In this document: positions 1 to 64,000 of the stretch, in pieces
Layout of the letters: every line of letters begins with the position of its first letter
How positions within the stretch are numbered: the stretch's first letter is position 1
Source of the DNA: Synechocystis salina LEGE 00031
Lineage (GTDB): Bacteria > Cyanobacteriota > Cyanobacteriia > Cyanobacteriales > Microcystaceae
Length of the DNA: 64,000 bases
Direction: 5' to 3'
NCBI RefSeq assembly: GCF_015207985.1
Contig: NZ_JADEVV010000019.1
Location: 1-64,000 of the forward strand
The notes under the pieces: generated by a model
Told to the model about the DNA's origin: nothing
The model's database searches: none
The model's input: the letters and a program-made list of their open reading frames with translations, nothing else
Made by a program: the position numbers and the translations under genes

Positions 1-348
1 TTTTTAAGGAAAATATCATTTCCCTAAAAACTCCGACATCCCTTTTTTTGCTTGCTTTTGAGAATGTAGATATATCTACTGTCTCCCCTCGCAAGTTCAG
101 TCTTTTAAACATACTTCTCATGCTTGTCTGACTCTGGTCTAAGACCAAGCCTAACCAGATACTCACAAACTTAAATGTGTCTAACACTGGGTAGTCATCT
201 TTAGGAAAATTAGATAGATGAGTTTTGACAATATGTCCAAAATTTGATATCATTGCTTCAATTATTTTAATATTTCTGCCCTTTATTCTATCATTTTAAA
301 GGGCATTTTCCTTCTTTACAACTATCGTTCAACACTTCTGCAGGTACA
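1..348. other. Left-edge stretch without a recognisable gene
   Basis: AT-rich sequence with stops in all frames that could feed the TIR-like remnant beginning near 349; the last upstream in-frame stop is TAA at 268. I see no RNA gene or repeat here. The N-terminal part of the TIR-like gene should lie here but is not recognisable. Confidence 0.5.
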
Positions 349-756
349 CATATCTTCATTGGACACGGGCGATCGCCTCTCTGGAGAGACCTCAAGGATT
401 TTATTAGTGATCGATTGAAATTGCCTTGGGATGAATTTAATCGAGTTCCAATCGCTGGAATCACCAACACTACCCGTTTATCTCAGATGCTAGATAATGC
501 AGCAATTGCATTATTGATAATGACTGCTGAAGATGAGCAAAGTGATGGTAAGCTCCGCGCAAGAATGAATGTCATACATGAAGCTGGTCTTTTTCAAGGA
601 CGTTTGGGCTTTACGCGCGCAATTATTCTTTTGGAAGAAGGCTGTGAGAACTTCTCAAACGTTGATGGACTTGGTTATATTAAGTTTCCATCCGGAAATA
701 TCAAAGCCTGTTTCGAGGAGATTCGTAGTGTTCTTGAACGCGAAGGATTAGTATGA
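349..756 (+). pseudogene. TIR-like nucleotide-binding domain protein, 5'-truncated
   Basis: The reading frame encodes the core of a predicted nucleotide-binding TIR-like domain of the PF10137 type: it begins IFIGHGRSPLWRDLKDF and continues through a helix ending EAGLFQGRLGF and the strand RAIILLEEG. Proteins of this family usually carry this domain at the C-terminus of a longer chain and serve as NAD-consuming or nucleotide-sensing effectors in antiphage systems. Here the frame is open only from 271, has no ATG or GTG before the domain, and the first usable start is TTG at 415, inside it. I therefore read it as a remnant. It precedes an ATPase/TOPRIM defence gene, separated by an attC-like hairpin. 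Confidence 0.6.
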
Positions 757-846
757 ACGCCATATAACATTCGTTTGGAGGGGACTATCAAAAGATTTAG
801 TGCATTGCGAGAGTTCTTTGTAGCCGCTCAAGCGAACCGTTAGCAT
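757..846 (+). repeat. attC-like imperfect hairpin between two genes
   Basis: The left arm ATAACATTCGTTTGGAG (about 764-780) pairs imperfectly with the right arm CTCAAGCGAACCGTTAG (about 827-843): AAC with GTT, TTCG with CGAA and TTG with CAA, with one extrahelical base. This is the architecture of an integron attC recombination site, and it starts directly after the TIR-like stop codon. The outer boxes deviate from RYYYAAC/GTTRRRY, so it is either degenerate or a chance palindrome. Confidence 0.35.
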
Positions 847-885
847 TACTGATAGCAAATATATGCAGAGAAACTGAGAAATTAT

Positions 886-2496
886 ATGAGAATTAAGAAG
901 CTACAGCTAAAAAATGGGTACAAAAGATTTTTTAATCTTACTATAGATCTCGGTGACACACCTAAGCGTGTTGTCGCTCTGGTTGGGCCAAACGGTTGTG
1001 GGAAAAGCAGTGTATTAGATGGAATTTTATTCCATGCGAATGCACATGCTCAAATTGGGAACAAGGGAAACAAAGATTACCAATATCACTCAATGAACAG
1101 AACACCAAATTATAATTACAGCAATATAACTATAGAGTTTGATAAAGGTACATTTCAAGAAATAAGACAACAGAAGGTTGAAAGTGGCAAGGAAAATACA
1201 ATTTTTTCATTCAGAAGTCCATATAGATACAACAGCACTCTAAACGTAACTGAGTCTAAAGCAACAACTGAAATTAGATTAAATAATTATGGAGCTACTA
1301 CTGCCTCTGATTTAGACGATAAAATGGAAGAGAACTACCGACGTTTATATGTTAAATACGATAAGTACCTAAACGATCAAGATTGCCCTCCAAGTCAAGC
1401 TAAGGCAAAGATAATTGGTGATTTAAACTCATCCATCAAAGAATGTTTGGACTTAGAAATATCTAGCATTGGTAATATAGAGGCATCAAAAGGAACATTG
1501 TATTTTAAAAAGTTGGATCATCCTAATGAGTTTGAATTTAATGTTCTTTCTTCTGGCGAAAAAGAGGTAGTGGATATTCTCTTAGATCTCTATCTTAGAC
1601 AAGATGAATATACTGATACGATATTTTTGTTAGATGAGCCTGAGCTCCATATAAATACAAATGTTCAAAAAAATCTGTTAATCGAAATTGACAAGCTGGT
1701 GGGGAAAGATTGCCAAATATGGTTAACAACACATAGCATTGGTTTCTTAAGAACATTGCAAGATAAATTCAGGGAAGAATGTCAAGTTATTCAGTTTAAG
1801 AGTTACTGCAAATTTGCATCGGAGTCATATTTATTAACACCAATGACAATGTCAAGAAGCAATTGGAAGGATATTTTTGAAATAGCTTTAGATGATATTG
1901 TTAACTTAATTAGTCCAAAACGAATTATTTATTGCGAAGGAAGAGATAGACCAGGTAATAGTGGGATAGAAAAAGGTCTTGACGCGCAGATATTTAATAA
2001 TGTATTTGCGAATACGTATATTGATACATTATTTGTCTCAAGCGGCGGCAACACTGAGTTAGACCAAAGAAGTGAAATAGCAATAGCAATTCTTGGCAAA
2101 GTATTTTCCGATTTAGAGATTTTGGTACTTAAAGATAGAGATATGGCGTCAGGAAAAGACACCAATGAAAACGATAGAATTGTGTATCTAAAGACCAATC
2201 CCGATAATCACAGAGTTCTTAAAAGATGGGAGATTGAGAATTATCTGTATGACAAAGAGGTGCTTGTTAATTATTGTAAATCTAATCAACTGAATTTTGA
2301 TCAAGAAACTTATGACAACTTTGTTTCTGATATTAATAATCAAAATCTAAAAGATCATACTAGCCAAATTAAAAATATATGCGGAATAAAAAACAGTATA
2401 AATCCTGAGAAATTCAAGCTTGAGCTTTCAAAGTATATTACTCAAGATATGGAAGTATACTCAGAATTAGAATCATGTGTTATTCGCCGCGAATAA
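886..2496 (+). CDS. Fused AAA15 ATPase - TOPRIM (DUF4435-like) defence protein, OLD/PARIS type
   Basis: A 536-residue protein. The N-terminal half is an SMC/ABC-like ATPase: Walker A GPNGCGKSS near residue 34, signature LSSGEKEVVD near 221, Walker B FLLDEPELH near 247 and an H-loop TTHS near 284. The C-terminal part carries a TOPRIM-like nuclease fold with IIYCEGRD (catalytic Glu, near 350) and LVLKDRDM (DxD, near 415), followed by WEIENYLYDKE, which is typical of DUF4435. ATPase plus DUF4435 resembles the PARIS proteins AriA and AriB in one chain; an OLD-family nuclease is the alternative. The likely role is antiphage defence triggered by a phage protein. It appears to be a single-gene cassette flanked by attC-like sequence. 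Confidence 0.75.
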   Translation: MRIKKLQLKNGYKRFFNLTIDLGDTPKRVVALVGPNGCGKSSVLDGILFHANAHAQIGNKGNKDYQYHSMNRTPNYNYSNITIEFDKGTFQEIRQQKVESGKENTIFSFRSPYRYNSTLNVTESKATTEIRLNNYGATTASDLDDKMEENYRRLYVKYDKYLNDQDCPPSQAKAKIIGDLNSSIKECLDLEISSIGNIEASKGTLYFKKLDHPNEFEFNVLSSGEKEVVDILLDLYLRQDEYTDTIFLLDEPELHINTNVQKNLLIEIDKLVGKDCQIWLTTHSIGFLRTLQDKFREECQVIQFKSYCKFASESYLLTPMTMSRSNWKDIFEIALDDIVNLISPKRIIYCEGRDRPGNSGIEKGLDAQIFNNVFANTYIDTLFVSSGGNTELDQRSEIAIAILGKVFSDLEILVLKDRDMASGKDTNENDRIVYLKTNPDNHRVLKRWEIENYLYDKEVLVNYCKSNQLNFDQETYDNFVSDINNQNLKDHTSQIKNICGIKNSINPEKFKLELSKYITQDMEVYSELESCVIRRE

Positions 2497-2688
2497 AATA
2501 TTGCACTAACAAAGCGCTCGTTCAGGCACAGGGCTTAAATATTAAGAACAAAAATCTATCCGTAGCTGATCGCCATCAAAAAAACTAGTCGAGCTAACAA
2601 GGCTTACATACATTACAGAGGTTTGCGAGCGCACCGCATAATGGATCTTTGCAAAGTCGCAAAAATATCTTTAAGTCAATAATGAAAA

Positions 2689-2774
2689 GGAAAGTCCGCC
2701 CGGCCAAAGCCCGGCTTTCTGTGGGGTTTAAATTTGATGGCACCATGGATTACCACCGTGCATTGAAGATGTAG
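2689..2774 (+). repeat. Dispersed ~86-bp repeat, copy A
   Basis: First of three copies (others at 10822-10907 and 18044-18130). It contains GTCCGCCCGGC, AAGCCCG, TTTCTGTGGGG and a near-palindrome around ATTACCACCGTGC. This copy is followed 38 bp later by the decamer TTACTAGGGG. The rest of 2497-2823 holds a half attC-like box (near 2508-2530) and no gene. Confidence 0.8.
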
Positions 2775-2823
2775 TCGCTCAGCCTAGCGGATCTCTGCAA
2801 GGCCGCCAAATTTTACTAGGGGT

Positions 2824-3039
2824 TTAACTTAATCCATCTAACTTATCCAAAAGCCTTAAACCCTCAGTAACGTTACCCCGGGCCGCCATTAACCGAAAAC
2901 GGTTATAAGCATCAAATTCAGTCAAAGCAATGGTTGAAAGCTCCTCAACTAACTTATTCACACTAATTCCCCTAGACTCCGCAAGCTGCTTAAGTCTGGA
3001 GTGTTTATCATCCGGCATCCGTATCGTTAAAGTACCCAT
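2824..3039 (-). CDS. Ribbon-helix-helix antitoxin
   Basis: A 71-residue protein opening with the strand GTLTIRMPDDKHSRLKQLA and followed by helix SRGISVNKLVEEL, the classic MetJ/Arc-type ribbon-helix-helix that dimerises on operator DNA. The C-terminal tail (about 45-71) would be the toxin-binding arm. It begins 3 bp after the stop of the PIN-domain toxin gene upstream on the same strand, so the two are co-transcribed with the toxin first, a less common order. It is expected to neutralise the toxin and repress the operon. Confidence 0.8.
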   Translation of the reverse strand: MGTLTIRMPDDKHSRLKQLAESRGISVNKLVEELSTIALTEFDAYNRFRLMAARGNVTEGLRLLDKLDGLS

Positions 3040-3042
3040 GGT

Positions 3043-3465
3043 TTAACCTCTTAGTAAATGCTCTGGTTTCAAAATTGACAAGTGAGGAAAAATTAACTCT
3101 GTTCCTTGAAAATCTTTGACATTGTTGGTTGCAATATAGTGAGCATTACCAGAGATTGCTAACTCAATCAAATGATTATCTCCCTCATCTCTTAAATTGG
3201 GTCGCCACAGATAGTAAATATTAATCCACTCACAAACCGACATCAAAGCCTCTAGTAAACTAACAACCTCAGTCTGGCTCAAAACACATTGGTCAATAAT
3301 CTCCTTACGTCCCATTACAGCTTCATACTCGGCAAATAAAGCATTTCCTATCAGTGGTTGATACCGCCCCAACAAACAATACCTAATCAGTTTCCGACTC
3401 GGCCCATCAGCACCAATCAGAGCACTCACAAAAACACTGGTGTCAATGACAATTCGATTATTCAC
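3043..3465 (-). CDS. PIN-domain ribonuclease toxin (COG1569-like)
   Basis: A 140-residue protein with the PIN signature: IDTSVFVSAL at the N-terminus (first catalytic Asp), a central acidic residue in the helix around AEYEAV, DEGDNHLIELAI (near 92-103) and ATNNVKDF (near 111-118). PIN toxins are Mg-dependent RNases that cleave tRNA, rRNA or mRNA to stop growth. It is the first gene of a two-gene operon with the ribbon-helix-helix antitoxin. All acidic positions appear retained, so it is probably active. Confidence 0.82.
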   Translation of the reverse strand: MNNRIVIDTSVFVSALIGADGPSRKLIRYCLLGRYQPLIGNALFAEYEAVMGRKEIIDQCVLSQTEVVSLLEALMSVCEWINIYYLWRPNLRDEGDNHLIELAISGNAHYIATNNVKDFQGTELIFPHLSILKPEHLLRG

Positions 3466-3550
3466 AAAGCTAATGATAGCATATACACTGTCATTGTTGA
3501 ATTTTTTTATCCAGCCATTGGGAGGCGATCGCCAAAAACTCTATCAAGTC

Positions 3551-4017
3551 TTAATTGTTCTGGTTAGCAACAAACCGATTAACCAGTTCAACATCAATGT
3601 CTAACTCCTTGGCAATTTCGGCAATTGTAAGGCCCAATTTCTTCAGCAGAGGTATGGTTTCTAGTTTCGCCTCCAGCCTACCTTCTAGTTTCCCCTCTAA
3701 TTTTCCTTCCAACCGTCCAGTTTCCCGGCAATTTTACCTTCCTCTAAAATTTCTTGATAGACAGCAGATTCCTTCATAATTTCACTCCTTAAAATTGTCT
3801 TGATAATGTCAGGGGCCAGCAGAATTCCTGCAAAAAATGAGGTTGCTGCCATGAGATTTGCTTTAACTCGATTATCCTCAATCTGATCCAGCACAGTCGC
3901 CACTTCCCTCAATTTTAGTGCCGGGTCAGAGGTCTGCGTCAACACCCCTAGGGGCAATAGTCCTGGACTTTGGAGAAATGCTTCCGATAGCTGCTCCCAA
4001 TTGTGGTAGAGTTTAGG
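3551..4017 (-). pseudogene. Rpn-family (PD-(D/E)XK) nuclease remnant, frameshifted
   Basis: The sequence encodes the C-terminal half of a cyanobacterial Rpn/YhgA-like recombination-promoting nuclease: YHNWEQLSEAFLQSP, then ILRSEIMKESAVYQEILEEG, then the charged GKLEGKLEG repeats and a terminal helix pair ending RFVANQNN. The N-terminal catalytic domain is absent (in-frame TAG at 4018-4020), and a one-base frameshift near 3714 puts the GKLEG tail in another frame, giving an early stop at 3697-3699. It is a dead gene fragment between the toxin pair and the manganese riboswitch. Confidence 0.8.
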
Positions 4018-4019
4018 CT

Positions 4020-4140
4020 ATTGAAGGGGAGTAGCTTGGGCTATAAAAGCCCGTTATCTGAATCAACATACTGGTGATGAGCCTGGTTCAGATAGCAAAT
4101 TAGTTTTCTGATTTGTCAGCGAGACCTTCACTGAGTCCAC
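4020..4140 (+). promoter_or_regulatory. yybP-ykoY manganese riboswitch
   Basis: The conserved blocks of the yybP-ykoY aptamer appear in order: AAGGGGAGTAGC (4024-4035), a stem GGGCTATAAAAGCCC, AATCAACATACTGG (4060-4073) and GCGAGACCTTCACTG (4119-4133). These are the Mn2+-binding loops of this class. It ends about 75 bp before the start codon of a GDT1-family cation exporter, the expected target. In characterised members, Mn2+ binding switches expression of exporter genes on. Confidence 0.88.
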
Positions 4141-4215
4141 GGAAAGAGTGGGCTTGGTGGGGTCTTTCCAGATATCCGTCATGCCTACTCAATCCACTAT
4201 TGGTTGGAGTAAAGC

Positions 4216-4839
4216 ATGAATTTTTTGACGGGATTCACGTCCGGGCTATTGCTGATTACGCTTTCAGAGCTCGGCGACAAAACCTTTTTTATTGCCGCTA
4301 TTTTGGCGATGCGGCACCCCCGACGATGGGTATTTATCGGGGCAACGGCGGCGTTGGCCACCATGACTTTGTTATCTGTTGGGATTGGCCAACTAACTTC
4401 TTTACTTCCCCAACACTATGTTCAAGCCATTGCTGTGGCTCTGTTTATTGGTTTTGGCTTAAAACTCCTCTACGATGCTAGCCGTATGTCTGGAAAAGAA
4501 GTCCTAGACGGAGAGCAAGCAGAAGCTCTAGAAGTGGTTAAACAACGAGAACAGGGTATCGTCCTCTGGTCTGCTAGAGCCATCGTAATGGAAGCATTTG
4601 CACTTACCTTCGTGGCCGAGTGGGGAGACCGCACTCAAATCGCTACTATTACCCTGGCTTCTTCTCACCATCCCTATGGAGTGCTTTTAGGAGCCATTAT
4701 GGGCCATGCCATTTGCGCTGCTATCGCCGTGGCCTGCGGAAAACTCATTGCCGGTCATATTTCCGAAAGGCTACTGACTACCCTTGGCGGTGTACTATTC
4801 ATTGTCTTTGGGATTATTACTGCCATAGAAAACTTTTGA
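4216..4839 (+). CDS. GDT1/TMEM165 (UPF0016) family Mn2+ exporter
   Basis: A 207-residue membrane protein made of two related halves of about three helices each. Each half carries the family motif ExGD(K/R)T: ELGDKT near residue 17 and EWGDRT near 135. Between them is a soluble acidic loop, about residues 95-115. These motifs form the cation path in GDT1 proteins, which move Mn2+ (and Ca2+) against protons; the Synechocystis relative Mnx exports Mn2+ from the cytoplasm. The ATG at 4216 follows a GGAG ribosome site. The Mn riboswitch directly upstream supports a manganese-efflux role. Confidence 0.88.
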   Translation: MNFLTGFTSGLLLITLSELGDKTFFIAAILAMRHPRRWVFIGATAALATMTLLSVGIGQLTSLLPQHYVQAIAVALFIGFGLKLLYDASRMSGKEVLDGEQAEALEVVKQREQGIVLWSARAIVMEAFALTFVAEWGDRTQIATITLASSHHPYGVLLGAIMGHAICAAIAVACGKLIAGHISERLLTTLGGVLFIVFGIITAIENF

Positions 4840-4898
4840 ACCGAACTATTTTGCTTTCTGAAACTATTCCTTTATCTTTCAATCCAGTCATTTAACCA

Positions 4899-5615
4899 AT
4901 GATTAAGAAGAGAACACCATTCTATCCCTATCAACCTTTCTTACTCAGAATTTTGCATGGCCTTACGGGATTATGCCTGATTGCAGCCATTCTGACCGCC
5001 TATTGGACCTACGACACCTACGATGGACGCTGGGGCCGCATTCCTCTGCCCTCTTACCCTGATATTGAAGGCATCCATGGCACTTTTGGATTATGGACTT
5101 TGCTGATATTTCCAGCTTTTGTGATCTACGCTTTCCAACGGGGGCAACGGCGACTGGTACAATCCGATACCCTAAGTCAACTAACTTCGGTAGGTAAACC
5201 GATCTGGTGGTATAGCCTAAATCGCATCACTAATACCCTAGCTTTGTTAGGATTAACCTTTGCTTTATTCAGCGGCAAAATGATGGGCGAAACCTAGTTA
5301 CCCAACGGGGAACTCCACCATGGCTGGTACTACGCCCACCTAATTTCGTGGTTGGTCATGGTGGGTGCAATATTGCTCCATCTGCTGATCAATGCCAGGG
5401 TAGGGGGCACACCGTTGCTACTTTCTATGCTGACCTGGAAGTTTCGTGATAAAGATAGCCCAGCTCTTTGGCCAAGTCATGTTGCCCAATGGTGGTCACA
5501 AATTCAACATGGAGCTTGGACAATGGAGTTTCAAACAGCGACGGCGATGCTCTACCTAGAAATTTTCATCTTGGTGAGCCTTGTTGCTGCCTGGATTATT
5601 CCTCTATTCAGGTAA
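4899..5615 (+). pseudogene. Cytochrome b561/b6-like membrane protein interrupted by one amber codon
   Basis: One continuous reading frame encodes a four-helix di-heme-type cytochrome b: histidines lie in LHGLTG, IHGTFG, AHLISW and LLHLLIN, as expected for two b hemes. A single TAG at 5295-5297 splits it after GKMMGET. The frame continues without shift into LPNGELHHGWYYAHLISW, so only one base (for example CAG to TAG) separates it from an intact ~238-residue protein. It lies 59 bp after the exporter gene, possibly co-transcribed. It overlaps the convergent ferredoxin by 12 bp. A sequencing error or read-through cannot be excluded. Confidence 0.75.
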
Positions 5616-5870
5616 AAGCTTCAGAGACTGGCAAGCTAAACGGACATGAAAAGGAAAATCTAATCGTTCTGCCAAGGCTATTTCAAGAGGGGTAACTTTA
5701 CTACAGTTATCAATTCCTTCTAAAATCATCACTCGACAGGTAGAGCAATTACCCTGGCCTCCACAAACATCGGTGTGGGGCACATCCTCACTCAACAAAT
5801 TTTCCAGAAAAGTCTTATTAGGATGAGCTTCAATGATTTTATTGTCGGGGAAACAGGTAATTTTAGTCAT
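5604..5870 (-). CDS. Plant-type 2Fe-2S ferredoxin-like protein
   Basis: An 88-residue protein with the [2Fe-2S] ligand pattern C-x5-C-x2-C (CGGQGNCSTC, near residues 36-45) and a fourth Cys in RLACQSL near 79. The fold matches short adrenodoxin/plant-type ferredoxins with an N-terminal strand TKITCFPDNKIIEAH. It would carry single electrons in the cytoplasm. Its convergent neighbour is a cytochrome b gene and it shares its strand with a two-component system, so a redox role near metal handling is plausible but not shown. Confidence 0.85.
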   Translation of the reverse strand: MTKITCFPDNKIIEAHPNKTFLENLLSEDVPHTDVCGGQGNCSTCRVMILEGIDNCSKVTPLEIALAERLDFPFHVRLACQSLKLLPE

Positions 5871-5951
5871 TACCCTTCAAGCCTCTTAAAGTGATTTATT
5901 GACAAATTTAAAGATCAAAAGTAAAGAAATCGTAAATAAGGTTTAGTTTCC

Positions 5952-7298
5952 TTAATCGAGGACAACGGGCAACAATACAATGAAGCAAGAACCTTTACCC
6001 AGTTCACTTTCCACTAAAATTTGACCTTGATGGTGTTGGACAATGCTTTGGGCGATCGCCAAACCTAAGCCTGTGCCAGATATTTGGGAAGATCTAGATT
6101 TTTCCACTCGCCAAAAACGATCAAAGACAAAAGGAATATATTCTTTTTTAATTCCTATACCCGTATCTTGGACAGTAACAATTGCCCATTCTTCTGAGGT
6201 TTTCAAGCTAATATTAATATCTCCTCCCGTCTCTGTATATTTAATGGCATTATCAATTAAATTAGTAAATAGCCTTTGTAACTGGAAAATATTACCGTTA
6301 ACTAGGGGTTTAGTTAAACAATGGAGTTGCAGTTTAATCTTTTTTTTCTCAGCTTTGATTTCCCCAAAAGTAACTATATCTTCTAATAATTCTTCCAAGG
6401 GAATAACCGCAGTTTGCTGAGGCAGTAAATCTAAATCATTATCAGTACGAGCTAGAAAAAGCAAATCATCTATCAAACAACTCATTTGATTAGTGGCACT
6501 GACTATACTATTGATTTTTTCAATATCCTGGGGATGGATACGCTCTGGATGGGTTTGTAAGACTTCTACTGATGTTTTAATGGCTGTTAGGGGACTACGT
6601 AATTCATGGGAAGCGTCGCCCGTAAATTGTTTTAACTGCTCATAACTTTTAGCCAAAGGCTTTAAAGATTGTCGGGTTAACCACATACCGCCCACACTAA
6701 TTAAGCCGAGAGTAATAAAAAAACCAATGGCAAATCCCCATGATAATTGTGATAAAAGTATGGTGATAGATTCCGTTGATTCCGTTACCCTGACATAGCC
6801 TTCGATATGCTTTGATTGAGGATTTTCCTGTTCATAAATAGTAATTATTAGAACTCGGATAGGAGGAGATTCGGGTAAAGTAATAAAACCAGGGGTAAAG
6901 TTGTTGATCTGAAAATTAATCTTTTTTCCTGAAGCTCCTAACAATTTTTGGCTGCCATCAAACCATTCAATAGTTTGGTTCGGTTGCTGTAATCCCTGCC
7001 AAGATAAATCCAAATCCCCATCTTCGTCTAAATAACGGTCGTGCCTAATGTCTGTATTGTTATTCTCTTCGATAATTTCCAGACTATGGGCTGCAGAATT
7101 AGCCAATAACTTTAGTTTTTGATCAAGTTGCTGATAAAGAATATGGGAAAAAAACTGATAAACTAAAAAGTTAGAAACAAAGTTAATGGCCATCATCACG
7201 GCTAAAAATGCCCCCAGTAATTGCCAGCGGAGACGCTGAAATTGAGGACTAAGACGAATATTAGATTTAGATAGATTTGAGGCGATAACCCAAGCCAT
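5952..7298 (-). CDS. Membrane sensor histidine kinase (ManS/RppB-type)
   Basis: Two membrane helices (near residues 25-45 and 190-212 from the ATG at 7298) flank a periplasmic sensor loop containing DEDGDLDLSW and EWFDGSQKLLG, as in the cyanobacterial ManS/NrsS/RppB subfamily. The cytoplasmic part has the H-box DASHELRSPLTAIK (phosphorylated His), N-box NLIDNAIKY, G1 DTGIGI and G2 GTGLGLAI. A longer frame upstream exists, but the start at 7298 gives the usual N-terminus and a 32-bp overlap with the regulator gene, implying translational coupling. The ligand is probably a metal or redox signal (inference from subfamily and neighbours). Confidence 0.85.
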   Translation of the reverse strand: MAWVIASNLSKSNIRLSPQFQRLRWQLLGAFLAVMMAINFVSNFLVYQFFSHILYQQLDQKLKLLANSAAHSLEIIEENNNTDIRHDRYLDEDGDLDLSWQGLQQPNQTIEWFDGSQKLLGASGKKINFQINNFTPGFITLPESPPIRVLIITIYEQENPQSKHIEGYVRVTESTESITILLSQLSWGFAIGFFITLGLISVGGMWLTRQSLKPLAKSYEQLKQFTGDASHELRSPLTAIKTSVEVLQTHPERIHPQDIEKINSIVSATNQMSCLIDDLLFLARTDNDLDLLPQQTAVIPLEELLEDIVTFGEIKAEKKKIKLQLHCLTKPLVNGNIFQLQRLFTNLIDNAIKYTETGGDINISLKTSEEWAIVTVQDTGIGIKKEYIPFVFDRFWRVEKSRSSQISGTGLGLAIAQSIVQHHQGQILVESELGKGSCFIVLLPVVLD

Positions 7299-7941
7299 AA
7301 ATAGTCTCAATAAAATCCGGTGGTGCCCCAGCATTTCGTAGCTTTTTACGAAGATCCTTAATATGAACTTTAACGGTTTCTTCCCCTGGTGGATTTTCAA
7401 AAGACCAAAGCTGATCCATAATCATACTACGGCTTAAAACTCTCTGGGGTTTACGAACAAATAATTCTAAAATTTGATATTCTTTAGGAGTTAAATGTAA
7501 TAAATTTTCACCATAAATTACTTCATAATTACTAGGATTTAAGCGAAGATTTGCCCATTCTAATACCGTTGGCAAAACCACGTCTCCTCGTCTTAATAAA
7601 GCCCGAATTCTAGCAGTTAATTCTGCTAAATCAAAGGGTTTAATTACATAATCATCTGCTCCGGCATCTAATCCCATAACCTTGTCATTACTACTGTCCC
7701 TAGCTGTTAACATTAAAACAGGCAACTGCATTCCGGCACAGCGTAGCCGTTGGCAAAGTTCAATTCCACTAAGTTTGGGCAACATTATATCTAACAAAAT
7801 TAACCTATAATCAAAAGCTTGTAATAGTTCCCAGCCCATTTCTCCATCTGGGGCCAGATCAACCGTATATTGACAATCTTCCAGGGTTTCCTGTAGGGCA
7901 ACAGCAATACGCTGATCATCTTCGACCAGTAAAATTTTCAT
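7267..7941 (-). CDS. OmpR-family response regulator
   Basis: A 224-residue regulator. The receiver domain (1-120) has the acidic pocket EDD near 7-9, phospho-acceptor Asp in LLDIMLP near 51, Thr in LTARD and Lys in VIKPFD. The C-terminal winged helix (about 130-224) carries LTPKEYQILELF and the recognition segment EETVKVHIKDLRKKL. The style is that of ManR/RppA regulators. It is followed by its kinase with overlapping codons and preceded by a PepSY-like gene 64 bp upstream on the same strand, forming an operon. Confidence 0.9.
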   Translation of the reverse strand: MKILLVEDDQRIAVALQETLEDCQYTVDLAPDGEMGWELLQAFDYRLILLDIMLPKLSGIELCQRLRCAGMQLPVLMLTARDSSNDKVMGLDAGADDYVIKPFDLAELTARIRALLRRGDVVLPTVLEWANLRLNPSNYEVIYGENLLHLTPKEYQILELFVRKPQRVLSRSMIMDQLWSFENPPGEETVKVHIKDLRKKLRNAGAPPDFIETIYGLGYRLKSI

Positions 7942-8005
7942 CTATGGTAGTAATTGAATGAACTCACGATGTTAGATTAGCTGTAGAAATAAAACCTAGA
8001 TAATA

Positions 8006-8578
8006 CTATACATTGGAAATACGTTTACGAAAAATTCCAGTCATTTGAATTCCACTGATTAAAATTGCTATTAACCCTAAGCCAATAAGTAATATGTAAA
8101 TCATCTGCAAAAATGAACCAAAATAACTACCTTGGTGAATATCCATGAGAATTTCTACTTTTTCCTTGGGGAGGTTAAACCAAGCTCGACCAATACGATA
8201 ACCGATCCCTGTTATGGCACTTACTAATAATGGAGCAAATAATATTGGTGCTAAAAAACCATGAATAGACCGAGGATTTATCTTGCCGTGAATTAAATTC
8301 CCTAGGCGATTATTGCGCTTTTGGTTAAACATAATTATACCAGTGACAATTATCCCGATTAATCCTAAACCCACAAGTAAAATATAAACCGGCACTAATG
8401 GTTTACCTAAAAATTCTCCTTGATGAATGCCTAAAATAATGTCCTCAAACTCTTCTGATTCCTCTAAAAAAGTTTCTCCCACAACAAAGATCGTACCTGT
8501 TAACGCACTAAGTATCAGGGGCAGAAAAATTATTGGGGCAATGGTGCGGTGTAGTTTACGAAAGTTAATCTTGGCCAT
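8006..8578 (-). CDS. PepSY-associated-like membrane protein with internal duplication
   Basis: A 190-residue protein with four predicted membrane helices in two homologous halves: HRTIAPIIFLPLILSALTG corresponds to HGFLAPILFAPLLVSAITG, and GIHQGEFLG to DIHQGSYFG. The conserved His residues at equivalent positions in each half (HR, HQG) could ligate heme, as in PepSY-TM/b-type families. It is the first gene of the operon with the response regulator and kinase, so it may be their target or an accessory to sensing. Exact function unknown. Confidence 0.6.
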   Translation of the reverse strand: MAKINFRKLHRTIAPIIFLPLILSALTGTIFVVGETFLEESEEFEDIILGIHQGEFLGKPLVPVYILLVGLGLIGIIVTGIIMFNQKRNNRLGNLIHGKINPRSIHGFLAPILFAPLLVSAITGIGYRIGRAWFNLPKEKVEILMDIHQGSYFGSFLQMIYILLIGLGLIAILISGIQMTGIFRKRISNV

Positions 8579-8773
8579 GGACTTTACCTAATAAATAATA
8601 AGATTAATTTCCCCTAATACTCATCCTTGGCTGACGGTAGGAGAACTGAATTTAATCTTTGTTATGGTTAAGATTATTGATAAACTGTAAAGAAAGGGTA
8701 AAGAATTCTCCAAACATAACTTACGAAAGTAAGGATTTGGTTAGATTTATCCGTTGTTCGGATGGAAAATTTT

Positions 8774-9563
8774 ATGTCTATCATCTCCGATCGCCGTCAA
8801 AAGGTGGTGATTTTGGGGGCCGCTGGGCGGGATTTCCATAATTTCAATCAGGTTTACCGGGATAATCCTCAATACAAGGTTCTGGCCTTCACCGCCACCC
8901 AGATTGTGGGCATTGCCGATCGCCGTTATCCCCCAGATTTAGCCGGAGAACTTTACCCCCAGGGCATTCAAACCAGGGGAAACGGTGGTGAGAATGGCGG
9001 ATATTGTCCTCATTCCTAAAACCGAAATGGCCACCACAGAACAGATTGCCCAGGTTAAAGCGTCCATTACCAAGTTGAATGCCACCGGCAAAATTATCCA
9101 GGGGCGATCGCCGTTACGGTTGGAACCGGCCATGGATTTACGGGGCAAACGGGTGATTGTGGTGGAGGATGGCCCGACGACAACCCACGGGGGCATGGGC
9201 TTTGGGGCTGGTTACCAAGCAGTGAAAGGGATTGAAGGTATTGACATAGTTGATCCCCGATCCTACGCCGTGCCGGAAATTGCCTCTATTTACGCTAAAT
9301 TTCCCCATTTGACGAAAATTTTGCCCGCCATGGGTTATTTCCCCGCCCAATTGCAAGCATTGGCCGATACCTTAAACGCCGCCAATGTGGATGTGGTGGT
9401 GTCGGGAACCCCCAGCGATCTCGGTCGTTTGATCCAACTCAATAAACCCCTGGTGCGGATCTTTTACGATTATGCCGAAGTTGATGATCCTGGTTTAGGT
9501 GATCTCGTTGACGATTTTTTGGCCCAGCGTAATTTAGGGGGAAAAAGCCATGAATCTTCCTAA
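8774..9563 (+). pseudogene. Cyclic 2,3-diphosphoglycerate synthetase-like protein, internally deleted
   Basis: The N-terminus (KVVILGAAGRDFHNFN, ending LYPQGI) matches the start of the COG2403 GTPase / cyclic 2,3-diphosphoglycerate synthetase family. The C-terminal part (GETVVRMADIVLI through VEDGPTTTHGGM to VSGTPSDLGRLI) matches its end. Intact relatives are about 440 residues; here the middle, with its P-loop (GCGKSQTT-like) segment, is missing. The two parts meet near 8965-8980 in different frames. It overlaps the following carbamate kinase remnant by 14 bp, preserving the ancestral gene order of an arginine/carbamoyl-phosphate related cluster. Confidence 0.82.
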
Positions 9564-9687
9564 AGATACAAAGCCCATTGTCATTGTCCTGGGGGGAAAC
9601 GCCTTATTACAAAGGGGTCAACCCCCCGAAGCGGAATTGCAGAAAAAGAATATTCACATAGCGTCCCTGGCGATCGCCAGTTGGTAA
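9550..9687 (+). pseudogene. arcC: Carbamate kinase N-terminal fragment
   Basis: Forty-five codons encode IVIVLGGNALLQRG and NIHIASLAIA, the N-terminal nucleotide-binding strand and loop of carbamate kinase (about 310 residues when complete). The frame then stops at TAA (9685-9687), just after a HIP1 sequence. The other ~270 residues are not found downstream. Together with the damaged preceding gene it marks a decayed catabolic operon. Confidence 0.75.
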
Positions 9688-9967
9688 CTCAATAAGTCTG
9701 AAGGTTGATATTCCCCCATTCCACAGGGTTTCCCAGTATAGCGGCGGGGAATGCTCAACTATCTTCACCAAACGAACAACCCTAAACCTTGCTTGCGGGG
9801 AACTCTACAGTGGTTGCCCCTTGTGCGCCGCACCATGCTAATCGGTAAATAGCGATCGCCAAATAACGGCGCTGGGGCATTTATTTTCGCTACGCTCTTT
9901 GTCCCCGACCGGGGTTGTTTTCTGTCCGCCGCTTCGATGACCCCGTTCTTTTTTGGGGGTTTTGCCC

Positions 9968-10201
9968 ATGTCTGCTTTTCCTGTCGGTTCGGTTCGTGGT
10001 TCTGCTTTGGGTTCTGGTTGTTCCGGCTGGTTGGTTCGGCCTTCCGTTCGGGCCCAGTCCGGGTTGGTTTTGGTTGCTTCGTTCGGTTCTTTTGCCGGGG
10101 CTGGTCGTTTTGCCCGTCGTTGGTCTGGTCGGTTGGGTCGCTCTGTCTTCGTCCGGCGGGTTGGCCCTGGTTGGTCTGTCTCCGTCCCGGTTCTTGCCTA
10201 G
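9968..10201 (+). CDS. Adenine-free small gene (A occurs only in start, one Gln and stop codons)
   Basis: The coding strand of this 78-codon frame contains three adenines: in ATG (9968), in CAG for Gln30 (10056) and in TAG (10200). All three codons are ones where A is hard or impossible to avoid. The predicted protein therefore uses almost only A, C, F, G, L, P, R, S, V and W. It contains RFARRWSGRLGRSVFVRR and VGPGWSVSVPV, which look like an alpha-beta unit; I recognise no family. GGGGG lies 8-12 bp before ATG and an intrinsic terminator starts 9 bp after TAG, so it looks like a complete transcription unit. Other frames here are also open because of the composition. Confidence 0.5.
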   Translation: MSAFPVGSVRGSALGSGCSGWLVRPSVRAQSGLVLVASFGSFAGAGRFARRWSGRLGRSVFVRRVGPGWSVSVPVLA

Positions 10202-10209
10202 TTTTCCCT

Positions 10210-10234
10210 GGGGGGCTTCGGCCTCCCTTTTTTT
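10210..10234 (+). terminator. Intrinsic terminator of the adenine-free gene
   Basis: The stem GGGGGGC / GCCTCCC closes a TTCG tetraloop and is followed by seven T. It begins 9 bp after the TAG at 10199-10201 and is itself adenine-free. Confidence 0.85.
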
Positions 10235-10387
10235 ATGGTTCCTTGCTACAACAAAAATTACTAGGGGTTAACGGCGTGCAGCTTCGCTTTCCCCGAAGGG
10301 ATAGACTGATGGCTTCCCTAGTTCTTTACATTTAGGTTCTAACTTGAATGGTGTAGAACAGCAATTAAAGCTTTTAGGAGTTTTCCC

Positions 10388-10621
10388 ATGAATATTTCAG
10401 CTAAGTCTTTTCTAATATTGACGATCACTGCTGGTTTGGGATGGGGCGATACAACATTAGCCACCAATGCAAACCAGACCGTTGCTAATAATTCTGGGCA
10501 GAGTCAATACACCCTTGCTCAATTTTCTTCCCAGGACGTGGCCAGTCGAGACAATGATTCCCATGAAGGGCAAGAAGATCATGATGATGATAGCGACGAT
10601 AAACAAGATAATGACGACTAG
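10388..10621 (+). CDS. Small secreted Asp-rich protein
   Basis: A 77-residue protein with a signal-peptide-like start (KSFLILTITAGLGWG) and a strongly acidic C-terminus rich in D, H, E and Q (HEGQEDHDDDSDDKQDNDD). An AGGAG ribosome site precedes the ATG. Acidic Asp/His tails often bind divalent cations, so a periplasmic metal-binding role is possible. I recognise no named family and homology was not checked. Confidence 0.5.
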   Translation: MNISAKSFLILTITAGLGWGDTTLATNANQTVANNSGQSQYTLAQFSSQDVASRDNDSHEGQEDHDDDSDDKQDNDD

Positions 10622-10821
10622 AACTATCTCTAAACCTTCATTAATCCAGCACCAGCAGGCAGACCATCACGCACCTCAGTTCTAAACTCTAACCCTATGT
10701 CGCGTCACGTTCCTTTGTTGCGATGAACCCGTTTTGGGTCGCCCTTGGGGGCGAGGACTAGAACAAGTTTTACTAGGGGTTAATGGCGATCGCCAAAAGT
10801 TTTTGTTGGTCACTGATGTCG

Positions 10822-10907
10822 GGAAAGTCCGCCCGGCTAAAGCCCGTCTTTCTGTGGGGTTTAGATTTTATAGCACCGTGGATTACCACCGTGCATTGGT
10901 AGTGTAG
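10822..10907 (+). repeat. Dispersed ~86-bp repeat, copy B
   Basis: Closely matches copy A at 2689-2774, including GTCCGCCCGGC, TCTTTCTGTGGGG and GATTACCACCGTGCATTG. TTACTAGGGG decamers lie on both sides (10770 and 10922). The surrounding 10622-11128 has no gene. Confidence 0.8.
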
Positions 10908-11128
10908 CCGATCGCTAAATTTTACTAGGGGTTAATGGTGATCGCCTAACAACAGAAAGTTTCTGTATAATCCTTAATTAGCCATCTCATCTACCTGACT
11001 TTGTTAGTACCAAAAGAATTTGGAACCAACTAACTGAATTAAAGGTCAAGTTACGCTTTACTGTTGCGCTAATCAAGCTGAATTAACGGTGGCTATAACT
11101 TCACCAATAGACTAATTTCGGAAAAAAT

Positions 11129-11548
11129 ATGAAAGAAGACTTTGGTTTCACGCACATTGCTCTATTTGCAAAAAATATTGACTTGAGCATTAGTTTTTAC
11201 AACCGCTATGCAAATATGTCCGTAGTGCATGAGCGATTAGATAAAGATACCGGTAAACGAGTTGTTTGGCTGTCTGATAAAACTCGTCCTTTCGTTTTAG
11301 TGTTAGTCCAAGACGAAAATCCAACCCCCATCCTAGGCCCTTTTGCACACCTAGGCATTGCTTGCAAGGATAAGAGCGAAGTTGATTGCTTATGCGAACA
11401 AGCTAGACAGGAAGGAATATTGGCTAAAGATGCCACAGATTCTGGCTATCCTGTTGGTTATTGGGCTTTTATCAATGATCCTGATGGACACACCTTAGAA
11501 GTCTCCTATGGTCAAGAAATTGGATTAACCATTGATAAGCCCACTTAG
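11129..11548 (+). CDS. VOC / glyoxalase-bleomycin resistance family protein
   Basis: A 139-residue protein of the vicinal-oxygen-chelate fold: FTHIALFAKNIDLSISFYN at the N-terminus (first metal-ligand His), a central FAHLGIACKD with the second His near 75, and INDPDGHTLEVSYG at the C-terminus with the usual Glu ligand. Members include glyoxalase I, dioxygenases and antibiotic-binding proteins. The substrate cannot be told from sequence. It stands alone, preceded by repeat-rich spacer. Confidence 0.8.
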   Translation: MKEDFGFTHIALFAKNIDLSISFYNRYANMSVVHERLDKDTGKRVVWLSDKTRPFVLVLVQDENPTPILGPFAHLGIACKDKSEVDCLCEQARQEGILAKDATDSGYPVGYWAFINDPDGHTLEVSYGQEIGLTIDKPT

Positions 11549-11642
11549 GGCGCAGTGGCAAAGCTGGCGTTGAATCAAAGAAATTAGAAACTCCCACTGA
11601 TCGCCAACAGTCTTTGCTGGAACCTAAAGAAAAAATAATTAA

Positions 11643-11678
11643 TTTTGATAAAAATAATAAACTTTAATATCAAGAAAG
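11643..11678 (+). repeat. Exact 36-bp repeat, copy 1
   Basis: Begins TTTTGATAAAAATAATAAAC and ends TCAAGAAAG; identical to 18411-18446. Similarity extends about 16 bp upstream at both sites (AAAAAyAATTAr). Confidence 0.9.
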
Positions 11679-11762
11679 GACGGACTGGATAAATTACTAA
11701 GAGTTCAATAGCGATCTCAATTGTAAAGAAGGCAAGTCAAAGAATATGATTCTCTGCTAACT

Positions 11763-12323
11763 TCAAATAAGTCTTCCTTTATCGTTCCAATTACCAAACA
11801 TTTGATTGCGGGCAGTTTTGCTCACAAAATTCTGAAGTCGCCGCTCAAATTCTCTAGGATTTTTCCGCATTTCCTCAATGTATCCGATGCGTATTCGGCG
11901 ATAGAGATCGGGGAATGCAAGGAAGTTAGACCAGGCATCAGATTCTGTTTTCATTACCTCAACAATATCTTTGGGAACTTCAAATTTGATGGTTAAATCA
12001 GGTAGTGTTGCAAATCCAGCATTAGTCATCATTCCTAGGCGAATCAGACGGCGAGCACGCTCCTTATTTAATTCTGTCCAGTTACTTCGTTTTTTCCGGG
12101 GAGTAAATCGTTGAGCACGCTCATGGGTTGAGAATCTTTTTTCTATACCATCGATCCAATCAAAACAAATAGCCTCTTCAACAGCGTCAAGGTAAGAAAC
12201 AGTTGGACAATCAGGAAGCTCATCGAACAACAACCAAATTTCGCTGGTTGTAGCGTGATTTTGCTCAAGCCAAGAACGCCATACAGTTCTATTAATTGCT
12301 TTATAGGTTTTAGTGACCTCCAT
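11763..12323 (-). CDS. YdeI/OmpD-associated family protein
   Basis: A 186-residue protein with the family hallmarks: a start around WRSWLEQNHATTSEIWLLF, the conserved CFDWIDGIEKRF near residues 53-64, RFTPRKKRSNWTELN near 72-86 and the C-terminal helix ending in the RRLQNFVSKTARNQ segment. These proteins are widespread, soluble and of unproven function; some are linked to antimicrobial or stress tolerance. It has its own promoter region and no operon partner. Confidence 0.8.
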   Translation of the reverse strand: MEVTKTYKAINRTVWRSWLEQNHATTSEIWLLFDELPDCPTVSYLDAVEEAICFDWIDGIEKRFSTHERAQRFTPRKKRSNWTELNKERARRLIRLGMMTNAGFATLPDLTIKFEVPKDIVEVMKTESDAWSNFLAFPDLYRRIRIGYIEEMRKNPREFERRLQNFVSKTARNQMFGNWNDKGRLI

Positions 12324-12556
12324 TGACCTCCGATGGTTTTATACATAATGGCTTAGGCTTCAGCTTATCCATACCCAAAGTTACTAAACAGCGGCCCCAC
12401 CATGTGAGGGCAGAGATAGGCCTAAATAAATTACTAGGGGTTTACGGCGATCACCATTGTAAATAGTTCACCTGGAAGATTGCTTTAAATTTCAACGGTG
12501 TGGTGAAGATTTTAGTTGTTATATTCGATTGCCTATTGTGCAATTTTTAATAAATA

Positions 12557-13545
12557 ACCTGAGTTCGGGATAAGGCAAGCCCTGAGATGGTTAAAGAAAA
12601 AAGGAGACAGATAAATTGGGATAGATGTTAATTAACCACCTCTGTCTCCCGCTGTGTCTAGTTTAGAAGAATTATTCTGTGCCGTAGATGATTTTTGCCA
12701 AAAATTTGAACCAAAGTGGCAATCAGAGTTATTGGGAACGGGTGTAAAAACCCGCAAACGCCCTCAGGGATTATGTTTGAGTGAGAAAATGACTCTATTG
12801 ATTGCATTTCATCAACACCATTATCGAAACTTCAAGCATTTTTACCTGGACCATGTGTGTGTTTATTGGCGTGAATACTTCCCCGGATTGCCAAGTTATC
12901 AAAGATTTGTAGAATGGATGCCCTCTACCTTAGTGCCTTTATGTGTTTATCTCAAGCATTGTTTTGGGCAATGTACAGGCATTAGTTTTATCGATGCAAC
13001 AAGTGTAAAAGTTTGCCACAATCGCCGTATATTTAGCCATAAAGTATTTGATAATTTGGCAGCAAGAGGGAAAACTTCGGTGGATTGGTTTTTCGGATTT
13101 AAGCTACATTTGGTTGTTAATGAAATGGGAAAGTTATTAAGCGTGCAAATTACTCCTGGCAACCTTGATGACCGAGTCCCAGTGCCAGATTTACTCCAAT
13201 CATTATTTGGGAAAGTATTCGCTGATAGGGGCTATATTTCTAAGCCCTTAGCTCAAAAACTGTTGTCAGATTTTGGTATTGAATTCTTTGCTAAACATCG
13301 TCGTAACATGAAAAATCCTTTAATGCGCTTGACAGATAAATTATTATCCCGTAAACGTTTAATTATTGAGTCAATTATTGACCAACTCAAAAATATTTCT
13401 CAGATTGAGCACTCTCGTCATCGTAGTCCTATTAATTTTGGAGTTAATCTTCTCTGTGGCTTAATTGCGTACTGCCATCAACCCAAAAAGCCAGGACTTT
13501 CTCTTGAATGGGTTTTGCCTCCTGCTCTTTAACCCGAACTCACGT
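12557..13545 (+). mobile_element. IS982-family insertion sequence
   Basis: Imperfect terminal inverted repeats ACCTGAGTTCGGGATAA (left, 12557) and ACGTGAGTTCGGGTTAA (right, complement, ending 13545) bound a single transposase gene. The ends share the ATAAC context and no clear target duplication is seen. The right end lies 2 bp from the stop codon of the convergent SDR gene. Confidence 0.82.
12654..13532 (+). CDS. IS982-family transposase
   Basis: A 292-residue DDE transposase: the first Asp is in [11 protein letters not shown] (near 104), the second in [10 protein letters not shown] (near 191), and Glu is expected in [12 protein letters not shown] (near 240). The end [20 protein letters not shown] is characteristic of IS982. 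The start is GTG at 12654. The frame is intact and all acidic residues are present, so the element may be active. Confidence 0.9.
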
Positions 13546-13547
13546 TA

Positions 13548-14300
13548 TCAAGTAAGATTTAGGCCTCCGTCTGAAATCAAAATTTCGCCTGTAATATAGT
13601 GACTTGCAACCAGCATTGAAGCCATCTGTGCTATCTCTTCTGGCTGTGCCCCCCGCCCCATTGGAGATCGTTTTTCCCATAGCTTTCTTGCTGCTGTCCA
13701 ATTTTTACTCATCGGGGTTTCAACTAAACCCGGTGCGATCGCATTTACGCGAATTAAAGGGGCAAGACTCAATGCAAGCAGCTTTGTCATGTGGTTTAGA
13801 GCAGCTTTACTTACAGAATAGGGGATTGAGGCTCCTTTCGGGCGAATACCAGCATGAGAACTAATATTGAGAATGCAGCTAGGACATTCACGACTAGATG
13901 ACTGACGTAGAGCATTTTCAGCCTCTGCGATCAGAGTCCAAGGTGCAATGACATTGACTTCATACAGATCGCGCCAAATTTCGGGCGTCGCTTCCTTTAG
14001 GAATGTATGTGGAATTGTCGCGCTAATGCCCGCATTATTAACTAACACATCCAGCCTCCCATAATGCGATAATACTTTAGCAATCAGATCACAAGTTTGG
14101 CTTTGATCAGACAGATCAGCTTGAAAATAATATGCCCCAAGATGAGCTTCTACTAATGATTGCCCAACCAACACGGAAGACTTGGAATGAAAAGCAATCG
14201 TAAAACCATCTTTAGCAAGTTGCTCTGCGATCGCCATTCCGATGCCAGATGTCGAACCAGTGACAAGTGCAACTCTTTTTTCGCCTCTATCTTTGGTCAT
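13548..14300 (-). CDS. Short-chain dehydrogenase/reductase
   Basis: A classical SDR of about 250 residues: the Rossmann motif TGSTSGIG (near 13-20), VNNAGIS (NNAG near 90), catalytic Ser in NISSHAG and the YSVSK active site (YxxxK, near 160), and PG motif AIAPGLVETPM. It is an NAD(P)-dependent oxidoreductase of unknown substrate. The start is ATG at 14300; a longer frame upstream has no SDR sequence. The stop codon directly abuts the IS982 element, yet the C-terminus GGLNLT looks complete. Confidence 0.85.
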   Translation of the reverse strand: MTKDRGEKRVALVTGSTSGIGMAIAEQLAKDGFTIAFHSKSSVLVGQSLVEAHLGAYYFQADLSDQSQTCDLIAKVLSHYGRLDVLVNNAGISATIPHTFLKEATPEIWRDLYEVNVIAPWTLIAEAENALRQSSSRECPSCILNISSHAGIRPKGASIPYSVSKAALNHMTKLLALSLAPLIRVNAIAPGLVETPMSKNWTAARKLWEKRSPMGRGAQPEEIAQMASMLVASHYITGEILISDGGLNLT

Positions 14301-14391
14301 AATCCTATACTTTTCATTTTCTTTGAGTTTAATTCTGTCTAACCAGGCAATAGTAAATATATGGAAACCTTCGGCATTCCAATTTGACCAC

Positions 14392-14886
14392 ATCCCCGAC
14401 CAATTGGCGATCGCCAAGCGTATCGGCACCAGTGGGCGCATACTGGTCTACCACTTTGGCTCGAAGCTACAGCTAGAGCGCCAAATAATTGCCCGGCTAG
14501 AGGTGCGTCTGCGCGAACAGCTCCAGTCACTACAAAACAAAAACACAGCCGTAGCTGATGCCAATACCATTGCTGAGTCATTGCTGGCGATGTGGAAGCA
14601 ATTTACTACCCCAGAAATGCAGAGCTGGCTAAAGCTGACGATGGATCTCAACCTGCGGGCGATGCAGGGCGATACCGAAACTCAGCAGTTTCTGGATCGT
14701 GAAAACCAGCAGTGGATTGAGTCACTGACGACGCTGACGGGGGATGAAGCAGTGGCGCGATCGCTATTTCACCTCTTTCAGGGTGCTACTCTCGACTTTC
14801 TGACCACGGGCAATGCACAGCGAGGTGAGGAAAGCATCCAGTTATTTTTAACTACGATAGGCTGGAAAATCCGTATATCCCGTTGA
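14392..14886 (+). pseudogene. TetR-family regulator, N-terminus lost
   Basis: From about 14404 the frame encodes the second half of a TetR helix-turn-helix (AIAKRIGTSGRILVYHFGSK) and a full ligand-binding domain (QLERQIIARLEVRLREQL to LFHLFQGATLDFL). The first HTH helix and any proper start are replaced by unrelated sequence, so the DNA-binding domain is broken. The divergent neighbour is the SDR gene, a usual TetR target. The 3' end overlaps the convergent ene-reductase by 39 bp. Confidence 0.65.
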
Positions 14887-15942
14887 ATAGTCTCCCTCTG
14901 TCCCATTCCAAATTGTGGGATCGGGATCTGGAGCTAAAGCCCAGCCATTGGCAAAGCGTTGTACTAGATCTGGATTTGAAATATAGGGACGACCAAAGGC
15001 AATTAAGTCAGCGTTTCCGGCGGTGATCGCCTTTTCTGCGGTAGCTTGAGTATAACCGCAATTCCCCATTAAGGTTCCTGAATAAACTGCCCGAAAATCT
15101 GCCAAAGTTAACGGTTCTCCCAGGTCATGGAAACCAAATGCTAGACCATCTACAATATGCAAATAAGCCAAATTGTAGGCGTTTAAGCGTTGAGCAAAAT
15201 AGGGAAAAGCTTCTCGATAATCGGGAGAACCCATGTCATTGTAAACGCCATTGGGAGATAGACGAACCCCCACCCGTTGGGATGGAAATACCGTTGAAAC
15301 AGCTTCAGTGACTTCATGTAAAAAACGGAACCGATTTTCTAAACTGCCCCCATAGGCATCGGTGCGTTGATTGGTTTTAGACTGCAAGAACTGATCAATC
15401 AAATAACCATTGGCTCCGTGGATTTCTACTCCATCAAACCCGGCTTCCTTAGCCCGCACAGCAGCTTGGCGATAATCTTCTACGGTGGCAGTAATCTCTT
15501 GGACAGTTAATGGTCGGGGTATTTGATGGGGCTGTTTTCCATTCGGGGTATGGATATAGTCACCGTTAATGGCGATCGCCGAGGGAGCAACGGGTAAGCC
15601 TAAATGGGGATGAAAAGATTGATGGGAAGCACGGCCACAGTGCCACAGTTGTAGAAAGACTTTGGACTCGGCCTGGTGAATGGCCTCTACAATCGGTTTC
15701 CAGCCTGTTAGTTGGGTCTCGTTATAAATACCAGGGGTATGGTTCCAGCCATTGCCAATTTCAGAAATAACTGTGGCTTCGGTTAGCATCAAGCCTGCAT
15801 TAGCCCGTTGACGATAATATTCCACCATTAAGGGCGTAGGAACCCGATCATCAGCGGTTCTAGCTCTGGTCATGGGAGCCAACACCACTCGATTTTTTAA
15901 GGACAGATCAGCAAGTTGGTATGTGTCAAATAAGGAAGGCAT
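14848..15942 (-). CDS. Old yellow enzyme family ene-reductase
   Basis: A 364-residue TIM-barrel flavoprotein: LAPMTRARTADD near 22-33, QLWHCGRASH near 98-107 (Trp and His of the active site region), EIHGANGYLIDQFL (HGANGYL, His-Ala-Asn substrate-binding signature near 175), and FGRPYISNPDL near 325 for phosphate binding. It is an NAD(P)H:flavin-dependent reductase of activated C=C bonds such as N-ethylmaleimide, glycerol trinitrate or enones. The SDR and broken TetR beside it suggest an electrophile-detoxification cluster. Confidence 0.9.
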   Translation of the reverse strand: MPSLFDTYQLADLSLKNRVVLAPMTRARTADDRVPTPLMVEYYRQRANAGLMLTEATVISEIGNGWNHTPGIYNETQLTGWKPIVEAIHQAESKVFLQLWHCGRASHQSFHPHLGLPVAPSAIAINGDYIHTPNGKQPHQIPRPLTVQEITATVEDYRQAAVRAKEAGFDGVEIHGANGYLIDQFLQSKTNQRTDAYGGSLENRFRFLHEVTEAVSTVFPSQRVGVRLSPNGVYNDMGSPDYREAFPYFAQRLNAYNLAYLHIVDGLAFGFHDLGEPLTLADFRAVYSGTLMGNCGYTQATAEKAITAGNADLIAFGRPYISNPDLVQRFANGWALAPDPDPTIWNGTEGDYSTGYTDFPAYRS

Positions 15943-16230
15943 TTTAAAAGTCCCTAATGAGTTGAAATCAATAAACTAAATGACTATTCTTGTTGCTACA
16001 AATTTGTCATTCTCTGAATTACACTGCCTATAATTCTTGCCTGACCCATCGAAGTAGAACATTAGCACGACTAATGGACACCTTGGCCTTACGAAACTGG
16101 ATAAAGCGGCGATCGCCACAAGCATTGCAACACTAGCCTCTCTTCTCCAATAGCCTCCTGTCCTAGGATCAAAAGCCTGCCGGATGCACTGAGGAATTCT
16201 CGCTGCCCAGCAAAGGAATTTTCCTTAGAA

Positions 16231-16914
16231 TTATAGTTGAGCTGCAGTGGCTTGAGTTTGTGCCCAAAATGCATCCATTAATGGCTTACCCGCTTGCAGC
16301 AAAGAATTTACCACAGTAGATCCAGCGGTCTCAGGTCTACCAGCATCAAACGGCGGCTCAGGATCGTATTCCAACATCAGCTGCACCGTCCTGGCAACGG
16401 GTTCGCCGCAGAGTAGACTAAGTAACGTCAGCCCGAAATCAATGCCAGAGGTAACACCCGCCCCGGTCACTCGATTTCGATCAATCACCACCCGTTGGGG
16501 CACCACCTCTACTCCGAGCCTTGCCAACTGATCGCGAAAGGCCCAGTGACAGGTGGCTTTGTAACCTTTCAATAACCCCGCCACCGCCAAAATTAAGGAG
16601 CCTGTGCAAACACTGGCTACGTACTGGGCAGTTATGCTTTGCTGTTTTAAGAAATCTAGGCTTTCCGAATCCTTCATCACCTCGACCTGTCCCAGACCAC
16701 CGCCTGGCACGCAAATTACATCCAGGGGTGGGCAATCAGCCATGGTAGTAGTAGATGTTAGGATTACCCCTTCGTTGCTGATAACCGGCCCAAAAGTTTT
16801 ACCGACCAGATGAACGGTAGTCTGCGGCGGAAACGCCAATACCTGATGGGCCCCCATCACATCCAATTGCACCACACCGGGATAGATCAAAAAGCCAATT
16901 TGAATTTGAGTCAT
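16231..16914 (-). CDS. DJ-1/PfpI (class I glutamine amidotransferase-like) protein
   Basis: A 227-residue protein with FLIYPGVVQLDVMGA at the N-terminus, VICVPGGG near 69 and the nucleophile-elbow Cys in VASVCTGSLILA near 101. The length and TSGIDFGLTLL motif resemble isonitrile hydratase-type members (InhA). The start is ATG at 16914; a longer frame lacks homology upstream. It is transcribed divergently from the LuxR-type regulator, with about 97 bp between starts. Confidence 0.82.
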   Translation of the reverse strand: MTQIQIGFLIYPGVVQLDVMGAHQVLAFPPQTTVHLVGKTFGPVISNEGVILTSTTTMADCPPLDVICVPGGGLGQVEVMKDSESLDFLKQQSITAQYVASVCTGSLILAVAGLLKGYKATCHWAFRDQLARLGVEVVPQRVVIDRNRVTGAGVTSGIDFGLTLLSLLCGEPVARTVQLMLEYDPEPPFDAGRPETAGSTVVNSLLQAGKPLMDAFWAQTQATAAQL

Positions 16915-17011
16915 CGGGATATCATTGTCGAAATGCTGGTCACGTGGAACGATTATAGACAGCTCCCCCAGCCCTAGATAGTCCTCAGGTGGGTACAATT
17001 TCGGCAATGGT

Positions 17012-17722
17012 ATGGTGAATTCTTTACATGCGCTATTTCAGGCAATTGCCACGGCTACTAGCGAGCAAACCCTACGTCATCGCTTGATGGATAGCATGGG
17101 TGACCATTTTAGGACAGAGCGTTGGGGCGTTTATCTACTGGATAATCACGACCATCTCGCTAGTGTGGACGTCATTGGCGTATCCGATAGCTTTGTCGAA
17201 CGCTATGAACAAATGGGGCGAGCTGTCGATCCGGTCATGGGATATGTCATGGAAAACCATGCCCCGGCCCATGAGGAACTTGTACTTCCTGGGGGTGAAT
17301 GGAAACAAAGTGCTCTCTACCAATACTGCTGCTCTGAGTATGACCATGAGCACATCATGACCGGGCCAATTGTCGGTCAGGGGCATCTGATTGGGACGAT
17401 TCACTTTGCCCGGAAGACGGGAGCTCGAGCATTTGATGCCAAGAATTTAGCAGAACTAGGAGCAGTGTGCAGTCATGTTTCGGCCTGTCTAGCGGCGCTG
17501 CGGCGATCGTCGGCATATTTATTTCCAGACAATTTATTGGCAAAACGGCTCACACTCCGGGAGCGACAAATTGCCGATCTGGTGGCCAAAGGCTTGACAA
17601 ATGCTGAAATTGGTACAGAACTGTGGATCACGCAAAACACCGTCAAGCAAGCTTTAAAGCGTATGTTTCGGAAGCTGGAAGTTTCAGCCCGAGCGGAATT
17701 GGTGGCAAAGTTGAGAAATTGA
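17012..17722 (+). CDS. LuxR-type transcriptional regulator with GAF-like sensor
   Basis: A 236-residue protein. Residues 1-160 form a GAF-like sensor domain (RTERWGVYLLDN, GPIVGQGHLIGTIHFAR). The C-terminal HTH (LTLRERQIADLVAKGLTNAEIGTELW, near 175-200, then NTVKQALKRMFRKL) is a canonical LuxR/FixJ DNA-binding domain. No receiver domain is present. The ligand is unknown. It is a likely regulator of the divergent DJ-1/PfpI gene. Confidence 0.85.
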   Translation: MVNSLHALFQAIATATSEQTLRHRLMDSMGDHFRTERWGVYLLDNHDHLASVDVIGVSDSFVERYEQMGRAVDPVMGYVMENHAPAHEELVLPGGEWKQSALYQYCCSEYDHEHIMTGPIVGQGHLIGTIHFARKTGARAFDAKNLAELGAVCSHVSACLAALRRSSAYLFPDNLLAKRLTLRERQIADLVAKGLTNAEIGTELWITQNTVKQALKRMFRKLEVSARAELVAKLRN

Positions 17723-17747
17723 CAGCGATTTTTATTAGGCTCTTTCG

Positions 17748-17957
17748 TCATTCTCGGCTTTGATGCTGGATCAGTAACGCCTCAATTAGCTGTTGGCCAG
17801 TTTTCAGCCGCTGTGGATCCTCAGACTGAGCTACCCAGGCCGCTAGTTCATTAAGCGACCCATTAACCAAATGGGCAAAGCCTTCCGCATCAACCACCTT
17901 GAGTTCCCTGTCAGCCACCACCATGTGGATCCACTCTTGGAGCAAGCTAAACCCATA
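17748..17957 (-). pseudogene. TetR-family C-terminal fragment
   Basis: About 65 codons (FAHLVNGSLNELAAWVAQSEDP) match the C-terminal helices of TetR regulators. An in-frame TAG (17958-17960) and no start codon with a ribosome site lie upstream, and no HTH is found. I read it as a second TetR remnant, unrelated in position to the one at 14392. Confidence 0.5.
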
Positions 17958-18043
17958 CTAGTCCATTTCAATGGTTAGTTTAGGAGACATAGTGATCGCA
18001 AGGGTAGAATATTTTCCTTTCTATGGCGTAACCCCTGATGAGA

Positions 18044-18130
18044 GGTAAAATCCGCCCAGCTAAAGCCCAGCTTTCTGTGGGGTCTATATTTGATGGCACC
18101 GTGAATTACCACCGTGCATTGAGAATGTAG
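18044..18130 (+). repeat. Dispersed ~86-bp repeat, copy C
   Basis: The most diverged copy of the repeat at 2689 and 10822: ATCCGCCCAGC, CTTTCTGTGGGG and GAATTACCACCGTGCATTG are retained. A degenerate AACCCCTGATGA precedes it, replacing the usual CTAGTAA decamer. Confidence 0.75.
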
Positions 18131-18157
18131 GCAGTCTTTATAAGGGGTATAAAACAG

Positions 18158-18373
18158 TCATAAATATCGACGTAAAAGTTGATATACAACTACAATAGTC
18201 AATCCTATAAAAGCTCCAACTGGGCCAAAGAAAAAGATTGAGGTCATGGCTAATTCCAAGGGTTTGTCTTGAACATTAGTGGAGAAATTATTGACAATGA
18301 AGATTCCGGCCATAACACCAAGAGCATAGCCTGCTAATCCAGCAACTAATGCAATGACTATAAATTTGAGCAT
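18158..18373 (-). CDS. Small two-helix membrane protein
   Basis: About 71 residues from the ATG at 18373. Two hydrophobic helices (FIVIALVAGLAGYALGVMAGIFIV and SIFFFGPVGAFIGLTIVVV) enclose a short loop, and the C-terminus is basic (LLRRYL). I recognise no family. The 36-bp repeat lies in its upstream region. Confidence 0.45.
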   Translation of the reverse strand: MLKFIVIALVAGLAGYALGVMAGIFIVNNFSTNVQDKPLELAMTSIFFFGPVGAFIGLTIVVVYQLLRRYL

Positions 18374-18410
18374 ATTTTTAGTTTCATTTAACCCAAAGAA
18401 AAACAATTAG

Positions 18411-18446
18411 TTTTGATAAAAATAATAAACTTTAATATCAAGAAAG
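18411..18446 (+). repeat. Exact 36-bp repeat, copy 2
   Basis: Identical to 11643-11678. A second, diverged similarity follows: 18544-18586 resembles 12373-12415 (CCCAAAG, TACT, GCGGCCCC). The two spacers thus share several blocks. Confidence 0.9.
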
Positions 18447-18852
18447 CAAGAATAAAGATGTGATTCCCGGCACTTTATGGTCGTCGTCCCTCCCTTTTTT
18501 TACTGCCTCCCCACCCCCCCGCCGGACGAGAGTTAACTATTGACACCCAAAGCTACTGACCGGCGGCCCCCCGAGTGGGGGCAAGAAAGCAAGAGGCGTT
18601 GTGGTCTAGTCGGTCAGAGCAATAAATACTTCACTCGACTACCTGCCCAAAGGCCGCAAGAGGGGGGGGACACCCCCTTCCCTAACCCTTCCCCCTTTTT
18701 GTAGTCCGGTCAAAGTCAGCGGTCACGGGTTGATTAGCCCGCAGGTCTTTTTTCGGAAAGCAAGAAAGATGAGCGGATTCGATGTTTTAATTTTTGATTC
18801 TAAGGAATCGAAGATCCGGAAATACCGTTTTTTTTTGCAACGAGGAATTTTA
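18447..18852. other. Spacer with repeats and a tRNA-like patch, no gene
   Basis: The stretch contains pyrimidine-rich runs, a G8 run (18663-18670), and GTGGTCTAGTCGGTCAGAGC (18601-18620), which resembles a tRNA D-arm but lacks the rest of a cloverleaf. No frame looks coding. Confidence 0.4.
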
Positions 18853-18915
18853 TCATATTCGTCAAAATTTTTTGGTGTTATTCCATTTAAGGAAAAAATT
18901 TTATTTGGAATATGA
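18853..18915 (+). other. Long imperfect hairpin upstream of the cytosine-free gene
   Basis: Outer arms TCATATTC (18853) and GAATATGA (18908) and inner arms AAAATTTTTT (18864) and AAAAAATTTT (18893) pair around a 19-nt loop, with small internal asymmetry. It ends 29 bp before the cytosine-free stretch begins. It could be a structured RNA, an element end or a terminator. Confidence 0.5.
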
Positions 18916-19044
18916 TTTTTGCTTTTCTTGGGCAAAAAAAAACTTAGTGGGGAATGGAAGAGAAAAAAGAGAGGAGAGAAAGGGTATATTGGTGTATTGA
19001 AAATAAAAGTAATTTGATGTATTAATTGTAGAAGAAAAAAATGA

Positions 19045-19050
19045 TATAAT
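19045..19050 (+). promoter_or_regulatory. Putative -10 box of the cytosine-free gene
   Basis: TATAAT lies 26 bp before the ATG at 19077; TTGTAG at 19026 is too close (13 bp) to be an ideal -35. The promoter region itself is cytosine-free. GGA at 19068-19070 is a plausible ribosome site. Confidence 0.5.
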
Positions 19051-19076
19051 ATAAGAAAGTTTAAAAGGAAAAAAAG

Positions 19077-19541
19077 ATGTTTAAAAAGTTAGGAGAAGTA
19101 GAAAAAGTAAAATTTAAAAATTGGTGTGTTGATAAAAATAATTTGATGGTTAAAGAGAAATGGTTTGGTAAAGAAATTAAAGAAGATAGGAAAATGGTAT
19201 GGTTTGGGGTTGGAATTGAATTGGGAAAAAATGAAAAATTTGAAGGATTAGAAATAGATAATGGTTTGAAAAAAAGATGTTTGGAATTTTATGGAGAAGA
19301 TTTTAATAGTTTATTATTAATGAGATATGGAGATGGAAGTAAATTAAATTTACATAGAGATAGAGATTGTTTTGATAAAAAAGTAATTATTGTAAATAGT
19401 GGGGTTTGTGTGTTTGAATATGATGGAGAAAGAAAAATATTAGAAGATGGAGGAATATATGAAATAGATGGTAAAAAAAGTCATGGAGTAGTAAAAGTAA
19501 TTGGGGAAAGATATAGTTTAAGTATTAGAAAAGTTTTATAA
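19077..19541 (+). CDS. 2OG-Fe(II) dioxygenase (AlkB-like) encoded without cytosine except at two His codons
   Basis: A 154-residue protein. LLMRYGDGSKLNLHRDRD (HxD at 93-95), KKSHGVV (distal His136) and ERYSLSIRK (2-oxoglutarate-binding Arg) form the HxD...H...R core of AlkB-type Fe(II)/2-oxoglutarate oxygenases. The coding strand has exactly two cytosines in 465 bases, at 19353 and 19482, each the first base of one of these two His codons, which cannot be written without C. Accordingly the protein has no Pro, Gln, Thr or Ala. The cytosine-free stretch runs 18944-19561, so promoter and untranslated parts are purged too. AlkB-type enzymes remove alkyl groups from bases, notably 1-methyladenine and 3-methylcytosine; the substrate here is unknown. 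Confidence 0.72.
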   Translation: MFKKLGEVEKVKFKNWCVDKNNLMVKEKWFGKEIKEDRKMVWFGVGIELGKNEKFEGLEIDNGLKKRCLEFYGEDFNSLLLMRYGDGSKLNLHRDRDCFDKKVIIVNSGVCVFEYDGERKILEDGGIYEIDGKKSHGVVKVIGERYSLSIRKVL

Positions 19542-19641
19542 AAAAGTTTGATTTTTTAGATCAATCACCCCCCGCTAGTAAAATTATACCACGCTATTTC
19601 CCGGCAAGGGTAAACTCCACCTTCACCCTCCTTCTAGTGGT

Positions 19642-19662
19642 TGCCCCTGCGGGGCATTTTTT
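19642..19662 (+). terminator. Intrinsic terminator after the cytosine-free gene
   Basis: The stem TGCCCC / GGGGCA with loop TGC is followed by six T. It lies 100 bp after the TAA at 19539-19541, separating this unit from the adenine-free gene downstream. Confidence 0.85.
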
Positions 19663-19796
19663 ATTGGTCGGTTCGGCCCTTGCCTTGACCCAAGCCTCAT
19701 CTGCGGGATGGAGGGGCGTGGAGTTTCAATGGACAGGGGGGGGTCTGCCTTGTTTTGGGGGCTGGTCGGTGGGTGGCTCGGCCGCTCTGTCCTGGA

Positions 19797-19825
19797 TTGC
19801 TTTTTGCATGGTTCCACGCTATAAT
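19797..19825 (+). promoter_or_regulatory. Promoter with CCACGCTAT motif ahead of the SLOG-like gene
   Basis: TTGCTT (19797-19802) and TATAAT (19820-19825) are spaced by 17 bp. The -10 box overlaps CCACGCTAT (19814-19822), preceded by GGTT. The same nonamer lies at 19589-19597, 20684-20692 and 20737-20745, the last two within GGAACCACGCTATAA. Confidence 0.65.
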
Positions 19826-19859
19826 GGGGGTTGTTGGTTGTTCCCCTGGGGGTTGCACT

Positions 19860-20423
19860 GTGTTGTCCGTTTCTGCCCTGTCGCCCTGCCTTGTTTCTCT
19901 GCTTTCTGCCTGCCCTGCCGTGGGGTTTTCCGGTTCCCGCTCTCTCTCCCCGTTGTCGGTTGCCGCTCTCCGTTCCCTTTCTGCTGCCGTTCTGCCTTCG
20001 GCCCGCGTTTTTGTTGGTTGTGCGGCTGGTGCCGATGCCGTTGCCCGGTCGCTTTTTCCTTCGGCCCAGGTTTTTTCTGTCAGTTCTGGTCGGTGGGGGG
20101 CTGGCCGTTCTGCCTTTGCCCGTCGGTCGGTTGCGGTGGTTTCTGCTGTTCTGTCTGCTGGTGGCCCGGCCGGTCTGTGGTGTTTCTTCCCTGCCGCCGG
20201 CTGTCCTGGTGGGTTGTTGCCTTCGGCCCGGTCTTCCCGTTGCTTTTGTGGGCTGGGGTCTGGCTCTTGGGCCTCTGCCGCCTTTGCCCTTGGGTCTGGC
20301 CTGCCGTTGCTGGCCTTCCTGCCGCCCGGTGTTTCTCCTCCTCCCGGCTGGGGCTTTGTCTCCCTGGGGGGTGGCTGGTGGGTGGCCCGCCCTGCCGCTG
20401 TCCAGTTGTCTCTTTTTGCCTAG
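19860..20423 (+). CDS. SLOG/DprA-like Rossmann protein encoded almost without adenine
   Basis: A 187-residue protein from a GTG start with GGGGG 5 bp upstream. Motifs in order: VGFSGSRS (near 20-27), VGCAAGADAVARSL (near 51-64, like the GGxxGADxxA loop of SLOG proteins), SVSSGRWGAGR, FFPAAGCPGG and GSGSWASAAFALGSGLP, the pattern of nucleotide- or nucleic-acid-binding SLOG/LOG/DprA folds. Only five adenines occur in 564 bases: in GAT (Asp), two CAG (Gln), one AGT (Ser) and TAG. Four of these five codons cannot avoid A, and even the start codon is A-free. Two other frames are also long and open, an effect of the composition. Confidence 0.6.
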   Translation: MLSVSALSPCLVSLLSACPAVGFSGSRSLSPLSVAALRSLSAAVLPSARVFVGCAAGADAVARSLFPSAQVFSVSSGRWGAGRSAFARRSVAVVSAVLSAGGPAGLWCFFPAAGCPGGLLPSARSSRCFCGLGSGSWASAAFALGSGLPLLAFLPPGVSPPPGWGFVSLGGGWWVARPAAVQLSLFA

Positions 20424-20450
20424 CGTTCAGCCCCTGCCTGTTGGTGGGGG

Positions 20451-20642
20451 TTAATCATTGGTAGCAATAATTTCTAAAATCTTGTGGCGTAATATTTCCC
20501 GCCAGTTAGAGACAGCATAAAGTTTTTCTTTTTGTTCTGGGGTAATTCGTAACGAAATTTGAGCAGTACAAGGTACTTCTCTTTCAGTTTTGAATGCGTG
20601 CTTTTTTAAATCTGGATTACCACCAGGACGACCACGACCCAT
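20451..20642 (-). CDS. Small ribbon-helix-helix-type DNA-binding protein
   Basis: A 63-residue basic protein starting GRGRPGGNPDL, with a strand ISLRITPEQKEKLYAV and helix WREILRHKILEII, fitting a short RHH regulator. It converges on the SLOG-like gene (27 bp between stops). Its own promoter region, shared with the divergent small-gene operon at 20797, carries two copies of GGAACCACGCTATAA. It is therefore the best candidate for the factor reading that motif, including at the SLOG promoter (inference). Confidence 0.6.
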   Translation of the reverse strand: MGRGRPGGNPDLKKHAFKTEREVPCTAQISLRITPEQKEKLYAVSNWREILRHKILEIIATND

Positions 20643-20683
20643 AAAAAATCCTTTGATAAATACGGCTCAAATATAGCACGGAA

Positions 20684-20748
20684 CCACGCTATAAAGTTTT
20701 GTAAATTTTCTCAAAATAAAGTATTATTGCACGGAACCACGCTATAAT
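20684..20748 (+). promoter_or_regulatory. Tandem GGAACCACGCTATAA operators/promoters
   Basis: Two copies of GGAACCACGCTATAA, the downstream one forming a TATAAT -10 box at 20743-20748 for the operon starting at 20797. The spacing of 53 bp places them about five helical turns apart. Confidence 0.65.
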
Positions 20749-20770
20749 AGATTTATAGGGCAAAACCCTA

Positions 20771-20790
20771 GACCACTCAACTACTTAGGA
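20771..20790 (+). repeat. Shared leader element, copy 1
   Basis: GACCACTCAACTACTTAGGA, ending 6 bp before the ATG at 20797; the variant AACTACTTAGGA differs from the other copies. Confidence 0.85.
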
Positions 20791-20796
20791 ATTTTT

Positions 20797-20976
20797 ATGA
20801 CCATTCAAGAAGCAAAAGAGATCGCCGCAGTCTGTTCAATGATGCGAAGCGAATTACCCGATGGAATGTGGGAGGAAGTCAAGGAAGCAATTCTCGACTA
20901 CCGGGAAGGCAAAGACGGTGAAGCTTTCGCAGAAGAACTAAGCGAAATTTGCAAAGACTGGGGGTTTTCAATCTAA
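20797..20976 (+). CDS. Small acidic protein, first gene of the leader-element cluster
   Basis: A 59-residue protein beginning TIQEAKEIAAVCSMMRSELP and ending EICKDWGFSI, acidic and predicted helical. No family recognised. Its stop overlaps the next start (TAATG), so the two are translationally coupled. It is read from the GGAACCACGCTATAAT promoter about 50 bp upstream. Confidence 0.6.
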   Translation: MTIQEAKEIAAVCSMMRSELPDGMWEEVKEAILDYREGKDGEAFAEELSEICKDWGFSI

Positions 20977-21107
20977 TGAAAGATTTAGAAAGCCTACGCA
21001 AAGAACTAGATAAGCTTGCACAACAAACTGAGCAAGAAGACCTGAAAAGGGAATTAGAAAGCTTAATTCAACAGATTCTCAAACATCGAGATTATTGCCC
21101 ATTCTAA
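20976..21107 (+). CDS. Small helical protein coupled to the preceding gene
   Basis: A 43-residue, heptad-like peptide (LESLRKELDKLAQQ, DLKRELESLIQQIL) ending HRDYCPF, probably a short coiled coil. It starts on the TAATG overlap. No family recognised. The length and repeat pattern argue for a real gene, but this rests on coupling and composition alone. Confidence 0.5.
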   Translation: MKDLESLRKELDKLAQQTEQEDLKRELESLIQQILKHRDYCPF

Positions 21108-21139
21108 ATAGTTACATAGCCCTCACCCTGGGGGCTTCG

Positions 21140-21159
21140 ACCACTCTACTACTTAAGGA
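21140..21159 (+). repeat. Shared leader element, copy 2
   Basis: ACCACTCTACTACTTAAGGA, 5 bp before the ATG at 21165, preceded by CCCTGGGGGC. Confidence 0.9.
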
Positions 21160-21164
21160 TTTTT

Positions 21165-21563
21165 ATGATTATCAAATTGTGTGAACTGTCCAATCCATCC
21201 CTAGCCTTAGCCGTATCCCGTCAAATGGGGGGAAAATCTGAATTATTGCAACACTATAAAGACGTTGTCAATCATGGTGCAGATTCTGGATTTAATGGCT
21301 TTATTTATTATTCAGAAACCGTTAAATTTTGGCGCAATAATAAGAAATTAATCCTAGAATCCTTAAGCCAATTAGCGGATGATTTAGGAGAAAATGTAAT
21401 CAATATGGTCAGAAACTTTAACTGCATTAAGGGTGATTTTTCAACAGATGAAATTGGGAAAGCTCTATATGGCAGTTACCGTGAAGAATTCGACTTAATT
21501 TATAACTGCTTAGCCTGGTATGCACTGGAAACAGTTTGTCAGGAAATGGAAGCCCTAAGTTAA
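21165..21563 (+). CDS. Phage/plasmid-type conserved protein (DUF7222-like)
   Basis: A 132-residue protein with GFIYYSETVKFWRNNKKLILE, the central FNCIKGDFSTDEIGKALYG and LAWYALETVCQEME near the C-terminus. This pattern is seen in small proteins of phages and plasmids grouped as DUF7222; function unknown. No enzyme motif is visible. The leader element fixes the start at 21165. Confidence 0.6.
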   Translation: MIIKLCELSNPSLALAVSRQMGGKSELLQHYKDVVNHGADSGFNGFIYYSETVKFWRNNKKLILESLSQLADDLGENVINMVRNFNCIKGDFSTDEIGKALYGSYREEFDLIYNCLAWYALETVCQEMEALS

Positions 21564-21597
21564 AATCTCGCGACCTCAGCACGTCCTGAAAAGGCTG

Positions 21598-21617
21598 ACC
21601 ACTCTTCTACTTAAGGA
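21598..21617 (+). repeat. Shared leader element, copy 3
   Basis: ACCACTCTTCTACTTAAGGA, 9 bp before the ATG at 21627; it has CTTCTA where most copies have CTACTA. Confidence 0.9.
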
Positions 21618-21626
21618 TTTTTTACC

Positions 21627-21884
21627 ATGCACCACGACACCAAAGAAGCGATCGCCCGTTGCCTTTATTTCATCGACCGGGAAAACAAAACCCAAGAAAA
21701 CCCCATCATTGCCGTAATTGAGAAGGCCCTAGAATTTGCCAAAAATGAGGTTATTTTTTCAGACCCCTACGACCTATTAGCTCAGATTGAAAGCGTACTG
21801 ACTGAGGAAGAATTGGCCAACGACGACCGTTATTATTCCCGCCAGGAAACGGAAGACTACCACCGCAATTGGTTACATTTCTAA
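21627..21884 (+). CDS. Hypothetical protein, 85 residues
   Basis: Acidic and helical (TKEAIARCLYFIDRENK, PIIAVIEKALEFAKNE, DPYDLLAQIESVLTEEELA). No family recognised. The start is set by the leader element, and the stop is followed at once by the decamer CCCCTAGTAA and a GC-rich hairpin at 21903-21918. Confidence 0.6.
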   Translation: MHHDTKEAIARCLYFIDRENKTQENPIIAVIEKALEFAKNEVIFSDPYDLLAQIESVLTEEELANDDRYYSRQETEDYHRNWLHF

Positions 21885-21902
21885 GCCCCTAGTAAAATCC
21901 CT

Positions 21903-21918
21903 GGCCCCCCTGGGGGCC
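21903..21918 (+). other. Intercistronic hairpin GGCCCCCC/TGGGGGCC
   Basis: Near-perfect palindrome with no loop-side T-run, 3 bp before leader copy 4. A near-identical hairpin sits at 22462-22476 before copy 5. It could be an mRNA-processing or attenuation element. Confidence 0.7.
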
Positions 21919-21921
21919 TCC

Positions 21922-21941
21922 ACCACTCTACTACTTAAGGA
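21922..21941 (+). repeat. Shared leader element, copy 4
   Basis: ACCACTCTACTACTTAAGGA; the ATG at 21950, not 21944, has the spacing seen at the other copies. Confidence 0.9.
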
Positions 21942-21949
21942 AAATGATT

Positions 21950-22141
21950 ATGTACTTTGACCGTTTCGACATTGCAGAGGCTTGGTTTATTTATCTCTCA
22001 GAAAACCATTCTGGCCAGAATTGCCCCCTATATCTTCGATTATGCCAACTGCAAAAATGGTTTAAGCCTAGCCCATTGTTAAACCGCTCCCGACTGAATG
22101 AAAATGCCCAAGCTATTCTAGAAAATTTGGAAGAAAATTAA
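21950..22141 (+). CDS. Hypothetical protein, 63 residues
   Basis: Begins MYFDRFDIAEAWFIYLSENH and continues CPLYLRLCQLQKWFKPSPLL, a pattern seen in small phage proteins of unknown function (a YxRL-type linker between two helices). The stop overlaps the following ATG (TAATG). ATG at 21944 in the same frame is an alternative start. Confidence 0.55.
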   Translation: MYFDRFDIAEAWFIYLSENHSGQNCPLYLRLCQLQKWFKPSPLLNRSRLNENAQAILENLEEN

Positions 22142-22284
22142 TGAAAGAAGAAACATTTTCAAGAGAATTAGCAAAAATTCTCAAAATTCACTGGACTAAA
22201 GAATTTCACCTTGAATTTATCAAAATCTCAGAGGAAATTATCAATGACAATATGGAACAGCAAAAACGGCCCAATCGCAGTTGA
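22141..22284 (+). CDS. Small protein coupled to the previous gene
   Basis: A 47-residue frame (KEETFSRELAKILKIHW) started on a TAATG overlap. No family recognised. Its last 41 bp overlap the next gene in another frame. Evidence is coupling only. Confidence 0.4.
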   Translation: MKEETFSRELAKILKIHWTKEFHLEFIKISEEIINDNMEQQKRPNRS

Positions 22285-22444
22285 TGATATGACAGAAGCC
22301 CACGCTAAGAATGTCTTAAAAATGTTGATCCGAAACAACATGATCAAGCGACCGGAACGACAAGTCCTAGAAATGCCCCAAGAGGTTAAAGACGAACTTT
22401 TAGCAAAGATGATTGAACGTGAAGAATCTCAATGGGGATATTAA
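22244..22444 (+). CDS. Hypothetical protein, 66 residues
   Basis: Begins MTIWNSKNGPIAVDDMTEAH and has helices KNVLKMLIRNNMIKR and EVKDELLAKMIERE. The ATG at 22244 has GAGGA 8 bp upstream; a TTG at 22211 would extend it. The stop overlaps the decamer AACCCCTAGTAA. Function unknown. Confidence 0.5.
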   Translation: MTIWNSKNGPIAVDDMTEAHAKNVLKMLIRNNMIKRPERQVLEMPQEVKDELLAKMIEREESQWGY

Positions 22445-22480
22445 CCCCTAGTAAAATCTTTGGCCCCCCTGGGGGCTTTC

Positions 22481-22500
22481 ACCACTCTACTACTTAAGGA
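22481..22500 (+). repeat. Shared leader element, copy 5
   Basis: ACCACTCTACTACTTAAGGA, 9 bp before the ATG at 22510, preceded by decamer and hairpin as at copy 4. Confidence 0.9.
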
Positions 22501-22509
22501 ACATTTATC

Positions 22510-23067
22510 ATGACAACTACCACTAAAAGCACCAGCAAAACCCCTAAACTTTGGGAACTGTCCGACGAAATTACCAATCTTGAAGACCAGATCTCAGAAG
22601 TTCAAGACCGGGAAGATTTAAGCGAATCTGAAAAAGACCTATTAATGGGAGAAATCCTAGAAACTTGGTTATTGACTGGCAAAGAATTTGATGCTAAAGC
22701 CTGTAATGTTGCCGCTTACATCAAGCACCTAGAAGCAATTACAGAAGCTCGTAAAAATGAATACCGACGCTTACGAGATTTAGCAGAACAATCAGAAAAT
22801 CAATCCCAACGCCTACGCAATTACCTTGTTAGCAATATGCAGAAATTAGGTAAAAAGAAAGTTAGTGGAGTATCAGTCAATTTATCGCTACGAAAAAAGC
22901 CAGCAAAGGTTATTCTCAATTGCCCATTGGAAGACTTACCAGCGGCGTTTATGAAAGTCGAAATTAGCCCCCGTCTATCGGAACTGAAAAAACACGTTCA
23001 GGCTAACCCAGATTGTTCTTTTGCCCAATTAGCCGATGTTGAGGAGTATTCAGTGATGATCAAGTAA
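22510..23067 (+). CDS. Siphovirus Gp157-family protein
   Basis: A 185-residue protein with a helical N-terminus (LWELSDEITNLEDQI), a long coiled segment (AAYIKHLEAITEARKNEYRRL to QRLRNYLVSNM) and the conserved C-terminal GKKKVSGVSVNLSLRKKPAKV. This is the Gp157 family of phage proteins, proposed to influence host nuclease activity or recombination and often encoded beside single-strand annealing proteins, as here. A hairpin TGGGCA/TGCCCA follows at 23079-23100. Confidence 0.82.
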   Translation: MTTTTKSTSKTPKLWELSDEITNLEDQISEVQDREDLSESEKDLLMGEILETWLLTGKEFDAKACNVAAYIKHLEAITEARKNEYRRLRDLAEQSENQSQRLRNYLVSNMQKLGKKKVSGVSVNLSLRKKPAKVILNCPLEDLPAAFMKVEISPRLSELKKHVQANPDCSFAQLADVEEYSVMIK

Positions 23068-23126
23068 ACCCAAAGACCTGGGCAAGTCTAAAACTGCCCA
23101 AAAAGAAAGTGATCTCCCTTAGGGCG

Positions 23127-23144
23127 ACCACTCTTCTACTTAAG
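23127..23144 (+). repeat. Shared leader element, copy 6
   Basis: ACCACTCTTCTACTTAAG, but with the ribosome-site part changed (AAGATC); a separate AGGA at 23151 serves the ATG at 23164. Confidence 0.8.
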
Positions 23145-23163
23145 ATCTTCAGGATAACAAATC

Positions 23164-23637
23164 ATGCTCCTTAACGAAATTCTCGAAAACCTACGCCAAC
23201 CCATTGCCCCCCAGTTCATTAGCCAGAAAAAAACCTACAAAAACAAAAAACCAACTGGTTCCGTTGATTTTGTAGCCTGGTATGATCTAGCGGACTTGCT
23301 CGACGACCTTTGTGGCCTGGAGGGTTGGGAATGGTTAATCATTGACACCCAACAAATTGGCGATCGCCTAACCCTCACTGGCTCCCTGACGATCCATGGG
23401 GATGACCGCAGTTTGACCAGGCAGGCCACCGGCACCGAAGACATTGATTGTAGTAGCTACGGCGATCCAAGCTCCAATGCAGAAGCCATGGCCCTAAGAA
23501 GATGTTGCGCCAAGTTTGGTCTTGGCCGTGACCTGTGGAGAAGAGAAAAACCCCAGCCCCTCAAGATGGGACAACGACGAGAACCAGAGAAACAGACAGT
23601 TTTCCCCAGGCACCATCTCGCGGGAGGAATGGCTTAA
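23164..23637 (+). CDS. Rad52/22-like single-strand annealing protein
   Basis: A 157-residue protein with VDFVAWYDLADLLDDLCGLEGW, then IGDRLTLTGSLTI, and the hallmark SYGDPSSNAEAMALRRCCAKFGLGRDLW near 100-127, typical of phage Rad52/Sak-type recombinases. It would anneal complementary DNA strands during phage or plasmid recombination. The C-terminal tail after 130 is basic and short. Pairing with Gp157 supports a recombination module. Confidence 0.82.
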   Translation: MLLNEILENLRQPIAPQFISQKKTYKNKKPTGSVDFVAWYDLADLLDDLCGLEGWEWLIIDTQQIGDRLTLTGSLTIHGDDRSLTRQATGTEDIDCSSYGDPSSNAEAMALRRCCAKFGLGRDLWRREKPQPLKMGQRREPEKQTVFPRHHLAGGMA

Positions 23638-23686
23638 GAGAAAAGCGGGAAAGGGCTAAATGATAGCCACTGTAGAAGCAGGAAAA

Positions 23687-24037
23687 TTAGGCCGCTATTT
23701 TTTGACGACTCGGTGACAACTCTCCCAATCTCTGGCCAGTGAGGATCAACAAAGTGGAAAGCTCTGAGCTACCAAGAGATCTAATAAAACTACCCATATC
23801 AACGCCACCAGCGAGAGATAAATAATACTCATCGGCGAACCCTGGCGAGAGGCGATCTGCGGCCTCCACTAAACCCTTAAACATTTCAAGGGTGGGGCTT
23901 TTCTTACCTGTAAAGACTTCAGAGAGATAAGAAGCATTACGGCCAGCTTCTAAAGCAAGAACCTTGGTTTGGATTCTGTGGCTTTTAAGCTTGCCCTGAA
24001 AAACTTCTAAAAAATCTCTATTCATTTTTTTAGCCAA
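23687..24037 (-). CDS. XRE-type helix-turn-helix regulator
   Basis: A 116-residue protein: FQGKLKSHRIQTKVLALEAGRNASYLSEVFTGKKSPTLE is a Cro/CI-type HTH, followed by a 45-residue helical tail. It faces the recombination gene cluster convergently and is divergent from 24038 onward. It is probably a plasmid or prophage-type repressor. Start at 24037; an internal ATG five codons in is possible. Confidence 0.75.
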   Translation of the reverse strand: MAKKMNRDFLEVFQGKLKSHRIQTKVLALEAGRNASYLSEVFTGKKSPTLEMFKGLVEAADRLSPGFADEYYLSLAGGVDMGSFIRSLGSSELSTLLILTGQRLGELSPSRQKIAA

Positions 24038-24664
24038 CCTAAGATAACATGTAACACAGCAATAGCCGCTTTTTTATGGCTATACTCAATTTAACACATT
24101 TTAGGGGAAGCAATAGCCCCAATGACCTTTCTACAATTACTGAGGCTACGGTTATTATGGCATTTTTCGATGAACTGACAAGGCCCGCAACAGCAGAACT
24201 ATCAATGGATAAGTCATCTTACCGAGGTCTGAGGTTGTACAAAATAGCAAGCTTTACAGCGATCGCCACGTCAAAGGAGTGGGCAATTTAGGCCAAAGAG
24301 AGCAAAAACTCGAAATACTCCAGAGATTCGCCTATGGATTACATTGACCGAATTTATGAGTTTTTGTATACCAAAGCACTTTCTTCCCCTAGCCGTTCAG
24401 GTAAACAGTATCTAATTTATTTAGCATAGGCTTATTTTAAGCCTTTATACCTGCAACTAGATACTTTCAGAACTTAATTGCATCAATCAGATCAGCGCTT
24501 TATCTCCGTAAATCCAGGCAAATCAGCTTCAAATTTGCCAAAAACGGCGCAATGCTGAAAACCAAATTGCAATTTAGGAACTTGCTTTCACAATTTTTAT
24601 CCTTTACAAAAATAAAAAAGGCGGAGGGTCTTAAGCACCCAACGCCCCAAAGAAATATCAAAAT
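24038..24664. other. Long spacer before the replication-type gene
   Basis: About 630 bp. It holds a 71-codon frame at 24076-24291 with no ribosome site or family match, a 31-codon frame at 24334, a HIP1 copy and otherwise AT-rich sequence. It could hold the promoter and upstream part of an origin, but I see no clear iterons. Confidence 0.4.
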
Positions 24665-26143
24665 ATGACCCAATTCTACAAGCTAACGACGGATACTGCC
24701 GCAGAACTCTTAGCCGCTAAACTACCCCGTTCAAGCTGGGAGCTATGGACATGGGCAACTACCCTCGATCCGTTTGGAGATCGCCGGGTAAGAATAACCT
24801 GGGAAATAGCCAAAGAAGCCATAGGAATCAGTAGAACGACTTTTTACCGTGCCCTAGCCCAATTGACTGATGCAGGCTTACTGATTTCTGAGCGGGTTTT
24901 TGGGTTTTGGATTAGTCCCAAAAATGGGAATCCAGTCCCAGAAATAGAAATCGAGTCCCAAAAATGCGTCTCTGAGTCTCAAAAATGGGACTCCACTATA
25001 TATACAGACTTACAGACTTTCTCATACTCTCCAGACTGGAAGAGCGAGGAAAAAGAGAAAATTCCAGATCCGGAAATAAATACAAATGGACGAAGTAATG
25101 GAATTAAGCCAAAAATCCCAGAAAAACCAGCTACGGCAGAAGTTAACCAAAACTTATCTGCAAAACCTGTAGGTCAAGGAGAAGAAAAATATTCCGCCGC
25201 CCGTCGTACCAAAAAACGCACTAGTAAAAACCAACGCTTTGATTGGCTGCCCCAGGGCCCCTGGAACATTGAGGGCAAGCTAGACCCCAACTTCCGCGAT
25301 TGGTTGGCGAAGAACTGGCTGAAACGATATGGCGGAGACTTCCACGATAAGCAAGCGGATGTGTTGGCCCATTTCAAGAAAGACCCCGCTAATCTGCCCA
25401 TTCGCTGGGAGCAATATCAGAAAGAATTTGTCCATCGGGTAGAGAATACCCAAATGCGCCTCGCCAATGGCTGTCAAATCCCCGAAGACCAGCAACGGAA
25501 CCTAATCACCCATCAGCGGGCTGTGACGGCGGTTCTACCCCCAGAAATGAATCCGGTGGCTGTGGTGGAACCCACAATTGCACCGGTGCTTATGCCTGGT
25601 GTGGAGGAAATTACTAGGGGTTTGGAAAGTGTCGAACCTGTGGCGGACTTATCCCCTAGTAAAAATCTTGAGGAAGCTGAGCTGGCCCCCACGGAAATCC
25701 CTTCCCTGATTGTTGCTCCTGAGTGTGAACCTTCTCCCTGGGAAAGTGACTGCCCTACTGAGGAACCCCAAGAAGTTACTGGGGATGTGTTTGTGTCAGC
25801 GGTGAGTGTTGAAACCCCTCCCGAAAATTCTTCCCCGACTCCTGATTCTGAATACACCATCCTTCCCGACGGCACTCGACTAAAAGTTTTCCAACGCCAG
25901 CAAAAATCCGAGCCTGTGGCCCCAGAGCAAGCCCAAGCATTCCGGCAAATGATGCAGGGTTTGCTCAAGGGTTTTGGTGGTAAGCGGGAAGTTTGCCCCA
26001 AACCCCAGTCCGAACTGGAACGACTCAATCAATGGCTTTTTGACCCTGCTCTACGAGAGGAAGCAATTCACTATGCCCGGCGATCGCCAAGTTACAAATA
26101 TTGCCCCGACACTGACCAAATTATCCACTGCGAGGAGTTCTAG
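24665..26143 (+). CDS. Winged-helix DNA-binding protein, possible plasmid replication initiator
   Basis: A 492-residue protein. Residues 1-85 form a winged helix (SSWELWTWATTLDPFGDRRVRITWEIAKEAIGISRTTFYRALAQL) like those of plasmid Rep and phage replication proteins. A basic linker (AARRTKKRTSKNQRFDWLPQ) and a helical domain around 200-270 follow, then a long Pro/Glu/Val-rich disordered region (290-430) and a C-terminal helical unit with HYARRSPSYKYCPD. Two CTAGTAA decamers lie within it. Its position before the methyltransferase and ParA genes fits a replication gene, but no characterised Rep family is recognised. Confidence 0.5.
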   Translation: MTQFYKLTTDTAAELLAAKLPRSSWELWTWATTLDPFGDRRVRITWEIAKEAIGISRTTFYRALAQLTDAGLLISERVFGFWISPKNGNPVPEIEIESQKCVSESQKWDSTIYTDLQTFSYSPDWKSEEKEKIPDPEINTNGRSNGIKPKIPEKPATAEVNQNLSAKPVGQGEEKYSAARRTKKRTSKNQRFDWLPQGPWNIEGKLDPNFRDWLAKNWLKRYGGDFHDKQADVLAHFKKDPANLPIRWEQYQKEFVHRVENTQMRLANGCQIPEDQQRNLITHQRAVTAVLPPEMNPVAVVEPTIAPVLMPGVEEITRGLESVEPVADLSPSKNLEEAELAPTEIPSLIVAPECEPSPWESDCPTEEPQEVTGDVFVSAVSVETPPENSSPTPDSEYTILPDGTRLKVFQRQQKSEPVAPEQAQAFRQMMQGLLKGFGGKREVCPKPQSELERLNQWLFDPALREEAIHYARRSPSYKYCPDTDQIIHCEEF

Positions 26144-26918
26144 CCATGGAACCCTTAAACACCTTGACCTTTTTGCCGGATGTGGCGGATTCACCCTGGC
26201 CGCAGAACAAACCGGAGGAAAAGTGGCAACAACTCAGTTTGTTGAAATCGACCCCGACTGTCATACCATTTTGTCCCACCACTGGCCCCACATCCCTATC
26301 CACGCCGACATCAGGGACTACTACCCAAGCCCAGGGCAATTTGACCTTGTTACCGCTGGTTTCCCCTGCACCGGCACCAGTGGAGCTGGAACCAAAACAG
26401 GCCTCCACCATCCCGAATCAGCCCTCTTTCGGGAAGTGTTACGCATCATTGCCCAGTGCCATCCCCAATTTGTCGTCATTGAGCAACCCCTGGGAGTTAT
26501 CCATCGAGGCCTTAGAGCAATCCTTGGCGGACTCCGAATGGTTGGTTATCAAAGCGAAATTGAGATTATCTCGGCGCAGGAGCTTGGAGCGGGGCACCGC
26601 AGGGAAAGATTGTTTGTTGTTTCCTACCCCTACGGCCTGTTTGGGCACCTACCGTCAAGCTGGGTCGAACAAATTGGAGCAATGGTTGAGGAGCAACGGG
26701 CTAATTCCCAATGGCTCACAGTTGAGCGCAACCGCCTATGCCCTGATTCAGGGTTATCCTTCTCACTGGTTTCAGGCCTTGGCCCCCAATTCTGCATTGT
26801 CCCCACCGGAACCCCCGGCAGAATTAAAGCTCGCAAGCTGGCCGGCAGAACCGTCACCCCAGGACAAGCCAGTATTCCCCTCAAGCGAATCCTCTATCTC
26901 CATTCCCTTATCCCCTAG
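26073..26918 (+). CDS. C5-cytosine DNA methyltransferase
   Basis: A 281-residue protein from ATG 26073 (GAGAGGAAG upstream). Motif I LDLFAGCGGFTLA, motif II EIDPDCHTIL, motif IV GFPCTGTS (catalytic Cys), motif VI region VVIEQPLG (EQP where ENV is usual), motif VIII AQELGAGHRRERLFVV and motif X-like GRTVTPGQASIPLKRIL identify a cytosine-C5 methylase with a very short target-recognition region. No cognate nuclease is adjacent; it is probably a solitary plasmid or phage-type methylase. It overlaps the preceding gene by 71 bp and lies entirely under another long frame. Its stop TAG is supplied by a CCCCTAGTAA decamer. Confidence 0.82.
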   Translation: MPGDRQVTNIAPTLTKLSTARSSSHGTLKHLDLFAGCGGFTLAAEQTGGKVATTQFVEIDPDCHTILSHHWPHIPIHADIRDYYPSPGQFDLVTAGFPCTGTSGAGTKTGLHHPESALFREVLRIIAQCHPQFVVIEQPLGVIHRGLRAILGGLRMVGYQSEIEIISAQELGAGHRRERLFVVSYPYGLFGHLPSSWVEQIGAMVEEQRANSQWLTVERNRLCPDSGLSFSLVSGLGPQFCIVPTGTPGRIKARKLAGRTVTPGQASIPLKRILYLHSLIP

Positions 26919-27183
26919 TAAAAATTCTGAGCGAAAATCCAAACGGAGATCTCGGGGCCAAGGTAGTGGTTACATCCAATTGCACTATTGCGAAAAACAG
27001 ACCCGCTCCGGCAAAAAATCCTATGAACAGTACTACTATCACTATGAGCTTGAAGTGGGGAAAAAACGGGTTAAACGCTCTGCCTATATCCCTAAGGACA
27101 AGCTAGATGTGGTGGAGGAATGGGATAGGAAAAAACTGGATGTAGTCCTGATTCTGCAATATCTTGGCAAGGTGACGGACTAA
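26146..27183 (+). CDS. Overprinted ORF with C-terminal GSGYIQ domain
   Basis: A 345-codon frame whose first ~257 codons share DNA with the methyltransferase in a different frame. That part is Pro/Ser/Thr-rich and looks disordered. The unshared last ~80 codons encode a compact domain (GQGSGYIQLHYCEKQTRSGK, YEQYYYHYELEVGKKRVKRSAYIPKDKLDVV) also found in other cyanobacterial proteins. The ATG at 26146 is 2 bp after the previous stop. It may be a true overlapping gene, or the tail may be joined to the methyltransferase by frameshifting near 26918. Confidence 0.5.
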   Translation: MEPLNTLTFLPDVADSPWPQNKPEEKWQQLSLLKSTPTVIPFCPTTGPTSLSTPTSGTTTQAQGNLTLLPLVSPAPAPVELEPKQASTIPNQPSFGKCYASLPSAIPNLSSLSNPWELSIEALEQSLADSEWLVIKAKLRLSRRRSLERGTAGKDCLLFPTPTACLGTYRQAGSNKLEQWLRSNGLIPNGSQLSATAYALIQGYPSHWFQALAPNSALSPPEPPAELKLASWPAEPSPQDKPVFPSSESSISIPLSPSKNSERKSKRRSRGQGSGYIQLHYCEKQTRSGKKSYEQYYYHYELEVGKKRVKRSAYIPKDKLDVVEEWDRKKLDVVLILQYLGKVTD

Positions 27184-27312
27184 TTAAACCCAACAACGGC
27201 GATCAATTAATCCCGTCCGGCGAGTTGGTGCAGATTTGTTAGTTAACCCCTAGTAATTTTTGTTGATTCTTGGTCTTCTGCCGACAGCTATGTAGGCTTT
27301 TAATCAAGAATG

Positions 27313-27485
27313 AACGAAATAAAGAAATAAAGAAAAGTTGGAGTAGGTTAAATTGAAATCCCTGGAAAGCTTGTTTTTCAGGGAAATAACCTGTTCAAGA
27401 CTAAGTAACGAAATGACGAAAGCAAGACTTAAAGCAAAGACCGAAACTTGGCAGAAAGGACGAATTAACGAAAACAAGAAATATA
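27313..27485 (+). repeat. AACGAAA-type direct repeats (possible centromere or iterons)
   Basis: Copies of the consensus TAACGAAAnnAAGAA: GAACGAAATAAAGAAA (27313), TAACGAAATGACGAAAGCAAGA (27406) and TTAACGAAAACAAGAAA (27465). More copies lie just before parA (28088) and inside its partner gene (28769). The arrangement around a ParA locus suggests binding sites for the partner protein. Confidence 0.6.
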
Positions 27486-27512
27486 TTAGTGAAGTCACTC
27501 TAGACTTTTCCC

Positions 27513-28037
27513 ATGATCAAAACGGCCTATATTGTCTGCGGCAGTCCCGGTGCTGGCAAAACCTTCTATGGCAAAGAACTAGCCAAACTCAAGCAAGCTA
27601 CTTTCCTAGATATTGATACAGCAACAGAACGGCTTGTGAGGTTAGCCCTCGAACTATCAGGTCAAGATCCCAATGATCGTGATAGTCCCTATTTCAAGGA
27701 CCACTTTAGGAACCCAATTTACGAGCAGTTATTTGACATCGCCCAAGATAATTTGCTTTGGAACGATGTGGTCATAGCAGGGCCTTTTACCAAAGAAATC
27801 AAAGATCCAGACTGGGCTAATAAGTTATCAACTCGTTTAGGAGTTCCCGTTCAAGTTCATTATGTTTTTTGTCTACCCTCAATTCGGCAAGCCAGAATCA
27901 GAGATCGTAAGAATCCTAGAGACTTAGCCAAGTTAGTCTCCTGGGAAGACTACCTACGTTATTACGAGTCCGAGCCACCACCAGCTTGTGAACATATTTT
28001 CATTGACAACACCCTTGATAAAGAAATCAAGAAATAA
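27513..28037 (+). CDS. P-loop kinase/ATPase (AAA_33, zeta-toxin-like fold)
   Basis: A 174-residue protein with Walker A CGSPGAGKTFYGK at residues 8-20, a strand FLDIDTA, LLWNDVVIAGPF in the Walker B region and the lid helix SIRQARIRDRKNPRD. It resembles small nucleotide/polynucleotide kinase-like ATPases and zeta toxins; no antitoxin partner is obvious. It lies between TAACGAAA repeats and parA and may belong to the maintenance module. Confidence 0.7.
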   Translation: MIKTAYIVCGSPGAGKTFYGKELAKLKQATFLDIDTATERLVRLALELSGQDPNDRDSPYFKDHFRNPIYEQLFDIAQDNLLWNDVVIAGPFTKEIKDPDWANKLSTRLGVPVQVHYVFCLPSIRQARIRDRKNPRDLAKLVSWEDYLRYYESEPPPACEHIFIDNTLDKEIKK

Positions 28038-28110
28038 AGAATTCTGCCATGGGCACAAATAGCTTAATCTAGGGTCATAGCAATAAATAACGAAAATAAG
28101 AAAACACGAA

Positions 28111-28725
28111 ATGAAGATAATTGCCGTGACTGGCTATAAGGGAGGAGTTGGTAAAACCATCACCTCAATTCACATTGCTCGTTATCTGGCCGACAAGGGA
28201 AAAGTTTTGTTGATTGACTCTGACCCTAACCGTTCGGTGGAGAAATGGGCCGCCCGTGGGGAAAATGAACCTCCGTTCAAGGTCAAAAATGAAAAGTCTG
28301 CTCCGGCCCATATTGCCGGGAATGATTTTTTAGTTTTGGACACCCCCGCCCGGCCCGATAGTAATGAACTCAAAGAAATTAGCCAAGAGGCCCATCTAAC
28401 AATTCTGCCCTGTGTACCGGATGCCATTAGTCTTGACCCAATGCTTCAGATGTTTCAGGACTTATACCCTGGTGCCATCTATCGAGTTTTGATTACCATT
28501 GCCCCTCCTTATCCCAGTAAATCAGCCGATGAATTGCGGTCTGTTCTGGCTGAAAATCAGATCGAAGTTTTTAAGGGATTTATCCGACGCTCTGCTTCGG
28601 TGGTTAAAGCCATTGATATGGGAGTCACCACTGCGGAAATGAGGGGACGAGATCACTACCCCTGGCAAGATTACAAAACCATCGGCAAGGAAATTATGGA
28701 GGTCATCAATGGGAAGGCTCAGTAA
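28111..28725 (+). CDS. parA: ParA-family plasmid partition ATPase
   Basis: A 204-residue short ParA (type Ib-like, no N-terminal HTH): deviant Walker A YKGGVGKTITS at 8-18, LLIDSDPNRS (Walker A' region) near 33, FLVLDTPARP Walker B near 73. It would segregate the replicon by dynamic binding to nucleoid DNA. It overlaps the ribbon-helix-helix partner gene by 17 bp. A TAACGAAAATAAGAAAACACGAAAT element directly precedes the start codon and may be operator and centromere at once. Confidence 0.9.
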   Translation: MKIIAVTGYKGGVGKTITSIHIARYLADKGKVLLIDSDPNRSVEKWAARGENEPPFKVKNEKSAPAHIAGNDFLVLDTPARPDSNELKEISQEAHLTILPCVPDAISLDPMLQMFQDLYPGAIYRVLITIAPPYPSKSADELRSVLAENQIEVFKGFIRRSASVVKAIDMGVTTAEMRGRDHYPWQDYKTIGKEIMEVINGKAQ

Positions 28726-28924
28726 AGTGTTTGACACGGCTAAGGCAGAATCCTTACCAGAAACAGAAATAACGAAAGCAAGAAGTAACGAATTCGTTAA
28801 TCTTAATTTTAAGGTAACTCCAGAAATGCGCCGTAAGCTCAAACAGTATGCCGCCAAGCACGATCTTTCCCTCAAGGAAGTTTTTGAAGCGGCTCTGGAT
28901 TTTTACATTGAGCATCATCCCTAG
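28709..28924 (+). CDS. Ribbon-helix-helix ParA partner (ParB/ParG-like)
   Basis: A 71-residue protein with a mobile N-terminal tail and an RHH core (VNLNFKVTPEMRRKLKQYAAKHDLSLKEVFEAALDFYI). Small RHH proteins encoded directly after a short ParA act as centromere-binding partner and operon repressor. Codons 19-29 contain another TAACGAAA-type repeat, so the gene carries a copy of its own putative target. Confidence 0.82.
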   Translation: MGRLSKVFDTAKAESLPETEITKARSNEFVNLNFKVTPEMRRKLKQYAAKHDLSLKEVFEAALDFYIEHHP

Positions 28925-29015
28925 CCCGAAAAAATTACTAGGGGTTCAGCAAAAGTGTCAAAATTTTTTGCTAGGGGTTCCAAATGATGACTATAAAAAT
29001 TACTAGGGGTTTGGG

Positions 29016-29309
29016 ATGAAAGATAGCCGTTATCCCCCAGACTGGCCTCAGTTAGCTCTGGACAAAAAGCAGTCTGTTGGTTGGGTCTGTGAACGGTGCG
29101 GGGTGCAATGTCTTCGGCCTGGGGAGGGGAAGGGTCTGCTAAAGGAGGAACGGTATAGGCTTAGGATGGCGGTGCATCACTGCGATTATGATCCTGGAAA
29201 TAACTCCCCCAGTAATTTGATGGCCCTATGCTCTCCCTGCCATCTTCATTATCACCGCAGGCAACGGGGGAATATTTCACTGGGGCAATTATCGTTGGAA
29301 TTTTACTAG
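29016..29309 (+). CDS. HNH endonuclease-type zinc protein
   Basis: A 97-residue protein with two Cys pairs (CERCGVQC and CSPCHLHYH) around an HNH core MAVHHCDYDPGNNSPSNLMALC. It is a metal-dependent nuclease fold common in phages and mobile elements. A TTACTAGGGG decamer lies 6 bp before the start and another supplies the stop TAG (29307-29309). Confidence 0.75.
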   Translation: MKDSRYPPDWPQLALDKKQSVGWVCERCGVQCLRPGEGKGLLKEERYRLRMAVHHCDYDPGNNSPSNLMALCSPCHLHYHRRQRGNISLGQLSLEFY

Positions 29310-29318
29310 GGGATAAGA

Positions 29319-29468
29319 ATGCCGAAAACTCCTGACTGCGACTACTGCCAGTTTTACGCCCATGATCTCCATCTGGTTTGTGTGGTGTATCTTGTACAGA
29401 GAGAGTTTAAGAGATTAACTGTTTATGAAACCTTTGTAAGATCATTAGAATGTGTGACAGTAAGATGA
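29319..29468 (+). pseudogene. Truncated Cys-rich small protein at the BREX island edge
   Basis: The first ~26 codons (PDCDYCQFYAHDLHLVCVVY) resemble the start of a small Cys-rich cyanobacterial protein. From about 29397 the sequence changes to AT-rich codons (REFKRLTVYETF) that overlap brxA. I read this as a gene cut by insertion of the BREX island, placing its left border near 29397. Confidence 0.45.
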
Positions 29469-30304
29469 TCGCAACAACATTTCAAGAACCAATTTACATG
29501 GTTAAAACCGTTGAATCTTTATCAGGCACATTAGAAAAATATGACACAACGATTAATGTGATAGGGGGAATTAAGGATTACAGTGCCATATTTAAGGTTA
29601 TTAATTCGTACTTTGATGGGGGAGACTCAGTTAATCAGCTAATTTATCAACGAAATGAATTCAACTTACGTACCGATAAAAGTCGGCAGCGTATTGAAAA
29701 AGCTATTGTCAAAGCATTTTTAAACTTTAAAAATCCAGACCATCAACAATTCGTCAAAGGCTTATTAGCAGAACATATTCCTTGGGCGGATAAACAAATG
29801 GTTTTATTTTGGCACTTTTCGCTGAATAATCGCTTATTTCGCGAGATTTCAATTCAGGTATTTGCTAAAATATATCATTCCGGTAGAGTTAGTATCAATA
29901 AAAATGATATAATTGCCTACTTAAAAGACTTTATTGCTACGGAAGAAACTAACCAAATTAGTTGGTCAGAATCGACAATTAATACCTTGGCAACAAAATA
30001 TTTAAATTTGATGACTAAGTTAAGATTTTTGAAACCCAAGCGGAATAAAATCTTTGAAGAAATAAAGCCTTCTTCCCAATCATTAGTTGTATTTCTTTAT
30101 TTTGCTAAATTATTTGATCCCGATGACCATGATATTTTCAAAAATCAATTTTTACCTCTTTTACTCATTCATCATCAAGGGGTTGTAGAACGTCTCAAAA
30201 AGTTGGCAATGAGAGGCTTCTTTAATATGGATTTTAATGGTGTTTCTTTAAATATTGACTTAACCTATCCTTACCAGGAGATTAGTAATGTCCTTTATCG
30301 CTAA
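29465..30304 (+). CDS. brxA: BREX protein BrxA (DUF1819)
   Basis: A 279-residue helical protein with the DUF1819 pattern: INVIGGIKDYSAIFKVINSYF, FVKGLLAEHIPWADKQMVLFWH and TKYLNLMTKLRFLK. BrxA is the first gene of type I BREX and has a DNA-binding winged-helix fold. It overlaps brxB by 17 bp. An in-frame ATG at 29450 is an alternative start. The composition turns AT-rich here compared with the upstream plasmid core. Confidence 0.88.
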   Translation: MIATTFQEPIYMVKTVESLSGTLEKYDTTINVIGGIKDYSAIFKVINSYFDGGDSVNQLIYQRNEFNLRTDKSRQRIEKAIVKAFLNFKNPDHQQFVKGLLAEHIPWADKQMVLFWHFSLNNRLFREISIQVFAKIYHSGRVSINKNDIIAYLKDFIATEETNQISWSESTINTLATKYLNLMTKLRFLKPKRNKIFEEIKPSSQSLVVFLYFAKLFDPDDHDIFKNQFLPLLLIHHQGVVERLKKLAMRGFFNMDFNGVSLNIDLTYPYQEISNVLYR

Positions 30305-30836
30305 TCATCAGCAAAAATTTACTGATTTAATGTTTAATTTAGAAAATCAAGAACAGCTAAAAAAACAAGCAAATGGAGGAAATAGTATCATATTTAGCTA
30401 CCCGCCCTATGAGGAGTATTTATACATCCAAAAAGCCAAAGAAATTTATCGTAATAAAGTAGAATTTATTGACATCAGTCGTCTATTTGTTAACTTTATT
30501 GATCAAGGAACTTGGGAAGAGTTTAGAGACTACTATAATGATTTTCGTAGTAGTCCTCATTTAGTTTTCCATTCTGATGATGCTGATATAGACTTATTTG
30601 ATTTAATTATTAGTGAAATTAAGATCGCTTGTGAAAATGATCGGATTCCGTTTTTAATTAGGACAGGATGTTTATTAGGGACGGGCATTGATAATGTCAA
30701 CATTATGGAGCATCCAGTTGTGATGGGCTTAGCTCATCCTTTAGTGGTTTTCTATCCATCAATAATCGAAAATAGTAATCTTTATTTTTTGGGTTTCAAG
30801 TCTGCTTCAAATTATCGTTGCATATTAATTTACTAA
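30288..30836 (+). CDS. brxB: BREX protein BrxB (DUF1788)
   Basis: A 182-residue protein with IIFSYPPYEEYLYIQKAK, then VEFIDISRLFVNFI, and the terminal HPLVVFYPSIIENSNLYFL ... YRCILIY, typical of DUF1788/BrxB. It is an essential BREX component of unresolved biochemical role. Ends 10 bp before brxC. Confidence 0.9.
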   Translation: MSFIANHQQKFTDLMFNLENQEQLKKQANGGNSIIFSYPPYEEYLYIQKAKEIYRNKVEFIDISRLFVNFIDQGTWEEFRDYYNDFRSSPHLVFHSDDADIDLFDLIISEIKIACENDRIPFLIRTGCLLGTGIDNVNIMEHPVVMGLAHPLVVFYPSIIENSNLYFLGFKSASNYRCILIY

Positions 30837-30846
30837 GAGATTAATT

Positions 30847-33800
30847 ATGACTCAAATCACAGAATTATTAACGCTAAAAATTGATGAAGATATTAAAAAT
30901 GTTATTGACTTAGAAGATCGTTCTGAGCTAGAAATTCAACAGGAGATAGAATCCTATATCGTGACAGAAGGAATTGGTCGTCATCTTTATAATTTCACTA
31001 ACCAATTCACGTCTAATATCAAAGAGACTGGCGTTTGGATATCAGGGTTTTATGGCTCTGGTAAGTCTTATTTTGGTAAAATGTTAGGCTATATTTTAGA
31101 TAATCCGCTCATCAACGGGACTTTAGCTAGGGAACGTTTTATTCCTCGTATTAAAGGAATAGCTGATGCCAGTTTAATTGAGAACTCGATCAGAAACCTT
31201 GCTATGGTAGATTGTCGAGTTATTTTTTTAGATATTGCTAAACAAAATACCGATAACGGATTGGCATGGACTTTATTTGCTAATTTGCTGAAAAGTTTAG
31301 GTTTTCGAGAAGATGTTTATGGCTATATGGAGTTTGATTTATATGTCGATCGCCAATATAATCGTACCAAGGAAATTGTCAAAAATCAACTGGGACAGGA
31401 TTGGGAAACCGTAAAACGGAGTAATCGTCAGGTTGCTAAATTAATGCGCCAAATTTTTTTAGCAATGGATTACAGTGAAACTAATTATACAGAAACCTAC
31501 AATACTTATAATGCGGCGATCGCCAATTTTTCAGCGAGTAAGTTTAAGGAAGAATTGGAGAAATATTTAACATTTAATCCTGATGAACGGTTGGTGTTTA
31601 TTTTTGATGAAGCCAGTGAAGCCATTAGTCAACATAAATTTAGTTTGCTAGATTTAGAGGGTATTAGCGAAGCTTTATCGAGTATTAGCAATCGTGTTTG
31701 GACGATCGCCATTGCCCAAGAGAAGTTAGATACGGTTATCAATAATGCTAATGTCAATCGTAGTCAATTAACCAAGGTCACTGATCGCTTCAAAACTAAG
31801 ATTCATCTAGAATCTACAGAAGTTGATGTTATTATCCGCAATCGTCTATTACAAAAAACAGAAGTAGGGGAACAGATTTTAAGGAATTATTACCAACAGA
31901 AACAAGGTTTAATCACCGATATTACTAACTTAAACTCTACTTTCCCCACGAAAACAACGAATGTGGAAGAGTTTGCCACCTATTATCCGTTTCATCGCTA
32001 TCAATTTGATATTTTACAGAAATTTCTTTTTAGTTCTAATGCCTTGGTTGCGACCCAGATTGCGGCCCGGGGAATGATTATCACCACGTTTGACGTACTC
32101 CGCAAACAAATGCGAGATACTACGGTGTTTAACGTGACACCTGGCTATGCTATTTGCTCAGAGGCCCAAACAGCCCCGCCGATTGATCTAGCAAATAAAT
32201 ACGATACAGCTAGGAAAATATTAATTGAGCAAAACAGTGAAATTGAAGGCAATAAACTGCTGAAAACTCTCCATTTATTAGCAGACTCGGATGTCGTTGC
32301 TCCCACAATTGAGAATATTACCAAGAGCTATATTACAGATATTAGTAAGTATTATGACATTAAACCAAAAATTGAAGAGGCGCTTAACCTATTACTGGAC
32401 GCTAAAGTTTTATTATTTTCCAATAATAACTGGAAAATTACCTCGGATTTGGAAGGTAAAATTCTCGAAGAAATGCAGAACTTCACCGATGATTTGACGC
32501 TAAAAAAACGAGAGATAATTAACTATCTTAAGGATTATAAGCTGTTTACCTCTATTGCTCAATTTAATGACGGTGAGGATTCGTTTCGGTTTAGTGTTTT
32601 GTCTGATCAAGAAGACGAATTAGTCAGCTCTGGCAATAAGCAGCTAAGAATCATCGTTTATAGTTTGTTTAATATCAATGATAATCGCCTGGATTTTGTC
32701 GAACAAAAAAAATTAGAAACCCAATATCAAAAAGAGTTAGCAACGCTGATTCCTGACAACCGTGAATTTGCACAAATCAGTAAACTGATTGGGGAGATCT
32801 TACGTTATGGGTTTATTGAAGATAAATACAAATCTGATCCAGATCCGAACAAACGTAAAATTATGCAAAATTTCGGTATAATTCGAGAAGAGAAGGAAAG
32901 AGTGTTACGCAATAAACTGGAAGGAGCTTATCGCAATGCGTCGTTAATCTATCTCTACGATGAATTATTGCTGAATGATAATACCTTCAAAAGCACCATT
33001 GGCGAGATTCAAAAACAGATTGTCAAAAATATCTACACCAAACGTTTAGCCAGTCAATTGAATGATGCGTTAGCTGTCAAAATCTTTACGACCCGCAATG
33101 ATGGCCTCTCTCGATTATTTTCAGGAGAAGATTTCAAATTTTTTGATAGCCATGGCAACTTTATCGGTGATCGCCTGAAGGTAGTGGAGGAAGTCACCGC
33201 TCCTCTCAAAGGTCGTTATGTGGATGGCAAGGGTTTGGAAACGGAATTATCAGGGCCGCCCTGGGGGTTTAGCTTTGGCACTCTTATTTGTACCCTAGCT
33301 GCCCTTTTCCGAGCGGGACGCTTAACGGTTAAATATGCTGGCGGAACCTACTATTCTCCCGATGAAAAAGCAGTGCAGGAAGCCTTTAAAAATACCACCA
33401 AGTTCAAATCAGCTTCCTTTAAAGCAGTCACCGCGACCCTGACGGCTGTGCAAAAACAGCAGGCGGTGGAGTTATTGCTAGATCTTGATGTGGAAAAGCA
33501 CACTGGGCGTAAGGTGGACTGGAGCATTAACGACGTGGAGTTAGCCTTCAGCGTTGAAGCCTTGGTAGGGCATTTTATTCAAGCGCTCAACACGCTCACG
33601 GAAACGATCGCCGAATTTGAGCTGCTCTTTGCCTCGGTAGCCGCCCAAAAAGCAGTATTACAAGGATTTGCCGGTAAGGTTACCGAAAATAATCACCTGG
33701 AGAAAGTGGAATATCTGTTAACCAATCGGGACGCTTTCCAGGGTGCCATTCAGGTCATTCTCAAAGGGCAGTCCTTTATTAAAACCCAATTCCCGAAAGT

Positions 33801-34464
33801 GAAGGAGTTTAAGCGTTTTATTGAGGCAGTAACGGCGGAATTGAACAAGGCCGATCGCCAGGATGTCACCATCAGCCAAACCCAGGCAGAATTTGAGCGA
33901 CTATATCAACAGGATCTGGTCAATCATTATGGCGCACTGCAACAACAGGCCCAGATCGTCAAGGATAGTTATTTCCGTTTGCTGAAAACGGGCACCGTCG
34001 GTATGACCCAGGCTTATCAGGTGTTGAACGGCAAAGTGGACGGGGCAATGCGGGAATTGCAGGATTATCCGGCGGAGCTGAATCAACAAAATCGGCAAAA
34101 ATTGGAGGTATTAAAACGGTATTGCGGCGATCGCCAGGTGGAGGAGCCAGTATTAGACTTTGGTATTACCTGTAAAAAATCGGGTTATTCGTTATCGGAT
34201 GTGTTGAACTACACAGCTTTAGCCCCTAGTAAGGAAAGTGAGTTACTGATTATTCAGAGTTCCTTTAAGCGGGAACCGACTCCGGTGATTGAGCCTGATC
34301 CGTCGGGAGTGGTGGTCAAGCCTCCCCGTCAGGTCAAGGTACAGTTTCCCCGAGGGGTGATGACGGTGGCGGGTTATCGGTCTTGGCTCCAGTCAGAGTT
34401 ACAAAAACTGACAGCGGCTAGTGCCCAGGAGGCAATTGAGTTAGACCTGGAGGGGGAAGATTGA
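30847..34464 (+). CDS. brxC: BREX ATPase BrxC
   Basis: A 1205-residue AAA+ protein (typical BrxC length). Walker A GFYGSGKSYFGK near residue 67, Walker B VFIFDEASEAI near 250, and a predicted sensor region TIAIAQEKLD follow in the N-terminal half; the C-terminal half is helical. BrxC is the large P-loop ATPase of BREX. Codon use changes along the gene: AT-rich to about 33100, then richer in GC, with one CCCCTAGTAA decamer at 34223 in the latter part. This suggests a recombinant origin. Confidence 0.92.
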   Translation: MTQITELLTLKIDEDIKNVIDLEDRSELEIQQEIESYIVTEGIGRHLYNFTNQFTSNIKETGVWISGFYGSGKSYFGKMLGYILDNPLINGTLARERFIPRIKGIADASLIENSIRNLAMVDCRVIFLDIAKQNTDNGLAWTLFANLLKSLGFREDVYGYMEFDLYVDRQYNRTKEIVKNQLGQDWETVKRSNRQVAKLMRQIFLAMDYSETNYTETYNTYNAAIANFSASKFKEELEKYLTFNPDERLVFIFDEASEAISQHKFSLLDLEGISEALSSISNRVWTIAIAQEKLDTVINNANVNRSQLTKVTDRFKTKIHLESTEVDVIIRNRLLQKTEVGEQILRNYYQQKQGLITDITNLNSTFPTKTTNVEEFATYYPFHRYQFDILQKFLFSSNALVATQIAARGMIITTFDVLRKQMRDTTVFNVTPGYAICSEAQTAPPIDLANKYDTARKILIEQNSEIEGNKLLKTLHLLADSDVVAPTIENITKSYITDISKYYDIKPKIEEALNLLLDAKVLLFSNNNWKITSDLEGKILEEMQNFTDDLTLKKREIINYLKDYKLFTSIAQFNDGEDSFRFSVLSDQEDELVSSGNKQLRIIVYSLFNINDNRLDFVEQKKLETQYQKELATLIPDNREFAQISKLIGEILRYGFIEDKYKSDPDPNKRKIMQNFGIIREEKERVLRNKLEGAYRNASLIYLYDELLLNDNTFKSTIGEIQKQIVKNIYTKRLASQLNDALAVKIFTTRNDGLSRLFSGEDFKFFDSHGNFIGDRLKVVEEVTAPLKGRYVDGKGLETELSGPPWGFSFGTLICTLAALFRAGRLTVKYAGGTYYSPDEKAVQEAFKNTTKFKSASFKAVTATLTAVQKQQAVELLLDLDVEKHTGRKVDWSINDVELAFSVEALVGHFIQALNTLTETIAEFELLFASVAAQKAVLQGFAGKVTENNHLEKVEYLLTNRDAFQGAIQVILKGQSFIKTQFPKVKEFKRFIEAVTAELNKADRQDVTISQTQAEFERLYQQDLVNHYGALQQQAQIVKDSYFRLLKTGTVGMTQAYQVLNGKVDGAMRELQDYPAELNQQNRQKLEVLKRYCGDRQVEEPVLDFGITCKKSGYSLSDVLNYTALAPSKESELLIIQSSFKREPTPVIEPDPSGVVVKPPRQVKVQFPRGVMTVAGYRSWLQSELQKLTAASAQEAIELDLEGED

Positions 34465-34505
34465 GTAAAATTGGATAACATGAGCAATTGTAAGGAGATG
34501 TACCG

Positions 34506-34739
34506 ATGAAAATTGACTTAAGGACAGAGTTACGTCAAAAAATCGACCATCTATCAGATGAACAACTGGAACTATTTACAAAAATTGCTCATTTTGTTGA
34601 ACAAAAGGATCTGAATGATCTAAAGGAATATGAAGACTGGACTGATCAGGAGTGGCGGAAATTAGCATTGCAAGCTCTTTGGGATGATGATGACGTTGAG
34701 TACACACTAGCGGATGCTAAGGAAATTTACCAACGATGA
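34506..34739 (+). CDS. Antitoxin of a PemK/MazF-type pair
   Basis: A 77-residue acidic protein (LRQKIDHLSDEQLELFTKIAHF, DWTDQEWRKLALQALW), overlapping the toxin start by 4 bp (ATGA). The N-terminal helices resemble small cyanobacterial antitoxins; no classical DNA-binding motif is clear. It sits inside the BREX operon between brxC and pglX. Confidence 0.72.
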   Translation: MKIDLRTELRQKIDHLSDEQLELFTKIAHFVEQKDLNDLKEYEDWTDQEWRKLALQALWDDDDVEYTLADAKEIYQR

Positions 34740-35116
34740 ATCCTGGTGATGTTGTTTTTGTTGATTTTCCCTACGCAGATCAAGCATCAAGCAAACTAAG
34801 GCCAGCCTTGATTATTGCCATCATTCCTGGAAAGTATAACGATGTGTTAATTGCGGCAATTTCTTCTCGTCTATATCAAGCTATTTCTAACTTTGATGAA
34901 CTAATTAAGCAAACAGATGATGACTTTGAACTGACTGGTTTAAAGATTCCTTCATTAATACGTTTGGGAAAATTGACAAGTGTTGAATCTCAAATGATTT
35001 CAGCTCGTTTGGGTAACATTTCTTCTGAAAGGTTAGCCCAGATCAAGGAACGGGTAGCTGATTGGCTTACGGATAAAATAATTCCGCAATTACCTCTGAG
35101 CGATGAACAGGTTTGA
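34736..35116 (+). CDS. PemK/MazF-family mRNA interferase toxin
   Basis: A 126-residue protein with the SH3-like MazF fold: PGDVVFVDFPYADQASSKLRPALII at the N-terminus, VLIAAISSR, and LIRLGKLTSVESQMISARLG, which holds the conserved positions of the RNA-binding groove. It is a sequence-specific ribonuclease. Its location in the BREX locus suggests stabilisation of the island or a second layer of defence. Confidence 0.85.
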   Translation: MNPGDVVFVDFPYADQASSKLRPALIIAIIPGKYNDVLIAAISSRLYQAISNFDELIKQTDDDFELTGLKIPSLIRLGKLTSVESQMISARLGNISSERLAQIKERVADWLTDKIIPQLPLSDEQV

Positions 35117-35164
35117 TGTTTACAGATTTTCAAAAAAGTAAAGTTTTCTAATATCAAGTAAATT

Positions 35165-35590
35165 ATGATGTCTGTATCAGAAAGTTATCGCCAATTATTA
35201 GCCCAGTTTCCTGCCCGTCCCATTAATACGGAGGAAGAACTGGATGCTACCCAAGCGGTCATTGATCAACTACTCGACAAACCAGAGCTAACTCCTGATG
35301 AAGCAGATTATTTAGACCTCTTGGGAACCTTAGTGTATGACTATGAACAACAGCAAGATCTGATGCCTGATATTTATGGGGTGGAGTTGTTAAAAGTTTT
35401 AATTGAGGAGCGGGGACTCAAGCAAAAAGAATTAGTGCCCATTTTTAAAACGGAATCTATTGTTTCTGATATTCTGCGGGGGAATCGTCAGCTTACCACC
35501 CGTCACATTCAGGAATTATCGGCTTATTTTCACCTGTCCCCTGCGGTTTTTTTTCCGGCAGTCTCGTCTTCTGCAATGGCAATCGCCTAG
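35165..35590 (+). CDS. HigA-type HTH antitoxin, no adjacent toxin
   Basis: A 141-residue protein with an acidic helical N-terminus (PINTEEELDATQAVIDQLL) and a C-terminal HTH (LIEERGLKQKELVPIF, SIVSDILRGNRQLTTRHIQELSAYFHLSP), matching HigA-type proteins. No HigB toxin is next to it. It ends 10 bp before pglX, so it could regulate the BREX genes downstream. Confidence 0.75.
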   Translation: MMSVSESYRQLLAQFPARPINTEEELDATQAVIDQLLDKPELTPDEADYLDLLGTLVYDYEQQQDLMPDIYGVELLKVLIEERGLKQKELVPIFKTESIVSDILRGNRQLTTRHIQELSAYFHLSPAVFFPAVSSSAMAIA

Positions 35591-35600
35591 GATCTAAACC

Positions 35601-38600
35601 ATGAAGTTAGCGGATCATGTTCAGCAGTTACGGCAGTTAATCGAAGCGTCCTTTGATAAGACCTTGGCGCGGTTGGGTATTGGCAAAACCCAGTCCTTGG
35701 CGGTGGAAAAGTTGCCAGATCATTTGCGACTCCAACGGTTACGGCTCGATGAGATGTTAACCAATCACACGGGGGAGGTGGGGGGTTACGAGTTGGCGCG
35801 GGCCAAGTTGTTGGATGAGTTGACGTTTACGTTGTTTAACCGGCTGGCGGCGATCAAGGTGATGGAGGCGGCGCGGTTATTTCCCCCCATTTTGACTAAG
35901 CAGGCGGAACACGGCGATCGCTCCTTTGGCCATTTGGCGTGGTTGGAGTTGAATGCCGATGGGCGGGGGTTGGAGTTGGAAGGGATTGATGTTTATTTAC
36001 AGTCGGAGTTTGATAAGTTGGGGCGGATGTTGCCGTTATATGCCCAGGATTATGCGTTTGGTTTGTTGCCTGATGCGATTAGTTTGAATGGCATTATTGA
36101 GCAGTTTAATCAGGTGGAAAAAGATCCCCAGGTGGGGGCAGAAATTTGGCTGAGTGATGATGTGTTGGGCTGGCTTTATGAGAGTTACAATGCCCAGAAG
36201 AAGCAGGCCCATAAGGACAGTAAGGCAAAGACGGAGTTTGATAAGGTTTCGTTACAGTCCCAGGTTTATACACCCCGCTGGGTGGTACAGTTTTTGGTGG
36301 AAAATTCTCTAGGAAAACTATACCTGGAGATGTTTCCCAATTCGCCGATTCGGGACCGGTTTAAGATTGCTAATGCTCCGACAGTAAGGGAAAGGGAGCC
36401 GCAAGCTTTAACTAAAATTAAGGTGATTGATCCGGCCTGTGGATCGGGGAATTTTTTACTTTATGCGTTTGATTTTTTCTATGAGTTATATCTGGATCAA
36501 ATCAACACTTATGGGGCGGATTATGAGGAAAAGGAGATTCCCCAGTTAATTATTGAGCATAATCTCCACGGCATTGATCTCGATGACCGGGCAGTGCAGT
36601 TGGCGCAGTTGGGGTTATTTATTAAGGCCCGGCGGCGCTGTCGTTCTTTGGCGTCGTTACGGTTTCGGGTGGTGTCTTCGGATTTCTTTTTGCCGGACTA
36701 TGGCACGGTGCGGGATATTTTTGAGGAAGGTAGTGATTTAGATGGGGATCAGCGGCAGTTGATCCAATCGATCTGGGGGGATTTACGCAATGCCTATAAG
36801 TTTGGTTCGTTAATTCGGTTGGATGAGAAGTTACGATCGCGCATTAGTTTTTTTCAACAGCAGATTGCGGCAGGGGATAATCCTTTATTGGCCAGTGCTT
36901 TTTTGGAGGAAGAGAAGGATTTTGCGACGAAGTTTTTTGCCAATTTACGTCAAGCCATTGCCGGTTATGCCCAGGGGGGAGGGAATCAGTTTTTGAGTGA
37001 TAAGACGGCGGATGCGGTGACGTTTTTGGAGGTGTTAAACAGTAAGTATGATGTGGCGTTGGCGAATCCGCCCTATACGGATAGTAGTGATTTTGGGGCG
37101 AATTTGAAGGGGTTTATTGATGAGAATTATAAGAAGCCGGAGAAGTTTAATACAAATTTATATGCGACGTTTATTAAGCGGTGTTATGAGTTGACGAATG
37201 AGGCGGGAAAGCTGGCGATGATTCATCCCCGAACTTTTATGTTTATCAAGACGTTTGATGATGTGCGTAAGTTTATTTTAAATAATGTTCACGTTAATAT
37301 TTTTGTTGACTATAGCTTGAGTAATCTATTTGGATCGATTATGGTTGATCCTGCTTTTTACATTTTAGAAAAGGGTATTAAGAAAGAAAAAGAGTCTTTA
37401 TTTATTTCTTTGGATCAATATACGAGAACACCTAACGAAAAGTTTAAGAAAGATTTCTGTTTACAGGCTTTAAATGATCATATTGCTGGGATTGAGAATG
37501 AGCATAATTACGTTATCCCCCAAGCAAAGCTAAAGATCATCAAGTCTTGGCCGTTTATTTATTGGATCTCCGATGAATTTCGAGCAAAGTTTGGAAAACA
37601 GACCATTGAAAGTTTTGGTTCGGCTAAACCTGGATTACAAACAGGAAGTAATGAAAGATTTTTACGTTTTTGGTGGGAATTAGATCGGGAAAAATTATCT
37701 AGTTCAATAAAAGATGATTTAAGATGGAAAAACTATGCAAAAGGTGGTGATTATCAGAAATGGAGCGGCAATTTATCGCTTTACATTGACTGGGAAAATA
37801 ATGGGGAAAAATTGGAAAAATACGCAAAATCATTATTGAGAAATAGTCAATTTTATTTTAAGGAAGGAATCACTTATTCTGCATCTGGTTCCAAAGGTGT
37901 TTCATTTAGATATTTACCAGAAAATTGTGTTTTTGATGTCGGTGGTGCAAGCATATTTTTAAATAATAAAGAATATACTTTTTATACAATTTCCCTTCTT
38001 AATAGCATTGTATCAAAATATGTAATTAATTGTTTAAATCCAACAGTAAATACCCAAAAAGGAGATATTGATAGAGTTCCTTTTGTAGAATCAAATGAAG
38101 TTTTAAAGGAGTCGATTATAAAATTAGCTCAGGTAAATGTAAGCATTATTAACAAAAAAAAAGCTTATTCAATTATCGAACAAAAATTTCGACAACATCC
38201 TCTTTTAAATCTTGATTCATGGCAAAAAAACTTATTCAATTACTTTAATTATGAAAACCATCTATTAACCCAAGTCCTGATCAACGAGGCCATCATCAAC
38301 GAAAAAATCTTTGAAGTTTATGACCTCACTGATCACGATAAAGCCATGGTGCTGGCCAAAGAAGGGGAAAGCATTGGCGGTTTACCCGTTGACCCCACTG
38401 CTCGTACCGCTTACCTAGCCGAAACCGAAGCAACCCAAGAATTTCCCCTGGATCACATTCGAGACTTTATTGAGGCTTCACCCACCAAAACCTTTAGCCC
38501 CGAAGAAAAGGCCGAAATTGAAAAAGGATTTCCCACCCTTTACCAAAGCAACAACGACCTGGAAGAATTTTGCATCCGCCATCAGGTTAACCCCATCAAC

Positions 38601-39296
38601 GTTTGGTACTGGTTCCAACAAAGTAACGTCATTCCCCCCCAACGGGCCCACACCCTAGCCATGGAATTTCTCGCCGATTTAATCCGGGAAATCCTCATGG
38701 AAGATGAAGACGGCATCATTCCCCTGGTACCCAATGCTGGCGAAAAAGTCTTATTAGACCGCATCGAAGAAAAATTTCGGCAAAAAGGCTTCACCCAAGC
38801 CCAATATTCTAGCTTTGACAGCCTACTGGGGAAATCCCTGCCCGATTACCTCAACAAAAACTTCTTTGCCGAACTCTCTGATCACCTCAACTTGTTCATG
38901 TATTTGCCCAAAACTCCCTTTATTTGGCATCTTTCCAGTGGGGCAGAACAGGGCTTTGACTGCTACATCATCATCTACAAATGGAGCCGCGATAAACTGC
39001 TACGCCTGCGCTCTGTTTACCTCGAAAACCGCGAACGGGCCTTGATTAATCGCCAAACTGACCTGGCCAACAACGACAGCGCCGCCGCCCAAACCGAAAA
39101 AGACCGCATCTTTAAACAACTGCAAGAAATTGCCGACTTTAAAACCAAAATTGATGACCTCCTCGCCAGCGGTTACAAACCCATCCTCGACGACGGCGTG
39201 GGTAAAAATATCGCCCCCCTGCAACAACGCAAAATGATCCCCTATGCCGTGCTCAATCCCGGCCAACTCAAAAAATACCTCAACGCCGATTGGTGA
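35601..39296 (+). CDS. pglX: BREX-1 adenine-specific DNA methyltransferase PglX
   Basis: A 1231-residue N6-adenine methylase. Motif I VIDPACGSGNFLLYAF near residue 274, a helper motif LHGIDLDDRAVQLAQLGLF near 320, and catalytic motif IV ANPPYTDSS near 486. PglX marks host DNA at a 5-7 bp site and is needed for BREX exclusion. The segment coding residues about 555-900 is much more AT-rich than both flanks and contains the presumed target-recognition domain, consistent with domain exchange. The GC-rich C-terminus has its own codon style. Confidence 0.93.
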   Translation: MKLADHVQQLRQLIEASFDKTLARLGIGKTQSLAVEKLPDHLRLQRLRLDEMLTNHTGEVGGYELARAKLLDELTFTLFNRLAAIKVMEAARLFPPILTKQAEHGDRSFGHLAWLELNADGRGLELEGIDVYLQSEFDKLGRMLPLYAQDYAFGLLPDAISLNGIIEQFNQVEKDPQVGAEIWLSDDVLGWLYESYNAQKKQAHKDSKAKTEFDKVSLQSQVYTPRWVVQFLVENSLGKLYLEMFPNSPIRDRFKIANAPTVREREPQALTKIKVIDPACGSGNFLLYAFDFFYELYLDQINTYGADYEEKEIPQLIIEHNLHGIDLDDRAVQLAQLGLFIKARRRCRSLASLRFRVVSSDFFLPDYGTVRDIFEEGSDLDGDQRQLIQSIWGDLRNAYKFGSLIRLDEKLRSRISFFQQQIAAGDNPLLASAFLEEEKDFATKFFANLRQAIAGYAQGGGNQFLSDKTADAVTFLEVLNSKYDVALANPPYTDSSDFGANLKGFIDENYKKPEKFNTNLYATFIKRCYELTNEAGKLAMIHPRTFMFIKTFDDVRKFILNNVHVNIFVDYSLSNLFGSIMVDPAFYILEKGIKKEKESLFISLDQYTRTPNEKFKKDFCLQALNDHIAGIENEHNYVIPQAKLKIIKSWPFIYWISDEFRAKFGKQTIESFGSAKPGLQTGSNERFLRFWWELDREKLSSSIKDDLRWKNYAKGGDYQKWSGNLSLYIDWENNGEKLEKYAKSLLRNSQFYFKEGITYSASGSKGVSFRYLPENCVFDVGGASIFLNNKEYTFYTISLLNSIVSKYVINCLNPTVNTQKGDIDRVPFVESNEVLKESIIKLAQVNVSIINKKKAYSIIEQKFRQHPLLNLDSWQKNLFNYFNYENHLLTQVLINEAIINEKIFEVYDLTDHDKAMVLAKEGESIGGLPVDPTARTAYLAETEATQEFPLDHIRDFIEASPTKTFSPEEKAEIEKGFPTLYQSNNDLEEFCIRHQVNPINVWYWFQQSNVIPPQRAHTLAMEFLADLIREILMEDEDGIIPLVPNAGEKVLLDRIEEKFRQKGFTQAQYSSFDSLLGKSLPDYLNKNFFAELSDHLNLFMYLPKTPFIWHLSSGAEQGFDCYIIIYKWSRDKLLRLRSVYLENRERALINRQTDLANNDSAAAQTEKDRIFKQLQEIADFKTKIDDLLASGYKPILDDGVGKNIAPLQQRKMIPYAVLNPGQLKKYLNADW

Positions 39297-39346
39297 TGAC
39301 CTGTTAAACCTAATCTTTAATCTTTAATACTTATAAAGAAACTACC

Positions 39347-39646
39347 ATGCTACAACTCCAAATAAAATCTGATTCTACGAATATTGAAACCGATCAAAAT
39401 TTAGTCAAAGCGGCTATTGCTTCCGAAGTTAAAAATTTGAAGCGAGCCTTAGCTAAGACAGAACACATAATTCAAGAATTTGAAACAAAATACCAAATCT
39501 CATCAGACTATTTCTTAGATAACTGGACAGCGGAAGACCTAGAAAATGGCGATGATGAATATATTACTTGGTTCGGGGAACTTCAAATGAAAACGAAGTT
39601 GTTAGAATCCCTTGAGAAACTAGAAGGAATTGAATATGTTACTTAA
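39347..39646 (+). CDS. Small helical partner of a DUF6516-type protein
   Basis: A 99-residue acidic protein (VKAAIASEVKNLKRALAKTEHIIQEFETKY, WTAEDLENGDDEYITWFGELQ). Its 3' end overlaps the next gene by 11 bp. This gene order (helical small protein, then DUF6516) is that of a putative toxin-antitoxin pair, with this as antitoxin. Confidence 0.6.
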   Translation: MLQLQIKSDSTNIETDQNLVKAAIASEVKNLKRALAKTEHIIQEFETKYQISSDYFLDNWTAEDLENGDDEYITWFGELQMKTKLLESLEKLEGIEYVT

Positions 39647-40022
39647 AGATTACCAAAATGATATTATTCGCACTATTCAAAAATATGTCGATGAAGGATG
39701 GATTACTGCTTTTAATTTCTCTGTAGATTATCGAACAGATTACCTTGGCTTTATTCAAGGAAACTTAGACTTTATAGACAATTCATCTTTATTTTTCAAA
39801 GAATATATTGACCTCCAGGGTTCACCTAGTAAAATTTCCTATTCGTTTCATTATCAAGATCACCATAACAACTTAATTTTTAGATATGATAATGCTAAAC
39901 ACAAACCCGATTTGGGCTACCTACATCATAAACATATTAATAACGAAATTATTGCTTCAACCATTCCCACCCTTGAACAAGTCCTTATGGAAATTATCCA
40001 AAACTATTTAATTAAGCTCTGA
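39636..40022 (+). CDS. DUF6516-family putative toxin
   Basis: A 128-residue protein with FNFSVDYRTDYLGFIQGNLDFIDNSSLFFKEYID and KISYSFHYQDHHNNLIFRYDNAKH, a pattern typical of DUF6516 proteins. The conserved acidic and histidine residues suggest a nuclease-like active site, but activity is unproven. The ATG at 39636 is preferred to the in-frame TTG at 39630. Confidence 0.65.
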   Translation: MLLKDYQNDIIRTIQKYVDEGWITAFNFSVDYRTDYLGFIQGNLDFIDNSSLFFKEYIDLQGSPSKISYSFHYQDHHNNLIFRYDNAKHKPDLGYLHHKHINNEIIASTIPTLEQVLMEIIQNYLIKL

Positions 40023-40037
40023 TATTGAGGATAATTT

Positions 40038-41711
40038 ATGGACATCAACGCCAGCATTGTCGATCAACAAATTACCGGACTACTCGAAAAATATCCTGAT
40101 TGGTTTACTAAATGTAAAGACGAGAACCAAAAACGGGCCACCGCTTTTATTCTTCTTTGCATGAAAAACTGCCTTGATATTCCCATCGAAGAAACCTTGG
40201 AACTGCTCACCGATGGTGGTAACGATGCCGGTGTAGATGGCTTACACATGAGCGATGTTGAAGACGGTGAATTTTTAGTCACCTTATTTCAGGGAAAATA
40301 TAAAATTAAGGATCTAGAAGGAACTTTTAACTTTCCAGAGAACGGGGTGCAAAAAGCAGTTAACACCGTCCAGACCCTATTTGATCCTGGTAAAGCTATT
40401 GACATGAACCCCAACCTCAAACCGAAAGTTGAAGAAATTCGCTCCTTGGTAATGGAAGGCTATATTCCCGATGTCCGGGTAGTTTTGTGTAATAACGGTG
40501 CGAAATGGAACGACCAAGCTCAACACTGGATTGACCAATCCCAATTACCTAAAAATCAAACCCAATGGATACATTTTAACCATGACTCTATCGTTGACAT
40601 TCTCAGAAAAACGAAAAGTGTTGACGATCGCCTTTCCTTTGTGGGTAAAGCGATTGTAGAAGACTTTAATTATCGGCGTGTATTGGTCGGCAAAGTTCCC
40701 GTGTCTGAAATTGCTGAACTGTTTAATCGTCATGATGACTTGTTATTACAAAGGAATATCCGCCGCTATTTAGGATTACACGTCAATCGAGTCAATACTG
40801 CCATTCATCAAACCTTAAAAGATCCAGACAATCGCAGTAACTTTTATTTCTTTAATAACGGCATTACCATCATTTGTCAAAACTTTAGATATAACGCCCT
40901 GCAAGGGGAAAACTATCAAGTCAAACTGGAAAATATGCAGATTATTAACGGCGGACAAACCTGTAAAACCATTCAGCAAACCCTTAATGAGCCGTATTTG
41001 TTTAACGATTATGAAAATACCTACGTCATGGTCAGAATTTATGAGCTAGCTAACGACGACCAAGACTTTGTCACCGACATCACCTATGCCACCAATAGCC
41101 AAAACCCCGTCGATTTACAGGATTTACGCTCTAACGATGCTCTGCAAAAACAACTGGAAATTGGCATGGAAACCTTTGGCTACACCTACAAACGCCAACG
41201 GGAAGACCGTCTGAGTGGCCCGAATATCATTCCCAGTTCCATCACCGCCGAAGCCGTCCTAGCCATCTGGCGCGAAAAGCCTCACCAAGCCAAATTCCGC
41301 CGCAAAGACCATTTCGGCAAACTCTACGACGACATTTTTCAAGATCTCAACGCCGCCCAAGCAATCCTCGCCGTGCTCATCTTTCGCTATGTTGATAACG
41401 CCCGCAAACGGGCTAACCCCGACAACGCCCCCGATTTTTTACCCTACGCCTCCCATTACCTGGCCATGCTCATAGGTCGTCATCTTCTCAGCAGTCAGAA
41501 TCTATACCTTAACCAAGTCTCCCACCGTAACTTTACCGACCTGAAACAAAGCTTTGAAACCCAGCAAGAAGACTGGCACTACACCGCCATTGAGCAAATT
41601 CAGCAAGCCCTGATCCAATGCTACGGCGATCGGCCCATTTCTCTGCAACAATTGGCCGCCACTTTCCGCCGGGGAGACTTACTGGAAATGCTGAGGGGGG
41701 TTAGCCAATGA
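40038..41711 (+). CDS. AIPR-family abortive infection protein
   Basis: A 557-residue protein. The N-terminal part (LTDGGNDAGVDGLHM, FLVTLFQGKYK) looks like a PD-(D/E)XK nuclease core. The central domain has the AIPR signatures FYFFNNGITIIC (near 270) and MQIINGGQTCKTI (near 307). AIPR proteins act in phage-abortive systems, cutting nucleic acid on infection. It is embedded between pglX and pglZ with a 4-bp overlap with pglZ, so it is expressed as part of the BREX operon. Confidence 0.85.
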   Translation: MDINASIVDQQITGLLEKYPDWFTKCKDENQKRATAFILLCMKNCLDIPIEETLELLTDGGNDAGVDGLHMSDVEDGEFLVTLFQGKYKIKDLEGTFNFPENGVQKAVNTVQTLFDPGKAIDMNPNLKPKVEEIRSLVMEGYIPDVRVVLCNNGAKWNDQAQHWIDQSQLPKNQTQWIHFNHDSIVDILRKTKSVDDRLSFVGKAIVEDFNYRRVLVGKVPVSEIAELFNRHDDLLLQRNIRRYLGLHVNRVNTAIHQTLKDPDNRSNFYFFNNGITIICQNFRYNALQGENYQVKLENMQIINGGQTCKTIQQTLNEPYLFNDYENTYVMVRIYELANDDQDFVTDITYATNSQNPVDLQDLRSNDALQKQLEIGMETFGYTYKRQREDRLSGPNIIPSSITAEAVLAIWREKPHQAKFRRKDHFGKLYDDIFQDLNAAQAILAVLIFRYVDNARKRANPDNAPDFLPYASHYLAMLIGRHLLSSQNLYLNQVSHRNFTDLKQSFETQQEDWHYTAIEQIQQALIQCYGDRPISLQQLAATFRRGDLLEMLRGVSQ

Positions 41712-43948
41712 TTGACCAATGGTTTAAACAGGATTTACAAGAAATTTTCGCTACCTATGGCATTGCCGTTTTCATTGATGAATCAGGGGAAGCAGAATTT
41801 TTGCTGTCAACCCTGGGTAATGATTACGTTATCTACTCCGCCCATAGCGAAATCGAAGAACTGCATGTTAAATATTTGATTGAAAAAGAACAGCCCAGCC
41901 CTGAGAAATTTATCATTTATACTCGCACCCAACGGGAAAAACTCAAATTTATTCGGGAATATTGCGAAACCAATGGCTGTTTAGAAATTCGCTATCTACA
42001 AAATTACATCAAACAAAACGTTCACCAAACCTTAAATCTCAACATTAACTTACCCACTGAAGACTTAATTTCAGCCGCAAAAGTCAGCGTCGGTAAAGAC
42101 CGCACCTACTGGTTCGACCTCAGCCATAAAGGAGCCTCAGAAATCTTTGACCTCAAACGAGAACTCCTGCCCTTTATTCACGACCCAGACCGCTACGCCC
42201 AGGAAAAATATGATGCCCAACTGCGGCAAACCTTTTACCGTAAAGTTAGCGAACTGTTGGGGCAGGATTACCTTGAAAAACCCCCCAGTACCCTCGCCAC
42301 TGAAGTGGTACAAACCCTGTTTAACGGCCTGGCCCAGGGCGATTGCCCGCCACTTTTGACCGATATTTATCACACCTGGCTTGATTCCCGCAGTTACCGT
42401 TCCTCCTTGGAGTCCTACCTGCAAGGCTATAACCTCCCCCCTGGCCTCGACCTCTGGCAGGTGAGTCCCGATCATCCATTTAAAGCCGTTGATGAACAGT
42501 GGCTCCAAGCCCTTAGCCTGCACCTCCACGACAAAGCCAAAATTAATCAAATCTTGCCGCACCTCAAACAACGCCATCGCAGTCACCAAGCCCAAGCCCT
42601 CAACATGACCTTTTGGGGCGATGTGATCACCCTGTTGGAATTTGACCCCAAAAATATCAACTACCTCAGTTCCCTCGCTGAATGCGTTGAATTTTATACC
42701 CAGCATTTTTATCAGCTAGACACCGCCATTCGCCATCTTTATACCGAATTTCTCAACCGTCCAGACTTATTGGAACCCTGGCAAGCACTTTATCGAGATT
42801 ATCTGGCCATCTTTCTCGACCGCTGGTTTACCTATTGGCCCAGCTACCAAGAGAACCAAACAGGTATTCTGCAAAAACTGATTGATCAAAATCCCGACAC
42901 CAAAATCGCCGTCATTGTCGGGGATGGGGTCGCCTACGAAATGGCGGAACAGGTTGCCGCAAAAATGAAAGGTCAAGCCCAACTGAATCGTCAGGTCATT
43001 CTCGCCGACATTCCTTCCGAAACCGAAAATAATATGAGCCGCATTTACCTCGATAATGGGCTAATTACCACGATACATGGCGATCGGGAACGCTACCTGC
43101 TAGCCCAAAATGCTAATCTTTCCATTGATTTGACCTTGCTAGAGGCGGTTAATGATGAACCTCTATCAGGACAGGTGCTAATTTGCACCTATAAAGACAT
43201 TGACGATATGGGAGAAAAACTGCAACAAAAAGCGTTGAAATACTTTGGTGACACCATTGATTTCTTTGCCCAGAAGATTAGCCAACTCCTCCGCAACGGC
43301 TACAGCAAAGTTTATTTGATCACCGATCACGGCTTTGTTTTAACCGGATTACTGACCGAAGCGGATAAAGTTACCGTTGCCCCGTCCCAGGGTGAGGCCA
43401 AAACCTCAGAACGCTATATTCGCACTGTGCAGCCCCAACCAGCTTGGTTACCCCCTTTGATCGAAGTCAAAAAAGCCTATCAGCAATTCCAGTATCTCTA
43501 TTTCGCCCAAAGCATCAATCCCTTCAAAACCCCAGGACTCTATGGTTTTGCCCACGGTGGTCTAGCCCCCCAGGAATTAATCACCCCCTTCTTTTGCTGG
43601 GAACAGTCTGCCGCCATCACGTCAACCCTACCAGTGGCGATCGCCAACAAAGACGATTTAACCAGTGTTACCGGGGAATTATTTACGATCAAACTCCGCG
43701 CCGAACCGGGACAAGGAGATCTCTTCTCCGGCGATCGGCGAGTTTATTTGGTGTTTTTTGTCAATAAACAACAAGTCAATAAAAGTGACGTGTTCTCGAT
43801 TCCCCAAGATATCCTAATGACAAAGGAATACACCTTTGATGGTTATCGAGAAATTGAAGTGCAATTACTTGATGCCCATACTAAACAGTTGCTGGACAAA
43901 GCCCTGGTCAAACAGAACAAAGAGCGTGACCTCGGTGGCTTATTTTAA
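41708..43948 (+). CDS. pglZ: BREX-1 phosphatase-like PglZ
   Basis: A 746-residue protein with the alkaline-phosphatase-superfamily core: IAVIVGDGVAYEMAEQ near residue 402 (metal-binding Asp and nucleophile region) and VYLITDHGFVL near 537 (Asp-His metal ligands). The N-terminal half is the PglZ-specific domain and a beta domain ends the protein. PglZ is the hallmark of BREX/Pgl systems. Ends 24 bp before brxL. Confidence 0.92.
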   Translation: MIDQWFKQDLQEIFATYGIAVFIDESGEAEFLLSTLGNDYVIYSAHSEIEELHVKYLIEKEQPSPEKFIIYTRTQREKLKFIREYCETNGCLEIRYLQNYIKQNVHQTLNLNINLPTEDLISAAKVSVGKDRTYWFDLSHKGASEIFDLKRELLPFIHDPDRYAQEKYDAQLRQTFYRKVSELLGQDYLEKPPSTLATEVVQTLFNGLAQGDCPPLLTDIYHTWLDSRSYRSSLESYLQGYNLPPGLDLWQVSPDHPFKAVDEQWLQALSLHLHDKAKINQILPHLKQRHRSHQAQALNMTFWGDVITLLEFDPKNINYLSSLAECVEFYTQHFYQLDTAIRHLYTEFLNRPDLLEPWQALYRDYLAIFLDRWFTYWPSYQENQTGILQKLIDQNPDTKIAVIVGDGVAYEMAEQVAAKMKGQAQLNRQVILADIPSETENNMSRIYLDNGLITTIHGDRERYLLAQNANLSIDLTLLEAVNDEPLSGQVLICTYKDIDDMGEKLQQKALKYFGDTIDFFAQKISQLLRNGYSKVYLITDHGFVLTGLLTEADKVTVAPSQGEAKTSERYIRTVQPQPAWLPPLIEVKKAYQQFQYLYFAQSINPFKTPGLYGFAHGGLAPQELITPFFCWEQSAAITSTLPVAIANKDDLTSVTGELFTIKLRAEPGQGDLFSGDRRVYLVFFVNKQQVNKSDVFSIPQDILMTKEYTFDGYREIEVQLLDAHTKQLLDKALVKQNKERDLGGLF

Positions 43949-43972
43949 TCTTCAAATGGGAGTAATCACATC

Positions 43973-46024
43973 GTGGCTACACTTGACTACTTAGATCACA
44001 AACTCCTAGAACATTTCCGAGGCTATGTCGTTAAAAAAGATTTAGTCCGCTCTGTTAAAGTGGGGGCTAATGTCCCAGTCTTTGTTTTAGAATATCTCAT
44101 TGCTAATTCCTGCTCTACCGACGACGAAGAAAAAATCCGCATCGGTATGAAAAATGTCAAACGGGTTCTCAGCGAACATTATGTCAACCCAGAAGAAAGT
44201 GCGTTAATTCATTCAAAAATCAGAGAAAGGGGCAGATATAAAATCATTGATAAAATTTCCGTCGAACTCCAGTCTAACCAAGATACCTACTGGGCAAAAT
44301 TACAAAATAGCAACATTAAAAATGCCAATATTAGCGATGATTTAGTCAAACAGCATGAAAAAATGCTCATGGGTGGCATTTGGTCAATTATTGATGTTGA
44401 ATATGATCCCAGTATTAAAAGAGGGCAGAATATTTTTCCCTTTGTGATTACAGAAATCAAACCGATTCAAATTTCCTCCTTTGACAATAGTAAAATTATC
44501 AATAAACGCCAAGAATTCACCAAACAAGAATGGCTAGACATTTTACTAAGAAGTTGCGGCTATGAACCCAAGTCTGAGGGCTTTACAGAACGGATAAAAA
44601 TGCTACTGCTCAGCCGCCTTATTCCGATGGTAGAAAGCAATTTTAACTTCATTGAATTAGGGCCCCGCTCCACCGGAAAATCCTTTGTGTTTAAGGAATT
44701 AACCCCCTATGCTGTTTTAATTTCTGGGGGACAGGCAACCGTTGCTAAACTATTTGTCAATAGTGCCTCTGGCAAAGTTGGCGCAGTGGGGCAATGGGAT
44801 GCTATTTGTTTCGACGAAGCCACCGACAAAATTTTTAGCCAAAAAGATGCCGTTCCCTTGATGAAAGACTATATGGAATCTGGTTCATTTTCTAGGGCAG
44901 GTGCAGGGGGAGAAATCACAGGGGTAGCCTCAATTATTCTCAATGGCAACATTAACCAACCCGTCGAAACCGTTTTACAAACTTCCCATTTATTCAACCC
45001 CCTCTCCGATGAAGTTAATTACGACACGGCTTTCTTAGACCGGATTCATTATTACCTACCCGGTTGGGAAATGATCAAATTTGCTCCCCATCATTTCACC
45101 CAGAACTTTGGTTTCAGCACCGACTACTTCTCTGAGGTGCTTAAATCCCTACGGAAAGTGACCTACACCGATGCCCTTGATCAATATTATTCTTTGGGTT
45201 CTCATCTGAAGCAACGAGACACAAAACCTGTCAAAAAAACAGTCTCTGGTTTTATTAAGCTACTTCATCCCGATGGCCAATTTACTAAAGAAGACATTCA
45301 AGAATACTTAGAAATTGCCCTAGAAATGCGAAGACGGGTTAAAGAACAATTAAAACGGATTGGCGGTATGGAATTTTGGGATACCAACTTTTCCTATATT
45401 GATAAAGAAACCCAGGATGAAATCTACGTTAGTTTACCCGAAGAAAAAGGCTCCCACCTCATCGAAAATTCCCCCCTTCCCCCCGGCGTTTGCTATACCA
45501 GCACCAGTGATGGTGAAAACGTGGCCCTAGTCAGGATTGAAACCGTCGCAGTAGTCGGATCAGGTAAACTCAATATTACCGGGGTGAATAATACCGGCGT
45601 TAAAGAAAATATTAAAAATACCTACCAGTATATCAAAGCTAATGAAAAAGCCATTTTAAGCGAAAATCACTCCCTTAAAAACTATGACATTACCATTCAA
45701 ATTACTAATCTTTTAGGCGCAACCATTGCATCGGGAATAGGCTCTGCTGTTTACATTGCCATTATTTCAGCGTTATACAAAAAGAACCTTAAACCCGGTC
45801 TTGCTGTCCTAGGTAATCTATCCGTAGGCGGGGCGATCGAACGAGCCATTAATTTTGCCGACAAAGTAACTATGCTTTCTGAGAATGGAGCAAAAACAGT
45901 CATTGTACCGATGGATAATCTAACAGAGTTAGCCAATTTGCCACCAACCGTTTTAGGTGAAACTGATGTGCCATTCTATCAAAATAATCAAATGCTACTC
46001 CAAAAATCAATTTTATTAGATTGA
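43973..46024 (+). CDS. brxL: BREX Lon-like protein BrxL
   Basis: A 683-residue AAA+ protein: N-terminal BrxL domain, Walker A ELGPRSTGKSF near 230, Walker B AICFDEATDK near 280, and a C-terminal Lon-protease-like domain (near 580-670) with a Ser in SGIGSAV. The lysine of the Lon dyad is not evident (GGAIERA where Lon has GGLKEK), in line with a DNA-translocating rather than proteolytic role. Start is GTG or ATG nearby: the codon at 43973 is GTG. It converges on the DUF4238 gene, 20 bp apart. Confidence 0.9.
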   Translation: MATLDYLDHKLLEHFRGYVVKKDLVRSVKVGANVPVFVLEYLIANSCSTDDEEKIRIGMKNVKRVLSEHYVNPEESALIHSKIRERGRYKIIDKISVELQSNQDTYWAKLQNSNIKNANISDDLVKQHEKMLMGGIWSIIDVEYDPSIKRGQNIFPFVITEIKPIQISSFDNSKIINKRQEFTKQEWLDILLRSCGYEPKSEGFTERIKMLLLSRLIPMVESNFNFIELGPRSTGKSFVFKELTPYAVLISGGQATVAKLFVNSASGKVGAVGQWDAICFDEATDKIFSQKDAVPLMKDYMESGSFSRAGAGGEITGVASIILNGNINQPVETVLQTSHLFNPLSDEVNYDTAFLDRIHYYLPGWEMIKFAPHHFTQNFGFSTDYFSEVLKSLRKVTYTDALDQYYSLGSHLKQRDTKPVKKTVSGFIKLLHPDGQFTKEDIQEYLEIALEMRRRVKEQLKRIGGMEFWDTNFSYIDKETQDEIYVSLPEEKGSHLIENSPLPPGVCYTSTSDGENVALVRIETVAVVGSGKLNITGVNNTGVKENIKNTYQYIKANEKAILSENHSLKNYDITIQITNLLGATIASGIGSAVYIAIISALYKKNLKPGLAVLGNLSVGGAIERAINFADKVTMLSENGAKTVIVPMDNLTELANLPPTVLGETDVPFYQNNQMLLQKSILLD

Positions 46025-46043
46025 TTTTGATCAATAAAGATTA

Positions 46044-46988
46044 TTAGCCAGCATTTTTATTGGCTATAAACATTTTGTATAACACGTATTTCCAATAAGA
46101 ATTAGGCAACTGCGATATTTCAGATTCATCCAAAGGATTATTTAAGATAAATTCTAAAGTGTCTTTATTTTTAGCCGCAATTCTATGACTGCAATGCTGC
46201 GTCCCATTAATTAGTTGAATTTCATTTAAAACTCTAGGCTCTAAAGGTTCTATTTTCATCTCTTGTGGATGTAACCAAATGCAATAGTCAGAACTAATAG
46301 GAAAATAATATTCATTAATCCATTGATTGCGTATAACTGGACTTCCAGAAATAACATAGCTTAACTCATTTTTTCCGCTCAAATTTTGAATTAATTCTAT
46401 ATTCAATTTTTCAAATTTTTCCACATGAACGTTAGTGTACTTAAACAAATCAGCGTGAATATTTTTAACACTTTCTTTTCGATCAGCAAAATATTTTTCA
46501 AGATAATCAAAATCGCCATATCTATCATCTTTTTTTAACTGATCAATAAAATCAGTATTAAAACACTCTAGAAGTTCAATTAATTCATCATACTCTGATT
46601 TAAATCTTTCTTCTAATATTTTTTGGAGATTTTCAGATTCTTTCCGAAGTGCAATCCCCCGAAGAAATTGAAGTGAAATAATTTCACACAAATCATGTCT
46701 AAATTCAGCCCTAGACGGAATTATTTTTTGAGATAAAATTTCTCGAAAAATTCTAGCATATTTATCATCATCAAACCATTGGTCATAATTTTCTTGTGAT
46801 GTTCTGAAATAGTGTCTTTCACAAAAAACCTCCTTAATTTTCTTATTTTCTATAGGTGTTTTTAGGTTTTCAGAAACACGAACAGTATAAATATTGACGG
46901 TATCCGAGGAAAAGTTCCTTAACAAGGATTGAGGGACATAGTGCTGTCTTATTACTTCTGTCATTGGTTTAAATTTTTTAGCGTTCAA
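46044..46988 (-). CDS. DUF4238 protein
   Basis: A 314-residue protein with the defining HYVPQSLLRNFS near residues 16-27, FCERHYFRTSQENYD, and the C-terminal YCIWLHPQEMK region. DUF4238 genes are frequent in defence islands and are suspected nucleases or stress proteins; function is not proven. It has a convergent position at the end of the BREX operon and its own promoter. It is AT-rich like brxA. Confidence 0.85.
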   Translation of the reverse strand: MNAKKFKPMTEVIRQHYVPQSLLRNFSSDTVNIYTVRVSENLKTPIENKKIKEVFCERHYFRTSQENYDQWFDDDKYARIFREILSQKIIPSRAEFRHDLCEIISLQFLRGIALRKESENLQKILEERFKSEYDELIELLECFNTDFIDQLKKDDRYGDFDYLEKYFADRKESVKNIHADLFKYTNVHVEKFEKLNIELIQNLSGKNELSYVISGSPVIRNQWINEYYFPISSDYCIWLHPQEMKIEPLEPRVLNEIQLINGTQHCSHRIAAKNKDTLEFILNNPLDESEISQLPNSYWKYVLYKMFIANKNAG

Positions 46989-47109
46989 TATTTAATGATA
47001 GGAACCTCGAAAAATAAAGATGCTTGTTGAAAATAACTCGTTATACGAGGGTGGGTTGTCGCAACAAAGTAATTTTAATTGAGTTTTCCCTATCTTACTG
47101 GTTTATTAA

Positions 47110-47682
47110 CTACCTCTCCTGACATTCCCTAGCTGTAAACCTCACCGTTGGGATTCCCTCCCTGAGTAGAAGGCGATCGCCAGCATAATCCCTAGCCCGA
47201 TCGCCGTTATGTTGAGGGCCATCAATTTGGAGAATGACGCACTTCCCCCGATGGAAGATAAGGAAATCAACCTCCATTCGACCGTTAAGGTATTGGGCGG
47301 ACACCGGGGAACCCTCAAGGGAATAACAACCTCTGGCATTGGCAAAAAATGTTACCCCCCGTTTTTGTAATTCCTGGGCCATCTTCATTTCGACCTTGGA
47401 GCGGAAGTACATCCCAAACCATTCATAGGACGTACGAACTCCTAAGCTAGCTTGATTCTTGGGTCTATCATTGACCGCTAAGGCCGTCCCCTTAATTAAT
47501 GTCTCAATTTGGGACTTCAGGCGATCACCGTAATAAAGTTTCCACCAGTGAGCAGTACCGTGGCCGTCCCGTTGGTCACCATAGGCAAGGTGAAGGTCAG
47601 AGTTGAGGGGAACATTAAAGTCAGGTTTGCTGTTGCGGTAGAGCCAATCATTGACCTGTTTACGAGTTTTATGCGTTGGCAA
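47110..47682 (-). CDS. PD-(D/E)XK nuclease-like protein
   Basis: A 190-residue protein. YEWFGMYFRSKVEMKMAQELQKRG, then GRMEVDFLIFHRGKCVILQIDGPQH form the E ... D ... QxD pattern of small endonucleases related to DUF559/Vsr-type PD-(D/E)XK folds. RLLLREGIPTVRFTARE completes the fold. The N-terminus is a DNA-binding-like basic segment (THKTRKQVNDWLYRN). A CCCCTAGTAA decamer at its start places it with the plasmid core rather than the island. Confidence 0.65.
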   Translation of the reverse strand: MPTHKTRKQVNDWLYRNSKPDFNVPLNSDLHLAYGDQRDGHGTAHWWKLYYGDRLKSQIETLIKGTALAVNDRPKNQASLGVRTSYEWFGMYFRSKVEMKMAQELQKRGVTFFANARGCYSLEGSPVSAQYLNGRMEVDFLIFHRGKCVILQIDGPQHNGDRARDYAGDRLLLREGIPTVRFTARECQER

Positions 47683-47694
47683 AACCCCTAGTAA

Positions 47695-48102
47695 ACATAG
47701 GGCAGGCTACCCTCAACGGTTCTAACTCTGTCACACGAAACCCCTGATAAAACCCTGAAATGCTTACTGCATAGTTGTTTCAGCTACGAGTGAATGATTT
47801 TACCTCTATCTTGGCAAGGGGCAGAAATGACTCAATAAACAACAATTGTGTTGATAATTACAATTTATTAAGACTTTGTTACTGCTAACTCTAGCTTGCG
47901 TTAGTATTCTGCCAGACAATACAAAATTTTTGTCTTCTATGGTCACTAATAAGCTCTCAGTTCCTGTTCCTCTGCTCCAACAATTTGAGTTTTAATATTC
48001 ACCAGGATGAGTTGACTATCTCTGAGGCGATGTTGGCTGCTATGGCTTCCTATGTTGGCGATACCGAAAGGTTGCCCCTTTATTTCATTTCTTTTTATCA
48101 GT
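47695..48102. other. Spacer upstream of the Mokosh-like genes
   Basis: About 400 bp without a gene; holds a degenerate AACCCCTGATAA, AT-rich sequence and presumably the promoter of the kinase-helicase gene. No repeat beyond these is visible. Confidence 0.45.
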
Positions 48103-51100
48103 ATGAATTTTACAAGTGACCTGGTTGGCGAAATTGTTGGTGGTAAGTATGATATACAAGCACCACTTGGGAAAGGGGGAAGTGGCGTTGTATATTTGGC
48201 AAAAAAACTTAGGACAAATGAGCGTTACGCAATTAAAACTCTGGCTACTGATGAAGATAATGCTATTAAACTTTTAGAAAGAGAGACAGAAACATTAAAA
48301 CGCCTTAATCATCCCAATATTGTTAAGTTTGTAGAAGAGGGATATGAAAAGCGTAATAAAATCGTTTATTTGGTTTTAGAGTATTTAGATGGTCAAGATA
48401 TCAAGGAATATTTTGATCGTGATATTGATTTAAAAACCAAACTAAATATATTTTTACAAATCATTTCTGGGATTAGTCATGCCCACTCAAAAAATATAAT
48501 TCACAGAGATATTAAACCGGACAATATAAAAATTGTAGATATTGGCGAACAGCCTGAAGCCAAAGTATTAGATTTTGGAATAGCAATTATTACTACTACA
48601 ATTTTAACTAATACGATTAGAAGCTATCACACCCCTTTATTTTCTGCTCCTGAACAAAAAAATCTTGAAGGTATTTCCAGGGATTCTGATGTGTATTCTC
48701 TTGGAATGACATTTTTATATTTATTGTCAACTCAGGAAGCTAGAATTGATTTTCAAGACAAACAAGATAAAGGTATACTTTTTCAATCTACAGAGGAAAG
48801 TTTCAGCGATTTAGATAATTCTTCAATTTTAATTGATATATTAAAACAGGCAATTGATAAAGAAAGAGAAAAACGTCCAAGGTTAGATCAGATCAGAAAA
48901 GTATTGTCTGATTTTCAAGAACAATTGACAGAATCGATTACCGTTGTTTTTAACATTACTCGTAACCTTGAACAAGAAATTAATGATAAGTATAATTATC
49001 AGAATAACATTTTAAAAATAAAAAGACATATTGAATCTTTATTTAAAAGAAATGCTAACACAGTATGTATTAAAAAAAGTCCTGATAAATTTCAAAAAAG
49101 AGACGATTCAATGACAGTTGAAGTTGCTTTGGAAGAATCATCCACATTTTATCGTGGATTTATTAATTTAGATAATTGTAATAATACTCAAATAACTATA
49201 TTGTATGAGACTTCTACTATACCTGTTAACTTACAAGAGCAAATATTTGAAAATGGCTTATTAATTAAAGTTAATCCAATTATAGAAGTCGGTTCAGGAA
49301 TCAAAAGGAAGACAGATTTATCTGAGCTGATTAAACAGATTATACAAAAAGAGCAACAAATACAAAATGAAATAGAAAATAATAAAGCGTTAACTGCAAC
49401 TTTTGAGCAATGGCAATCTGTTATTAATCTTGAAAAGAAAATCATTAATGAAAGAAAAAAATCTTTTAGATACAAGGAAAAATCTTATGATGAGTCAAGA
49501 CAAATTCTAATTTTAACATTAGAAGATGAAATTTCAATTGAAACTCTTGATGAAATAACATCTCCTCCTTTGCCTGTAACCATTTCAGTAGAAAAAAAAT
49601 CCTATAATCGTAGACAAGGATTTCAAGAAGGAATTGGAAATATTATTGATGGGGACAAATCCAAAAATGGAGAATCGGTTAAAACATTACATGTTAGTAT
49701 AGGTGACTTTTGCAAACCAGAGATTATAGATATTGTCTTAGAGAAGGGAAAAATTGAAACTAATTTCACGGCACAAGAATCTGAAATCAAAAAACGAGGG
49801 AAGGCACTTAGAGAAATTAGATATGGTGATTCTGAAAATGCAGAAATTTGTAAAGTTATAGTAGCTCCTACAAATATAAAACCTATTGAGCCTGTCTTGA
49901 TTCATCGCTATTTTAATCAGCAACTAGATGAGTCACAACAAAAAGCCGTAGCAAAGGCTTTAGCTACAGAAGATATTTTCTTAATTCAGGGGCCACCTGG
50001 AACAGGAAAAACCTCTGTTATTACAGAAATAATTTTACAAATTTTAGAACGATATCCTAACGATAAGATTTTGATTTCTTCTCAATCTAACGTAGCAGTA
50101 GATAATGTTTTAACGAAAATTTCTCGTATTGATGATCAAGAAATAAAATGTATTAGAATTGGACGTGAAGAAAAGATAGAAGAAGAAGCTAGACGGTTTG
50201 AGGTAGAAAAAGCAATTATTAAATGGCAAGCTAAAATACGTTCTAGATCGTTAGATTATTGGCAAGAATATAAAGATAAAAATGATCAGGTATTATCAGG
50301 AATAAAAAAAATATCCCGACTAGAAAAGATTAAAAATAATAATCAAGAATTGGAATTTTTAGTTGCAAAATTAAATAAAGTTATTGCTAGGTTCAATTCA
50401 AGCTTTATTATTGACAAAGAGAATACAGCTTCTATTGAATTTTCTGATATTATTTTAGAGTCCATCTATGAAAAATTAGAATTAGAACAAAAAATATTAA
50501 ATTCTATTGAAAAATACACCAGTCAGTTTGGAATAGAATATCCTGAACAAAAAGAACTACAAGATTGGATTGAAGAAGAATATGAGGTATTAAAGGAAAT
50601 CCTAGGTGACAATCAAGAAAATTATGAAAAATTCATCAAGTTAGATAATTTAAACAAAGAATGGAATGATAAATTAATAAGGAAACAACAAGATTTAATC
50701 TCCTTATTTATAGATGAAATCAATGTCGTTGGTGCAACTTGCTTAGGTGTCGCTAGATTTAAAGATCGTAACTTTGACTGGGTAATTATTGATGAAGCAG
50801 GAAGATCTACCGCACCAGAAACTTTCGTGCCAATGTCTAAAGGAAAGAAAATAATTCTGGTTGGGGATCATCGTCAGCTACCACCTATTATTGAGCAAGA
50901 ATTACAAGAAAGAGCCTTAAATGAACAAGAACTTCAGAAGAAAATTCTTGAGACAAGTTTATTTGAATATCTTTACGAACAGTTACCACAAAACAACAAA
51001 ATAACCTTAAATAATCAATATCGAATGCATCCGGATATTGGCAATTTGGTTAGTACTATTTTTTATGAAAATACAGTTGCTAGCGAATTGGCTGATATTA

Positions 51101-51675
51101 AAGAAAAGCAACATAATTTAACTGTTTTTGAAAAAAGTGTTTATTGGATATCAACATCTGATGTATCTGAAGATCAGTCTCAAGAAAGACAAAATGGTAA
51201 AAGCAGAAGTAATCCTTACGAAGCAAAAGTAATTAGGGAAATCTTGTCGAAGATTCAAGAAGATTGTGAATCTAAAAATTTACGCAAAGAAGTTGGTGTT
51301 ATTTCTGCATATCGTTCACAAATTAGTGTTTTAGAATCATCTGTTGCTCCTAATGATAAACAATTTTGGAAAAATTTAGATATTATTATTCATACAGTAG
51401 ATGCTTTTCAAGGTGGGGAGTGTGACATTATTATCTACGATTTAGTAAGAAGCAACAAGAAAAATCAACTTGGTTTCACCTCTGATGATCGGAGATTAAA
51501 TGTTGCTTTATCGCGAGCTAAACAATTATTAATTATTGTGGGCAATGATAATATGGCTTATCAAGGTAGAACACCTAATAATATAAGCAATCCTTTTAAA
51601 CCATTGATTGAGTATATTGATGAGAGTCATAAATCTTGTATTCGTTTAGAGTCTAGTGAATTTATTAAATTTTAG
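48103..51675 (+). CDS. mkoA: Ser/Thr kinase - SF1 helicase fusion, type I Mokosh MkoA-like
   Basis: A 1190-residue protein. The N-terminal Hanks kinase has GKGGSGVVY near 23, AIKTL near 46, HRDIKPDN near 135 and DFG near 157. The C-terminal COG1112-type superfamily 1 helicase has Walker A QGPPGTGKT near 629, IIDEAGRST near 896, LVGDHRQLPP, QYRMHPDIG near 971 and NVALSRAKQ near 1127. A kinase-helicase followed by a PLD nuclease is the architecture of type I Mokosh antiphage systems. ATG at 48103 is preferred over an in-frame start 51 bp upstream because the kinase domain begins soon after. Confidence 0.85.
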   Translation: MNFTSDLVGEIVGGKYDIQAPLGKGGSGVVYLAKKLRTNERYAIKTLATDEDNAIKLLERETETLKRLNHPNIVKFVEEGYEKRNKIVYLVLEYLDGQDIKEYFDRDIDLKTKLNIFLQIISGISHAHSKNIIHRDIKPDNIKIVDIGEQPEAKVLDFGIAIITTTILTNTIRSYHTPLFSAPEQKNLEGISRDSDVYSLGMTFLYLLSTQEARIDFQDKQDKGILFQSTEESFSDLDNSSILIDILKQAIDKEREKRPRLDQIRKVLSDFQEQLTESITVVFNITRNLEQEINDKYNYQNNILKIKRHIESLFKRNANTVCIKKSPDKFQKRDDSMTVEVALEESSTFYRGFINLDNCNNTQITILYETSTIPVNLQEQIFENGLLIKVNPIIEVGSGIKRKTDLSELIKQIIQKEQQIQNEIENNKALTATFEQWQSVINLEKKIINERKKSFRYKEKSYDESRQILILTLEDEISIETLDEITSPPLPVTISVEKKSYNRRQGFQEGIGNIIDGDKSKNGESVKTLHVSIGDFCKPEIIDIVLEKGKIETNFTAQESEIKKRGKALREIRYGDSENAEICKVIVAPTNIKPIEPVLIHRYFNQQLDESQQKAVAKALATEDIFLIQGPPGTGKTSVITEIILQILERYPNDKILISSQSNVAVDNVLTKISRIDDQEIKCIRIGREEKIEEEARRFEVEKAIIKWQAKIRSRSLDYWQEYKDKNDQVLSGIKKISRLEKIKNNNQELEFLVAKLNKVIARFNSSFIIDKENTASIEFSDIILESIYEKLELEQKILNSIEKYTSQFGIEYPEQKELQDWIEEEYEVLKEILGDNQENYEKFIKLDNLNKEWNDKLIRKQQDLISLFIDEINVVGATCLGVARFKDRNFDWVIIDEAGRSTAPETFVPMSKGKKIILVGDHRQLPPIIEQELQERALNEQELQKKILETSLFEYLYEQLPQNNKITLNNQYRMHPDIGNLVSTIFYENTVASELADIKEKQHNLTVFEKSVYWISTSDVSEDQSQERQNGKSRSNPYEAKVIREILSKIQEDCESKNLRKEVGVISAYRSQISVLESSVAPNDKQFWKNLDIIIHTVDAFQGGECDIIIYDLVRSNKKNQLGFTSDDRRLNVALSRAKQLLIIVGNDNMAYQGRTPNNISNPFKPLIEYIDESHKSCIRLESSEFIKF

Positions 51676-51686
51676 GAGCTTAATTT

Positions 51687-53126
51687 ATGCACTATCCAAT
51701 AAAAGAAATTGAAGATAAAATTCGTAAATATCATTCTCTTCCTGAAGCAATTGTAATTGAATGTCAACCAGTCGGTTATCCTTATTATATTTTAAGTCTT
51801 GATTTAACTTATTTAAGAGATAGGAATTTGGAATTACTGGAGGAGTTTACAATGAAGTGCATTGATAAGGGCTTAAACAATATTGAAGAAATCTCTAACT
51901 TTTTAGGCTTAGGCAGTCATATTACTGAAAAAATCGTCTCAGGATTAATTTCTGGAGATCAAAATTTAATTACCAGAAATGAAAATCAATTGACTTTAAC
52001 TCAAGAAGGTTTAGATGCTTTACAAAAACAAACTGTTTTAGCACTAAATTCTGACACAAGAACTTTTTATTTAGATGCTTTAAATGGAAAGTTAACAGAT
52101 TATTTTAATTTTAATAATTTTGATGACAAAAAATATCCCAATAGCTCAATAAAAAAAAATATCAAAAAACCCAGAAAAGGAAATATACAGGATCTGATAA
52201 AGCATTATGAAGAAATTGAAAAATCATTGCAAGACACAAATAGCTCTAACCATGTTGAATTAGTGCAAGTTAATAGTATTGAGAAAGTGTATATTCAATG
52301 GCATGAAATTCTACTGGTTTTATATAAAACTAATCCCAATGATCAAGAAATAGAATATGAAACTTTTTCAAGAGGTAATATTCAAAAAGGATACAGAGAA
52401 ACAATACAAGAACTTAAAGCTGAGGGGAAAAATGTATTAAGCTCAATTTTTGATAATGAGGGAGAAAGCGGTATCTTAAATGAATCATTTTCTGAAATAA
52501 TTGAAAATATTCAAGACGAAGACATAAAACAAATTGAACAAATAAATGTGAAAATTACTTCTCTAAATGAAAATAAGGCAGATTCTTCAAGTAAAACCCT
52601 GACCCAAAAACTTAACGAAGATCAGCGAAAGCTTCAGCAAGAGTTACAAACAATAAAAGATAAAACGAGAATCTCGGAGGTGATTCATACTTGTGAAATC
52701 AGAGAATATCTTTTCACGGCATTACAACAAGCACAAAAAAGATTAATGATTGTTTCTCCTTGGATTAAGGGAAAAGTAGTAGATAATAACTTTCTGTTTA
52801 GTTTAGAACAAACTTTAAAGCGTAAGGTTGTAGTATATATAATATATGGAATAAAAGGATCAGATAATCAAAATAGTCGTTGGGCAATTAAACAGCTAGA
52901 AAACTTGATGGCTAATCATAAAAATCTCAATTTCTCAAAAACGCAAAATAGCCATCGCAAGCAACTTATATGTGATGATATATTTGCTATAGTCACCAGC
53001 TTTAACTTTTTGTCATTTAGAGCAGATCCAAACTTAACGTATAGAGATGAATTCGGAGTTGTTTTAAGAGATAAGCAGACGATTGAAGATGCCTTTCAAA
53101 GTGGGCTAAAACTTATTGAAAAATAA
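51687..53126 (+). CDS. mkoB: PLD-family nuclease, type I Mokosh MkoB-like
   Basis: A 479-residue protein, 11 bp after the kinase-helicase gene. Residues 1-130 hold a winged-helix-like segment (IEEISNFLGLGSHITEKIVSGLI), the middle is coiled coil, and the C-terminus has a phospholipase-D-like nuclease core: RLMIVSPWIKG near 352 and the HxK motif SHRKQLICDD near 423 with TSFNFLSFR. A single HxK implies dimerisation to form the active site. It supplies the nuclease of the Mokosh pair. Confidence 0.83.
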   Translation: MHYPIKEIEDKIRKYHSLPEAIVIECQPVGYPYYILSLDLTYLRDRNLELLEEFTMKCIDKGLNNIEEISNFLGLGSHITEKIVSGLISGDQNLITRNENQLTLTQEGLDALQKQTVLALNSDTRTFYLDALNGKLTDYFNFNNFDDKKYPNSSIKKNIKKPRKGNIQDLIKHYEEIEKSLQDTNSSNHVELVQVNSIEKVYIQWHEILLVLYKTNPNDQEIEYETFSRGNIQKGYRETIQELKAEGKNVLSSIFDNEGESGILNESFSEIIENIQDEDIKQIEQINVKITSLNENKADSSSKTLTQKLNEDQRKLQQELQTIKDKTRISEVIHTCEIREYLFTALQQAQKRLMIVSPWIKGKVVDNNFLFSLEQTLKRKVVVYIIYGIKGSDNQNSRWAIKQLENLMANHKNLNFSKTQNSHRKQLICDDIFAIVTSFNFLSFRADPNLTYRDEFGVVLRDKQTIEDAFQSGLKLIEK

Positions 53127-53355
53127 TTGATTTTTTAATAAGTCACCAATATCTAAAAAACTTAATCTACTTAATTGGATTAGCATATGAATTTCGACAA
53201 AAACCTACAATCACGGATAATTTATTGTCCAAAATTCTTACAGGCTAAAATAGCCCTACGCGCCAAAAACGTACAATTTATTTATCCCTTACTAGTCAGT
53301 ATTTTGGGCTAGGTAGAGGTCAGGACAGAAAGGAAAAATACCCCTAATTTTTATA

Positions 53356-53384
53356 TTGTTTTTGCTCTGTCGAATATCTATAAT
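53356..53384 (+). promoter_or_regulatory. Strong consensus promoter pointing toward the integrase 3' end
   Basis: TTGTTT (53356-53361) and TATAAT (53379-53384) with an exact 17-bp spacer. The transcript would contain a hairpin ATCCC TTCT GGGGAT (53415-53429) and a 23-codon frame (53429-53500), then run antisense into the integrase gene. It may drive a small RNA or antisense RNA. Confidence 0.6.
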
Positions 53385-53496
53385 GGTGTGATAACTTACT
53401 ATTTATGGAGTAATCCCTTCTGGGGATAATGACTATGTTTAATCTGATGGACATGACGAATGATGGCACTGACCGGAAAAGAAGATTAACTGAATT

Positions 53497-54063
53497 TTAA
53501 AATGAAATTGTAGATAAAGCTTGCTCTTTTTCTTGTTCAGAAACCTCCAGATAGTGGGATAACACATTCAAATTCTTGTGACCACTAATCTTTTGGATAA
53601 CCCTCAAATTGATACCCTTTCTACACATCATTGTTAACGCAGTGCGACGAAAAGAATGGGTAGATACTCCCCTCACCCCAATCAAACCCGTGGCGGCTTT
53701 CAAAATTTTATGGGCCATGGAAGGATGAAGATGGGAACCCACCCGTTTGCCCCGAAAAACATAGGAGGATGGAAACCTAACGGATTGTTGAGCTTGCCGG
53801 TATTCCTCAAACAAAGCTTGCAAAGCTGGACTAATTGCCACAGTGCGACTGGACTTAGTTTTAGTTTTTTCAATGCGGAAAGTCATGGCATCGGCGGTGA
53901 CATCATCCCAAGCCAAGGAGCAAGCTTCCCCAATACGGCAACCAGTGTAAAGACAAATGCCAAACAAGAGGCGATCGCGGGGAGTGAGCAAGCCAATAGT
54001 GAACAGGTTGCGCAGTTCCTGCTCTGTTAATACTTTTGCTTGCCCCTGGCGGTTAATTTTCAT
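53497..54063 (-). CDS. Minimal tyrosine recombinase/integrase
   Basis: A 188-residue catalytic domain only: Arg in GCRIGEACSLAW (near 46), HxxR in THSFRRTAL (near 140), GHKNLNVLSHY with the third His/Lys position and nucleophile Tyr (near 174). It lacks the N-terminal arm/core-binding domain of full-length integrases (about 300 residues), as in compact XerC-like resolvases on plasmids. A perfect 12-bp hairpin overlaps its start codon. Confidence 0.85.
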   Translation of the reverse strand: MKINRQGQAKVLTEQELRNLFTIGLLTPRDRLLFGICLYTGCRIGEACSLAWDDVTADAMTFRIEKTKTKSSRTVAISPALQALFEEYRQAQQSVRFPSSYVFRGKRVGSHLHPSMAHKILKAATGLIGVRGVSTHSFRRTALTMMCRKGINLRVIQKISGHKNLNVLSHYLEVSEQEKEQALSTISF

Positions 54064-54089
54064 TCAATAATTTGTGGAAATTATTGAAT
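54062..54089. repeat. Perfect 12-bp inverted repeat at the integrase start
   Basis: ATTCAATAATTT (54062-54073), GTGG loop, AAATTATTGAAT (54078-54089). It covers the integrase start codon (complement of 54061-54063). It could be an operator, a recombination core site or an mRNA hairpin that hides the start. Confidence 0.8.
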
Positions 54090-54431
54090 AGCTCCCACAA
54101 CCCTAATTCTATCGTGGAATTTCCCCGACTCCCCATCGCTCAACACAAATTGTTGCTAATTATTCTCAGTTGATAAATTATGAAAATTGCTACTTCTTCT
54201 AAAATCGTCCCATACAGTGTTTTTCTTGTGGAAATGATGAATCGTACATGAAAAGCAAAATATAAGGTTTATAGGCGATTCTCCGTGGTGTATTTTGTAT
54301 TACTTTTATTGGCTTTTTGAATTATCCAGAAAAATTGGGCAACGGATTGTTTTTGACAAAGCAAGCGTTATCAATGCTATCATCTGGGTGATAGCCAAAA
54401 GTAAGATTTCAATGCGAACCAGAGGTGGTGT

Positions 54432-54665
54432 ATGGCTAATTTAATCGTCCGCAACATCGATGAGGCAATAGTCTTGGCACTGAAAAAGCGGGCGGGGCAA
54501 CATGGCATTAGTGCCGAAGCAGAACATCGCAAAATCCTAGAGCAGGCCCTATTACGACTTCCCCGAAAGCCCTTTGCCGAGGTGCTCCGCCAGATTCCCA
54601 ATGTGGGCAATGACTCAGATTTTGAGCGAATACAGAATGACAGAGCCAGTCAAATATTTGATTGA
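54432..54665 (+). CDS. FitA/VapB-type ribbon-helix-helix antitoxin
   Basis: A 77-residue protein: ANLIVRNIDEAIVLALKKRAGQHGISAEAEHRKILEQALL is the FitA-type RHH with the typical GxSxEAE(H)RxIL motif; the tail (PRKPFAEVLRQIP) is the toxin-binding arm. Its 3' end overlaps the toxin gene by 29 bp. It should repress the operon together with the toxin. Confidence 0.88.
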   Translation: MANLIVRNIDEAIVLALKKRAGQHGISAEAEHRKILEQALLRLPRKPFAEVLRQIPNVGNDSDFERIQNDRASQIFD

Positions 54666-55065
54666 TACCAACGTTATTAGTGAGCTACGGAAGCAAGATA
54701 GGGCTGACTCCGGCGTACTAGCATTTTTCCAACAAGCTCAGCATCTCTATTTGAGTGTGATTACCATTGGAGAATTGCGGCGGGGCGTAGAATTAATCAG
54801 GCATCGAGGAGATGATCAACAAGCCAATTTGTTGGAGGACTGGTTGGAAACTGTCGTCGCAGATTACGCTGACCAGATCCTAGATTTCACTATCTTTGAG
54901 GCTCAGGTTTGGGGAAAATTACGAGTTCCTAATCCCCATAATGCCCTAGATAAACAAATTGCTGCCACTGCCCTTAGTTACGGACTGACCCTAGTTACCC
55001 GTAATGTTAAGGACTTTGTTGGCACTGGGGTTTGTTTGCTTAATCCTTTCATAGGTGATCAATAA
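54637..55065 (+). CDS. FitB/VapC-type PIN toxin
   Basis: A 142-residue PIN ribonuclease: YLIDTNVISELRK (first Asp near 10), ITIGELRRGVELI (Glu near 46), NALDKQIAATAL (Asp near 107) and VTRNVKDFVGTGV. All four acidic positions are present. The ATG at 54637 matches the family N-terminus; the longer frame from 54574 does not. Confidence 0.88.
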   Translation: MTEPVKYLIDTNVISELRKQDRADSGVLAFFQQAQHLYLSVITIGELRRGVELIRHRGDDQQANLLEDWLETVVADYADQILDFTIFEAQVWGKLRVPNPHNALDKQIAATALSYGLTLVTRNVKDFVGTGVCLLNPFIGDQ

Positions 55066-55070
55066 TCCAA

Positions 55071-55095
55071 ATAAAAACCCCGACTTTAGTCAGGG
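55071..55095 (-). terminator. Intrinsic terminator of the leftward gene at 55127
   Basis: On the minus strand the hairpin CCC-x-GACT / AGTC-x-GGG runs into TTTTTAT. It separates the convergent toxin and coiled-coil genes. Confidence 0.75.
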
Positions 55096-55126
55096 CTGTA
55101 CTAGCCTAATAGCGATTAGGTTAGTG

Positions 55127-55378
55127 TTAAGGGTTGGGAGTTGTCCGGTTAAGGATCTCTGTCAGTTTGTCCTCAATTCTTTGTAGATGATCCAGGTAAT
55201 CCGATTGGGACTCATAAAAATCAGCTTGGGCGGCCGCTAATCGTGCCATCCATTCAAAGACGTGGGCCCGGTCTTTACGGTAAAGGGAACTATCCTGATT
55301 AGCTTTGCTTGTTAATGCTTCAATGCTCTTGGCGTTGGACTCAATCAGAGCCTCAATGCGATCTAGTCGGTCGGACAT
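55127..55378 (-). CDS. Small coiled-coil protein
   Basis: An 83-residue protein with heptads throughout (SDRLDRIEALIESNAKSIEAL and LDHLQRIEDKLTEIL) joined by a conserved-looking YRKDRAHVFEWMARLAAAQADF segment. Similar small proteins are common in cyanobacteria; function unknown. Its own terminator lies 3' of the gene. Confidence 0.6.
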   Translation of the reverse strand: MSDRLDRIEALIESNAKSIEALTSKANQDSSLYRKDRAHVFEWMARLAAAQADFYESQSDYLDHLQRIEDKLTEILNRTTPNP

Positions 55379-55828
55379 ACGTTAAACTTCCTATTAGATT
55401 TGTGTAATGGATTGGGAGAGTTAGCGGCTCTCCCTTTCTGCTTTTAGGGTAGCGGATCAGAGTCAAGGAACGACAGTTGGAATTTGTTCAGGGCACGTTT
55501 TGAGATCGCCCATGGCACCAGAAACATCAAAAAGTTAACCTCCATATTGGTCAGGATGGGGGAAAGATCGCCAGATTGGAAACCCCTAGTAAAAGTTATT
55601 GGGATCTATTCCCTTGGCTAAAATTTCCTATCTTCATTGGTAAATATCGCTACATTTTAGACCCTATTTAACAGCATCCCCAATAATCAACTCAGTAGTT
55701 AACTAGGATTGTCAGAGTATTAATGGATAAATCAGCAAAGCTTTAAAGAAAGTTAAATTTTTCAATCTTTGTGGTCATTTTTATTTAGCTATTGGACAAT
55801 ATAAATTACTAATTTTAAGGAGTTCATC
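55379..55828. other. Spacer without a gene
   Basis: About 450 bp with one CCCCTAGTAA decamer (55583) and AT-rich promoter-like sequence before the HTH gene at 55829. No RNA gene or repeat array is visible. Confidence 0.45.
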
Positions 55829-56077
55829 ATGGACTTTAACCCGAATGAGTGGCCTACCCATAAACAAGGTGAGGTTGTCCGGCAACTAATACTAGATGCG
55901 TTGGACAGTCCAAAGACTAAGGAAGAATTGTCCAGTTTGTGCAACAAGAGCGTTAGACAAATCACTAGACATTTACACCGTTTGTCCAGCGAAAACAAGA
56001 TTTTGTCCACTGGAAAAGGGCAATTTGTCCGGCGGATTGCCGCTGGATTTTTACTCCTTTACGTTGGACAAATTTAA
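55829..56077 (+). CDS. Small winged-helix/HTH protein
   Basis: An 82-residue protein: HKQGEVVRQLILDALDSPKTKEELSSLCNKSVRQITRHLHRLSSENKI is a typical HTH with a wing after it (GKGQFVRRI). AAGGAG precedes the ATG. The gene holds many TTGTCC/GGACAA hexamers, which may be its own operators. The stop is 18 bp before the next gene. Confidence 0.6.
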   Translation: MDFNPNEWPTHKQGEVVRQLILDALDSPKTKEELSSLCNKSVRQITRHLHRLSSENKILSTGKGQFVRRIAAGFLLLYVGQI

Positions 56078-56095
56078 GTTCAGCGTTGGACAGGG

Positions 56096-56725
56096 TTGGA
56101 CTTGACAGAAAAAAATTGTCATATAGAATCCCCTAAACGACAAGTTCCACAAAAAAATATTTGGGAGATTAAAAAAATGTCCATCGCTGGAAAATCCAAA
56201 GGTGACGTTGTACAACAACTGGAAAAGTCCTACGGGGTAGCCCGGACAACGGTGTTCAATCGGCTGAAATATTTAGGCTATTCGTTGGACAAAGTTAATG
56301 ATTTGTACAGTTTGTCCGATGAACAAATCGCTGAACTTGATAACCTCCACCGCTGGATAAGTGATGGGGGCAAGATGGCCGATTATCCTAAACCAGGACA
56401 ATTGACCATGATCACCGATGAAGGAGAACTAGAACAATATGGGGAAGTGATTAATTTTGATGCCCTAGAAGGGGACGAGGAACTGGGTCATGCTGAGCTG
56501 ATCCGGGCGGCCCAAAATCAAGCGGCGGGGATCTTAATTGCCCAGAATTTACTAACCGCTGAAATGCTGAAAAATCCCCAACATTTACCGGCGGATCTCC
56601 AAGCCCAGGTGGAGCAGTCCAAGGTGGCCATCGCCCCAAAGCCCCAGAACCCGTTAGTGATAGCTTCCCAATGGATTACGAAGGCGAAGGCTTACCAGAG
56701 CAACCAGGGCCAATTGGCGGCCTAG
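56096..56725 (+). CDS. HTH protein with acidic C-terminal region
   Basis: A 209-residue protein. An HTH (SIAGKSKGDVVQQLEKSYGVARTTVFNRLKYLGY, near 29-62) precedes a linker and a helical, acidic domain (HAELIRAAQNQAAGILIAQNLL). Start may be at the 28th codon (ATG 56177). Its 3' end overlaps the ATPase gene by 55 bp. Possibly a regulator or adaptor of the ATPase encoded next. Confidence 0.6.
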   Translation: MDLTEKNCHIESPKRQVPQKNIWEIKKMSIAGKSKGDVVQQLEKSYGVARTTVFNRLKYLGYSLDKVNDLYSLSDEQIAELDNLHRWISDGGKMADYPKPGQLTMITDEGELEQYGEVINFDALEGDEELGHAELIRAAQNQAAGILIAQNLLTAEMLKNPQHLPADLQAQVEQSKVAIAPKPQNPLVIASQWITKAKAYQSNQGQLAA

Positions 56726-57570
56726 AGGATGAGTGGGAGCTGGCCCCACCGGCCGGGGAAGCCTGTTATCGGCAACCGGAGATGGAAGGGCTACTCCATT
56801 CGCTTTATTCCGCTCGGTCAGTGTTGGTGACATCGGGGGAAGGCATGGGCAAAACCTACTTGGTGCGCCAGGTGTGGGAGCGACTATTGGCCGACGGGGT
56901 GACGTGCCAATACTTTGAACCAGCTACCCCCAAAACCCTGCTAATGGCGATCGCCGATATGGCCGGGGTGGACAGCAAAAACCTGGAAGGTAGGAGCAAA
57001 ACGGTGGAAGTCTTAAAGCAGGAATTGATCCAATGGTTCAGCGTTAATCGGGCGGTGCTGATCTTCGACGATGCCCATTATCTGGAGGTGAAATTCCGGC
57101 TTTGGCTCAAAAAGCTCAAGGATGTGGGCGTTCCCATGCTGTTGGCGGCCACCAATCCTCCCCGCACTGACCTGTTTATCTATGTGCCCCGCATTGAACT
57201 CAAGCCCTTGGCGGAATACCAAATTCGAGACTTGATGGAAAAAGAGGCCATTTCCCTGGGGTCGGGGCTAAAGCCAAACCAGATTGCCAAACTGCAAAGC
57301 CGAGCTGGGGGCAATCCCATGTTGGCCAAACGGGCCATCGAGGAAGGTTTTCTGGGCATTCAAAACGAAGCAGGCGACCACGGCAGATATTTCGACATCA
57401 CCCCATTACTGCTCCTGGTGGGCATTGTCTTTATTTGCTATCGCTTCATTGGTTTGGGCACCGGCAATCAATCCCTCTATATCTTGGCCGGCATTGGGGG
57501 AGCCATTTTCCTTGGGGTGGCCAGGTTGTCCTACTACCTACCCAAGGAGTCAAGGAGGATTAGCAACTGA
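56671..57570 (+). CDS. AAA ATPase with C-terminal membrane hairpin (TniB/ExeA-like)
   Basis: A 299-residue protein: Walker A TSGEGMGKTYLV near 54, Walker B AVLIFDDAHYL near 130, sensor-1 LLAATNPP near 157, and a helical lid to about 230, as in the ExeA/TniB/MuB group. Two membrane helices (LLLLVGIVFICYRFI and YILAGIGGAIFLGVARL) end it, unlike TniB. It may energise assembly of a membrane machine with the genes downstream. Confidence 0.72.
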   Translation: MDYEGEGLPEQPGPIGGLEDEWELAPPAGEACYRQPEMEGLLHSLYSARSVLVTSGEGMGKTYLVRQVWERLLADGVTCQYFEPATPKTLLMAIADMAGVDSKNLEGRSKTVEVLKQELIQWFSVNRAVLIFDDAHYLEVKFRLWLKKLKDVGVPMLLAATNPPRTDLFIYVPRIELKPLAEYQIRDLMEKEAISLGSGLKPNQIAKLQSRAGGNPMLAKRAIEEGFLGIQNEAGDHGRYFDITPLLLLVGIVFICYRFIGLGTGNQSLYILAGIGGAIFLGVARLSYYLPKESRRISN

Positions 57571-57595
57571 TGTTTACATTGAGTAAGGAGCCGAA

Positions 57596-58624
57596 ATGCT
57601 CACCATCACCCATTTATTAGTGGGAGCGGCTTCCGTCGGCATGGCGGCCCAAACCACCAACCCGGTTCCCATTCTGATTGGGGCGATCGCCAGCCTGTTG
57701 CCGGACATCGACATCAGCACTTCATCGGCAGGGAGAGTCTTACCCTTTATTTCCCGACCCCTGGAGCAAAGATTTTCCCATCGCAGTGCCACCCATTCCT
57801 TGTTAGCTTCCATCACCTTGGCAACAGTCACCTATGGTCTTTGGTTTGCTATCCCCGCCATTCCCCTAGTAATTGTCCATGCCCTTAACATCGGCTACTT
57901 CGCCGGTTGGTTTCTGGACTGCTTCACCAAATCCGGGGTGGAGATGTTTTACCCGTTGGGGGTGCGCTGTGTTTGTCCTGGGAACCGGAACTTAAGGATT
58001 TCCACCGGCAGTGCTGCCGAGTATTGGTTGATGGTCTTCGTAGTGGCGATCGCCGTTTGGACTTTTCAACTCAATAACACCGGTGGCCTGGTGAAGAACT
58101 TCAATGCCCTGATTGCGGCCCCCAGTGGAGTGACGGAACTCTACAACCGCAAAGGAGGCAACCAGATAGTTTATGCCGAGTATGAGGGGGTTTGGACGGG
58201 GAACCGTGCGCCGGTGACAGAGGAGGCTCCGATAATTGCCACCAACGGCGAGGGCTTTCTGGTACTTCAGGATGACCAGGTGGTGAAAGTGGGCACGGAA
58301 GCGGACAGCACCATCATCGTTAATCGCATTCGGGGCCGGGAAGGGGAACCCGCCGTGATCCACACCGAAACCATTTACCTCGACGATGAACCGCCCGATC
58401 GCCTGGAGGGTTACATCAACCCTATGACTTTTATCAGTGGCCAGCTCACCATTGATGACCCCACTATGCTCCGCCTGGAACAGTCAGCTTTTGCCTTTGC
58501 CCCGATCCGCAATGCCGGAGGATTTGTCACCCTCGACCATGCCCCCATCGAAACGGCGATCCACCTTCTCCAAGACCAGTACGTTAGGGGGTCGGTAACT
58601 ATCAAAACCATTGAAAAACGTTAA
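57596..58624 (+). CDS. YdjM-like (DUF457) inner-membrane metal-hydrolase-fold protein
   Basis: A 342-residue protein. The N-terminal membrane domain (LTITHLLVGAASVGM, IASLLPDIDISTSS, FSHRSATHSLLAS, FAGWFLDCFTKSGVEMFYPL) carries the His and Asp residues of the YdjM/LexA-regulated family. A C-terminal soluble beta-rich domain (150-342) is an unusual extension. Function of the family is unknown; here it lies in a run with ATPases and secreted proteins, hinting at an envelope role. Confidence 0.75.
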   Translation: MLTITHLLVGAASVGMAAQTTNPVPILIGAIASLLPDIDISTSSAGRVLPFISRPLEQRFSHRSATHSLLASITLATVTYGLWFAIPAIPLVIVHALNIGYFAGWFLDCFTKSGVEMFYPLGVRCVCPGNRNLRISTGSAAEYWLMVFVVAIAVWTFQLNNTGGLVKNFNALIAAPSGVTELYNRKGGNQIVYAEYEGVWTGNRAPVTEEAPIIATNGEGFLVLQDDQVVKVGTEADSTIIVNRIRGREGEPAVIHTETIYLDDEPPDRLEGYINPMTFISGQLTIDDPTMLRLEQSAFAFAPIRNAGGFVTLDHAPIETAIHLLQDQYVRGSVTIKTIEKR

Positions 58625-58678
58625 TTGTCCAATATCCCCCTAAAAGTGTGTTTGAAAAGTCAAAGTCAAAAGATTTAT

Positions 58679-58715
58679 CCCCCTAAATCCCCCTTTCCAA
58701 GGGGGATTTAGGGGG
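58679..58715. repeat. Perfect 17-bp-stem palindrome
   Basis: CCCCCTAAATCCCCCTT, loop TCC, AAGGGGGATTTAGGGGG. Repeats of this sequence type are abundant in cyanobacterial genomes as small dispersed palindromes. It lies between two genes on the same strand. Confidence 0.85.
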
Positions 58716-58746
58716 GATTCCTAACCACCACTGTGTGAAGCCTGCC

Positions 58747-58830
58747 ATGACCATTCTCCTTTATCTCCTGGGAATCCAATGCTTTGCCGCCCTGCTGATA
58801 ATCCATGCCATTTCCCTTAACCACCGCTGA
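58747..58830 (+). CDS. Possible single-helix membrane microprotein
   Basis: A 27-residue frame, mostly one hydrophobic helix (ILLYLLGIQCFAALLIIHAI). It lies between the YdjM-like and HerA-like genes on the same strand. Evidence is hydrophobicity and position only. Confidence 0.3.
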   Translation: MTILLYLLGIQCFAALLIIHAISLNHR

Positions 58831-58867
58831 CCCCTGATAACTGTTCCCTGAAACCTGATACCTGATT

Positions 58868-59938
58868 ATGTTTACCTCCAACTCCAAACCAAAACCCCTA
58901 GTTAACCGTTTAACCCATACCCAAACCCCTAGTAATTTTTCGGTGGTCAACCGGGAGGGGGTGTTAATCGGTGAGCAGATTTATTGGAACCCCGCCACTG
59001 TGGCCAATCCCCATGGGTGCATCATTGGCGGTTCCGGGGCCGGCAAAACCCAAACCCTGAAGGCGATCGCCTGGGAGGTGAGCAAGTTGGTGGAGGTGGC
59101 GATTATTGACTTCCATGGTGACCAGGAGCTACCGGGGGAAAAGGTTTACCACATCAATATGACCAGCAACTCTGGCATTAATCCCCTAGTAATTAACCTC
59201 GACCAGGAAGGGGGCGGCCCCAATCTGCGGGCCATTGAGCTGGCCATGCTATTCGCCAAAACCCTACGGTTGGGTAGTAATCAACAGGGCAAACTGCTGG
59301 ATGCGTTCAAACATTGCTATTTCCGTCGGGGCATCTCCCAGGAATCCCCCCAGAGTTGGTTGAAAGTACCCCCTAACTTTTCTGACTTGGAAGCTTTGCT
59401 GGAGGAAATGGCCGAGGAAGACAAGGAAGCGGAAAAGCTGAGACTAAAGCTATCCACCATGTTTGAGTACGGCATTTTCAACAAAACCCAGCCCCCCTAT
59501 GAAAGGTTAACCCGTTGGAATCTTGCCAAACTTCCCCCCCAATTGCAGGCGATCGCCGGAGATGCCCTGGCTTCTCAGTTGATGAACCGCCACCGTTTAC
59601 TAGGGGAATCGGCTCTCAGAACGGTGCTGTTTATTGATGAAGCCAAGGAGCTTGGTTACTCAAAGGCTCTAGATCGGATTGCGGCGGACGGTAGAAAGTA
59701 CGGTCTGGGGCTGTGGGTGGCCAGTCAATCATCCCGCCATATTTCCAAGGATGTGCTAACCAATACGTTCACTAAGCTGATTCTGCCGGTTGATTCTTCC
59801 GAGTTACCCCTAACGGCCCGCACCTTTAGGTTTTCTGAGGAGGCGATCGCCAATTTGAATCCCCTGGAATCATTGGTACGCTTTGGCAAAAATGCCAACA
59901 AAGTTAACGTTACTCCCTACTACCAAAGATGTGGTTAA
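58868..59938 (+). CDS. HerA/VirB4-type DNA-transfer ATPase
   Basis: A 356-residue ATPase with Walker A IIGGSGAGKTQTLKA near 56, VAIIDFHGD near 78 (as in DUF87/HerA proteins), Walker B TVLFIDEAKELGY near 253 and ASQSSRHIS near 284. Such ATPases translocate DNA or proteins (HerA, VirB4, TraD). No membrane helices are seen. Two CCCCTAGTAA decamers lie in its first 350 bp. It overlaps the next gene by 10 bp, starting a packed operon through 62184. Confidence 0.8.
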   Translation: MFTSNSKPKPLVNRLTHTQTPSNFSVVNREGVLIGEQIYWNPATVANPHGCIIGGSGAGKTQTLKAIAWEVSKLVEVAIIDFHGDQELPGEKVYHINMTSNSGINPLVINLDQEGGGPNLRAIELAMLFAKTLRLGSNQQGKLLDAFKHCYFRRGISQESPQSWLKVPPNFSDLEALLEEMAEEDKEAEKLRLKLSTMFEYGIFNKTQPPYERLTRWNLAKLPPQLQAIAGDALASQLMNRHRLLGESALRTVLFIDEAKELGYSKALDRIAADGRKYGLGLWVASQSSRHISKDVLTNTFTKLILPVDSSELPLTARTFRFSEEAIANLNPLESLVRFGKNANKVNVTPYYQRCG

Positions 59939-60291
59939 TTCTGGGCTACGCTGGCTTGCTTTATGCCACTGCTGTTTCAGTTGCTCTGTATCAAAAGGCT
60001 ATGACAATGCTAACTACCACTACTACCCTCACCGAGGAAGAACTAGCCGAAGCAAGAAAATGGTTGCTTGATTGTTGGTCATTCGACATCTTCGACATTA
60101 AACATTTCCTCCTGCTCTGTGATGAACCCTGGCTCGACCAAGATGAGCTAGAAAGCTGGATGTTGGGCTGTTTATCCAGGGATTTGGCGGAAGTTGAGGA
60201 TTTTCTCGACAATTGCTCCGATGCCCACATTGAGGCGGCCATTGATGAGTATTACCAAGGTGGGCTGACTGCCTTTCGGAGGTCACTATGA
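59929..60291 (+). CDS. Small membrane-anchored acidic protein
   Basis: A 120-residue protein: an N-terminal membrane helix (WLILGYAGLLYATAVSVAL), a Thr run, then acidic Trp- and Asp-rich helices (EEELAEARKWLLDCWSFDIFD, DEPWLDQDELESWML). No family recognised. It overlaps both neighbours (10 and 4 bp), so translational coupling is likely. Confidence 0.6.
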   Translation: MWLILGYAGLLYATAVSVALYQKAMTMLTTTTTLTEEELAEARKWLLDCWSFDIFDIKHFLLLCDEPWLDQDELESWMLGCLSRDLAEVEDFLDNCSDAHIEAAIDEYYQGGLTAFRRSL

Positions 60292-61325
60292 ATTGGCGGG
60301 CTTTACTGTTGGCGGTAATCCTCGGCACTGTAGTCTTTGGCGGCCTCCATGCCCAAACCAACACCACTAATACCCCTAGTAATGATTCTTCCCTCACTAC
60401 TCCCAACCGGCTCAAGATTAACCTCACCCTAGGCGACCCCACGGAACTGAAGGTGCGGGAAGGGGATACGGTCAACCGCGGTCAGGTGCTATCGGATAAA
60501 GAAGCGGAACGCTCCCGACTGGAAAGGGATCAGCGGGAACGCCTCCTGGCGATCGCCAATGTGGAAGGTCAGTTGGTGCCCATCCTGCAACCGGCCCCAG
60601 CTTTGCGGGAACTGCCCCCCGTTTCCTACACTGTGGAAGAAACCGCCATTCAATTAGCAGAAATTAAACTAGCCCAGGCCCAACGTAATCTGGCCACGGC
60701 GATCGAGGCTGACCCGTTTATTTCCGCCAAGGCTAAAGTGGAACGTTCCCTAGCCGATGTGGAAGCGGCCCACCGGGCTTTTGAGTTACAGCAACGCAAG
60801 CTTGATGCGGTTAATGGCCTGCGGGGTTTGCCGCCGGAGATGTTGACCCACGAAACGGAGAAGCTACGACAAGCCAAAACGACCCTGGAGGGCAAAGAAG
60901 CGGAATATAAATTCTTCCAAGCGGAATATTTTCAGGTGGAAACAGACCGGCGCAAGGAACTCACTGATCTGCAAAGTAAAGTCTCCATTGCCCGGGGGGA
61001 ACTGGAACAGGCCCAGTCCAGGTTACGGGCCGCTAAGGAGAATCGGGAATTGGCGGAATATAACCACCGCATCACCATTTCCCGCCGAGCCGAAGAAGAA
61101 AATCAGGTGGCCATCAATGTGGCCAATCAGAAGTTAGACCGGGAGTTTAAATTAGCCCAGCTCCGGGAGCAATTGTCCGCTGTGGAGGAAAAGTTAAATG
61201 GCATCGTTCAAGTCGAAAGCCCTTACTCTGGCACTATTCGCCGCATTAAGTTTGACCGCCAAACCGACGGTAAGCTGGCCGTTACCCTTTACCTGGACAC
61301 CACCGGCCCTAGCCCAACTAACTGA
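60288..61325 (+). CDS. HlyD-like membrane-fusion/adaptor protein
   Basis: A 345-residue secreted or anchored protein: N-terminal helix (LLLAVILGTVVFGGLHAQ), a biotinyl-lipoyl-like half (LKVREGDTVNRGQVLSDKEAERSRLE), a long alpha-hairpin coiled coil (105-300) and the second lipoyl half (VESPYSGTIRRIKF). This is the fold of periplasmic adaptor proteins that bridge inner-membrane transporters to outer-membrane channels. Its last 128 bp also encode the signal peptide of the next gene. Confidence 0.78.
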   Translation: MNWRALLLAVILGTVVFGGLHAQTNTTNTPSNDSSLTTPNRLKINLTLGDPTELKVREGDTVNRGQVLSDKEAERSRLERDQRERLLAIANVEGQLVPILQPAPALRELPPVSYTVEETAIQLAEIKLAQAQRNLATAIEADPFISAKAKVERSLADVEAAHRAFELQQRKLDAVNGLRGLPPEMLTHETEKLRQAKTTLEGKEAEYKFFQAEYFQVETDRRKELTDLQSKVSIARGELEQAQSRLRAAKENRELAEYNHRITISRRAEEENQVAINVANQKLDREFKLAQLREQLSAVEEKLNGIVQVESPYSGTIRRIKFDRQTDGKLAVTLYLDTTGPSPTN

Positions 61326-62184
61326 CGATGATGAGGGGGAAATTGAGGAACCGGATCTGCTGGAAATTGGCAGCGAAGATGACCCGGAGTTGATGGAAGA
61401 CCCCCAGGGGCAACCCAATCCTTTCCTTGACCCGGCACTGGATGACCTGGTGGACAAAAAAATCAGTGAAGATGTTTGGTCACAGATGCTGGGGGACTTG
61501 CCCTGTAGTGTGGCGACGGAATCCTGTGTTAACCAACTGCAAAATACTGCTATCCAAAATTCCCGCCTCTTGGCAGACCTCCAGGACAAAATTGATGAGA
61601 GCATCGCCGCTGTGGAGGAGGCCAGGCAAAAGAATCTGGACTCCATCGCCATCTCTAATTTCTCTCCCTTCCTCCAGGTCTTTCTCTATTCCACCCTGGG
61701 GCCCGTCAGCAATGGGGTGGAAGCACCGGTGAATAATCCCTTCCGCCTCATCCTGGGTAATGTAGCCGCCGCTTTTCTGGGCAAGGGTTTGGGTTCTTTG
61801 TTCAACTGGTCACAATACGCTGGCAACGATTCCCAGCAACAACGGGCGATCGCCATTGGGGACATTCAAATCAAAATTGCCGAACTACAACGCAGTAAGT
61901 CGGAATTACAGCAAAAACTCCGGGAACAGGTAACAGTGGAAATCCTCAAACTGGAGGAATTGGCCCGAGCTTTTCAAATTGAGCAGGCGATCGCCAAGCG
62001 GGATAAGCAACGCCTCGAAATTGCCAAGGTTTCCTACCGCTTTGGGGAGGGGGACAGTGAACGCTATTTGGCCCAACTGAGTAGCTACGACCGGCAAAAA
62101 GCCGCAACTTTTCGGGAATGGTCACGGCTCAGAAATCAGGTGGTACAGGTTAAATTGCTGGTGCTGGGCACTGGGGAGGATTAG
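61198..62184 (+). CDS. Secreted coiled-coil protein, start overlapping the adaptor gene
   Basis: A 328-residue protein with a signal peptide (KALTLALFAALSLTAKPTVS, cleavage near ALAQ at 37-40), an acidic stretch (DDDEGEIEEPDLLEIGSEDD), two Cys in PCSVATESCVNQ, and long coiled coils (210-300). The first 43 codons are read in a second frame over the end of the adaptor gene. It may be an outer-membrane-channel partner or a structural periplasmic protein; no family recognised. Confidence 0.65.
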   Translation: MASFKSKALTLALFAALSLTAKPTVSWPLPFTWTPPALAQLTDDDEGEIEEPDLLEIGSEDDPELMEDPQGQPNPFLDPALDDLVDKKISEDVWSQMLGDLPCSVATESCVNQLQNTAIQNSRLLADLQDKIDESIAAVEEARQKNLDSIAISNFSPFLQVFLYSTLGPVSNGVEAPVNNPFRLILGNVAAAFLGKGLGSLFNWSQYAGNDSQQQRAIAIGDIQIKIAELQRSKSELQQKLREQVTVEILKLEELARAFQIEQAIAKRDKQRLEIAKVSYRFGEGDSERYLAQLSSYDRQKAATFREWSRLRNQVVQVKLLVLGTGED

Positions 62185-63038
62185 TCATACTGAATGTCAT
62201 CATTGGTCAGGTAGGATCTGCCCTTGCTACAAATGGGGCGGGGTGTCCATCTATACCAATCTGCCCAGCTATAATTTCTCACCAAGACGTTATTTTTACG
62301 CAACTCAAAGCCATCGGCATAGTCCAAGTCATAACCGGGCTTTTTGGTGCTGGCGGTTAATCTCCAGTAATATTTGAATGCTACGTGGCCACAAGCGTTA
62401 GATTTCTTTCTTTGGCTGAATTTCCAGGGTACTGGCCCTCCCCCATCTAAGCGCACAAAAAAGGTCGAGTTGGGGGGAATATCCCGGTCAGCAGCATAGA
62501 AAATTAAGACGTTATCCCTAACTTTGGCAAACCAAGAAAATCGCCCCACAATGTAACTGCAATTGACCTGACTATCGGGCAGGGTGGTGTCTTCACCGCT
62601 GGTAAAAACTATGTTGTCCCAATCTGGCCGGTTACGCCAAAAGAAAACTGTGCCGTTGACCAATCTACCCGTGTTCCAAATGCCACTGTCATGGCTGCTG
62701 TAGGGCTGACTGGCCAAGGGGTATTTTTTCGGCACTTTGACGGTCATCATACTGCAATGGTTGGTGGTGGCTTTGGCAATATAACCCCCACCCCGGTCAG
62801 TGAATTCGTAGTAGGTATGGGGTTCCAAGCCGGTGAAGGTAATCACCTCCGCACCGTCGTCATACTTGTCGTAAAGACTGAGGGAATCATGGGGATTGTC
62901 TTCAGTTTGGGCCCTTGCCACTGGGGGTTGGAGGCTCAGGAGGCAGAATAATATCAGGCATCGGCTCCATAGTTGCGTCTTCCAATGGGGCAGGTTCTTC
63001 CGGCATTTCAGGGGCTTGGGCAAGGATAGGAAGAACAT
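62181..63038 (-). CDS. Secreted hypothetical protein
   Basis: A 285-residue protein with a membrane/signal helix (CLILFCLLSLQPPVARA, cleavage likely at ARAQ near 44) and a Trp/Tyr-rich beta-type mature domain (HTYYEFTDRGGGYIAK, FFVRLDGGGPVPW, CGHVAFKYYWRL) with several Cys. No family recognised. The start region overlaps the small Pro-rich gene by 137 bp. It converges by 4 bp with the coiled-coil gene. Confidence 0.6.
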   Translation of the reverse strand: MFFLSLPKPLKCRKNLPHWKTQLWSRCLILFCLLSLQPPVARAQTEDNPHDSLSLYDKYDDGAEVITFTGLEPHTYYEFTDRGGGYIAKATTNHCSMMTVKVPKKYPLASQPYSSHDSGIWNTGRLVNGTVFFWRNRPDWDNIVFTSGEDTTLPDSQVNCSYIVGRFSWFAKVRDNVLIFYAADRDIPPNSTFFVRLDGGGPVPWKFSQRKKSNACGHVAFKYYWRLTASTKKPGYDLDYADGFELRKNNVLVRNYSWADWYRWTPRPICSKGRSYLTNDDIQYD

Positions 63039-63075
63039 AAAAGAACCCCAACGTTAAAGCGAGTAACAATTTCAT
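62902..63075 (-). CDS. Small secreted Pro/Glu-rich protein
   Basis: A 57-residue protein from the ATG at 63075: signal peptide (KLLLALTLGFFYVLPILAQ) then a short Pro-, Glu- and Met-rich mature part ending PEPPTPSGKGPN. It shares 137 bp with the start of the next gene in another frame. Low complexity limits certainty. Confidence 0.5.
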   Translation of the reverse strand: MKLLLALTLGFFYVLPILAQAPEMPEEPAPLEDATMEPMPDIILPPEPPTPSGKGPN

Positions 63076-63129
63076 AGAAAAAAAGGGGATTAAGATCCCC
63101 AATGAGTGAGCAGTGCTGGGCAAATGGCA

Positions 63130-63792
63130 TTAGGGAGATGGCCAATCAGCGGTGGTGAAGGTGGCACCGTTACGGCAGATCGGCCCACCGGAAACGGCGG
63201 TCATGGCTCCCACGTCGGGAATGGTCACGATGGTTGACCCCGTGGCGGAATCAGTGATGGTCAAAGAGCCGGAGGTCACCACGTATTTGCCGGAGTTGGA
63301 GAACCGGGCTGTGCCACAGGTGGAGGCCTTCACACTCCGCAGGGTGGGGGCATTGTTGTAGGTAACTACATTGGAGCTGTAGGGAGTCAGGCCAGTGAAG
63401 TAAACGTTGCCATTGGAATCTTTCAGGGTGGCGGATGGAGTAGGATTACCCACCAGCACACCGTTGGAACATTTTGGCTCTGCTTCCACCACCAAAGAGT
63501 TAAAGGCAATGTCCGCACCTCCATTTAGTTTGAAAGTATCTCCGGCATTTATGGGCAAGCTGGTGGAGGAACCACTTAGTTTGATCACACCGCACTCGTT
63601 GGCGTTTTTATTCGTAGATCTGGGAAGGGATGAATATTCCCCTTTGATGGATTGATAACTACCTAAACCGGAAACATATATGTCTCCTGTGCGGGTTTCG
63701 CGCCCCACCGTTGGATTGGCAAAAGCACCAGGAGCAAGCGCCGTTATGCCCAGCATCACCAAGGCTAGACTGGGAAGTAGTTTGTATTTCAT
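63130..63792 (-). CDS. Secreted Ser/Thr/Gly-rich protein
   Basis: A 220-residue protein: signal peptide (KYKLLPSLALVMLGITALAPGAFA, ATG at 63792), then repeated beta-strand-like segments rich in Ser, Thr, Gly and Asn (GVIKLSGSSTSLPINAGDTF, TLKDSNGNVYFTGLTPYSSN, SLTITDSATGSTIVTIPDVG) with paired Cys. Resembles a pilin-like or surface beta-sandwich protein; no family recognised. It is the first gene of a three-gene leftward secreted set. Confidence 0.6.
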   Translation of the reverse strand: MKYKLLPSLALVMLGITALAPGAFANPTVGRETRTGDIYVSGLGSYQSIKGEYSSLPRSTNKNANECGVIKLSGSSTSLPINAGDTFKLNGGADIAFNSLVVEAEPKCSNGVLVGNPTPSATLKDSNGNVYFTGLTPYSSNVVTYNNAPTLRSVKASTCGTARFSNSGKYVVTSGSLTITDSATGSTIVTIPDVGAMTAVSGGPICRNGATFTTADWPSP

Positions 63793-64000
63793 AATTGCAA
63801 TAAGCGTCATTGAGTGGGGCTATTTTATATGTCCCTCTCTTTTTGTCAAGGCTCTTTTTGTTACCGATTTATGGCTTTTTTTCTTGCTTTATTTGTTCAT
63901 CAATTTCAGCTTGGACGTTTATAATTGCCGGATTTTATAGTTAACAATATGGACAAAAATCTTTGGTTAGTCCTGGTCCTATTTTGCTATTTGCTATACT

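Follow-up and report, generated by a model that had tools for sequence, protein, structure and literature searches.

Three plasmid gene families in which most copies nearly lack one base of the coding strand

Single strands carrying 1-methyladenine or 3-methylcytosine are the classical substrates of AlkB, whose family of Fe(II)/2-oxoglutarate dioxygenases (E. coli AlkB, ALKBH2/3/5) provides the closest comparison for the first gene considered here (gene 1). DprA, with which the second gene (gene 2) is compared, has a full architecture that includes flanking SAM and DML1 domains, and sliding-clamp-binding motifs follow a consensus of the QL[SD]LF type. A further comparison is offered by the establishment and anti-defence genes of plasmid leading regions (ArdA, SSB, the single-strand methyltransferase M.EcoGIX; PMC11541004, PMC7736820), which enter first and are expressed from the entering strand. 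A term search of the main text of PMC11541004 found no mention of AlkB or DprA. Similar company is present in several of the loci collected here (L numbers): the annotated neighbours include ArdA (L002, L005, L012, L013, L023), SSB (L005, L006), Rad52 or ERF (L002, L012, L021), Gp157 (L002, L003, L023), and zincin-like proteins (L016-L019). A likely role in handling single strands would be common to the leading-region genes and the gene 1/2 module, a likeness that is drawn here from the neighbouring genes only. Among the matches listed in a search of the open-access literature, which leaves most subscription journals outside, there is no description of base-free genes, and the removal of one base from whole genes is unlike any codon bias or skew that we know of.

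Here, we regard the following description as practically certain. In cyanobacterial plasmid gene families that are AlkB-like, DprA/SLOG-like, and a small third (gene 3), most copies are nearly without one base of the coding strand, C being missing in gene 1 and A in genes 2 and 3; this holds for the coding sequence and for approximately 20-30 nt past the stop codon, the base is kept mainly where it is indispensable, and silent sites turn over. In many genera, selection or mutation has been strong enough to strip whole genes, along with their untranslated ends, of one base. This reshapes the amino-acid make-up of the proteins, sparing mainly catalytic and signal residues, points to an unnamed process of plasmid biology that acts on single-stranded nucleic acid in a base-specific manner, and offers a handle on two uncharacterised proteins.

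The window is the whole stretch of DNA that was analysed, with a length of 64,000 nucleotides, and its features are collected in Table 1. On the plus strand, C is located at 18943 and 19562, and between them solely at 19353 and 19482, each the first base of a CAT codon, for His93 and His136 of the ORF at 19077-19541. The original observation that C is confined to two histidine codons throughout 18944-19561 is borne out, and two C's are the minimum possible for the gene 1 protein. Resampling of synonymous codons, using the codon usage of 14 author-chosen neighbouring ORFs, gave an expectation of 46.6 +/- 5.2 C's for gene 1, the lowest count in 20,000 draws being 27. The C-free stretch extends from approximately 100 nt 5' of the TATAAT (19045-19050) to 20 nt 3' of the gene 1 stop codon. 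The claim that depletion outside the coding sequence places the pressure on the nucleic acid, not on the protein, therefore stands, and codon-level causes such as avoidance of certain tRNAs are disfavoured because untranslated parts are depleted too. The adjoining gene, which had been said to be depleted of A, indeed lies in a segment with seven A's. When the window was scanned in 300-base stretches with a step of 100 and a criterion of at most 12 of one base, only three base-poor places were obtained, at 9901-10200 (A), 18901-19500 (C), and 19801-20400 (A). The first observation is correct, and the phenomenon is larger than was reported.

Table 1. Features of the window discussed in the text, with coordinates counted from its first base.
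Feature	Position	Strand	Remark
Gene 3, 77-aa protein	9968..10201	+	3 A: start codon, one Gln, stop
Hairpin and T-run resembling a terminator, free of A, 3' of gene 3	10205..10234	+	By eye; A's resume directly afterwards
C-free segment comprising the upstream region, candidate promoter, CDS, and a short 3' region of gene 1	18944..19561	+	2 C/618 bases
TATAAT, candidate -10 element of gene 1	19045..19050	+	Inferred from sequence
Gene 1, 154-aa AlkB-like dioxygenase	19077..19541	+	2 C/465 bases
GGTTCCACGCTATAAT, candidate promoter/operator of gene 2	19810..19825	+	A cluster in otherwise A-poor stretch
A-free segment after TATAAT	19825..20452	+	7 A/628 bases
Gene 2, DprA/SLOG-like	19860..20423	+	GTG 19860 taken as start, following the annotation of the pSYSX copy (187 aa)
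63-aa protein	20451..20642	-	Strand opposite to gene 2

In the core of gene 2 (19923-20420), 4 A's are found in 498 bases against an expected 53.3 +/- 5.7, the fewest possible being 3. They belong to the Asp of GCAAGAD, a Gln at 20068, a Ser (AGT) at 20082, and the Gln of the terminal QLSLF, and none of the 134 4-fold sites of the window copy carries A. One frame in the A-free stretch is conserved, reading GFSGSR...VGCAxGxD...RS...GSGSWAS...QLSLF, which indicates that the A-free neighbour is a real gene. A second overlap with gene 2 in the same genome (L038) was rejected as a shifted frame at the same place. Across all copies resampled, 3 of gene 1 and 12 of gene 2 each fall under the minimum of 20,000 draws, and the retained bases are largely forced, lying in His ligands, Asp, the Gln of the clamp-type motif, start and stop codons, and the -10 box.

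According to its predicted model (pLDDT 94.1, from a 5-sequence alignment), the product of gene 1 is a protein of the AlkB fold, a double-stranded beta-helix. The best Foldseek match of the model is human ABH2 (E 4.7e-9), and VIA-align superposes it on E. coli AlkB with Z 17.2 (rmsd 2.4, 153 aligned) and on human ALKBH5 with Z 17.6 (rmsd 2.0, 147 aligned). H93, D95, and H136, forming the HxD...H motif, are invariant in all five closer relatives; in an alignment of 11, H93 and D95 are invariant and H136 is absent solely in L003, where the frame is cut short. R145 and R151 are likewise invariant in the five closer relatives. They correspond to the C-terminal Arg pair that serves 2-oxoglutarate in AlkB, in the position of its RYNLTFR. 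The identification of a 2OG-Fe(II)/AlkB-like dioxygenase made from the sequence at the outset is therefore upheld by the modelled fold and the invariant motif. Gene 1 shares with the AlkB family the fold over nearly the whole protein, the HxD...H motif, and the two Arg near the C-terminus; it differs in having only 154 aa, 16-20% identity to the AlkB and ALKBH5 structures, and a coding strand without C. Pfam 2OG-FeII_Oxy_2 scored 15.1 bits against the window protein (E 0.028), below its cutoff of 31.2, Cupin_2 did slightly better with 19.5 bits (cutoff 27.2, E 8e-4), and a profile search of PDB sequences returned no AlkB-named match, the best being a HisF chain with E 0.013.

The protein of gene 2 resembles the Rossmann-like core of DprA in its predicted model. 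The model of the core (166 aa, 37 sequences) has a pLDDT of 93.5 and matches H. pylori DprA with Z 12.1 (rmsd 2.4, 126 aligned) and ShosA with Z 10.3 (rmsd 2.7, 127 aligned), the first row outside DprA and ShosA having Z 6.6. Foldseek with the same core gave nothing at E <=0.001 (ShosA best with E 0.023, DprA E 0.15), the PDB sequence search gave nothing significant (best DprA, E 1.1), and the window protein was without a match in Pfam. Ten of the 37 members match Pfam DNA_processg_A weakly at E <=0.1, the best being L082 with E 1.4e-4 and 21.5 bits against a cutoff of 29.6, and in PHROGs two of the 37 weakly match a DprA-like family and two a GTP-binding one. The GSR and GCAxGxD stretches resemble motifs of DprA. 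Since the flanking SAM and DML1 domains are absent from this protein of approximately 187 aa, which consists of the core and short ends, it was filed as DprA/SLOG-like and not as DprA. It thus shares the Rossmann-like core with the DprA/SLOG superfamily and differs in being the core only and in having, in most copies, a clamp-type end and a coding strand without A. According to the author's reading of the alignment, 26 of the 37 proteins end in QLxL[FLIP] (QLSLFA in the window), a putative sliding-clamp-type motif. Such ends can also be carried by AlkB-like relatives of ordinary composition, as QLSLF in L013, EQLQF in L099, and EQLSLI/F/V in L009-L011.

Both genes are widely distributed. Among plasmid records, relatives of gene 1 were found in 16 and of gene 2 in 25, all cyanobacterial (E <=0.01), and pSYSX of Synechocystis PCC 6803 carries the pair. 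Among 386 cyanobacterial genomes, that of the window included, 13 contain gene 2 (E <=1e-5) and 25 contain gene 1 or distant relatives (E <=1e-4). Further loci of gene 2 came from 16 contigs of a viral collection and from 22 genome contigs, which by their titles are 21 cyanobacterial contigs and one Chloroflexi MAG. For gene 1, the L006 protein had no match in 50,697 phage records, a profile scan of viral contigs gave no relative, and the first scan of genome contigs gave none. Of the loci longer than 4 kb with gene 2, 13/54 also contain a gene-1-like gene (L068 and L069 being near-identical), a count that misses L015, which has AlkB annotations after gene 2. The A-poor gene 2 occurs whether or not gene 1 lies nearby, and two of the contigs that carry it are of chromosome size (L032, L034) while others are plasmids.

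Which letter is missing depends on the gene family and not on the neighbourhood; the T-poor gene 2 of Picosynechococcus is the one exception known. This is evident from 92 loci with 673,135 bases, from which 13 repeated loci had been dropped beforehand and in which stretches of at least 250 bp low in one base were collected; relatives in these counts are non-independent samples, and those of ordinary composition are probably under-sampled. Of these, the 50 low in A all correspond to the coding strand of gene 2 or 3, the 10 low in C all to gene 1, and three of the four low in T to the minus strand of gene 2 or 3. The single G-depleted stretch is unassigned, and all but 2 of the 65 belong to the three families. 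As the loci were fetched by homology, the flanks of approximately 600 kb serve as an internal control, and they are nearly free of such stretches.

That the missing letter is tied to the family, whatever the host or the neighbours, suggests a cause linked to the product or to its timing. We tentatively prefer self-avoidance, to which we assign a probability of roughly 30%: each unit would omit the base on which its own product or complex acts. In this proposal, it is the product of the gene itself that gives rise to the exclusion. The module would handle single-stranded nucleic acid during plasmid entry or replication, the AlkB-like enzyme acting on cytosines of single strands and the DprA-like protein, with gene 3, acting on or through adenines. 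The nearest target would be the own transcript or the unpaired coding strand of the own gene, and copies without the target base would escape self-attack or self-binding and win. The family-bound base, the turnover among three letters, the forced nature of the retained bases, the depletion past the stop codon, the confident models, and the substrates of AlkB are counted in its favour. To our knowledge, DprA is a binding protein and not an enzyme acting on adenine, which counts against it. If self-avoidance were true, it would represent a new principle of gene design, in which mobile-element genes are written in three letters, each without the base attacked by its own product, so that transcript or coding strand is immune to the encoded weapon or repair activity. 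The missing letter would then reveal the target base, namely C in the case of the AlkB-like protein and A in that of the DprA-like protein with gene 3, perhaps also U in the Picosynechococcus branch.

An insult from outside, in which a host defence or stress damages, cleaves, or depletes C (or A) in RNA or in entering single strands while establishment genes need to be expressed regardless, is a plausible although rather unlikely competitor. It would fit the ArdA, zincin-like, SSB, and Rad52/ERF genes near several loci and the single-strand-specific modification during plasmid entry that is reported in PMC7736820. It would also fit the joint variation by lineage of C% in gene 1 and A% in gene 2, for which Spearman is 0.86 among replicons (n=11, without correction for relatedness; of the two gene-2 copies in L072, the A-free one was used). 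This co-variation hints at a cause shared by the lineage and is counted against self-avoidance. However, each of the adjacent genes avoids a base of its own and abounds in the one missing from its neighbour, with 43% A in gene 1 and 32% C in gene 2, and the other genes of the same island in the window are of ordinary composition without any such stretch. For these reasons, and because the base follows the family over the 92 loci, the single cytosine-specific threat to the region that was originally envisaged is not supported. CTP depletion, a ddhCTP-like analogue, a C-specific RNase, and a deaminase had been named as candidate agents.

The extent of the depletion bears on causes acting during transcription. 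In the mean of 42 gene-2 loci, A remains at 5-10% for 30 nt past the stop codon and is then 22-34%; the corresponding mean of 7 gene-1 loci shows 3-7% C in the first 20 nt after the stop codon, 14-31% beyond, and 0-4% across the 100 nt upstream of the ATG. By eye, the A-free part stops at a terminator-like hairpin with a T-run in gene 3 of the window, L032, and L041. The upstream comparison covers 17 of 38 gene-2 loci, those in which a -10 hexamer could be recognised; the author sorted them into nine strongly and eight more weakly depleted loci. The former have 40 A's in 540 bases before the hexamer, L076 and L097 contributing 25 of these, and 15 in the 712 bases that follow, whereas the latter have 104 in 480 before and 96 in 500 after. 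In seven of the nine, only 0-4 A's are present in the 60 nt before the -10 box (14 in L076, 11 in L097). Depletion of the leader is thus restricted to the stricter lineages, where in most cases it also extends 5' of the -10 box, a pattern that a purely RNA-level cause would not predict and that is counted against self-avoidance. RNA-level and coding-strand DNA-level causes are both candidates. Transcription while CTP (gene 1) or ATP (genes 2 and 3) is depleted or replaced by a chain-terminating analogue would be consistent with an exclusion that includes the start of the untranslated 3' end. It is nevertheless improbable, as adjoining genes would require two different shortages, translation would still need ATP, and the DNA upstream of the -10 box is depleted in several loci. 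A mutational origin, in which an activity linked to transcription of the gene itself replaces one base of the unpaired coding strand wherever function does not require it, accounts for the loss at every dispensable site, the strand specificity, and the depletion upstream of the -10 box. We consider it doubtful, because no mutator gene was recognised nearby and the filler bases at 4-fold sites share no common spectrum, since the window resembles its neighbours in C:G:T ratios, S. elongatus and L020 favour G, and L004 favours T.

Comparison of related copies demonstrates how the exclusion persists. Gene 1 of the window and of pSYSX differ at 33 positions, of which 28 are A/G, 3 A/T, and 2 C/T (dN/dS 0.13), and of the 43 differences in gene 2 between the same pair, 38 are among C, G, and T (dN/dS 0.15). 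In S. elongatus, L017/L018 have 77 differences, 71 of them without A (dN/dS 0.16), and L016/L019 have 27, 23 of them without A (dN/dS 0.09). Silent differences almost solely among the three permitted letters in these four pairs, together with low dN/dS, imply that the exclusion is being maintained at present. An origin by chance, skew, or assembly error, or in non-coding sequence that is decaying, might be suspected from the low-complexity look, from A-free DNA leaving nearly all frames open, from a dN/dS of 0.60 in the twelfth comparison, gene 2 of pSYSX and B12 (258 bp), and from the B12 copies, which look frame-shifted (gene 1 near the end, gene 2 in the second half). The probability of this explanation is negligible given the independent assemblies from many genera, dN/dS values of 0.08-0.27 in 11 of 12 comparisons, the confident folds, and 2 C's where 47 are expected. 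Chance, AT-richness, and skew are ruled out by the synonymous resampling and by flanks nearly without such stretches, and low-complexity junk is ruled out by dN/dS and the folds.

The exclusion is graded among copies. By the author's count, 47 of 62 gene-2 copies have at most 5.6% A, 7 have 7-13%, 4 have 18-23%, and 4 are ordinary (L021 and the Picosynechococcus copies L022, L023, and L036); this count leaves out L030, identical in sequence to L019, and two weak partial matches, takes the whole-ORF figure for the fused L102, and probably under-counts ordinary relatives, since the profiles were built mostly from A-free members. Gene 1 has eight copies with at most 2% C, two of them near-identical, besides one partial copy with 3.5%, four with about 7%, and five with 11-13%; distant or partial relatives have 12-25%. 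Homologues of gene 3 are A-free or ordinary, the latter beside an A-free gene 2 in L032 (36% A) and L034 (40% A), and the A-poor form is fused in frame to gene 2 in L029, L072, and L102. It had been stated that homologues of ordinary composition with the same neighbours would speak against the original claim. Such homologues exist in part: an AlkB-like gene of ordinary composition lies directly 3' of an A-free gene 2 in L013, and L021 has an ordinary gene 2 that retains the core and the clamp-type end. The ordinary gene 2 of L021, the copies with 18-23% A, the ordinary gene 3 of L032 and L034, and the T-poor Picosynechococcus branch are counted against self-avoidance. The T-poor branch is accommodated by three-letter DNA as an anti-restriction device, which leaves no site with both G and C (or A and T) when one strand is without C (or A), works for any base, and suits the anti-restriction genes among the neighbours. 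We judge this device very improbable, the argument being that total removal far exceeds what site avoidance needs and that the remainder of the plasmid is ordinary DNA.

In the Picosynechococcus branch, the gene-2 relative at L022:3911-4525 has 46 T's against 75 +/- 4.7 expected, and that at L023:3911-4495 has 58 against 86 +/- 4.8. Both are T-poor, not T-free, and the poverty extends 3' of the stop codon. On the same Picosynechococcus PCC 7117 plasmid as the former, L022:346-735 (minus) has a coding strand with very little A and an annotated CDS at 413-685, and was not recognised as gene 2 or gene 3. A short gene at L096:856-1155 (minus), with approximately 4% C on its coding strand, lies between an A-poor gene 3 and a C-poor gene 1; it has no relative among the ORFs of the fetched loci and is possibly a fourth member, or merely AT-rich.

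An operator-like motif, GG(T/A)(T/A)CCACGCTATAA, is repeated in the window at 19810-19825, 5' of gene 2, and as similar GGAACCACGCTATAA copies at 20680-20695 and 20733-20748, preceding the gene of the 63-aa protein. This protein had no Pfam match and looks to us like a ribbon-helix-helix regulator. Related motifs, catgctataat and cgtgctataat, precede gene 1 in L041 and gene 2 in L003 and L004, and a common regulon is likely. In L089, L094, L034, L032, and L020, the A-free stretch starts abruptly after an A- and G-rich tract 5' of gene 2; in L089, the start coincides with a dyad, CGAAAGAA...TTCTTTCG, whose A's are confined to the left arm. Finally, at L007:6474-8690 (Anabaena sp. 90 pANA02), gene 1 seems to be interrupted near its 3' end by a group II intron-like element that carries a reverse-transcriptase gene, and residues like those of the lost C-terminus reappear after the element.
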